Positions 1-35,798 of a stretch of DNA of 35,798 nt are shown piece after piece. The position numbers and the translations under genes are program-made. How positions within the stretch are numbered: position 1 is the first letter of the stretch; the number at the start of each line of letters is the position of its first letter. The DNA comes from an uncultured Gammaproteobacteria bacterium (GTDB lineage Bacteria; Pseudomonadota; Gammaproteobacteria; Nitrosococcales; Methylophagaceae), in assembly GCA_937900515.1 (NCBI GenBank), contig CALCCU010000200.1, positions 1-35,798 on the forward strand, read 5' to 3'. The notes below the pieces were generated by a model, which saw nothing but the letters and a program-made list of their open reading frames with translations, was not told where the DNA came from and did no database searches.

Positions 1-1856
1 TCAATGAAGCTACTGCCTTCTGGGATAGCTCCACCTGTCGCTGGGTTTCCACCTAATACGTGGCCAACAAAATCCACTTGGTGAGTTTGCTGTTGCACAA
101 CCATGTTATTTAATGTCTCCACATCAGTAAGAAGATCTCTTCCTTGTAGGTTCCCCAATAAATTGTCAGCTTGTAAGGCATTATAAGCTGAGCCAACAAA
201 GTTCATCCGCGTGTCAGCCAGAACACCAACACTACTTGTGTCACCTATAAATTCTAATGCATTACCTGTTGTCAAGCCTCCACGACTATGAGAGTCAAGA
301 TGTAGTCCTGACTGACCATAGTCAAAACTAAGATAGAGTTCTTGGCCTGAACGACCTAATGCAAGGCCTAGTTCATTACGTAAAACCCAACCACGTTCGC
401 TACTCAGGGTGAGTTCACCATCAAAACCGCGAACGGTATAACGTCCACCAATTGAGAAGCGATCTTGTACTATAAGAGGAGTTTTATTCCATTGACCGCG
501 CCATGAGCCGTTATAACGCAACCGTTGTTCTCCTAGGGTAAAAGGCTGACTAAGACTTAACGCTAACGTGATAATTTCAGGTCTAGCAGTACCTTCGTCG
601 AAGGTTTCTTCTGGTGCGGGCATAGCACTAAACAGTCCGGTGCCACGACGATAAGCAAGATCGGCATCAAGCGTCGCGCTACCGATAAATTCCTTGTGGA
701 TAAGATTAGCCTGCCATCCAGCCATTCGGCGCTGTTGCACTTCAATCTCAGTATCGTCGATATAGTTGTGTGAGGTATTGAGATAAGCCTGCAATGAGAG
801 CGAGGTTTTACGCACGGCATCACGATACATTAACCGATAAATCTTCAGTTCAGAACGGCTACTTTCACCGCTGTAATTAAAGGTCTGGTTCGCTCCTGCA
901 ACAGATTGATGGTAATTGTTCTTCCTAGTGGTTGCACTGACTAACCAATAATCAAATGGTAATGAGTAATGTAAGGTGTGGCCGCGGGTGCCGTGTTGGT
1001 CACTATCACTCGTCAAGTCATGGTTCACACTAAAGTAAAACAGGTCGTTTAATGTGAGTAGATTATCACCAGAAAGTGTGGCAGTACCTTGTCGCTTGCC
1101 TGTTGCACGTGAGCCGCCATCATCGACAGATAAGGTGATACGAAAAGGTAAAGCCTGTTGATAACGAATAACAATGTCACTATCACCCGGCTTCGCATTA
1201 GTGGCAACAGCTGGTTCTATCTGAATATCCGCTTCTGCAGTAGGCACGCGTTTAAAATTTTCAAGCGCTTGCTCTATATCTCGTAGATTAAGTAGATCTC
1301 CTTCATTTGCTGGTAATGCACTCCAATATCTACCTCGACGATCGCTAGTGCCTTTAGCAAAACGAATGGTATGGATCCGTCCTGGAATAACGGTAAAGAC
1401 AAGTTGTCCTGCATTAAGATCTTGTGGTGAGAGCAAAACACGCGTAGTTAAAAAACCTTTAGCAATAATGGCATTTTGTATGCGCGTCAGTGCGATATTA
1501 ATCCCTTGAATGCCAAGGCAGCGACCGATGGCTAGATCATCACCCATTATCACATCAGCAAGGGAAAAATTGAATGTTTCTGCGTCTTCACCCGCTAAGG
1601 TAATTTGGTTTACTTCAAAACAAGGAGACTCTCCTTCAGGGAGTAGCCTAGAAAGTGTCGCTCCTGTTTCTCGAGGTAACCTGACATCAGTAGAGGGTTC
1701 ATGTGTTTCGCGTAATGAGCGTTCGCGTTCTTGCTGTTGAATGCTCTGCTGCTGAATGATCTGCTGTTGCTGTTCAATCGTCGTTTGGGCGCTAAGTTCT
1801 GCAATCGGCGCCATAACCAATAATGGCAGGCACCAAAAAATATGCTTAAAATCCAT
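1..1856 (-). CDS. TpsB-type two-partner secretion transporter fused in frame to a TpsA-like C-terminal segment (partial, runs off left edge)
   Basis: The reading frame is open from ATG at 1856 to the window edge (618 codons, no stop). Residues 1-23 look like a signal peptide, followed by a Gln-rich linker (about 25-50) and POTRA-like sequence (about 80-230). From about 235 to 510 it reads as an ShlB/FhaC-type outer-membrane barrel, with the family's VRGF motif near residues 471-474 and the following FDYG strand motif near 503-507. TpsB proteins export large TpsA adhesins or toxins across the outer membrane. After FDYGQSG the sequence stops resembling a barrel. From about residue 520 it reads SHSRGG, GNALE, SAYNALQADNLL and GGNPATGGAIPEGSS, which I recall as typical of the C-terminal region of filamentous-haemagglutinin-like TpsA proteins. 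The last barrel strands and the C-terminal outer-membrane signal are therefore missing. Likely a deletion fusion and non-functional as a transporter. TpsB identity is firm; the TpsA match is from memory. Confidence 0.82.
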   Translation of the reverse strand, partial: MDFKHIFWCLPLLVMAPIAELSAQTTIEQQQQIIQQQSIQQQERERSLRETHEPSTDVRLPRETGATLSRLLPEGESPCFEVNQITLAGEDAETFNFSLADVIMGDDLAIGRCLGIQGINIALTRIQNAIIAKGFLTTRVLLSPQDLNAGQLVFTVIPGRIHTIRFAKGTSDRRGRYWSALPANEGDLLNLRDIEQALENFKRVPTAEADIQIEPAVATNAKPGDSDIVIRYQQALPFRITLSVDDGGSRATGKRQGTATLSGDNLLTLNDLFYFSVNHDLTSDSDQHGTRGHTLHYSLPFDYWLVSATTRKNNYHQSVAGANQTFNYSGESSRSELKIYRLMYRDAVRKTSLSLQAYLNTSHNYIDDTEIEVQQRRMAGWQANLIHKEFIGSATLDADLAYRRGTGLFSAMPAPEETFDEGTARPEIITLALSLSQPFTLGEQRLRYNGSWRGQWNKTPLIVQDRFSIGGRYTVRGFDGELTLSSERGWVLRNELGLALGRSGQELYLSFDYGQSGLHLDSHSRGGLTTGNALEFIGDTSSVGVLADTRMNFVGSAYNALQADNLLGNLQGRDLLTDVETLNNMVVQQQTHQVDFVGHVLGGNPATGGAIPEGSSFI

Positions 1857-2208
1857 TTATACAACCGTTCCATTAAATTCAATCCATTGATGTCAGCATC
1901 ATGCTGCACAGTAATAGTCTAATGTATTGTAGTGATGATGAAGTAATTCTTCATCTGTACTATGGAACGGGTATCTCAAATATAGAAAAAATTAATTTTA
2001 TGAAGACTAAAATACTTAAGTTTAATAAAGCCCCCATGTTCCTAATAAAAAAAATGGTTTTCCATTTAAAATAACGGTACACGTTTTCCTCAATTAATGA
2101 TTACAGTGCGGTGAATACCGATATTAATCGCCGCATAAAAAGCGACAAATATTCTTGTGTTTGCAGTAAATAACCATTATTATCGCCGTATAATTTGCGG
2201 TGATTAAT
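1857..2208. other. Divergent intergenic region between the TpsB-like gene and fic
   Basis: This 352-base stretch has no convincing gene. On the TpsB side it holds two perfect dyads: CAGCAT-C-ATGCTG at 1894-1906 and GATGAAG-N5-CTTCATC at 1937-1955. Both would lie in the leader of the minus-strand gene. On the fic side it holds two 29-bp operator-like repeats, described separately. The middle part (about 1970-2095) is A/T-rich with nothing recognisable. Confidence 0.6.
2108..2208 (+). promoter_or_regulatory. Repeated operator-like elements over the fic promoter
   Basis: Two 29-bp related elements start 55 bp apart, at 2125-2153 and 2180-2208, and agree at 19 of 29 positions. Each begins TNATCGCCGNATAA and has GCG in its right half. 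The second is an imperfect dyad (ATCGCCG ... GCGGTGAT). A further arm, GCGGTGAATA at 2108-2117, pairs with TATTAATCGCCGC at 2122-2134. A perfect -10 box TATAAT sits at 2189-2194 inside the second element, with no good -35. Transcription would then begin about 7-9 bases before the ATG at 2209. Overlap of the -10 with the dyad suggests repression, perhaps by the C-terminal helix-turn-helix of Fic itself; that is inference. Confidence 0.5.
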
Positions 2209-3327
2209 ATGTGGATATACGAATACAAAGACTGGCCTAATTTTTCTTGGAATACAGAAAAGCTAGCTTCTAAACTCGCAGGTATACGTTATCAACAAGG
2301 GCGCTTGTTGGGCCGAATGGAAGGACTTGGCTTTGAACTAAGGAGAGAAGCCAGCCTGAGAACATTAACCAATGATGTTGTAAAATCTTCAGCGATTGAA
2401 GGACATGGCCTTAATCCCGAAGAAGTTCGCTCTTCTATTGCCCGTCACCTAGGCATGGATATCGCTGGACTTATTCCTGCTAGCCGTGATGTAGACGGCA
2501 TCGTTGAAATGATGCTGGATGCGACTCAGCACTTTTCCAAACCGTTAACAAAAGAGCGTCTATTTAATTGGCACGCAGCACTTTTTCCGACAGGACGAAG
2601 TGGAATGCATCGTATTACCGTGGCAGATTGGCGTGCCATTGAAAAAGATCCTATGCAAGTCGTTTCTGGTCCTATAGGCCGAGAAAAAATCCATTTCCTT
2701 GCACCAAGTGCAGATAAGCTTGAATCTGAAATGACGGCTTTTCTTAACTGGTTTGAAAGCAAAGCCGATATTGATCCTGTTATTAGAGCAGGTATTGCTC
2801 ATCTTTGGTTTGTCACAATTCACCCTTTTGAAGATGGCAATGGCCGAATTGCCAGAGCGATTGGAGATATGGCTTTAGCGCGAGCTGATGGTATGCCTGA
2901 ACGCTTTTATAGTCTGTCCAATCAAATTGAGAGTGAACGAAAAAACTACTATGATCAGCTTGAAAGCCAGCAACATGCTTCGCCAGAAATCACAGAATGG
3001 TTAACATGGTTTTTAGATCGTCTTGGGCACGCCATTACCAATGCTGAAGCGCTATTAAGTAGTGTGTTATTCAAGGCTCGTTTGTGGGAGAAGATCAACA
3101 AGACTCCAGTTCATGAGCGGCAACGTATCATTATTAATCGCATGCTTGAGGATAATTTTGTTGGGCATATGAATACCTCGAAATATGCCAAACTTGCAAA
3201 ATGTTCGAATGATACGGCTCTGCGTGATATTCAAGCGCTTGTGCAAAGAGGTCTATTTTTACAAAACTCAGGCAGTGGGCGAAGTACGAGTTATCGCTTG
3301 ATTGATAAATTTGATGATGAGCGATAA
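2209..3327 (+). CDS. fic: Fic family protein with DUF4172 N-terminal domain
   Basis: Fic proteins usually transfer AMP from ATP to hydroxyl side chains of target proteins. Numbering from the GTG at 2200, the DUF4172-type N-terminal region begins WIYEYKDWPNF. An inhibitory-helix motif of the [ST]xxxE[GN] kind (S63-S-A-I-E67-G68) precedes the Fic core, so this is a class II, self-inhibited enzyme. The catalytic loop HPFEDGNGRIAR spans residues 208-219, and every signature residue is present. The last 70-80 residues look like a winged helix-turn-helix (NTSKYAKLAKCSNDTALRDI), common in this subfamily. I chose ATG 2209, which gives the usual MWIYEYKDW start, over the in-frame GTG 2200; neither has a clear ribosome binding site. 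It stands alone without a FicA/Phd-type antitoxin gene, as expected when the inhibitory helix is internal. Its target cannot be told from sequence. Confidence 0.93.
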   Translation: MWIYEYKDWPNFSWNTEKLASKLAGIRYQQGRLLGRMEGLGFELRREASLRTLTNDVVKSSAIEGHGLNPEEVRSSIARHLGMDIAGLIPASRDVDGIVEMMLDATQHFSKPLTKERLFNWHAALFPTGRSGMHRITVADWRAIEKDPMQVVSGPIGREKIHFLAPSADKLESEMTAFLNWFESKADIDPVIRAGIAHLWFVTIHPFEDGNGRIARAIGDMALARADGMPERFYSLSNQIESERKNYYDQLESQQHASPEITEWLTWFLDRLGHAITNAEALLSSVLFKARLWEKINKTPVHERQRIIINRMLEDNFVGHMNTSKYAKLAKCSNDTALRDIQALVQRGLFLQNSGSGRSTSYRLIDKFDDER

Positions 3328-3402
3328 GAAATAACGCTATTCTTTAGTACTAAAACTGGGGGCTTATCAATAATTAGAGTTGCAGGAAACCGTTTAGAAA
3401 AC

Positions 3403-3558
3403 TCAGGCCTTAGAAGAACCTGCTCCAACATCTAACAATGATGAGCCTGCTAGAAAGCTGCTTTGGTAATAGCTTGTAATCTTTGATTGAACCGACTCGT
3501 AGCGTGCAAAAATAACACCTGCATTCGTGCTATAGAAGTCTGCAGTTTGTTTGTCCAT
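3403..3558 (-). pseudogene. Truncated class I SAM-dependent methyltransferase remnant
   Basis: A 51-codon minus-strand frame starts at ATG 3558 and ends at TGA 3403-3405. It reads MDKQTADFYSTNAG at the start and SSLLDVGAGSSKA at the end. LLDVGAGS is motif I, the SAM-binding loop of class I methyltransferases. In intact relatives it is followed by some 150 residues that are missing here. The frame ends immediately after motif I and no continuation is visible in any frame downstream. I read it as the 5' remnant of a methyltransferase gene cut by a deletion, consistent with its place in the accessory segment. A real short peptide is possible but less likely. Confidence 0.6.
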
Positions 3559-3831
3559 AAGAAGTCATCTTGAGAGTTAAAGTACCAAATGACATTAAAA
3601 CATGAAATTTAATGATATGTTCGGGATTAACTCATACGAAGGTGTTGACTTTATTCTCGTGTTCAAATTCGACTAGACAAACCATCGAATATCTTAAGAT
3701 TGTGTCATTTAGGCTTGAACTCAAAAGCCATTATTTATAAAACATGGATTTTTATATTTGTCACAAGATTGGCACAGATTTGTCACAAGGTAAATTGAGC
3801 AGCTTGTGACGATTAAGGCTAAAACTTAAAA
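3559..3831. other. Non-coding stretch between methyltransferase remnant and tRNA-Arg
   Basis: No gene of convincing length is seen in these 273 bases. The part nearest the tRNA contains the 11-bp repeat cluster described separately. The rest is A/T-rich and featureless to my reading. Confidence 0.5.
3757..3810. repeat. 11-bp tandem/inverted repeat cluster beside the tRNA 3' end
   Basis: TTTGTCACAAG occurs exactly at 3757-3767 and again at 3779-3789, a 22-bp period. The 11 bases between them (ATTGGCACAGA) are a degenerate copy with 7 of 11 matches, so the array has three 11-bp units in tandem. An inverted partial copy, CTTGTGAC, lies at 3803-3810. The array is 22-75 bases outside the encoded CCA of tRNA-Arg. 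Such spaced short repeats next to a tRNA 3' end can be recombinase arm sites or excisionase sites of an integrated element; here that role is inference. Confidence 0.55.
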
Positions 3832-3908
3832 TGGCGCGCCTGACAGGAATCGAACCTGTGACCCCCAGTTTCGGAAACTGGTACTCTATCCAACTGAGCT
3901 ACAGGCGC
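3832..3908 (-). tRNA. tRNA-Arg, anticodon CCG
   Basis: The minus strand folds as a full cloverleaf of 77 bases. The acceptor stem GCGCCTG pairs with CAGGCGC, followed by discriminator G and an encoded CCA (3834-3832). The anticodon stem CCAGT/ACTGG encloses loop TTCCGAA, giving anticodon CCG, which reads CGG arginine codons. The T arm has the usual GGTTCGATTCC. The 3' end faces the accessory region at 1-3831. Confidence 0.97.
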
Positions 3909-4100
3909 TTTGAGAGTATTTAAGTTGATTGCTGTTTTTCCACTTTACAAAAGTAGGTTAACAACATTATGAATTAAATTGATTTAACCAAGACGTTAAC
4001 TTGGTTTAGTTAACAATCTCCGGCGTTGGATTATACGTATTTTGACTCTGTTCTACTAGCAGACAATACTTTAATCTGAGAGGGATGCTAACTTATAAGC

Positions 4101-4549
4101 TTAACTGTTAACTAATTTTAATTTTCGAGGTGAGTTCATCGCCAGCTCTGTTGAAAAATAATCTAACATTTCAGCAACAAGCTTACGAGGTAGCCAAGCT
4201 TCGCCATCATGAATAACTCGTATTGCTTTAGCTAACATTGGACGCTGTTCACGGCTTATATAACCTCGTACTTTAAAGCCAGAGCTTTGTAGCATTTGGA
4301 AATCAGGCGCACCTTCAATTAATACTATTATTTGCGCTTCAGGACATCTTAACGAACAGACATAACTCAATATATCAACGTCAATTTGTTCATCATCTCC
4401 GTCAACCACAATAATACTGGGTCTATGCATGGCGATATGGCTAATAATAGTATCAAAATCAACTGTCTGCACTAAGCTAACGTGCATATCAGTCTCATAT
4501 GCAAGCACTGTTGAGGATATATCCTCTTCCCCAACAATCACTACGTCAA

Positions 4550-4553
<4 letters not shown>
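4101..4553 (-). CDS. Degenerate stand-alone response-regulator receiver (NarL/LuxR type, no DNA-binding domain)
   Basis: This 150-residue protein follows slmA with an ATGA start/stop overlap (ATG 4553-4551, slmA TGA 4552-4550), so translation is probably coupled. An in-frame start 12 codons further upstream is less likely. The fold reads as a receiver: beta strands MIDVVIV, SIIVVDGDD and AQIIVLIE, then GYIS. It ends with the linker GEAWLPRKLVAEML that in LuxR-type regulators leads into the helix-turn-helix. Here the protein stops about 20 residues later with no helix-turn-helix. Only D51 could be a phosphate acceptor; the N-terminal acidic pair is shifted (GEED), and the conserved Thr and Lys positions read I/E and R/S. 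It is probably a non-phosphorylated pseudo-receiver that acts through protein contacts; its function is unknown. Confidence 0.7.
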
Positions 4554-6084
<1,531 letters not shown>

Positions 6085-6088
6085 TTAT

Positions 6089-8542
6089 TTAAAAAAGCAG
6101 TGTTAATGTTGGTTTTATCTGTAGCATTTGCGCTTTAAATCGTTGCTGAATTTCTTGTAACTCATCCGCAGAATCAGCTTCGAAACGTAAGGTCAATCCA
6201 GGTACTGTATTCGAAGCTCTAACTAAACCCCAACCATTCGGATATTCGGCTCGAACACCATCTAAGATATTAAGTTCCGCTCCCTCAAACTGACCTTCGC
6301 CAGCGAGCTGTCTCATAAATGTTGCACTTTCACCTTCTGCCATACTCACCAGAATTTCTGGAGTACTTTCTCTCGATGGTAACGCTTTAAAGATGTCTGT
6401 CGCATTTCGTGACATAGCATCATTAGCCAAGATTTCTAATAATCGAGCACTCGCATATAACGCATCATCAAAGCCGTACCAGCGCTCCTTAATGAAGATG
6501 TGACCGCTAAATTCACCTGCTAGCACTGCGTGAGACTCTTTCATTCTATGCTTAATTAGAGAGTGTCCTGAGCGACTCATCAATGGCTTACCTCCAGACC
6601 TAGTGATAACCTCTGCTAGCAAGCTTGTACTTTTGACATCAAAAATAACAGAAGCGCCAGGATCCCGGGATAGAATATCTTGGGCAAGCAACATTAATAC
6701 GCGATCGGGGTAAATAATATTGCCAGAACCATCCACTACACCTAATCTGTCACCATCACCATCAAATGCTAACCCTAGCTCAGCGCCACTCTCTTGAACA
6801 GCTTCAGATAAGTCTTTAAGGTTTTCTGGCCGGCTGGGGTCTGGATGGTGGTTGGGGAATTTACCATCAACTTCGCAGAACAGTTCAACTACTTCACAAC
6901 CTATTGCTTTAAATAAGGCAGGAGCAATTGCTCCTGTAATTCCATTGCCACAGTCAATCACTATCTTAATAGGTCGTGAAACAGTTAAGTCACCAACAAC
7001 ACGACTAACATAATCATAGTTGATACTTTCTTGTCTTAAAGAACCGTTGCCCGTTCTCAGCTCATTGTGTTGGACTCTTTGATGTAGCTTCATCAACTCA
7101 TCTTGAGTTAATGGCTGGCCAGCTAGCACTACTTTCAAACCATTATAGTCAGGAGGGTTATGACTACCAGTAAGCATCACACCAGACTTAGTATTCAAAT
7201 GTTCACACGCAAAATACATAACAGGAGTTGGTACTTCTCCCACATCTATCACATCGCAACCACTCGCAGTCAGCCCTTCAATCAAGGCATGACTTAAACC
7301 TGCGCTAGAGAGTCTAGCATCACGTCCTACGACAATTTCTTTAACCCCTTGAACCGCCGCCTCAGATCCTATTGCCTGCCCAATCGCTCTAATGACATCT
7401 TCATTTATATTTTGACCAACAACCCCTCGAATATCATTCACTCGAAAAATAGTGGGATCAATATCAACAACTTCACTTACTGTTTCGGCCTGAGTAGGTA
7501 ATCGAACATTATTTTCAACTTCTTCGATTTTCTTGCCAATACTTTCGGCTGTAGCACCTTTTTTAGCCGTATTGTGATAATTCTCACGACCAAGCGCTAG
7601 AATATCGACCACGAGTAAGTTAAAAGGTTTAAGCGTTACATGGTAACGAGGCTTCAAGCCGCCTGACTTAAGATCCGCTAACTGCGACTTAATGATAGAC
7701 ACATCGCGCTTAACCAATAAAGCCTTCATAACTTCAAGAAGTAGCCACATTAAAATCATAATGGCTAGTACGCCACTTAAGATAAACCACTGAGGAGAGT
7801 AACTTTGAGGTTGTTCAGGCCAATAAGCTAAACGCCAGTATGTATTAGGCAGCAACTTTTCAATCAACGCTTGCCCTTGTTTATGGCTGTCACTACCCTG
7901 ATTTGCTAAAACAGTGACATTCTTAGAACCTTGTTGTAATTCAATATAACCAGCTAAGTTAGCACTAGGATAAAGGATAGTCTGAATCACATCGGCACTA
8001 AGTGTCACTACCAGCACACCAACAACGCGCCCCGATTTGTTCTCTATACTTTGCGCCAACAATACATGAGCATCTGAGCTAGCAGGTTTTATAACACTTA
8101 ATTTAGCGTTACCTTCTTTTTTTGCCTGCCTCAAACTATTTAACGTAGCAAATGTAATAGGCATACAGCCAGAAGATGAAACATCATCAACATCGGCACT
8201 AATTAGACACACATTTTCTGCATGAGGGAAATAAGATAATAAATCTTGTTGTAATAACTCTATTAAAGAACTGTCATTGAACGTCAATGCATCCACTAAT
8301 TGCTTAGAATTAGCTATCGCACCCATTTGCTCTTTAATATTGTCAATTCGAGCAAGTGTGTAATTTTCAATATTAGTGGCGATTTGCTTTTGGTGGTTTA
8401 GTTGAATAGCTTCAGTCTCTTGTGAAGAAATCTGCTGTTGCCACAAAAAACCAGTTGCTACAAAAAAGCAGCTCACACCAATAGAAAGTAGTGAAATACC
8501 CTTATTGCCTATTATTAATATAAGCTTAGCTAATCCATCCAT
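6089..8542 (-). CDS. algC: Phosphomannomutase/phosphoglucomutase, long form with membrane-anchored N-terminal domain
   Basis: AlgC-type enzymes interconvert 1- and 6-phosphates of mannose and glucose, feeding lipopolysaccharide and exopolysaccharide synthesis. The catalytic part covers about residues 355-817: phosphoserine loop TGSHNPP (S460), metal loop DGDGDR (594-599), sugar loop GEFSGH (676-681) and phosphate-binding RASNTVPG (775-782). The first 350 residues are an addition: membrane segment at about 11-34, a 215-residue periplasmic-looking region, a second membrane segment at about 252-277, then a Lys-rich linker. Similar long forms are annotated for Pseudomonas AlgC, and the crystallised enzyme is the short form. 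The extracytoplasmic part resembles a Cache-like sensor in layout, but I cannot confirm a ligand site. It sits between dut and argB, the conserved order. Confidence 0.92.
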   Translation of the reverse strand: MDGLAKLILIIGNKGISLLSIGVSCFFVATGFLWQQQISSQETEAIQLNHQKQIATNIENYTLARIDNIKEQMGAIANSKQLVDALTFNDSSLIELLQQDLLSYFPHAENVCLISADVDDVSSSGCMPITFATLNSLRQAKKEGNAKLSVIKPASSDAHVLLAQSIENKSGRVVGVLVVTLSADVIQTILYPSANLAGYIELQQGSKNVTVLANQGSDSHKQGQALIEKLLPNTYWRLAYWPEQPQSYSPQWFILSGVLAIMILMWLLLEVMKALLVKRDVSIIKSQLADLKSGGLKPRYHVTLKPFNLLVVDILALGRENYHNTAKKGATAESIGKKIEEVENNVRLPTQAETVSEVVDIDPTIFRVNDIRGVVGQNINEDVIRAIGQAIGSEAAVQGVKEIVVGRDARLSSAGLSHALIEGLTASGCDVIDVGEVPTPVMYFACEHLNTKSGVMLTGSHNPPDYNGLKVVLAGQPLTQDELMKLHQRVQHNELRTGNGSLRQESINYDYVSRVVGDLTVSRPIKIVIDCGNGITGAIAPALFKAIGCEVVELFCEVDGKFPNHHPDPSRPENLKDLSEAVQESGAELGLAFDGDGDRLGVVDGSGNIIYPDRVLMLLAQDILSRDPGASVIFDVKSTSLLAEVITRSGGKPLMSRSGHSLIKHRMKESHAVLAGEFSGHIFIKERWYGFDDALYASARLLEILANDAMSRNATDIFKALPSRESTPEILVSMAEGESATFMRQLAGEGQFEGAELNILDGVRAEYPNGWGLVRASNTVPGLTLRFEADSADELQEIQQRFKAQMLQIKPTLTLLF

Positions 8543-8572
8543 TTCTATTCCTTGCAGTTAAACCTGAAATAT

Positions 8573-9028
8573 TTAGTGTCGCCCTGTGTGTCCAAAACCA
8601 CCGCTACCGCGTTCTGAGCTTGTAAACTCATCTACTTTTTCAAAACCAACCTGAGCAACAGGGATAAAGACCATCTGAGCAATTCGCTCGCCAATTACAA
8701 TCTCAAATGCTGTTTGACCTCGATTCCAGCATGAAACAAAAACTTGTCCTTGATAATCGCTATCTATCAAACCAACCAGATTACCTAAAACAATACCATG
8801 CTTATGTCCAAGACCTGAACGAGGTAGTAACACCGCAGCTAATGATGGATCATCAATATGAATAGCTAAACCTGTTGGAATCAACACAGTTTCACCTGGC
8901 TCTAGAATAATATTTTCATCTAGGCAAGCCCTAAGGTCTAAGCCTGCAGAACCTGAAGTAGCATAATCTGGCAATTCAATAGTATCGCCTAGTCGTGAAT
9001 CAAGAATTTTAAGTTGAATCTTTTGCAT
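8573..9028 (-). CDS. dut: dUTP diphosphatase
   Basis: Dut hydrolyses dUTP to dUMP and diphosphate, keeping uracil out of DNA and supplying dUMP for dTMP synthesis. At 151 residues it has the normal length of the homotrimeric type. The five motifs are visible: [44 protein letters not shown], and the C-terminal flap [12 protein letters not shown] that closes the active site. Its start lies 20 bases inside the end of coaBC, a common arrangement in gammaproteobacteria. Confidence 0.97.
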
Positions 9029-10223
9029 CGTATCGCTCGATAATTAGAGTCATTAAATCTCTGGCTAATTGCGTCTTGGGTGCTAATGGTAACACCTCTG
9101 AACCCGACTCCCAGAATACCTGTAAGGCATTGTCATCTTCGGCAAAGCCTACACCATCTCCAACTTGATTCGCTGCTATCATATCAAGCTTTTTTCGCTG
9201 TAACTTTTGTTGAGCGTAATCAGTAACACTCTGAGTTTCAGCTGCAAACCCTACTATAAATGGTCTTGTCTTCTGCTCAGCCACCGTTGAGACAATATCT
9301 TGTGTTGCTTTCAAATTTAATTGTAAATTAGCACTTTGTGTTTTTTTTATTTTATTACTTTCAATCTGTTCTGGTCTGTAATCCGCCACAGCTGCACAGG
9401 CCACAAAAATATCGAACTGTTCAATATCCGTCATCACAGCGTCACACATCTGCTGTGCTGTTTCAACATTCACTCGCTTAACCCCATTAGGCGTTGTTAA
9501 GTGAACTGGACCTGCGACTAACGTCACTATAGCGCCTGCTTCTATTGCTGCTTTAGCAACCGCAAAGCCCATCTTTCCTGAACTTCTATTGCCAATAAAC
9601 CTGACAGGATCAATTGGCTCATATGTAGGCCCAGCAGTAATTAAAACTCGTTTACCTTGCAATTTAGCCGGTACCATTAATCGGGCCAGTTCAGCAATCA
9701 ATTCAAGTGGCTCAATTAAGCGACCTTCACCTAACTCACCACAGGCTTGAATGCCACTGCCGGGGCCAATAATATGTACATCACGAGATTGTAATATATT
9801 TATATTGTCTTGTGTCGCTTGATTTTCCCACATCTTATTGTTCATTGCCGGAGCAACTGCAAGTGGGGACTCACTTGCTAAACATAAAGCACTTAAAAGA
9901 TCATCTGAACGACCTTGCACCAACCGGGAAATAGTATCGGCGCTGGCTGGGGCAATAACAATCCAGTCAGCCCAACGTGCAAGTGTAATATGTCCCATCG
10001 AGGCTTCTTGACTAGGGTCTAACAAATCAGTCGCAACCGGATAGCCACTCAATGCTTGCAAGGTTAGCGGAGTAATAAACTCACAAGCAGCTTTAGTCAT
10101 CACTACTCTAACTTGCGCACCCTCATCTTGTAATCGACGCACGAGATCAGCCGCTTTATAAGCAGCAATGCTACCGGTAACGCCTACAACGATTTTTTTA
10201 TCTAACATCCGCTGTTCAGACAT
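9009..10223 (-). CDS. coaBC: Bifunctional phosphopantothenoylcysteine decarboxylase/phosphopantothenate-cysteine ligase
   Basis: CoaBC carries out two consecutive steps of coenzyme A synthesis: CTP-dependent coupling of cysteine to phosphopantothenate (CoaB) and FMN-dependent decarboxylation (CoaC). The CoaC half starts [18 protein letters not shown] and carries the PAMNNKMW active-site motif and the cysteine flap [15 protein letters not shown]. The CoaB half starts near residue 190 with [19 protein letters not shown] and SSGKMG, with the dimer motif KIKK. I chose ATG 10223, which overlaps the end of the YihY gene, over GTG 10232 and a later ATG. Confidence 0.95.
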
Positions 10224-11553
10224 GGTCAACACTACCTAAAGCCAAGTCTCTTAAGCTTAATGTTTCTAATACCGTTTCCTGTTGCTGATTTAATTTATTA
10301 AGTAATGCTTTAACAGGTGGCTTCACTCGCGTCTGAGAGGCAAACACATTAGCTTCCTGACTTTTGCGTAAACAATCAAGCACTCTTTTTACCTTAATTT
10401 CAGAGCTATCAGTTGCCAGTACATAACGTGATTCGTCACCAGCTAACTCAACAATTAATCTCCCACCTTCCAAGGTTAATATTAATTGCTGCAAGATATC
10501 GGCGGTCAGCCCTGTTTCATATTCAAGCTCTTCGAAACTAGGAGCCATTTTCTGCTGGTAAAACCGCTCAGCAATCAGTGTTATTACTCCTAACCCTTCC
10601 TGTTCACATAGGCGAGGACTTAGCTTATAAGCTATGCCACCTAAGCGTACTAATTTTGGATGCTGTAAATAAAAAGCAACTTGCGATCCTGTTAGTAAGA
10701 TCAACCAACCAAGATATAGCCAAATCATAAAGAAAAATAAAATAGCAAAACTCGAATATATCGCCGTATAACTTGAAGATGATGCTACAAAGGATGCAAA
10801 GACTTTCCCAACTGTTACCCATAAAACACCCGCCACAATGGCTCCAATAACAGCAGGTTTCACATTTACCCTTGTATTAGGAATAAACATATAGAGAAAG
10901 GTGAACGCTAAAATAATCATCAAATAAGGAATCGCTTTAGTCGCAAACAATAATAAGGTGCCAAAAGGTTCAATCGCTTGCAGGCTTTGTACCACATCAT
11001 TATTCATTGCTGATGCAGCAACCCCCATAGCTGTTACCACCAGCATTGGACCAATCATCACCACACTAAGATAATCTGTAAATCGTCTCGCAAGACTTCT
11101 AGCCCGACTAATACGCCAGACAAAGTTGAATGCATTTTCAACTTTCTGGATTAAAGAAATAATGGTGTAGAACAGCATAGCAATACCAATCGAGCCCAAG
11201 ACTCCTACCTTCACATTCTGAATAAAACCAATAATGCTTGCAGTAATCTCAACACCTTTGGCACCTAAAGGTTCTAATACGCTTAATAAAAATGGCTCTA
11301 CCTGATTGTGCACGCCAAATGCTTTCAAGACTGAAAAGGCTACTGCAAGAAGCGGAACTAACGACAATAAGCTAGTAAAAACCAAACTCATCGCCCGTAA
11401 ATTAAGCTCACCTTTCGCTAATTCTTTTCCTACCGTAAATGCAAACCGTATGGTTTGGATCAACCAACGCCAAAGTGTATGGGAGCGATCATTGAACTCT
11501 TGCCAAAGACCTACCTCAAAAAACTGCTGTAATTTTGATATAAAATTGCTCAT
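10216..11553 (-). CDS. YihY/BrkB family inner-membrane protein with C-terminal extension
   Basis: This is a YihY (UPF0761) family polytopic membrane protein of unknown molecular function. The family was once mistaken for ribonuclease BN, an assignment not supported now. About six membrane segments are visible, including LRAMSLVFTSLLSLVPLLAVAF at the start and LFFFMIWLYLGWLILLTGSQVAFYLQ at the end of the core, which is the family's conserved region. A soluble tail of about 150 residues follows (from KLSPRLCEQEG) and looks helical with a winged-helix-like pattern. E. coli YihY, at 290 residues, lacks it; longer forms occur in other gammaproteobacteria. ATG 11553 is preferred because AGG lies just upstream; a GTG 9 codons earlier is the alternative. 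It lies between the Nif3-like gene and coaBC. Confidence 0.85.
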   Translation of the reverse strand: MSNFISKLQQFFEVGLWQEFNDRSHTLWRWLIQTIRFAFTVGKELAKGELNLRAMSLVFTSLLSLVPLLAVAFSVLKAFGVHNQVEPFLLSVLEPLGAKGVEITASIIGFIQNVKVGVLGSIGIAMLFYTIISLIQKVENAFNFVWRISRARSLARRFTDYLSVVMIGPMLVVTAMGVAASAMNNDVVQSLQAIEPFGTLLLFATKAIPYLMIILAFTFLYMFIPNTRVNVKPAVIGAIVAGVLWVTVGKVFASFVASSSSYTAIYSSFAILFFFMIWLYLGWLILLTGSQVAFYLQHPKLVRLGGIAYKLSPRLCEQEGLGVITLIAERFYQQKMAPSFEELEYETGLTADILQQLILTLEGGRLIVELAGDESRYVLATDSSEIKVKRVLDCLRKSQEANVFASQTRVKPPVKALLNKLNQQQETVLETLSLRDLALGSVDHV

Positions 11554-11583
11554 ACCTAACCTAAATCCAACTCTAAACACCCA

Positions 11584-12342
11584 TTAAACTGGGTTATCAA
11601 TATCGACAAAATGATGCTGCACATCGAAGGTTGCAGCTAACTGTTCGCCCAAGGCCTTAACGCCATAACGTTCTGTAGCGTGATGACCTGCTGAAAAATA
11701 ATTAATTCCTAACTCTCGAGCAAGATGTACTGTTTGCTCTGAGATCTCTCCACTCATAAAACAATCAAGACCTAACTCAGCAGCCTGCTCAATATATCCT
11801 TGAGCTGAGCCACTGCACCAGCCAATCGTCGTCATCGGCCTATCATGAGCTTGAATAATTAATGGTTCACGCTCAAGCGATTGCCATATTTTATCTGCAA
11901 ACTCAGGGACCGTTTGACTATCCGAAAAAGAACCGCAGAACCCTATAGCAGGATCACCTGTTCCAGACATTCGCCCATCAATTTCGATATCTAATAACTG
12001 TGCTAGTTGAGCATTATTACCTAGGCTTGGATGCGCATCTAGCGGTAAATGATAGGCAATTAAATTCATATTATTAATTAATAACTGCTTTAAACGTCGC
12101 TGCTTAATGCTAACAATGCGCGGATCTTCTCCTCGCCAAAAATAGCCATGGTGAACCAAAATAGTATCAGCACCTAACTCAAGCGCAGCATCCAATAATG
12201 CTTGACTAGCCGTTACTCCAGTGACTATCGTATTAATTGATTCGGCACCCTCAACTTGTAATCCATTAGGGCAATAATCTTGGAACCTATTTGGCTCTAA
12301 CAATGTCTCAAGGTAAGATAAACATTCACTACGAGTTACCAT
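11584..12342 (-). CDS. Nif3-like dinuclear metal-centre hexameric protein (YbgI family)
   Basis: YbgI/Nif3 proteins form hexameric rings with a two-metal site; their role is unsettled, and GTP cyclohydrolase-like and hydrolase roles have been suggested. The 252 residues carry the family signature: NGLQVEG near residue 26, TILVHHGYFWRG (H64/H65, metal ligands), the IAYHLPLDAHPSLGNNAQLA block, GWCSGSAQG and, near the C-terminus, SAGHHATERYGVKAL, which supplies further His/Glu ligands. All the usual ligands appear present. It is the first gene of the minus-strand block; 82 bases separate it from the divergent DUF4126 gene. Confidence 0.92.
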   Translation of the reverse strand: MVTRSECLSYLETLLEPNRFQDYCPNGLQVEGAESINTIVTGVTASQALLDAALELGADTILVHHGYFWRGEDPRIVSIKQRRLKQLLINNMNLIAYHLPLDAHPSLGNNAQLAQLLDIEIDGRMSGTGDPAIGFCGSFSDSQTVPEFADKIWQSLEREPLIIQAHDRPMTTIGWCSGSAQGYIEQAAELGLDCFMSGEISEQTVHLARELGINYFSAGHHATERYGVKALGEQLAATFDVQHHFVDIDNPV

Positions 12343-12347
12343 TACAA

Positions 12348-12376
12348 TTGTCCGACAAGAAAATTGTAACTATAAC
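12348..12376 (+). promoter_or_regulatory. Sigma-70 type promoter of the DUF4126 gene
   Basis: TTGTCC (12348-12353) and TATAAC (12371-12376) are separated by 17 bases, both close to consensus. The -35 overlaps a perfect dyad TTGTC-C-GACAA (12348-12358). The gene starts 49 bases further on. Confidence 0.6.
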
Positions 12377-12424
12377 AAACTAACGATAGCTACAGTTCTA
12401 AAAGTGTAGAGAGGAGCTCAGAAG

Positions 12425-13090
12425 ATGGAACCAGTCAGTATGATCGCCCTTAGCATGGGTGCGGCGTGGGCAAGCGGCATTAACCTCTATGCAACCCTAT
12501 TTATGCTTGGATATATGGGCTCAACAGGCAATATGACTCTTCCTGCTGAAATGGAAGTATTAGCAAACCCGATGGTTATGACTGCCGCAGGCTTTATGTA
12601 TTGCGTGGAGTTCTTCGCCGATAAAATTCCTGGGGTCGACACAGGTTGGGATACCATTCATACCTTTATTAGGATCCCTGCTGGCGCCATGTTAGCAGCG
12701 AGCAGCATTGGTGACGTTACACCTGCAATGGAATTAACAACTGCATTATTAGGTGGCACATTAGCGGCGGGAACTCATACAACTAAAGCGGGTTCGCGCT
12801 TACTCATTAACACATCACCAGAACCTGTGAGCAATTGGACTGCATCTATTAGTGAAGATTTATTAGTAATCGGCGGCTTATGGGCAGCATTAAATCACCC
12901 CATCCTATTTATCATTGGTCTTGTAGTATTTATCATTCTAATGATTTGGCTAATTCCAAAACTATGGCGCCTAATCAAAACTATTTTCTGCAAAATTGGT
13001 AGCTGGTTAGGATTATGCGAAGCACCAATCAATATTGAAGAACCGCAAGAAACAGTAAAGAATCAAGTTAACAAGTTACCCAAAACTTAG
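12425..13090 (+). CDS. DUF4126 family membrane protein
   Basis: A 221-residue membrane protein of unknown function. It begins MEPVSMIALSMGAAWASGINLYATLFMLG, typical of DUF4126, with further membrane-compatible stretches at about 55-62, 85-120 and 140-180 (LLVIGGLWAALNHPILFIIGLVVFIILMIWLIP). The FFADKIPGVDTGWDTIHTFIR segment and the TTKAGSRLLINTSPEPVSNW segment are the conserved parts of the family. A good ribosome binding site (GAGGAG) sits about 10 bases upstream of the ATG. The last codons overlap the end of the convergent cheR gene by 4 bases. Confidence 0.88.
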   Translation: MEPVSMIALSMGAAWASGINLYATLFMLGYMGSTGNMTLPAEMEVLANPMVMTAAGFMYCVEFFADKIPGVDTGWDTIHTFIRIPAGAMLAASSIGDVTPAMELTTALLGGTLAAGTHTTKAGSRLLINTSPEPVSNWTASISEDLLVIGGLWAALNHPILFIIGLVVFIILMIWLIPKLWRLIKTIFCKIGSWLGLCEAPINIEEPQETVKNQVNKLPKT

Positions 13091-13926
13091 CTTTTAAGGC
13101 GATAAAATACACCATGTGGACTTCGTATCATTTCAAAAGCATCACAGTAGCCTGTAATAGTTTCTGATGCGCCTAAGAAGAGATATCCATTAGGGTTCAA
13201 AGATAGCGCCATCCGGTTAAGGATATCGGACTTCCGTTCAGCGGAAAAATAGATAAGCACATTACGGCAAAAAATAATATCGAACTTACCTAATGAGGCG
13301 TAACTTTCTAATAAGTTTTGCTCTTTAAAACGAATTCGATTTCTGACTTCAGAAGTGACTTGCCTTATACCATCAGGCTTCTCGATAAAAAATTTCTTTT
13401 TTCGGTCAGTTGATAAACCACGCCCTAAAATCGACTCATCATATTCTGCCGTTTTTGCCTCGTTCAGCATACTTGCCGAAATATCGGTAGCCATTATTTC
13501 AGCATTGAGTCTTTTACCAGCACCACTATCCATTAAGTATTCACTTAACGTTATGCTAATTGTGTAGGGTTCTTGACCAGAAGAACAAGCAGAAGACCAT
13601 ATCCGATATTGCTTATTAGTTCGCTCGCTTAATTCGGGAAAAACAACTTTATCTAAACATATAAATGGCGTGGTATCTCGAAACCAAGACGTTTCATTGG
13701 TCGTCATTGCATCTATAACTGTATCACGCAGACTCGCGCTTCTAGGAAAATGACTATTCACTAATGTCATTAGCTCCGAAAGAGAAGCAATCTCTTCATC
13801 TCTTAATAGTTTTGTTAATCGACTACTAATTAGATACTGCTTCCCCTCACCCAAGACGATGCCACAAGCTTTTTCTAAAAAGCGTTTAAATTTCTCATAT
13901 TCTTGAGGGGTTATTTGACTAAGCAT
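13087..13926 (-). CDS. cheR: Chemotaxis protein methyltransferase CheR
   Basis: CheR transfers methyl groups from SAM to glutamates of chemoreceptors, giving adaptation in chemotaxis. At 279 residues it has the usual length. The N-terminal helical CheR_N domain covers about 1-70, followed by TTNETSWFRD (75-84), the SAM loop SSACSSGQEPY (111-121), ATDIS (146-150) and FCRNVLIYF (219-227), all typical. The rest of the che system (cheA, cheW, cheB) is not nearby, so it is an orphan gene in this window. It converges on and overlaps the DUF4126 gene by 4 bases, leaving no room for a separate terminator between them. Confidence 0.95.
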   Translation of the reverse strand: MLSQITPQEYEKFKRFLEKACGIVLGEGKQYLISSRLTKLLRDEEIASLSELMTLVNSHFPRSASLRDTVIDAMTTNETSWFRDTTPFICLDKVVFPELSERTNKQYRIWSSACSSGQEPYTISITLSEYLMDSGAGKRLNAEIMATDISASMLNEAKTAEYDESILGRGLSTDRKKKFFIEKPDGIRQVTSEVRNRIRFKEQNLLESYASLGKFDIIFCRNVLIYFSAERKSDILNRMALSLNPNGYLFLGASETITGYCDAFEMIRSPHGVFYRLKS

Positions 13927-14087
13927 TTCGCTCGTTCATTATCCATATCTTTAAGTTGCTTGATGACTATATAGAATATAGCAGATATAAATACTGAGCA
14001 AAACAAGTGCCAATAAAAACAACATGCATAATAAGCTAGATTTGTTACCATAAAAACATCCTAAAAATCAGGCAATAAAACATAACA

Positions 14088-14939
14088 ATGTCACAATCAC
14101 CACTAAATATACTTATTACTGGCTGCTCCAGCGGTATCGGCTTGTGTGCCGCAACCATGCTTCATGAACATGGTTACAATGTGATTGCTACAGTAAGAAA
14201 TAAAGATGATTTGGTTCAACTGACGGATCTAGGTATCACAGCGATTCAACTTGATCTTGCTGACAGCGCCTCAATTAATAAAGCCTTCACTGTTACGCTC
14301 GAACACTTTGAAAATAAAATAGATGCGCTCTTTAATAATGCAGCTTACGGGCAGCCTGGTGCTATTGAAGATTTAAGTCGAGATGTGCTGCGCCAACAGT
14401 TTGAAACAAATGTATTCGGTACTCAGGAACTGACCAATCTAGTCATCGCTCAAATGCGTAAGCAAGGTCAAGGTAAAATTATTTATAACAGCTCTGTATT
14501 AGGTCTCATTTCGATGGCATATCGAGGTGCATACAACTCAAGTAAGTATGCTCTTGAAGGTTTAGCAGATACGCTTCGCCAAGAACTTCATGGCAGCAAT
14601 ATTCACATCAGCCTTATTGAACCCGGTCCAATTGTTAGTCGGTTTAGAGCGAATGCTTTCAACAAATATCGGCAAAATATTGATAAAGCGGCAAGTGTTC
14701 ACCGCACAACCTATGAAGCAATGGAACAACGCCTGACTAAAAAAGGCCCTGCCGCCCCATTTACCTTACCTGCTGAAGCAGTCGTAAACAAACTGCTTCA
14801 CGCTCTTGAAAGTAAACGACCAAAAATTCGTTATTACGTTACTTTCCCAACCTACCTTTTTGCGACTCTAAAACGAGTGCTACCCCATCGATGGCTAGAT
14901 TGGGTGTTAATCAAAGTCTCTCAGGATGAGAATAAATAA
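14088..14939 (+). CDS. Short-chain dehydrogenase/reductase (SDR family)
   Basis: A 283-residue classical SDR oxidoreductase using NAD(P)H. The nucleotide-binding motif TGCSSGIG spans 11-18, and R37 after the second strand (ATVRNKDD) suggests NADP preference. The structural motif NNAAYG spans 83-88, and the catalytic set is S136, Y149, K153 (YNSSK). PGPI follows, as usual. The C-terminal 60 residues (RYYVTFPTYLFATLKRVLPHRWLD) resemble the longer SDRs annotated as YbbO-like or retinol-dehydrogenase-like enzymes. The substrate cannot be told. It ends 4 bases before the convergent formate/nitrite transporter gene. Confidence 0.9.
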   Translation: MSQSPLNILITGCSSGIGLCAATMLHEHGYNVIATVRNKDDLVQLTDLGITAIQLDLADSASINKAFTVTLEHFENKIDALFNNAAYGQPGAIEDLSRDVLRQQFETNVFGTQELTNLVIAQMRKQGQGKIIYNSSVLGLISMAYRGAYNSSKYALEGLADTLRQELHGSNIHISLIEPGPIVSRFRANAFNKYRQNIDKAASVHRTTYEAMEQRLTKKGPAAPFTLPAEAVVNKLLHALESKRPKIRYYVTFPTYLFATLKRVLPHRWLDWVLIKVSQDENK

Positions 14940-14943
14940 GCTA

Positions 14944-15792
14944 TTAAGCATCGTCACGACCATAGAGATAAACAATATACAAAGACATTCCGACCATTAC
15001 GGAACCGCCAAAGATATTACCCAGTGTCACGGGGATAAGCTTTTCGATAAAACCAGACATGGTCAGGTTGGCAAAGGCTTCAGGAGCTAGCCCCGTTAAA
15101 GCAACCGCCTCTGGGTCAAGTGATGCGACAATACCTAATGGGATCATAAACATATTAGCAATACAGTGCTCAAACCCCATTGCAACAAACGCAGATATTG
15201 GGAAGACAACAGCAAAAACCTTATCGGTTACTGTTCGTGATGCGTAAACCATCCAGCTAGCAAGACACACGAGTGAATTACAGAAAATACCGCGGACAAA
15301 GGCTTCTGTAGTTGTAATATCAACTTTTGCTAAGCCTAGTTTTATTGCTGTTGCACCATAAGCATGGTGTGCTCCATCGAGGAAACCCGAGGCAAATACC
15401 AAATAAACAGTTAAGAAAGCACCGAGCGCATTGCCTAAATAAACTAAGCCCCAATTTCTCAATAATTGTCGTATTGATATTTTGCCATTTGCCCAAGCAA
15501 GAACAATCAAGTTATTACCGGTAAATAACTCTCCTCCTGCTATAACAACCAAAATAAAACCTAATGAGAATGCAACGCCACCTAACAATTTGGCCGCACC
15601 GTATGCTTCTGATGGGTGCGTCATAACAACGGTGTAATACATAGCACCAAAAGATATAAACGCCCCAGCCATCATTGCCAAGATTAATAGAGGTAAGAAA
15701 GGCATATTAGCCTTACTTACCCCTAATGTTTTAACTTTTTTAGCTACTTGAGATGGCGTAAACGCATCTGCAAATTTGGCAAGTTCAGACAT
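14944..15792 (-). CDS. Formate/nitrite transporter family channel
   Basis: A 282-residue FNT family (FocA/NirC) inner-membrane channel for small monovalent anions such as formate or nitrite, normally a pentamer. Six membrane segments are visible. The family blocks are MAGAFISFGAMYYTVVM, LGFILVVIAGGELFTGNNLIV (with the ELFTGN loop), NSLVCLASWMVYAS, GFEHCIANMFMIPLGI (carrying the pore histidine) and PVTLGNIFGGSVMVG. FocA, NirC or hydrosulfide specificity cannot be decided. No pflB or nir genes lie nearby. A TATAAT box lies 34 bases upstream. Confidence 0.93.
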   Translation of the reverse strand: MSELAKFADAFTPSQVAKKVKTLGVSKANMPFLPLLILAMMAGAFISFGAMYYTVVMTHPSEAYGAAKLLGGVAFSLGFILVVIAGGELFTGNNLIVLAWANGKISIRQLLRNWGLVYLGNALGAFLTVYLVFASGFLDGAHHAYGATAIKLGLAKVDITTTEAFVRGIFCNSLVCLASWMVYASRTVTDKVFAVVFPISAFVAMGFEHCIANMFMIPLGIVASLDPEAVALTGLAPEAFANLTMSGFIEKLIPVTLGNIFGGSVMVGMSLYIVYLYGRDDA

Positions 15793-15825
15793 ATAAAATC
15801 ACAATTTATCAAAAATAGAAGCGAG

Positions 15826-15831
15826 ATTATA
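15826..15831 (-). promoter_or_regulatory. Probable -10 box for the formate/nitrite transporter gene
   Basis: On the minus strand this reads TATAAT. A weak -35 (GTGTTG) lies 17 bases upstream inside the hairpin after clpB. The gene begins 33 bases downstream. Confidence 0.4.
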
Positions 15832-15846
15832 GCAAACTGTCCAAAG

Positions 15847-15873
15847 CTCAACACACCAAAGTGGTGCGCTGAG
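15847..15873 (-). terminator. Hairpin after clpB, possible terminator
   Basis: A 27-base dyad (arms of 12 with two mismatches, 3-base loop) lies 13 bases past the clpB stop. There is no long T run after it (CTTTGG only), so termination would be weak or Rho-assisted. Confidence 0.4.
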
Positions 15874-15886
15874 TGATCGGTGCTAA

Positions 15887-18460
15887 CTAAGCAGTAAAAA
15901 TCAGTGTGTCATTTTCCACATCGACTTTTATATTGTCTCCCGCTGCAAACCGACCTGACAAAATATCTTGTGCCAAACTATTTTCCAATTGCTGCTGAAT
16001 CACACGTTTTAAAGGTCTTGCACCATAAACAGGATCAAAACCTGCTTCAGCGAGTAAATCCAGAGCCTCACTACTTACTGTTAATCCCATGTCACGATCA
16101 GCAAGACGTTGATGTAAGTGCTCGAGTTGAATATCAGCTATCGCATGAATTTGATCGCGTTGCAAAGGATGGAAGACGACAACATCATCGACCCGGTTAA
16201 TAAATTCAGGTCGGAAATGTTGACCTACAATTTCCATCACTGCTGACTTCATTTTTTCATAATCATCATCACCTGCCATTTCTTGAATCACATTTGAACC
16301 AAGATTAGAGGTCATTACAATTACCGTATTACGAAAATCAACCGTACGACCTTGACCATCAGTTAAACGGCCATCATCTAATACCTGTAATAAAATATTG
16401 AACACATCGGGATGTGCTTTTTCGACTTCATCCAACAAGATCACAGAGTATGGTTTGCGCCTCACTGCTTCTGTTAAATAACCACCTTCTTCATAACCAA
16501 CATAGCCTGGAGGTGCACCCACCAAACGTGCAACAGAATGTTTCTCCATAAACTCAGACATATCGATACGAACCATCGCTTCTTCCGTATCAAATAAGAA
16601 CGTCGCAAGTGATTTACATAGCTCCGTTTTACCTACGCCTGTTGGACCTAAGAACAAGAACGAACCATTGGGGCGGTTTGGATCAGACAATCCAGCACGA
16701 GAACGACGAATAGCATTGGCAACTGAATTAACAGCCTCATCCTGGCCTATTACTCTTTCGTGTAATGCCTCATCCATTTTCAATAATTTATCGCGCTCAC
16801 CTTCCAACATCTTGGAAATTGGAATACCCGTCCATTTTGAAACAACTTCTGCAATTTCTTCTTCACCGACTTTATTACGCAATAAAGTAAAGTCCTGCAT
16901 TTCTGCCTGCGTAGCCATGTCTAGTTTCTTCTCTAGAGCAGGTATCAAGCCATATTGCAGTTCTGACATCTTTTCAACATCATTATTTCGAGTTGCTGAC
17001 TCTAAAGCCATACGCGCTTTTTCAAGCTCCTCTTTAATGTGCTGACTGCCATGCAATGCTGCTTTTTCTGATTTCCAGACTTCTTCTAGATCAGCATATT
17101 CACGAGCTAACTTCTTCATCTCCGCTTCAAGTATATTTAAGCGCTTTTTAGAAGCATCATCAGATTCTTTCTGTAAGGCTACCCGTTCAATTTTTAACTG
17201 AATCAAACGACGTTCCATGCGATCTAAAGATTCAGGTTTAGAGTCAATCTCCATTCGGATTCGACTTGCCGCTTCATCAATTAGATCAATGGCTTTGTCT
17301 GGTAACATACGATCAGTAATATAGCGGTGCGATAAGGTTGCTGCAGCTACAATTGCCGGATCAGTGATATCAACACCATGATGAACTTCATAACGTTCAC
17401 TTAAACCGCGAAGAATAGCTATCGTATCTTCAACCGTAGGTTCACCAACTTGTACTTTTTGGAAACGGCGCTCTAAAGCCGCATCTTTCTCTACATATTG
17501 ACGATACTCATCTAGCGTAGTCGCACCAATACAATGTAGCTCGCCCCGAGCTAATGCAGGTTTTAACATATTGCCGGCATCCATTGCACCTTCTGCTTTA
17601 CCCGCACCTACCATGGTATGGATTTCATCTATAAATAAGATGATTTGACCTTCTTGTTTTGATAGATCTTTTAGTACAGCTTTTAAACGTTCTTCAAATT
17701 CACCACGGAATTTTGCACCTGCGATTAAAGCCCCCATATCTAAAGATAATAAGCGTTTATGCTTCATACCTTCTGGCACTTCACCGTTAATAATTCGTTG
17801 AGCTAAACCCTCTGCGATTGCAGTCTTACCTACGCCAGGCTCACCAATTAAAACAGGGTTATTTTTGGTTCTGCGTTGCAATACTTGAATGGTACGACGA
17901 ATTTCATCATCACGACCAATGACAGGATCTAACTTACCTCTCTCAGCTCTCTCAGTAAGATCAATCGTGTATTTTTCTAATGCTTGGCGCTGTTCTTCAG
18001 CATTTTGGTCTGTCACGTTTTCGCCTCCACGAATCTTATCTATTGTTGCCGATAATTTTGGCTTATTACCGCCATGCTGACGTAGTAAATCACCTGCTTT
18101 ATTTTTATCTTCAATGACAGCTAATACAAATAATTCGCTAGAAACATATTGATCTTGACGCTGTTGAGACAATTTATCTGTTTGATTGAGTAGGCGGTTT
18201 AAATCTTGCGATACATGAATATCACCCGAGCCACCTTCAACTTGAGCCATCTGAACCAGTTGACTTTCCAAGGCAGCTTGGTAAGCAGGCACATTCACAC
18301 CGCTTTGAGCCAATAAAGGTGTCACAGTACCCGCTTGCTGCTCTATCAAAGCAAGCATTAAGTGTGTGGGCTCAATAAACTGATGCTCTTTGCCCACAGC
18401 CATACTTTGAGCAGCCCCTAATGCTTCTTGGAATTTACTGGTTAGTTTGTCGATTTGCAT
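15887..18460 (-). CDS. clpB: ATP-dependent disaggregase ClpB
   Basis: ClpB is a hexameric AAA+ chaperone that works with DnaK to pull proteins out of aggregates. Numbering from an upstream in-frame codon at 18475, the N domain (about 6-150) is followed by the first AAA module with Walker A GEPGVGKT (211-218) and Walker B FIDEIH (281-286). The coiled-coil middle domain spans about 411-520, which separates ClpB from ClpA/ClpC. The second AAA module has Walker A GPTGVGKT (610-617) and LLDEVEKAH. Length is normal. ATG 18460 gives [10 protein letters not shown], as in relatives, and has GAGG about 9 bases upstream; the codon at 18475 lies 5' of this signal. A sigma-32 type promoter precedes it. 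Confidence 0.97.
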
Positions 18461-18496
18461 ATTATTCATCCTCACTTTATTTTTTCATTGCTAAAT

Positions 18497-18525
18497 AAAT
18501 GGGGTGGGAATGACAATAAATCAAG
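18497..18525 (-). promoter_or_regulatory. Heat-shock (sigma-32) promoter of clpB
   Basis: On the minus strand the -35 CTTGATT (18525-18519) is followed by a 14-base spacer and the -10 CCCCATTT (18504-18497). The sigma-32 consensus is CTTGAAA, 13-17 bases, CCCCATNT, so the -10 is perfect and the -35 differs at two positions. It lies about 37 bases before the clpB ATG, where a heat-shock promoter is expected. Confidence 0.85.
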
Positions 18526-18599
18526 TCATAACAATAGATTAAAATTCATCTAATAAAAGTAAGGGTTTATTTAAGCCTCACAACAATGGTCCTGAAGAA

Positions 18600-19223
18600 C
18601 TAGACTTCAAATGGTGAAGCATCCCCCAAACCAACGCGAATAATTTCAGGCATATCATCAATAAATTCAATTACCGTCGTTGGCTCAGCACCACCAAATC
18701 CACCGTCAATAATTAAATCCACCTGCTTACCCAGTTGATCCATAATTTCTTCAGGATCAGTCATTGGCGTATCTTCATTAGGTAGAATTAGAGTTGAACT
18801 CATTAGGGGTTCATTTAGTTCTTCTAATAAGGCTAAAACGATGTTATTTTCAGGAATACGTAAACCGATTGTTTTTCGTTTTGCATGCTGTAAACGACGC
18901 GGCACTTCTTTAGTTGCAGGTAATACAAAGGTATAAGCCCCCGGTGTATTGGCTTTTATAGCTCGATACACACTGTTATTCACTTTTGCATAAGTCGAAA
19001 TTTCAGATAAATCACGGCACACTAAGGTGAAGTTGTGATCATCATCAAGTTGGCGCAGACGGCGTATTTTATCCATTGCCCCCTTATCACCAATATGGCA
19101 GCCCAGTGCATAACCAGAATCAGTGGGGTAAACGACCAAACCACCTTTACGAATGATATCGCAAGCTTGAACAATTAAGCGTTTTTGAGGATTATCAGGG
19201 TGAATATGAAAAAACTGACTCAT
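18600..19223 (-). CDS. YciO/TsaC-family (Sua5-YciO-YrdC) protein, YciO-like
   Basis: The 207-residue protein has the YrdC-like fold of enzymes that make threonylcarbamoyl-AMP for tRNA t6A modification. The sequence shows GGLVVYPTDSGYALGC (27-42), the KIRRLRQLDDDHNFTLVC loop, TPGAYTFVLPATKEVPRR and KRKTIGLRIPEN. The last part, SSTLILPNEDTPMTDPEEI, matches the E. coli YciO style rather than TsaC. YciO is thought not to be the main t6A enzyme, so a secondary or different role is likely. It sits near an RNase AM-like gene and yciB/yciI, the same neighbourhood as E. coli yciO-trpH-yciB-yciI. Confidence 0.9.
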   Translation of the reverse strand: MSQFFHIHPDNPQKRLIVQACDIIRKGGLVVYPTDSGYALGCHIGDKGAMDKIRRLRQLDDDHNFTLVCRDLSEISTYAKVNNSVYRAIKANTPGAYTFVLPATKEVPRRLQHAKRKTIGLRIPENNIVLALLEELNEPLMSSTLILPNEDTPMTDPEEIMDQLGKQVDLIIDGGFGGAEPTTVIEFIDDMPEIIRVGLGDASPFEV

Positions 19224-19344
19224 GGGCGGACCTTCGATTAAATCTGTTATCTAGTAAGGAAACCGCATAGTATAGTACTTAAAAGTAAAAAGTTGTTATC
19301 TAGCAATAACTTCCTACCCTTTTAAGGCCTAGACTCGTTTCTTT

Positions 19345-20172
19345 TTAGAATGCAGTCCAAATCGGTGTACATGAGTTGGGCAAGGCACTAAGCTTACCTA
19401 ACTCCACCCACGTATTATCTGGAGTATGAAAATCAGAGCCGCAAGATGCTAGTAATTCAAACTGTTCAGCTAGTCGAGCCATATGCTTTACTTCTTCAGG
19501 ATGCTGACGACCCGAGACTACTTCAAAACCAATACCACCAGCATCTTTAAAATCAGCAATCAGTCTACGAAGTTTTGTCGCCGTGATTTTATAACGTGCT
19601 GGATGTGCAATAACTGCTTGCCCACCTGCCGCAGTTATCCAACCCACAGCATCACTTAAGGTTGCCCATTGTCCTGGTACATAACCTGGTTTATTTCTGA
19701 CTAAAAAACGTTTAAACACATCATTAATATCTTTCGCATGTTTCGCTTCAACCAGAAACTTAGCAAAGTGAACTCGCCCGAGCATCACCTCTGAAGCGTA
19801 TTTCTTAGCACCTTCTAAAGCCCCCGAGATACCTGACTTTTCGAGTCGTGAAGCAATTTTTTCAGCACGTTCAACCCGATAATTTCTCATCGTCGTCAAA
19901 CCATTCTGAAGTACAGGGTGTTTAACATCGACATTTAAACCAACAATATGAATAGTTGTCCCACCCCATGTTACCGAGATTTCAACCCCTGCAATCAGTG
20001 TTAAATCCGCTCCTTTTGCAGCCTGCTGAGCTTCAAAAATACCTTCGGTACCGTCGTGATCGGTAAGAGCCAAAACAGTGACACCTTGCTCTACTGCTCG
20101 GCTAACCAAGTCTGTTGGGCTTAAGGAGCCATCAGAGGCCGTTGAGTGAGTGTGTAAGTCATAACAAGTCAT
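19345..20172 (-). CDS. PHP-domain phosphoesterase, RNase AM (YciV/TrpH) type
   Basis: The 275-residue protein is a PHP-domain metal-dependent phosphoesterase. In E. coli the homologue (YciV, RNase AM) is a 5'-3' exonuclease that trims 5' ends of ribosomal RNAs and acts on 3',5'-phosphorylated nucleotides. Visible metal-binding motifs are YDLHTHSTASDG (4-15), LALTDHDGTEG (34-44), IAGVEISV, VIAHPARYK and GSDFHTPD. No membrane segment or signal is seen. It is divergent from yciB across 56 bases. Confidence 0.9.
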   Translation of the reverse strand: MTCYDLHTHSTASDGSLSPTDLVSRAVEQGVTVLALTDHDGTEGIFEAQQAAKGADLTLIAGVEISVTWGGTTIHIVGLNVDVKHPVLQNGLTTMRNYRVERAEKIASRLEKSGISGALEGAKKYASEVMLGRVHFAKFLVEAKHAKDINDVFKRFLVRNKPGYVPGQWATLSDAVGWITAAGGQAVIAHPARYKITATKLRRLIADFKDAGGIGFEVVSGRQHPEEVKHMARLAEQFELLASCGSDFHTPDNTWVELGKLSALPNSCTPIWTAF

Positions 20173-20228
20173 TTTTATTATTTTACGTTAAACTGACGTT
20201 TATTACTTTTTAAACTTTTAAGAACCCA

Positions 20229-20822
20229 ATGAAATTATTTTTTGACTTTTTACCTATTGTACTTTTCTTCATTGCCTATAAATTTGGTGGCGGACTCTAT
20301 CACTGGGATGGACAAGAGTATGATGTAAAAGGAATTTATGTCGCAACAACAGTAATGATTATTGCATCTATCTTACAAGTCACCATCACTTGGATGTTAA
20401 CTCGAAAAATTGAAAAGTCTCATTTAATTACTTTGCTATTGGTAGTTGTTCTTGGTGGAGCAACGCTATGGTTACAAAACCCTGATTTTATTAAATGGAA
20501 ACCTACTGCCGTAAACTGGTTATTTGCCCTTACTTTTATTGGTGCGCAGCTCTTTACAGATAAATCATTGCTTGAACGAATGATGGCGGAGCATTTGCAA
20601 CTTCCTGTCAAGGTGTGGAAGCGACTCAATATAGCATGGGTGCTATTCTTTATTGTCTCTGGCTTGGCTAATTTATATGTCGCATTTAATTTCCCAGAAG
20701 AAACATGGGTCAACTTTAAATTATTTGGTCTATTAGGACTGACTATTTTATTCATCGTCGGCCAGTCGATTTACCTAAGCAAACATATCGTTGAAGTAAC
20801 ACCGTCAAACAAGGAAAAATAA
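20229..20822 (+). CDS. yciB: Inner-membrane-spanning protein YciB (septation protein A)
   Basis: A 197-residue polytopic inner-membrane protein of the YciB/IspZ family, involved in cell envelope integrity and septation; loss affects division and envelope synthesis in some bacteria. It starts [18 protein letters not shown], the family's conserved N-terminus. Other conserved stretches are [53 protein letters not shown] and [13 protein letters not shown]. Five membrane segments are likely. It is first in a run with yciI (2-base gap) and bolA. Confidence 0.94.
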
Positions 20823-20824
20823 CC

Positions 20825-21124
20825 ATGCTATATGCCATCATCAGTGAAGATGTTTCTGATAGTTTAAGTCGTCGAAAAGAAGCTAGACCAGCTCACCTTG
20901 CTCGATTAACAGCATTACAAGATCTTGGACGTTTAATTCTAGCGGGGCCACACCCTGCGATTGATAGTGAAGATCCTGCCGATGCAGGCTTTACAGGTAG
21001 TCTCGTCGTTGCTGAATTTAACGATCTATCGCAAGCACAAGCTTGGGCTGATGCCGATCCCTATATTGAGGCAGGTGTTTACGCGAAGGTCACAGTTAAA
21101 CCATTTAAAAAGGTACTGCCATGA
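20825..21124 (+). CDS. yciI: YciI family protein
   Basis: A 99-residue protein with the ferredoxin-like YCII fold. It has the YAIISED start, RPAHLARL (with the conserved His) and LILAGPHPA, plus [17 protein letters not shown], where the Asp/His pair of the family is expected. E. coli YciI has weak cis-hydrolase-like activity in related proteins, but its own role is unclear. It lies between yciB and bolA; the stop overlaps the bolA ATG (ATGA). Confidence 0.93.
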
Positions 21125-21393
21125 GTAACACCATCGAGAAGTTAGAGCTTGCAATGGCAGCGCTAAAGCCAAGCCATCTAACAATTCAAGATGATAGTGC
21201 TTTGCATGCTGGTCATGCAGGCAACACCGGTGGCGGACATTACACCTTAACCATTGCCAGTAATGAATTTGAGGGTTTAGCTCTTATCAAGCGTCACCGT
21301 TTAGTCAATGCGGCAGCAAAAGAATTATTAGAATCTGAAATTCATGCTTTAAGCATCATTGCTAAAACCCCTGCTGAATTTAATAAGTCTTAA
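21121..21393 (+). CDS. bolA: BolA family protein
   Basis: A 90-residue BolA-family protein. Members pair with monothiol glutaredoxins through a [2Fe-2S] cluster, and BolA itself also acts as a regulator of morphology genes. The sequence has the [11 protein letters not shown] segment (variable loop with His), [10 protein letters not shown] and the strongly conserved [15 protein letters not shown] near residues 60-74, followed by [11 protein letters not shown]. The conserved His in RHRLVN is present. It overlaps yciI by ATGA and lies 10 bases before the PilZ-type gene. Confidence 0.93.
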
Positions 21394-21403
21394 AGACTAA
21401 GCC

Positions 21404-23632
21404 ATGGCTGAGAATAGTAAAAATAGCTCACGGAATGAACAGTTTTTACAAAAACTAGAACACCAACGTCTTAACAAGCCAAGTAATAATGTAATTGATT
21501 TACGGGGTAAAGTAGCAGGCGAATGTCAGGCCTATACCTTTGGTGGTAAAACACATTATTTAGATGACCGAGCTTACTTAGTTACCAAACAATTATTAGA
21601 CAAATTTAAAGGCCGATACACTATCGGCGTCTATGAAACTGTTCTAAAAATAGTTAAAACACTCAACCAGCAGCAGCCTATAGAAGGTACTAGATCGACA
21701 AGCAAGCAACGTTCTATTTTAATTAACGATCCCAATCAGCCTCAACTTATCTCTTTTGATCAGCTTGTTCGTCGACAAGAAGACCGTATTGTCTATTCAA
21801 CAGCAATCAAAATAACTGTTTCTGATATGCTCTACAGTGCTGCCACCATTGATATAACCACCAGCGCAATACGTATTTCTTTAAAGCGAAGTTATACCCT
21901 TGAACAAGGTGATGAAGTCCTCGTTAGCTTTACTGATTTCAATGAGAAAGGGAATACTGATTTACTCAGTAATATTCCATACAAAATTACCAAAATCAAA
22001 CACGAGCAAAGCTATACCCAAGCAATTTTAATCAGAGATAATGATGATAATGTAGCGGTAAGTAATTGGCTAGGTAATTGGATCCAAAGAAACAATACCC
22101 TCGCACACCAAGATCTTGATAATAAACTACTCAACCTCGTCAGCCAGTATTACCTTCGTCAGTACAGTCGTTCACTCAATGATGTTTTGCTTTGGCTCGG
22201 CCAACCAACCGATGAAGCGCCCATCAAAGCTTTTCACTGTATGCCTGAGGGACAAAGTGTCTTAAACCTCTTGTTAAATGATAATGCTCAGCTCGATTTT
22301 AGTCTGCTACCACTCAACACGATAATGACCTCAAATGACGATATGCTGGTTGCGATTAGTCGAATTCAAGAGAAAACTAAGAGCATAGCCGTTCCACGTA
22401 TGCAAACAGCATCCGTCGCTAAAGCCTTAAATTGGGCACAACAGCATGATGCCACAGTGCTATTACTTAGCAATCATGAACAATCGATCAACCCCACTGA
22501 CTTTACAACTCAAATCGAACATATAGCTGATAGAGACTTAGAAGTAGCAACACAATTAACTGAACGTCTCAGCGCTATTCAGTCCCGCCTAATTATTTCT
22601 GATATAACGAGTAGCTGTCAGAATACCGAATCAGTGTCTGTATTTACTGATACAGAATTAGAGGATGTCACTATGACGGCACAAGCTACTATCACAGTGC
22701 CGAACCCGACTGAATTAGAGCATTACTTTACTCATGTTGAGCCACGCTTCTACATTCACACCCCAATTACACTCCATATCAACGGCCAACGATTCAGCCT
22801 TAAGAGTACTGATGTGTCAGTTCAAGGTTTATCCTTTAATCCCCCTGAAAATCTTGAGTTAGTTAAAGGAGCACTTGTCTCCGTAAGTTTTGACCGCTGG
22901 CAAAGTCAGACGAAAAAAGTGTCGTTAAACAATATTCCGTATATCGTTAAAAATGACTATAAAGTATTCGATCAAGCTCAGATCGGTATGGAAAGGCTCG
23001 CACTTCGCTGCTCAAAAGAAACCAATCATTTTTTTGCTGACACGATAGAAAAAAATAAAGAGGTGCTTGCTCAGAATAATAACGACATTATCACGCCACA
23101 AGAGAGTCAAATCTTCACAACCGTTCTAAGTCAGGCTCTATCCAGTATTCCTTTTTATTTCGGAATGTCTGATGAAGGTAAGCGTATTGTGCAAGCTGTC
23201 GCAGAAACCAAAGCTAATCAAGCAAGTGAAAACCTAGGCATTTGGCAAGCACTGACAAAAATGGCCGTAGCGCTATCAGAAAGGTTAAAAAACCACTCAT
23301 CGACAGAAAGTATTAACTTTGGCCTATATTGTTATCGCTCAGACGAAAATATGGAATGGACCATGAGCACTGATTTAGAATTAAAATCATCAGCTCAAAA
23401 AGCTGTCTTTATCAATTTGGCTTTGGCACATAAGCAACATCACTTCTACCAATGTTCATTAACACCGGTATCAAACGATGGTTTAAATCAAGAACGGGAT
23501 CTAATAAAGCAACTCTCAGAATTACGTCAGCATAGCCCCCATAAAGTGAAAAAGATAAGGGAAATATTACAAAACATTTTTGCAATTGGCGTGCTCAGAG
23601 ACATCACCAATATCATTAAAGCCGCTTACTAA
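21404..23632 (+). CDS. Large protein with two PilZ-like domains
   Basis: This is a 742-residue cytoplasmic-looking protein without signal peptide or membrane segment. Two PilZ-like stretches are visible. The first (about 120-210) has D150-I-T-T-S-A in place of DxSxxG and lacks a clear RxxxR, so it looks degenerate. The second (about 445-530) has D470-V-S-V-Q-G475, a good DxSxxG, preceded by EPRFYIHTPITLHI with only one of the expected arginines. PilZ domains bind cyclic di-GMP; here binding is uncertain. The middle and C-terminal regions are helical and unassigned. It follows bolA by 10 bases and converges on pmbA with a 4-base gap. Longer than typical PilZ proteins; its output function is unknown. 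Confidence 0.7.
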   Translation: MAENSKNSSRNEQFLQKLEHQRLNKPSNNVIDLRGKVAGECQAYTFGGKTHYLDDRAYLVTKQLLDKFKGRYTIGVYETVLKIVKTLNQQQPIEGTRSTSKQRSILINDPNQPQLISFDQLVRRQEDRIVYSTAIKITVSDMLYSAATIDITTSAIRISLKRSYTLEQGDEVLVSFTDFNEKGNTDLLSNIPYKITKIKHEQSYTQAILIRDNDDNVAVSNWLGNWIQRNNTLAHQDLDNKLLNLVSQYYLRQYSRSLNDVLLWLGQPTDEAPIKAFHCMPEGQSVLNLLLNDNAQLDFSLLPLNTIMTSNDDMLVAISRIQEKTKSIAVPRMQTASVAKALNWAQQHDATVLLLSNHEQSINPTDFTTQIEHIADRDLEVATQLTERLSAIQSRLIISDITSSCQNTESVSVFTDTELEDVTMTAQATITVPNPTELEHYFTHVEPRFYIHTPITLHINGQRFSLKSTDVSVQGLSFNPPENLELVKGALVSVSFDRWQSQTKKVSLNNIPYIVKNDYKVFDQAQIGMERLALRCSKETNHFFADTIEKNKEVLAQNNNDIITPQESQIFTTVLSQALSSIPFYFGMSDEGKRIVQAVAETKANQASENLGIWQALTKMAVALSERLKNHSSTESINFGLYCYRSDENMEWTMSTDLELKSSAQKAVFINLALAHKQHHFYQCSLTPVSNDGLNQERDLIKQLSELRQHSPHKVKKIREILQNIFAIGVLRDITNIIKAAY

Positions 23633-23636
23633 AACT

Positions 23637-24956
23637 CTAACCTGCAATCATCATATTATCGATCCAAACAGACCCTGTACGCGTATTACCTCGCTGTTCA
23701 ATGTCATTACCTACAGCTTGAATACCTAGAAACATATCGCGTAAATTACTGGCAATCGTAAACTCATCTATCGCATGCTGAATAATACCGTTTTCAACCC
23801 AAAAGCCTGCAGCACCTTGAGAATAATCCCCCGTCACAATATTAACGCCCATACCCATTGTTTCAGTCACTAATACACCTGTACCCACTTCTTTAAGCAA
23901 CTCGGCAAAGTTCAAATTGCCTGATTCAATGGTCAAATTATGCACACCACCACTATTTGCTGTCGTTTTCATATTAAGCTTACGAGCAGAATAACTATCT
24001 AAAACATAACCTTGCAATACACCTTCACGAATAATATCGCGTGTTTGTGTTGCCACACCTTCACCATCAAAAGCTGCGCTTCCCAATGCTTTTAATAAAT
24101 AAGGCTGTTCATGAATATGTATAAAATCAGGAAAAATTTGCTTGCCTAAATGGTCATGCAAAAATGTCGATTTTTTATACTGAGCACGACCACGAATAGC
24201 ACCGATCAATTGACCAAATAAAGATGGAGCAATTTCAGCAGCAAAAATGACAGGGTAATTACCCGTAGGAACAGTTTGCGCATTCAGGCGACGTAAAGTT
24301 CTCTGTGCAGCACGTTGGCCAATATCAACCGATGTAGCTAAGTCAGCACCATCACGACGAACGTCATACCAATAGTCACGCTGCATACCACCATTGTTAT
24401 CTTCAGCAATTAACGTACAGGCAATACTATGACGAGTACTACTCGTGCTACCTACAAACCCATGGCTATTGGCATAAACACGGTTACCTTGATGACTTGA
24501 AACACTGGCTCCTTCCGAGTTACTTATCTTCTTATCGACATCAAAACCCGCTTGCTCACATTCAGTCGCAATCGCAATCGCTTGGTCTGCGTCAATATCC
24601 CAAGGATGGTTTAAGGATAAATCTGGAAATTCAGTTGCCATTAAGTCGGCATCTGCCAAACCAGAAAATTCATCGGCTTGAGTATGTTTTGCAATGCCAC
24701 AGGCAGCTTTCACTGTATCAGCGATAGCTTGCTCTCTAAAGTCAGACGTACTTGCCGATGCTTTTGTTTTACCAAAATAAACGGTAACACCTAATCCTTT
24801 ATCATTATTGTGCTCTAAAGTTTCAATATCACCTTGTCGAACAGAAACTGAAACACCGCTGCTATGGCTTACTCCCACCTCAGCAGAAGTTGCACCTTGT
24901 GATTTCGCTTGTTGCAATGCAATTTCAGCTGCCTGTTCAAGTTGTTGCATATTCAT
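23637..24956 (-). CDS. pmbA: Metalloprotease PmbA (TldE)
   Basis: PmbA forms a heterodimer with TldD and takes part in maturation of peptides such as microcin B17 and in CcdA degradation. PmbA itself lacks the zinc-protease motif. The 439 residues have the family pattern: SSGVSVSVRQGDIETLEHNNDKGLGV near 30-55, HSIACTLIAEDNNGGMQRDYWYDVRRD, the PVIFAAEIAPSLFGQLIGAIRG block, SSAFDGEGVATQTRDIIREG-like core (here GSAAFDGEGVATQ) and DYSQGAAGFWVENG. The product ends GSVWIDNMMIAG as usual. tldD is not in the window. Confidence 0.93.
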   Translation of the reverse strand: MNMQQLEQAAEIALQQAKSQGATSAEVGVSHSSGVSVSVRQGDIETLEHNNDKGLGVTVYFGKTKASASTSDFREQAIADTVKAACGIAKHTQADEFSGLADADLMATEFPDLSLNHPWDIDADQAIAIATECEQAGFDVDKKISNSEGASVSSHQGNRVYANSHGFVGSTSSTRHSIACTLIAEDNNGGMQRDYWYDVRRDGADLATSVDIGQRAAQRTLRRLNAQTVPTGNYPVIFAAEIAPSLFGQLIGAIRGRAQYKKSTFLHDHLGKQIFPDFIHIHEQPYLLKALGSAAFDGEGVATQTRDIIREGVLQGYVLDSYSARKLNMKTTANSGGVHNLTIESGNLNFAELLKEVGTGVLVTETMGMGVNIVTGDYSQGAAGFWVENGIIQHAIDEFTIASNLRDMFLGIQAVGNDIEQRGNTRTGSVWIDNMMIAG

Positions 24957-24958
24957 TT

Positions 24959-25711
24959 CTAATCATTAACCTTTTTGCAGATAGGACAAGCAGGATCTTG
25001 CCGTAATTTTATTTCGCGCCATGTCATTGACAGTGCATCTAGAATCATCAATCGTCCTGATAAGGATTCACCAATACCCGCTAGTAATTTAATGGCTTCT
25101 ACAGCCTGCATACTACCAATAATACCTAATAATGGTGATAAGACACCTGACTCGGAGCAGGTTTGTTGTAACTCACCATTATCTTCATAAACACAACGAT
25201 AACATGCACTCCCAGCTTGGCGAGCATCATAAACCGTTACTTGCCCTTCCATCCGAATAGCGGCGCCTGATACCAAGGGTGTTTTGGCTTCTTGAGTGAG
25301 CTCATTCAATAAAAAGCGTGTTGCAAAATTATCACTACAATCTATGACTACATCCGCTTTATTGATCTCAGTGACCAAGGCGAGTCGCTCTAAACGTTCG
25401 GTATAAACTTCGACCTGACATTCGCTATTGAGGTTACGAACACTCTCAGCAGCAGACTCCACTTTTAAGCGACCAATATCAGCTTCACTATGGATAATTT
25501 GTCGCTGTAAGTTTGATATTTCAACCTGGTCATCATCCACCAGCGTTAAATGGCCAACTCCAGCAGCGGCTAGATACAAAGCAACAGGAGAACCTAGCCC
25601 TCCTAGACCTATTATCAATACGCGACCTGCAAGGATTTTCATTTGCCCATCAATATCTATTTGGGGCAATAAAACTTGGCGGCTGTAACGCATTAATTGA
25701 TCGTCGTTCAT
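24959..25711 (-). CDS. moeB: HesA/MoeB/ThiF family adenylyltransferase
   Basis: E1-like enzymes adenylate the C-terminal Gly-Gly of small sulfur carriers such as MoaD or ThiS. The 250 residues contain the ATP loop GLGGLGSP (35-42), DDDQVEISNLQRQ (59-71), CSDNFATR (125-132) and a zinc site of paired cysteines: C170/C173 and C242/C245. No rhodanese domain is fused. MoeB or ThiF identity cannot be fixed, though the position next to prmC matches the moeB of Pseudomonas. It starts 25 bases after prmC and ends 2 bases before pmbA. Confidence 0.9.
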   Translation of the reverse strand: MNDDQLMRYSRQVLLPQIDIDGQMKILAGRVLIIGLGGLGSPVALYLAAAGVGHLTLVDDDQVEISNLQRQIIHSEADIGRLKVESAAESVRNLNSECQVEVYTERLERLALVTEINKADVVIDCSDNFATRFLLNELTQEAKTPLVSGAAIRMEGQVTVYDARQAGSACYRCVYEDNGELQQTCSESGVLSPLLGIIGSMQAVEAIKLLAGIGESLSGRLMILDALSMTWREIKLRQDPACPICKKVND

Positions 25712-25736
25712 TCAACGTTTCCTAAACTGTACATAA

Positions 25737-26564
25737 TTACGGTCGTTGCCCGATCACAACCCGATTATTGCCACCAAAATCTCTTTCAGAACTCACGACA
25801 ATAAAACCTGCTTGTTTGAACAGCTCTGTCACTTGCTGGGCTTGATGATAACCGTGCTCAATCATTAACCACCCCATTGGCTTTAGACAATATTGTGCTT
25901 GCTCAATAATAGCTCGAATATCATCCAAGCCATCAGTCCCAGAAGCCAAGGCAGTCATAGGTTCGAATCGCACATCACCTTGTAATAAATGAGGATCGTC
26001 TTGCTCGATATAAGGTGGATTACTGACAATCACATCAAGGCTATGAGCTGAAATGGCATCCAACCAACTCCCTTGCCAGAATTGAACATTATTAATTTCA
26101 TTAGTTATCGCATTATCATTGGCAATTTTTAGCGCTGGAGCTGAATAATCCATCGCAAAAAATGTTGCTCTTGATTGTTCTGTCGCCAAGGCCAACACGA
26201 TAGCGCCAGAGCCAGTACCTAAATCAGCAACTCGCATACCATCGTTTATTTTACTTAACGCTAGTTCTACTAATAGTTCAGTATCAGGCCTTGGTATCAA
26301 AGTATCTTCTGTGACTTTTAGATCTAATGACCAAAAACCTCTCGTCCCTGTTAAATGTGCAATAGGATGACCTTGTTTACGTTCTTTAATTAATCCTTCA
26401 AACTGTTTCTGTTGCTCAGAGGTTATAAGCTTATCAGCCCATGCATGCAAATAAGTTGATGTACAATCTAAGACATGGCACAACAACACCTGACAATCTA
26501 TTTCTGGGCTTTCACTAGCAACTAATTCATCAACACCATGCTCCAGTGCCTGACTGATATTCAT
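25737..26564 (-). CDS. prmC: Peptide chain release factor N5-glutamine methyltransferase
   Basis: PrmC methylates the glutamine of the GGQ motif of release factors RF1 and RF2, which speeds termination. Numbering from TTG 26567, the sequence has the N-terminal helical domain, TEDTLIPRPDTELLVE (86-101), SAM loop DLGTGSGAI (115-123) and the catalytic NPPY (183-186) with VSNPPYIEQ. The C-terminus FGGNNRVVIGQRP is typical. I chose ATG 26564 over TTG 26567. prfA usually precedes prmC in relatives; it is not upstream here, where a response regulator gene occurs instead. Confidence 0.95.
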   Translation of the reverse strand: MNISQALEHGVDELVASESPEIDCQVLLCHVLDCTSTYLHAWADKLITSEQQKQFEGLIKERKQGHPIAHLTGTRGFWSLDLKVTEDTLIPRPDTELLVELALSKINDGMRVADLGTGSGAIVLALATEQSRATFFAMDYSAPALKIANDNAITNEINNVQFWQGSWLDAISAHSLDVIVSNPPYIEQDDPHLLQGDVRFEPMTALASGTDGLDDIRAIIEQAQYCLKPMGWLMIEHGYHQAQQVTELFKQAGFIVVSSERDFGGNNRVVIGQRP

Positions 26565-26592
26565 CAACGATTAACAGCCCTAATTGTCTTCA

Positions 26593-27720
26593 TTAAATCA
26601 CCATAGTCGCAATCAATCCCACCACGACCAAACCTAAAGCAATCACTGTATTTCTTAGGCCTGAAACTTGCTGATGAAGCTTGACGAGTTCATCACTACT
26701 TTCAGTATTTGATTTTTCTTGTTCCGCTAGATGAGCCCTTATCTCGCTGCTCACCATCGGTTCGACTACGGTAGGTGTATAGCTGTGTAATGACTTAGTA
26801 ATTATTTGCTCAACATCTCGTGCAGTTAAGTTCGGTGTCGCTGATACCGGTGCCGCATCACTAGAATGAGATTCCAGTTGTTTCTCAACGAACGGCGTAA
26901 TAACAGATTCTAAATGGCTATTCAAATGCTCGCTCACCATCTGAGGAATATGTTGCTCGAGTTGCGCACTAAGCTGTGTACCTAGCTCCTCCTCTTGATT
27001 TGTTAACCATTCCTCGCCTTCTTGCGCTAAGAAATCGCTGACTTGCTTAGGCAAATTAGCCTCTTCAACAATTGCTTGTATAGTTGTTACTGCAATATCA
27101 GTTACATTCTCTTCAGCAGCTACTTTAAATGCATCAGCTGCTGAACTTTCAATAATACTGATCGCTTTAGTCGTAATTTGTTCGGTAAGCTGAACTTCAC
27201 GTTGTTCAATTTGTACATGAATCTGCTTCGCCACGACATTTTCAATCATATCATTCAACTGCTGCTCAAGCTGTGAACGAAGCTTATTGATTAATTCATC
27301 ATCTACAACCGAAGCAGGTGCTGCGACTTCAGCTGGCTTAATTTCTTCGACGGAATGAATATCAGATAAAATACTCGCTAATGCTTCTGCAACGGGCGGT
27401 TTACTTAATGCTGTCACCGCACCTACATCCAGTGCTTTTTGTCTATCTTCGGCAGTGTCATTGCCAGTACACATCACAACAGGGATAGTTCGTAGACGAG
27501 GATTTTCTTTTAGCTTTTGGGTTGCCGTTAAGCCATCCATGCCTTCCATCATTACATCCATGAAAATAATATCTGGATTGCTATCCACATCCGCCAAGTA
27601 GTCTAATACCTCTTCACCACTTCCAAATTCGACGACCTCAAAGCCATCTACAAGAAGTAATTTTTTTAACGTCATACGAGCAACACGAGAATCATCTACA
27701 ACAATTGCTAGTTTTTGCAT
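26593..27720 (-). CDS. Response regulator receiver with long coiled region and C-terminal membrane anchor
   Basis: The first about 125 residues are a normal receiver domain. Numbering from an in-frame GTG at 27729, the acidic pair is D12/D13, the phospho-acceptor D58 (IIFMDVMM), T88 (VVMCTGN) and K110 (ALSKP), so phosphorylation is expected. Residues about 140-340 are rich in Gln, Glu, Ala and Val and read as amphipathic helical or coiled-coil sequence (INKLRSQLEQQLNDMIENVV). The last 19 residues (NTVIALGLVVVGLIATMVI) form a hydrophobic segment that ends the protein, a tail anchor. I know of no standard output domain here. ATG 27720 has AAGGTG about 8 bases upstream and is preferred. No cognate kinase gene lies next to it. 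Role is unknown; a membrane-tethered regulator is inferred. Confidence 0.82.
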   Translation of the reverse strand: MQKLAIVVDDSRVARMTLKKLLLVDGFEVVEFGSGEEVLDYLADVDSNPDIIFMDVMMEGMDGLTATQKLKENPRLRTIPVVMCTGNDTAEDRQKALDVGAVTALSKPPVAEALASILSDIHSVEEIKPAEVAAPASVVDDELINKLRSQLEQQLNDMIENVVAKQIHVQIEQREVQLTEQITTKAISIIESSAADAFKVAAEENVTDIAVTTIQAIVEEANLPKQVSDFLAQEGEEWLTNQEEELGTQLSAQLEQHIPQMVSEHLNSHLESVITPFVEKQLESHSSDAAPVSATPNLTARDVEQIITKSLHSYTPTVVEPMVSSEIRAHLAEQEKSNTESSDELVKLHQQVSGLRNTVIALGLVVVGLIATMVI

Positions 27721-27756
27721 TCTATTCACCTTAAAATTATCACCACAAGTTAACTA

Positions 27757-28068
27757 TTAAGACACTCTGTAAGCATCTAAGTTTATTTTCGTCACCTGTT
27801 GACCCAACATTATGACCTCGCCCTGATAACGGCGCTCCATATCACTTGAGAACTCAAAAAAGTAGGTTCTTTGGAACTGAACTCGGCCACGTTTATTTCG
27901 CTTCAACCGTAGTTTTTTCCAACCCACCGTATCATTCAGAAAAACCAATCCCGAGTTTTCACAACTTTGCTGAGCCGCTTTAATAGCTCGCTCTGCTGCA
28001 CCTCGCCCATCCCACCAAAACCACGCTAAACCGCACAGTAATAATATCGTTAAACCATTATCTATCAC
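27757..28068 (-). CDS. DUF3301 domain-containing protein
   Basis: A 103-residue protein of unknown function. It has a single N-terminal membrane segment (about 4-18, LTILLLCGLAWFWW) followed by a soluble part with SCENSGLVFLNDTVGWKKLRLKRNKRGRVQFQRTY, a run typical of DUF3301 proteins. The GTG start overlaps the stop of rsmE (GTGA), so translation is probably coupled. It is conserved next to rsmE in several gammaproteobacteria as I recall. Confidence 0.85.
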   Translation of the reverse strand: MIDNGLTILLLCGLAWFWWDGRGAAERAIKAAQQSCENSGLVFLNDTVGWKKLRLKRNKRGRVQFQRTYFFEFSSDMERRYQGEVIMLGQQVTKINLDAYRVS

Positions 28069-28793
28069 CCAAGATCACCCCACAGAGTTTGAACAACTGC
28101 TAGGGCTGCAACCGTTGCGGTTTCTGTTCTTAAAATACGAGGGCCAAAACGGACAGATTGGAATCCACCCTTATTCGCTTGCAATAGCTCTTGTTCAGTT
28201 AACCCGCCTTCTGGGCCTATTAATAACGATAGGCTATCGCTTTTCTCGACTTGCTTAAAGCCCGATCGAGCTAGTGGATTTAAAACCAGCTGACATTGTG
28301 CATCACTTGCTAACAGTGCTTCATCTAATTCCATGACATTTGTTAACTCTGGCACAAAACTTCGACCACTTTGTTCACATGCACTGATCATAACGCCAGA
28401 CCAGTGATTTAATCGCTTCTCTTCTCGGCCATTTGAAAGCTGAACATTACAGCGCTCAGTCGCTACAGGAATCACTTTAGTAACACCTAACTCTACTGCT
28501 TTTTGCAAAGCAAAGTCCATTCGCTCACCACGGGAAACACCTTGAAGCAAGGTGATTTCAAGTGGCGATTCGTTTTCAACCGTAATAGCCTGACCTAAGC
28601 GAACTTGTGAATCACGCTTTGAGACCTCAACAAGTTCAGCATCACATTCAAAACCTTGGCCATCAAATACGCGAAGCATATCGCCTTTTTTTAACCGCAA
28701 TACCTGAACTGCATGGCGATGAGCAGCTGCAGGCAATGTAAACAGTTGAGACTCAGCTCGTACTTCTGGGCAATAAAATCGAGTAATTCGCAT
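28065..28793 (-). CDS. rsmE: 16S rRNA (uracil1498-N3)-methyltransferase
   Basis: RsmE methylates N3 of U1498 in the 30S decoding centre. The 242-residue protein shows an N-terminal PUA-like domain (HAVQVLRLKKGDMLRVFDGQG), then the SPOUT methyltransferase part: RMDFALQKAVELGVTKVIPV, CEQSGRSFVPEL and the deep trefoil knot SLLIGPEGGLTEQELLQA, RFGPRILRTETA. The start at 28793 lies 52 bases from the divergent inositol-phosphatase-like gene. Confidence 0.96.
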   Translation of the reverse strand: MRITRFYCPEVRAESQLFTLPAAAHRHAVQVLRLKKGDMLRVFDGQGFECDAELVEVSKRDSQVRLGQAITVENESPLEITLLQGVSRGERMDFALQKAVELGVTKVIPVATERCNVQLSNGREEKRLNHWSGVMISACEQSGRSFVPELTNVMELDEALLASDAQCQLVLNPLARSGFKQVEKSDSLSLLIGPEGGLTEQELLQANKGGFQSVRFGPRILRTETATVAALAVVQTLWGDLG

Positions 28794-28845
28794 AAAAATA
28801 AATTGATAGTTTAATATTAGCTCTCAGTTTACATGGTGTAACATC

Positions 28846-29685
28846 ATGTTTGAAGAAACAACTCTACTGACTTGCGATTCGAGCCCCATGAATATCGATA
28901 TTGAACTACTCAAACAGATTATTATTAATGCCGCTGAGATTGAAGTTTTACCACGTTTTAGTGAAATAGAAAGATCGTACAAAGCTGATGGTAGCGTTGT
29001 GACCGAAGCTGATCTTCTGATGCAAAATAGAATTACATCAGCTCTAAAACAGCACTATCCTGATATTCCTTTACTCGGTGAAGAAATGACCGCAGAGCAA
29101 CAGCAACACTTATTGTCAGCCAATCAGGCCGTCTGGTGTTTAGACCCTATTGATGGCACCAGCAATTTTGCGGCAGGCATGCCTTATTTCTCAGTATCTC
29201 TAGCATTAATTGAAGGTGGGCAAACCACCACAGCGTTGATCTATGACCCCATACGCAAAGAATGTTTTTCAGCACAACTCGATCAAGGTGCTTATCTAAA
29301 CAATGAAAAGTTAAGTAGTAAACAGCTTGGTTTGTCATTAAAACAAACTATTGCTCTGATCGACTTCAAGCGACTTCGTCCTGAATTAGCGACACGGCTT
29401 GTTACTAATCGCCCCTATGGCTCTCAACGCAGTTTAGGGTCCATCGCACTTGAATTATGTTGGATTGCAGCTGGGCGTGGGCATATCTACCTGCATGCCA
29501 AACAACACTTATGGGATTATGCAGCTGCTTATCTTATTTTAAGTGAAGCTGGTGCTCATAGCTGTACATTAGAAGGCAAGCCACTTTCTCTGTCTCGATT
29601 AGAGCCTCAATCAACTGTCGCCGCATTAGATCATGCTTTGTTCAAGCAATGGTGCGACTATCTAAATGTACCCAATGCACTATGA
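28846..29685 (+). CDS. Inositol monophosphatase family protein
   Basis: A Mg2+/Li+-type phosphatase of the IMPase/FBPase/CysQ superfamily. Over 279 residues it shows DGSVVTEADLLMQ (48-60), E79/E80 of GEE, WCLDPIDGTSNF (97-108) with metal ligands D100 and D103 and T105, and WDYAAAYL (223-230) for the second site. All ligands are present, so it should be active. The substrate may be inositol phosphate, PAP or a sugar phosphate; sequence does not decide. ATG 28846 is used here, but ATG 28888 (MNIDIELLKQ) fits the family's length better. The stop overlaps the pgeF start by ATGA. Confidence 0.9.
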   Translation: MFEETTLLTCDSSPMNIDIELLKQIIINAAEIEVLPRFSEIERSYKADGSVVTEADLLMQNRITSALKQHYPDIPLLGEEMTAEQQQHLLSANQAVWCLDPIDGTSNFAAGMPYFSVSLALIEGGQTTTALIYDPIRKECFSAQLDQGAYLNNEKLSSKQLGLSLKQTIALIDFKRLRPELATRLVTNRPYGSQRSLGSIALELCWIAAGRGHIYLHAKQHLWDYAAAYLILSEAGAHSCTLEGKPLSLSRLEPQSTVAALDHALFKQWCDYLNVPNAL

Positions 29686-30422
29686 CTCCAGACTTTATCA
29701 TTCCTACTTGGCCGGTACCATCACATATCAAAGCGATATCAACCACTCGTCAGCGTGGTTTTAGCCTACCTCCATATGCTTCTCTGAATTTAGGCACTCA
29801 TGTCGGAGATGATCTTGCGCATGTTTCTAAAAATAGAACGTGGTTAGAAAAACAGGCTTTATTACCCGAGTCACCGCGCTGGCTTGAGCAAGTTCATGGT
29901 GACGTTATTATAGATACACAAGCATGGTCTGAAGGAACTCAAGCCGATGCCATCATGACAACTTGCGTCAATCATGTTTGTCCGATCATGACAGCTGATT
30001 GTCTACCGATTTTGTTATGTGATGCCCAAGGTAAGCAAGTCGCTGCCATTCATGCCGGTTGGCGTAGTTTAGCCGCTGGCATTGTAGAAAAAACACTTAA
30101 TAAGTTTAGCTGTGCTCCTAATCAAATTATTGCTTGGTTAGGTCCCGCTATAGGTCCGAGTCAGTTTGAAGTAGGCCATGATGTTTTCAAGGCATTTACG
30201 CTCTCATCTGACACTGCTGCCAAAGCATTTCAACAAACCGATGACTCCCACTTCCTTGCAAATATTTACCTTCTCGCCACTCAAAAACTCAATCAGTACG
30301 GCACACAATCCGTTTTTGGTGGCAAGCACTGTACCGTATCAGAACAAGATGATTTTTTCTCATACCGCCGAGATGGAATCACAGGCAGGATGGCAACAAT
30401 GATCTGGATAGCACCAAAATAA
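29682..30422 (+). CDS. pgeF: Peptidoglycan editing factor PgeF / LACC1-like purine nucleoside phosphorylase (YfiH)
   Basis: YfiH-family proteins were first called laccases; members now have purine nucleoside phosphorylase activity, and the E. coli protein removes L-Ser misincorporated in peptidoglycan precursors. The sequence has STTRQRGFSLPPYASLNLG, the metal/His motifs WLEQVHGDVI, MTADCLPILLCD, AAIHAGWRSLAAGIVEKT, GPAIGPSQFEVG and the end SYRRDGITGRMATMIWI. The catalytic His, Cys and His are all present. ATG 29682 overlaps the preceding stop; the open frame extends 33 bases upstream (29649) but lacks family similarity there. Confidence 0.94.
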   Translation: MTPDFIIPTWPVPSHIKAISTTRQRGFSLPPYASLNLGTHVGDDLAHVSKNRTWLEKQALLPESPRWLEQVHGDVIIDTQAWSEGTQADAIMTTCVNHVCPIMTADCLPILLCDAQGKQVAAIHAGWRSLAAGIVEKTLNKFSCAPNQIIAWLGPAIGPSQFEVGHDVFKAFTLSSDTAAKAFQQTDDSHFLANIYLLATQKLNQYGTQSVFGGKHCTVSEQDDFFSYRRDGITGRMATMIWIAPK

Positions 30423-30471
30423 GGTATGATCGCCTAATTAAATTTGCCGTATTGTATCTGACAGGAACACA

Positions 30472-31296
30472 ATGGAATTATTATTTTGGATTATAGGCTT
30501 TAGCCTTATTGGCGGACTACTAAGTGTCTTCCTGGCCTCAACTTTCTTATTATTATCAGAAAACGCTAGAAATGTAGCCGTTCCTCACCTCGTAAGTTTT
30601 GCGGTCGGTGCGTTATTAGGCGCTTCGTTTTTAGGCCTTATTCCACACGCACTCGAGCATGAAGTACCTGTTGATGCCCACAATATAGGTCTCACTTTAC
30701 TGCTCGGCTTATTGTCCTTCTTTGTATTAGAAAAGCTAGTTCTATGGCGTCATTGCCACCATAATCACTGTGACGCACACACTCCCGAGAATAAGTCACA
30801 TGCACACGAACACTCACACGGGCATTCTCATAGTCATGAAAAAAAAGGCCAAGCAGCGGGGACTTTAATCCTCGTCGGTGACACCATCCATAACTTTGTG
30901 GATGGTATCCTGATCGCTGCCGCATTTATGACTGATTTACACCTTGGTATTGTGACATCACTAGCGATTGCTGCTCATGAAATCCCTCAAGAACTTGGCG
31001 ATTTCGTCATCCTCTTACATAGTGGTTTTAAGCGCAGTAAGGCACTGTATTACAATATTTTATCGAGTCTAGGCACTGTCGTCGGCGCACTCCTTGCTTA
31101 CTTTCTCCTATCGGATATGCAACAGTTATTGCCGTATATTTTAGTCGTAGCCGCTTCTAGTTTTATCTATATCGCTGTGGCTGATCTTATTCCGGGCCTA
31201 CATGCCAAGGTAAAGCCTTCGGAAACACTTCAACAAATATCGTTAATTGCTGCTGGTACCCTCTTTATTTATGTTGCCCATAGCACTCTACATTAA
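30472..31296 (+). CDS. ZIP family divalent metal transporter with His-rich loop
   Basis: ZIP transporters bring zinc, iron or similar cations into the cytosol. This 274-residue protein has about eight membrane segments and a cytoplasmic His-rich loop at 94-122, with about 12 histidines including HAHEHSHGHSHSHE. Helix 4 carries HNFVDG (140-145) and helix 5 HEIPQELGD (169-177), the metal-site motifs of the LIV-1 group. The His of HEIPQ and Glu of ELGD are intact. Substrate is uncertain, most often zinc. It starts 50 bases after pgeF and lies before lpxL. Confidence 0.93.
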   Translation: MELLFWIIGFSLIGGLLSVFLASTFLLLSENARNVAVPHLVSFAVGALLGASFLGLIPHALEHEVPVDAHNIGLTLLLGLLSFFVLEKLVLWRHCHHNHCDAHTPENKSHAHEHSHGHSHSHEKKGQAAGTLILVGDTIHNFVDGILIAAAFMTDLHLGIVTSLAIAAHEIPQELGDFVILLHSGFKRSKALYYNILSSLGTVVGALLAYFLLSDMQQLLPYILVVAASSFIYIAVADLIPGLHAKVKPSETLQQISLIAAGTLFIYVAHSTLH

Positions 31297-31316
31297 TAGT
31301 AACTATTCTTAGAAAT

Positions 31317-32246
31317 ATGGATAAACCAACACTGCTACAACTTATACATCCACGTTACTGGTTGAGCTGGCTGGGTTTACTGCTTGCTTATCTTATTATG
31401 TTCTTACCTACATCTATTCAATTACAGTTAGGTAAGTTACTTGCCATTATTATGGTACCTATCGCTAAAAAACGCTTTAAAATTGCTCGCCGTAATTTAG
31501 AGCTTTGTTTCCCTGAACAGTCTGAGCAAGAACGTAAATCACTGCTTAGCAAACTACAATTTTCTATTGGAATGATGCCGATAGAAACCGCGTTAAGTTG
31601 GTGGGGAAGTGAAAAAAAATTATCAAAACGCGTTACTTATGAAGGTCTTGAACACCTTGATGCAGCGCTAGAAAAAGGGAAAGGAGTCATATTACTTACA
31701 GGTCATTTCACCAGTATGGAAATTGGTGGTCGCTTGATTATGCTTAAAACCCCTTGCCACGTCATGTTCAGGGAAATGAATAATAAACTATTCAATGAAG
31801 TCATGATGCGAGCACGAATAAAACATAGTGAAGGTATCGTCTTACAAGAAGAGCTTCGTACCATGATCCGTGCTTTACGTAAAAATAAAGTCGTCTGGTA
31901 TGCTCCCGATCAAGATTTCGGCCGTAAACCAAGCATCTATGCCAAGTTTTTTGGAGTCACCGCCGCCACTATTCCTGCCACATCACGCTTGGTAAAAATG
32001 ACAGGTGCAACCGTTATTCCTTTTGTTCCAAGACGAGATGAAAAAGGCCATTACACCTTAACAATAGGCGCGCCACTAGAGAACTTTCCTAGTGATGATG
32101 AACTAAAAGATGCTCAACGTATCAACGATATAATTGAAGCAGAAATACGACAATCACCTGATCAGTATTTTTGGGTGCACCGCCGGTTTAAGACACAATC
32201 CAATGGTAAAGGGCTCTTATACAAGTCGCCAGATAAGAATGATTAA
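31317..32246 (+). CDS. lpxL: LpxL/HtrB-family lipid A late acyltransferase
   Basis: LpxL-type enzymes add the secondary acyl chain to Kdo2-lipid IVA, using acyl-ACP at the inner face of the inner membrane. The 309 residues have an N-terminal membrane anchor (about 16-50), the catalytic HX4E motif H130-FTSM-E135, then the family's RARIKHSEGIVLQ and YAPDQDFGRKPSIYAKFFG. Chain length preference (C12 or other) is unknown. It sits in a plus-strand run with the ELM1-family and GT4 genes. Confidence 0.94.
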   Translation: MDKPTLLQLIHPRYWLSWLGLLLAYLIMFLPTSIQLQLGKLLAIIMVPIAKKRFKIARRNLELCFPEQSEQERKSLLSKLQFSIGMMPIETALSWWGSEKKLSKRVTYEGLEHLDAALEKGKGVILLTGHFTSMEIGGRLIMLKTPCHVMFREMNNKLFNEVMMRARIKHSEGIVLQEELRTMIRALRKNKVVWYAPDQDFGRKPSIYAKFFGVTAATIPATSRLVKMTGATVIPFVPRRDEKGHYTLTIGAPLENFPSDDELKDAQRINDIIEAEIRQSPDQYFWVHRRFKTQSNGKGLLYKSPDKND

Positions 32247-32303
32247 AACCATGCAACTTTATCTCATTAACTTTTTACCTACAACTAGCCAGTTACTTGC
32301 ACT

Positions 32304-33215
32304 ATGAACTCTCAGCTTATTATTTGGCAGTTCAGCGATCAAAAACCTGGCCATGAAAATCAGGCAAAAGGCTTAATCAACGCTCTCAAAAATCGAACGA
32401 AAACTGAGAGCCACAAAGTCCTTGTACCATTATCTTTATTTAGCTTTTTATTATCTGTTATTTCAGGACGCTTTCATCACCAATTAGCTCAACTTCCACC
32501 AGCTACTCATTTGCTCGCTGTTGGCCGCCGAACTCACCTTCCGATGCTATTAGCTAAATTGTGGTTTGGAGGTAAACGTATTGTACTAATGCGCTCCCAT
32601 TGGCCTAAACGCTGGTTCGACGCGATGATTATTCCAAAGCATGACAATCCCAAACAAGCTCCAAATGTGCTCATCACGCAAGGCGTTATCAATAATGTCA
32701 CTCCCTCTGGCCAACATGATGAACAAAGTAGAATTATTCTCATTGGTGGCCCTAGCAAGCATTACCACTGGGACGATACCAGCGTTATATCTCAGGTAAA
32801 ACACTTAATCCACTCTACCATGCCAATTACGTCATGGCAGATTGCTAACTCACGCCGTACACCAGCCTCATTTTTTGAGCGACTTAACTCTGAAGTGGAA
32901 GGTGTCACTTTTATCGATCACAAAACAGTGGATAGCAATTGGTTACCAGAACAACTCACTAAAGCAGGTCAGGTATGGGTAACACCAGACAGTGTATCAA
33001 TGGTTTATGAATCAATTACATCAGGGGCTCAAGTTGGTTGTTTTACCCTCCTAGAAAAACAAGCTGATAACCGTATTGTTAGTGGTATAAACGAACTTCT
33101 TGAACAACATAAACTAACCTCTTTTGAGCAATGGCAAGCAGGACAATCGCTATCCAGTCCACCTCATCCTCTATTCGAAGCACAACGTGCTGCTGACTGG
33201 ATATTAAAGCAATGA
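32304..33215 (+). CDS. ELM1-family (mitochondrial fission ELM1-like) protein
   Basis: The family is named after a plant mitochondrial-fission protein; bacterial members are probably glycosyltransferase-like and often lie in cell-envelope clusters. The 303 residues have WQFSDQKPGHENQAKGLINAL (start), LLAVGRRTH, MRSHWPKRWFDAMIIPKHD, IILIGGPSKHYHW, ITSWQIANSRRTP, VWVTPDSVSMVYESITSG and LEAQRAADWI-like end (FEAQRAADWIL). The GT-B-like C-terminal VTPDSVSM segment is typical. It overlaps the next GT4 gene by ATGA, so a linked role in lipopolysaccharide assembly is likely. Confidence 0.88.
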   Translation: MNSQLIIWQFSDQKPGHENQAKGLINALKNRTKTESHKVLVPLSLFSFLLSVISGRFHHQLAQLPPATHLLAVGRRTHLPMLLAKLWFGGKRIVLMRSHWPKRWFDAMIIPKHDNPKQAPNVLITQGVINNVTPSGQHDEQSRIILIGGPSKHYHWDDTSVISQVKHLIHSTMPITSWQIANSRRTPASFFERLNSEVEGVTFIDHKTVDSNWLPEQLTKAGQVWVTPDSVSMVYESITSGAQVGCFTLLEKQADNRIVSGINELLEQHKLTSFEQWQAGQSLSSPPHPLFEAQRAADWILKQ

Positions 33216-34324
33216 CAAAACAACTCACTGTAATGCAACTCTTACCAGCCTTAAATAGCGGCGGGGTGGAACGAGGTACAACTGAAATAGCCCATGCCCT
33301 TGTCGAGTCAGGGCATCGTTCTATTGTTGTCTCTGCAGGTGGACGTCTCGTCCCTCAGCTTGAAAATGAAGGCTCTGAACATATCACCCTGCCTATCGGT
33401 GAGAAAAAGCTCAGTACACTCAAATATATTTGGCAATTACGTAAAATATTGGCCGACATTCAACCTGATATTATTCATCTCCGCTCACGCCTTCCTGCTT
33501 GGATTGCCTACTTGGCATGGCGTAAGTTACCTAAAGATAACCGCCCACATATTGTCACCACTGTTCATGGCCCCTATTCAGTCAATAGATACAGTGCCAT
33601 TATGACTATTGGCGAGCGTGTCATTGCCGTGTCGAATATGATTAAAACGTATATTACTGACAGCTACCCAGCCGTTAAAACTGAAAATATTACCGTGATA
33701 CACAGAGGGATCGATCCATCTCAATATACTTATGGTTATCAACCTGATCCATCATGGTTAAAACAATGGCAGCAGGACTTTCCTCAACTAAAGGATAAGT
33801 TTATTGTGACTCTACCTGCTCGTATTACTGCTTGGAAAGGGCAAGAAGACTTTATTAACTGTATTAGTGAACTCAAATTGCAGGGAATTAATATTCATGG
33901 ACTTATCGTAGGAGAAACACATCCTCGTAAGCAGCAATTCTTAACCACACTCAAGCAGCGTATTGCTGAACTAGGCTTAGAAGATGAAATAAGCTTCACT
34001 GGCCACAGAAGTGATCTTCAAAATATTCTAGCCATCTCGAATATTGTCTTGTCACTAGCAAAGCAACCCGAAGCCTTTGGCCGAACCACGATAGAAGCCT
34101 TGAGTATGGGGATTCCAGTGATTGGCTATGATCATGGAGGGGTAGCTGAACAGTTATCTGCAGTCTTTAATGAAGGTAAAGTGCCCGTAGGTGACTTCAC
34201 TGCTGTGATTGAAAAGATATCGGAATGGCAAAATGGTGCTCCAATAGTAGGTAAAAAACACCCTTTCACCTTAAATAATTTATGTAAAAAGACATTAGCC
34301 ATTTATCAAGATATTATTAAGTAA
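33212..34324 (+). CDS. Glycosyltransferase family 4 (plus strand)
   Basis: A 370-residue GT-B fold glycosyltransferase. The start LTVMQLLPALNSGGVERGTTEI is the usual sugar-acceptor side. The C-terminal half has LPARITAWKGQEDFI and the EX7E nucleotide-sugar motif E287...E295 (EAFGRTTIEALSMGIPVIGYDHGGVAEQL). Donor and acceptor cannot be assigned. It is coupled to the ELM1-family gene (ATGA) and converges on another GT4 gene after 6 bases. It probably adds a core or outer-surface sugar. Confidence 0.93.
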   Translation: MTKQLTVMQLLPALNSGGVERGTTEIAHALVESGHRSIVVSAGGRLVPQLENEGSEHITLPIGEKKLSTLKYIWQLRKILADIQPDIIHLRSRLPAWIAYLAWRKLPKDNRPHIVTTVHGPYSVNRYSAIMTIGERVIAVSNMIKTYITDSYPAVKTENITVIHRGIDPSQYTYGYQPDPSWLKQWQQDFPQLKDKFIVTLPARITAWKGQEDFINCISELKLQGINIHGLIVGETHPRKQQFLTTLKQRIAELGLEDEISFTGHRSDLQNILAISNIVLSLAKQPEAFGRTTIEALSMGIPVIGYDHGGVAEQLSAVFNEGKVPVGDFTAVIEKISEWQNGAPIVGKKHPFTLNNLCKKTLAIYQDIIK

Positions 34325-34330
34325 CCGTAT

Positions 34331-35380
34331 TTATTTCGCTATTTTTTTAAAAAATTCTGTGTATTGCTTAATAATTCGATCACGACTGTAATGTTGTTGG
34401 TACTCCCTGTAGCCTGCTCGTGCTAACTGCGTTGCTTTTCCTGGGTCTGCCAATAAACTTGCCATCGCTGAAGCAAGGCGGCTCACATCATCAATCGGAG
34501 TTACTAGGCCATTAACCCCATCCCTAATAAGCTCTTTTGGACCTTGTGATGCGGTAGCAACCATGGGGCATTGGTTAAACCAAGCTTCGATAATGATACT
34601 TCCCAACCCTTCATGACGAGATGGACAAACAAATAAGTCTACTGTTTTCATTAGCGAATTAACATTAGTTTGCCAACCTAAAAATTTCACTCGGTCATTT
34701 AACCCTAGCTTCTGAGTCAACTGCTGCAAGCTGTCTTTTTCAGGTCCGTCACCTGCCAGCCACAACACCGCTTGCGTCTCCATAGAAGCTAGTGCTCGGA
34801 TTAAAATATCAAATCCTTTATGTTCATGAAGGCGACCTAATGCAAATATAATAGGAACACCTTTAGGAGTATCAAAGCTAGTTTTAGCAAGAGGCTCTGA
34901 TTGCGTTTCATTGACAAAATTGGGGATGTGTACAACTCTATCTGCCGGTAGCCCAGCGCCTATCAAGTAATCACAGATACCTTTAGTGATCCCTATCCAG
35001 TAATCACAATGACGATAGTACTTTAAGTCATAATAGTGCCCTAAACGTGCAACAAGTTGATAATCACCTGATGGTGTTAGCGATGTAGCCCTATTCATAT
35101 AGGTAAGAACTATATCTGGCTTCGCTTGTTTAAGAGCTCGTTGATACCGATACCTATCTATAATATGAGCAACGCTGCCAAACTTAAAGGTGTGCACCTC
35201 GACATTAGCACTGGCAAAGGCCTGTTGTCTTTGCGGATGAGGCCTTGTGTAAGCAGATTGCTCTAAACCTGGCTCTTTTGCTAACTCACATACTGCACGA
35301 GTATAAAAGTTTTCAGCGCCACCTTGTGCTGCACCAGCCAGTACATGAGCAACTTTAATTATATCATTTTTACTAGTCAT
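34331..35380 (-). CDS. Glycosyltransferase family 4 (minus strand)
   Basis: A 349-residue GT-B glycosyltransferase. The N-terminal KVAHVLAGAAQGGAENFYTRA is typical of GT4. The C-terminal half contains FALGRLHEHKGFDILIRAL, LAGDGPEKDSLQQ and the EX7E motif E257...E265 (HEGLGSIIIEAW). It begins right after the YrbL-family gene (TAATG overlap), which suggests a shared transcript and a role in lipopolysaccharide core assembly. Substrates cannot be told. Confidence 0.93.
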   Translation of the reverse strand: MTSKNDIIKVAHVLAGAAQGGAENFYTRAVCELAKEPGLEQSAYTRPHPQRQQAFASANVEVHTFKFGSVAHIIDRYRYQRALKQAKPDIVLTYMNRATSLTPSGDYQLVARLGHYYDLKYYRHCDYWIGITKGICDYLIGAGLPADRVVHIPNFVNETQSEPLAKTSFDTPKGVPIIFALGRLHEHKGFDILIRALASMETQAVLWLAGDGPEKDSLQQLTQKLGLNDRVKFLGWQTNVNSLMKTVDLFVCPSRHEGLGSIIIEAWFNQCPMVATASQGPKELIRDGVNGLVTPIDDVSRLASAMASLLADPGKATQLARAGYREYQQHYSRDRIIKQYTEFFKKIAK

Positions 35381-35798
35381 TACTGCCTCTGTTTTTCATC
35401 CAGCCATCCACGAAGCCCCCAATCACCACCTGCTTGTTTTTTTTCAATCAGAGCGTTAATCGCCACAAGTAGCCTAGCCGACTTTCGTTTAGCTTTCCAT
35501 TTAGCCAGTGGCTTTATATAGTATGCAAGAGGAATAATATCAGGCCAGCCAAGCCCATCAATTACTACTAACCGTTCAATTTTTGAGCCATCAGACGAGT
35601 GCGTTTGTTGGACGACGATGTTATGCAGCAATAAATTTCTAGAAGGCATACCCAACGATTGCCATAAGTTCAGAAAAGAATTCACAGCTTGATTTAGTGT
35701 TTCTGTCCAGCCAAATTCCCAGACATACTGCTTGAGGGTCAGCGATATTTTATTATCACTGTCTTTAATCATTTCAAATGCTAAACCACGACCTAGGT
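35380..35798 (-). CDS. YrbL family (PhoP-regulated network) protein, partial, runs off right edge
   Basis: The frame stays open from the window edge to TAA at 35380-35382, giving 139 residues of a protein whose N-terminus lies beyond 35798. The visible part, LGRGLAFEMIKDSDNKIS, then SRNLLLHNIVVQQ and LVVIDGLGWPDIIPL, matches the YrbL family, whose fold resembles lipopolysaccharide core kinases. The HN...VIDG arrangement would be the catalytic and metal region of such a kinase. An internal ATG at 35772 is not the true start, because the family's LGRGLAFE block lies upstream of it. It overlaps the GT4 gene that follows. Confidence 0.85.
   Translation of the reverse strand, partial: LGRGLAFEMIKDSDNKISLTLKQYVWEFGWTETLNQAVNSFLNLWQSLGMPSRNLLLHNIVVQQTHSSDGSKIERLVVIDGLGWPDIIPLAYYIKPLAKWKAKRKSARLLVAINALIEKKQAGGDWGLRGWLDEKQRQ

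What the first reader, a model, noticed from the sequence alone, without database searches (positions are those of the whole stretch)
1..420. TpsB transporter reads in frame into a TpsA-like exoprotein tail
The minus-strand frame shows signal peptide, POTRA-like part and barrel up to the VRGF and FDYG motifs. It then switches near residues 510-520 (about 300-325) to SHSRGG...SAYNALQADNLL...GGNPATGGAIPEGSS, which I recognise as C-terminal filamentous-haemagglutinin-like sequence. The last barrel strands are missing. An in-frame deletion between a tandem tpsB-tpsA pair would give exactly this, and the result would be an unfoldable barrel. An alternative is a real fused architecture in which the exoprotein tail rides on its own transporter. 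SHSRG also resembles a lipase-like nucleophile elbow.
Basis: partly seen in the sequence, partly recalled or inferred. Interest (0 to 1): 0.7.

Follow-up and report, generated by a model that had tools for sequence, protein, structure and literature searches.

The report
Secretion gene fused to toxin tail
At the very edge of a sequence fragment from a bacterium related to Methylophaga, the gene for a toxin exporter runs straight into the last part of a toxin gene of the kind it normally exports, most likely because the DNA between them was lost, so this is a broken weapon system rather than a new type of protein.

Summary
Window 3-1856(-) is one 618-codon frame, open at the contig end. Residues 1-512 are a CdiB-type TpsB transporter; from Tyr513 (about 307-320) the sequence is the C-terminal domain of a CdiA-type TpsA. 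In Methylophaga and other Proteobacteria this domain ends a TpsA, often with a complete TpsB upstream. None of 40 related loci has both in one frame. The join falls on a shared Tyr-Gly motif. It removes TpsB's last ~62 residues (strands 14-16, by model count) and the TpsA body, and cuts the TpsA domain, a cutinase/lipase-like hydrolase, just before its serine strand. Both parent domains are broken, so a working fusion is very unlikely. The TpsA body and the expected immunity lipoprotein were not found in the assembly. A real microhomology deletion of several kb fits best. Because the contig ends 306 bases past the join and no reads are available, an assembly or library chimera cannot be excluded. 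By-product: a recurrent pairing of this hydrolase domain with a Cys-rich lipoprotein, without Pfam or NCBIfam models.

The parts
3..1856 (-). Fused open frame P0001, 618 residues, ATG at 1856, no stop before the contig end
   Evidence: window is the whole contig
321..1856 (-). CdiB/TpsB-type transporter part, residues 1-512 (N-terminal region, two POTRA domains, barrel strands 1-13)
   Evidence: Pfam POTRA_2, POTRA_3, ShlB; CdiB 6wil match; alignment with 19 relatives' ends; model strand count
1212..1619 (-). Two POTRA domains (residues 80-215)
   Evidence: Pfam POTRA_2 8e-15 and POTRA_3 3e-19
423..434 (-). VRGF motif of loop 6, residues 475-478
   Evidence: V475, R476, G477, F478 invariant in the 16 rows of alignment A4, the window's own included
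307..320 (-). Join: TATGGTCAGTCAGG, from Y513 on; commonest TpsB side D-Y-G-E-V (D-Y-G-Q-V in the Variovorax plasmid), TpsA side Y-G-Q-S-G-L in the closest relatives
3..320 (-). C-terminal part of a CdiA-type TpsA hydrolase domain, residues 513-618 (106 of about 159 residues from this point, by L041)
276..290 (-). Nucleophile elbow H523-S524-R525-G526-G527
   Evidence: Ser invariant in 23 of 23 aligned domains of relatives; strand 157-162 then helix 164-177 in the model
72..74 (-). Putative catalytic Asp595; the partner His would lie past the contig end
   Evidence: invariant D234 and H272 in alignment A3; D83 of the tail in A2

Best explanation
The frame is the scar of a deletion inside a contact-dependent-inhibition (CDI) type two-partner locus. 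An ancestral cdiB-cdiA pair lost everything between the Tyr-Gly codons near the end of cdiB (strand 13 of the barrel) and the Tyr-Gly codons in the C-terminal hydrolase domain of cdiA, several kb in all (about 5.5 kb if spaced as in Methylophaga), through a direct repeat of about 5-9 bases. By chance the frame was kept. The product has 13 of 16 barrel strands, lacks the C-terminal strand that closes the barrel, and carries part of a hydrolase. It should neither insert as a transporter nor act as a toxin: the cell is disarmed at this locus. Shown: the two parentages, the position of the join, the missing pieces. Inferred: that the deletion exists in the organism, its size, its mechanism and the loss of function.
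For: Both halves align to separate genes in relatives and the switch is sharp. Of 20 locus pairs, 15 could be placed at residue 512: 61-62 TpsB residues follow in 14 and 70 in one, and 2.1-8.6 kb separate the two motif positions. The shared motif is seen in relatives' DNA. The TpsA body is not found in the assembly, while the same query finds TpsA in 6 of 6 comparison genomes, chosen because they have one, two of them of the same genus. A TpsB query has one match only, this frame. The lipoprotein family expected behind cdiA has no match better than E 0.13, against 9e-56, 8e-18 and 1e-6 in three Methylophaga genomes, the first of which supplied a row of the query alignment. The contig end has no second copy in the assembly. 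Joining a gene to what looks like its own partner, in order, orientation and frame, is not what a random chimera gives; and an assembler would normally follow the intact path if most molecules had it (reasoning, not tested).
Against: The join lies 306 bases from the contig end, where false joins are hardest to notice, and everything further is missing. No reads, coverage or second strain were available. The absence of the TpsA body from a 289-contig draft is also what an unassembled or unbinned gene would give. Neither half shows decay, so the event must be recent if real. That the tail is from the cognate cdiA is inferred from gene order in relatives.
Confidence: 0.6

Rival explanations
1. 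The join is an artefact: a chimeric library molecule, or a local extension or overlap merge at a contig end, stitched the cdiB end to the cdiA tail through the short shared motif, and the organism has an intact locus that was not assembled or binned.
For: 306 bases from join to contig end; draft of 289 contigs; both halves undecayed; the gene that should lie between is large and not found.
Against: The estimated shared stretch (5-9 bases) is shorter than a usual assembly k-mer (recalled). Random chimeras would rarely join partner genes in order, orientation and frame. The contig end has no second copy in the assembly.
Confidence: 0.34
2. A real, working fused architecture: the transporter carries a toxin tail at its C-terminus and displays or releases it.
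For: The frame is open and both parts keep their conserved residues. Type Vd proteins show that a passenger can share a chain with a TpsB-like barrel (PMC5422565, passages read).
Against: Last barrel strands absent, and the hydrolase cut just before the serine strand, losing about 130 conserved residues upstream with four modelled strands. Mean model confidence of every 10-residue block from 541 on is under 50. 0 of 40 related loci have both in one frame. In type Vd the passenger is N-terminal (recalled).
Confidence: 0.03
3. The two halves do not come from one cognate pair: cdiB was joined to an orphan cdiA-CT cassette by recombination.
For: Extra copies of the domain exist: two tandem frames in L059, and short frames with the domain in L069 and L036.
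Against: cdiB upstream of cdiA in the same direction is the common order in relatives; GC of the two parts is alike, 45.2% and 44.0%.
Confidence: 0.03

Closest known systems
CdiB transporters of contact-dependent inhibition systems (A. baumannii CdiB, PDB 6wil; E. coli CdiB, 6wim)
   Same: POTRA1-POTRA2-barrel order, DxxG motif (D245-D246-G247-G248), VRGF motif, two conserved cysteines before the second POTRA (C79, C113 invariant in the 16 rows of A4)
   Different: Homology stops at residue 512-515; the last ~62 residues, barrel strands 14-16 by model count, are replaced by TpsA sequence
CdiA/TpsA proteins with a C-terminal alpha/beta-hydrolase domain (Methylophaga, Sedimenticola, Pseudomonas, Collimonas, Zoogloea and others)
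   Same: The tail is 40-55% identical to the domain in 34 of 39 loci and keeps the HSRG elbow and the Asp
   Different: The TPS signal, the filamentous body and the first ~130 conserved residues of the C-terminal region are absent
Type Vd patatin-like proteins (PlpD)
   Same: One chain combining a lipolytic domain with a TpsB-like barrel
   Different: Here the enzyme piece is C-terminal and incomplete, no patatin domain is found, and the barrel is truncated
Tox-ABhydrolase toxin domains of polymorphic toxins (Zhang et al. 2012, PMC3482391, section 33 read)
   Same: Alpha/beta-hydrolase toxin domains, two of three likened there to lipases
   Different: No sequence comparison with those families was made here, so the domain may be one of them; the section names no lipoprotein immunity partner

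Membership tests
TpsB/CdiB transporter | Two POTRA domains before the barrel | tested here: met
   Pfam POTRA_2 and POTRA_3 over their cut-offs
TpsB/CdiB transporter | DxxG on strand 1 and VRG(F/Y) motif (PMC7644211, passages read) | tested here: met
   D245, D246, G248 and V475-R476-G477-F478 invariant in the 16 rows of A4
TpsB/CdiB transporter | Complete 16-stranded barrel with C-terminal strand | tested here: not met
   Homology ends at residues 512-515; 61-62 residues missing in 14 of 15 placed comparisons; model gives 13 strands from TpsB sequence. A truncated derivative, not a working member
TpsA/CdiA exoprotein | N-terminal TPS secretion domain and filamentous repeats | tested here: not met
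   Absent from the frame; TpsA bodies not found in the assembly
CdiA C-terminal alpha/beta-hydrolase domain | Ser/Asp/His set in a hydrolase fold | tested here: inconclusive
   Ser and Asp present; the His position and the first half of the domain are missing from the window
CDI system | Adjacent immunity gene | tested here: inconclusive
   Would lie past the contig end; no relative of the lipoprotein family better than E 0.13 in the assembly
Type Vd (PlpD-like) | N-terminal patatin passenger fused to a complete barrel | tested here: not met
   No patatin domain in the Pfam scan; barrel incomplete

The most novel reading that the evidence does not exclude
The tail belongs to an undescribed class of interbacterial CDI toxin: a cutinase-like lipase at the end of CdiA that attacks envelope lipids, neutralised by a small Cys-rich lipoprotein encoded directly behind it. 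This genome would then hold a lineage freshly disarmed by one microhomology deletion, which would make loss of a contact weapon observable in a relative of Methylophaga.
Probability: 0.35. Interest if true: 0.5.

Novelty: new member of a known kind. Interest (0 to 1): 0.25.

Why it matters
As a fusion it matters little: it is a broken two-partner locus or an assembly join. It is a useful caution, since an automatic annotation would call it a TpsB transporter and could seed a false 'transporter-toxin fusion' family. Tracing the tail exposed a recurrent CdiA C-terminal hydrolase with an adjacent Cys-rich lipoprotein, neither of which had a significant Pfam or NCBIfam match in the members tested; that pairing is worth a bench test.

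Tried and rejected
Working fused architecture: rejected as above. A single divergent TpsB whose end simply differs: rejected, because the tail aligns to TpsA C-termini from its first residue while TpsB ends depart from it after D-Y-G (MAFFT still lays the tail beside them, without real similarity).

Assembly test by DNA: the 300 bases at the left end have no other copy in the assembly, only chance matches of up to about 22 bases; the right end likewise, up to 32 bases at 81%; repeats inside 1-1900 are short. This does not tell a real join from a false one.

Searches that gave nothing: plasmid DNA, tail in plasmids by tblastn, L012 domain in plasmids, first genome-contig scan with the tail alone, two viral-contig scans, PADLOC. 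In 369 genomes of the class only the own genome and one other (G281) had the tail. Phage records: 6 with a match, the 5 listed all over TpsB residues. The PF05860 search in the own genome rang nowhere, its 14 controls included, so it is not used as evidence. Model of the fused frame: strands drawn at 527-540, 556-567 and 614-617 come from tail residues that the alignment laid over TpsB end columns, at low confidence; I do not count them as barrel strands. Fold search of the hydrolase model: no Foldseek match at E 0.001 or below, best 1.5e-3 (cutinase); the VIA second look gives Z 8.4-10.2 with cutinases, 11.3 with Obc1 at rmsd 6.8, 9.3 with a hornet phospholipase A1 and 8.4 with a triacylglycerol lipase, where the tool warns that best Z of 7-8 is common for models without a clear match. 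Profile search of solved sequences gave weak hydrolase hits only (E 0.03-0.08). Pfam on 23 domains: best E 0.0041 (a glucoamylase family, one member), hydrolase families at 0.027-0.078. Literature searches; one search was for TpsB-TpsA fusions, 15 of 48 papers listed, none with such a title, and of these I read passages of two only (PMC5422565; PMC9086364).

Full report
What is there. The window is a complete contig, C200, of a 289-contig draft genome of 2.75 Mb. On the minus strand, 1856 down to 3 is a single open frame of 618 residues that runs off the contig end. Pfam assigns POTRA_2, POTRA_3 and ShlB to residues 80-522 and nothing to the tail taken alone. Solved CdiB of A. baumannii (6wil) matches residues 68-514 of the frame and then stops, at position 502 of a 560-residue chain. 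The best plasmid-borne TpsB (Eleftheria, 57.5% identity) also stops at 515.

Which lineage. A query with the tail over 63 genomes of the order found it in the own genome and in 8 others, all of one sister genus of the same family; 0 of 28 other genomes of the window's own genus have it. A TpsB relative was found in 2 of 24 genomes of the own genus, at 30-31% identity. Contig lengths identify the sister genus as Methylophaga (for example 825,287 bases, M. aminisulfidivorans). So the window comes from another genus of that family (inference); whether it is a metagenome-assembled genome is a guess from its contig number.

What the tail is. In seven Methylophaga loci the tail sits at residues about 1,759-1,862 of a 1,904-1,915-codon exoprotein frame; in five of them a TpsB frame of 577-609 codons lies directly before it, and in the other two the contig starts just before the exoprotein. 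Two more loci differ: L028 holds only a contig-edge end of the exoprotein, and in L036 a weaker relative of the tail is in a separate 396-codon frame. A second scan of genome contigs, using an alignment of the tail (A2), gave 40 loci, nearly all proteobacterial and some of them the same records as above. A tail frame was recovered in 39 of 40, not in L077. In 23 of the 40 a TpsB frame lies within the fetched stretch, complete and upstream on the same strand in 18, cut by the stretch in four, on the other strand in L047. In 0 of 40 do both lie in one frame; the window is the only case.

Where the join is. Aligned to tail frames from 23 of the 39 loci, the window's sequence begins at a conserved Y-G motif, and the conserved stretch that precedes it in relatives, about 130 residues from an F-(T/S)-D-E block, is missing. 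Aligned to 19 TpsB ends, it agrees up to D-Y-G and then departs; most relatives go on for about 62 residues to a normal C-terminal strand. The parents share Tyr-Gly: TpsB commonly has D-Y-G-E-V, TpsA Y-G-Q-S-G-L in the closest relatives. The join is therefore within window 307-320.

How much is gone. In 20 locus pairs compared, 15 could be placed at residue 512 and 5 could not (L038, L040, L049, L066, L068). In those 15, 61-62 TpsB residues follow in 14 and 70 in one, and 2,125-8,556 bases separate the two motif positions; the smallest value is a locus with a short exoprotein frame (L053). Three Methylophaga loci have 5,460-5,461. The spacing is a multiple of three in 4 of the 15, so the kept frame looks like chance.

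What it does to each domain. The hydrolase region of a Sedimenticola relative, folded with 22 others in the alignment, gives a confident model (mean pLDDT 87.4). The Y-G motif ends a helix, and the next strand (157-162) leads to the elbow serine. Strands at 38-41, 60-62, 79-83 and 107-110 lie before the cut. Ser163, Asp234 and His272 are invariant in 23 of 23. The fold is closest to cutinases and lipases, at moderate strength. In the fused frame the model has strands at 238-245, 256-264, 272-280, 289-301, 304-320, 325-345, 349-366, 376-391, 394-406, 427-441, 444-457, 488-500 and 505-517 from TpsB sequence (the last runs five residues past the cut). Counting as strand 1 the one with DxxG, as in the CdiB paper (PMC7644211, passages read), that is 13 of 16. 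The same paper reports that flexibility of the strand 1-strand 16 interface is needed for secretion. Both domains are thus cut through.

Is the rest elsewhere? Two different TpsA queries find only this tail in the own genome, while the second finds TpsA in 6 of 6 comparison genomes, chosen because they carry one. A TpsB query has this frame as its only match. The immunity-like lipoprotein family is not found (best E 0.13). All this fits a deletion, but also a gene that failed to assemble.

Real or artefact. For a real event: partner genes, right order, right orientation, frame kept, unique contig end, and a shared stretch shorter than usual assembly k-mers (recalled). Against: the contig ends 306 bases past the join and no reads are available. 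I put a real deletion at about 0.6 and an artefact at about a third.

By-product. Of the 39 tail loci I took 34 (without L064, L070, L072, L075, L076); 33 had a following frame. A strict lipobox pattern was present in 22 of 33, against 60 of 798 other short frames in the same loci. Three of the 22 picks (L039, L043, L044) start 341 bases downstream and look like a different lipoprotein. By eye, most of the 11 without the strict pattern also have a Cys after a hydrophobic stretch. Sixteen of the 21 listed align with ten invariant columns, five of them cysteines. Four members have no Pfam or NCBIfam match. The hydrolase domain has no significant Pfam match in 23 members and none of significance in NCBIfam for the two tested. 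Alpha/beta-hydrolase toxin domains as such are described (PMC3482391, section 33 read). Searches combining CdiA with lipase, phospholipase, cutinase and lipoprotein immunity showed no title on this pairing among the rows listed (15 of 28, 10 of 84, 5 of 5); from those listings only PMC3482391 was opened (passages and section 33). In a CDI toxin review (PMC9086364) the words lipase and hydrolase do not occur.

Noticed in passing
L041:1517-1903, L062:10488-10970, L074:8415-8798, L055:10441-11010 and others: A small Cys-rich lipoprotein-like gene follows the CdiA hydrolase domain in most loci looked at (strict lipobox in 22 of 33, three of these probably another gene; background 60 of 798). Candidate immunity family; four members tested had no Pfam or NCBIfam match.
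   Followed up: partly
L059 (Desulfocapsa MAG), frames 2-1192 and 1751-4267: Two tandem frames both end in the hydrolase domain, as expected of spare cdiA-CT cassettes.
   Followed up: no
   Followed up: no
window 2200-3327 (+): A Fic/DOC protein with DUF4172 is divergent from and directly beside the broken transporter gene.
   Followed up: partly
window 6089-8542 (-): Phosphomannomutase/phosphoglucomutase with a long N-terminal extension that weakly matches a dCache sensor domain (27.9 bits, below the cut-off of 45).
   Followed up: no
L034 and L035 (two contigs of one Methylophaga MAG): Two similar full-length TpsA frames (1,914 and 1,904 codons) on two short contigs of one draft, each contig starting about 200 bases before the frame; possibly two strains in one bin or two loci.
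   Followed up: no
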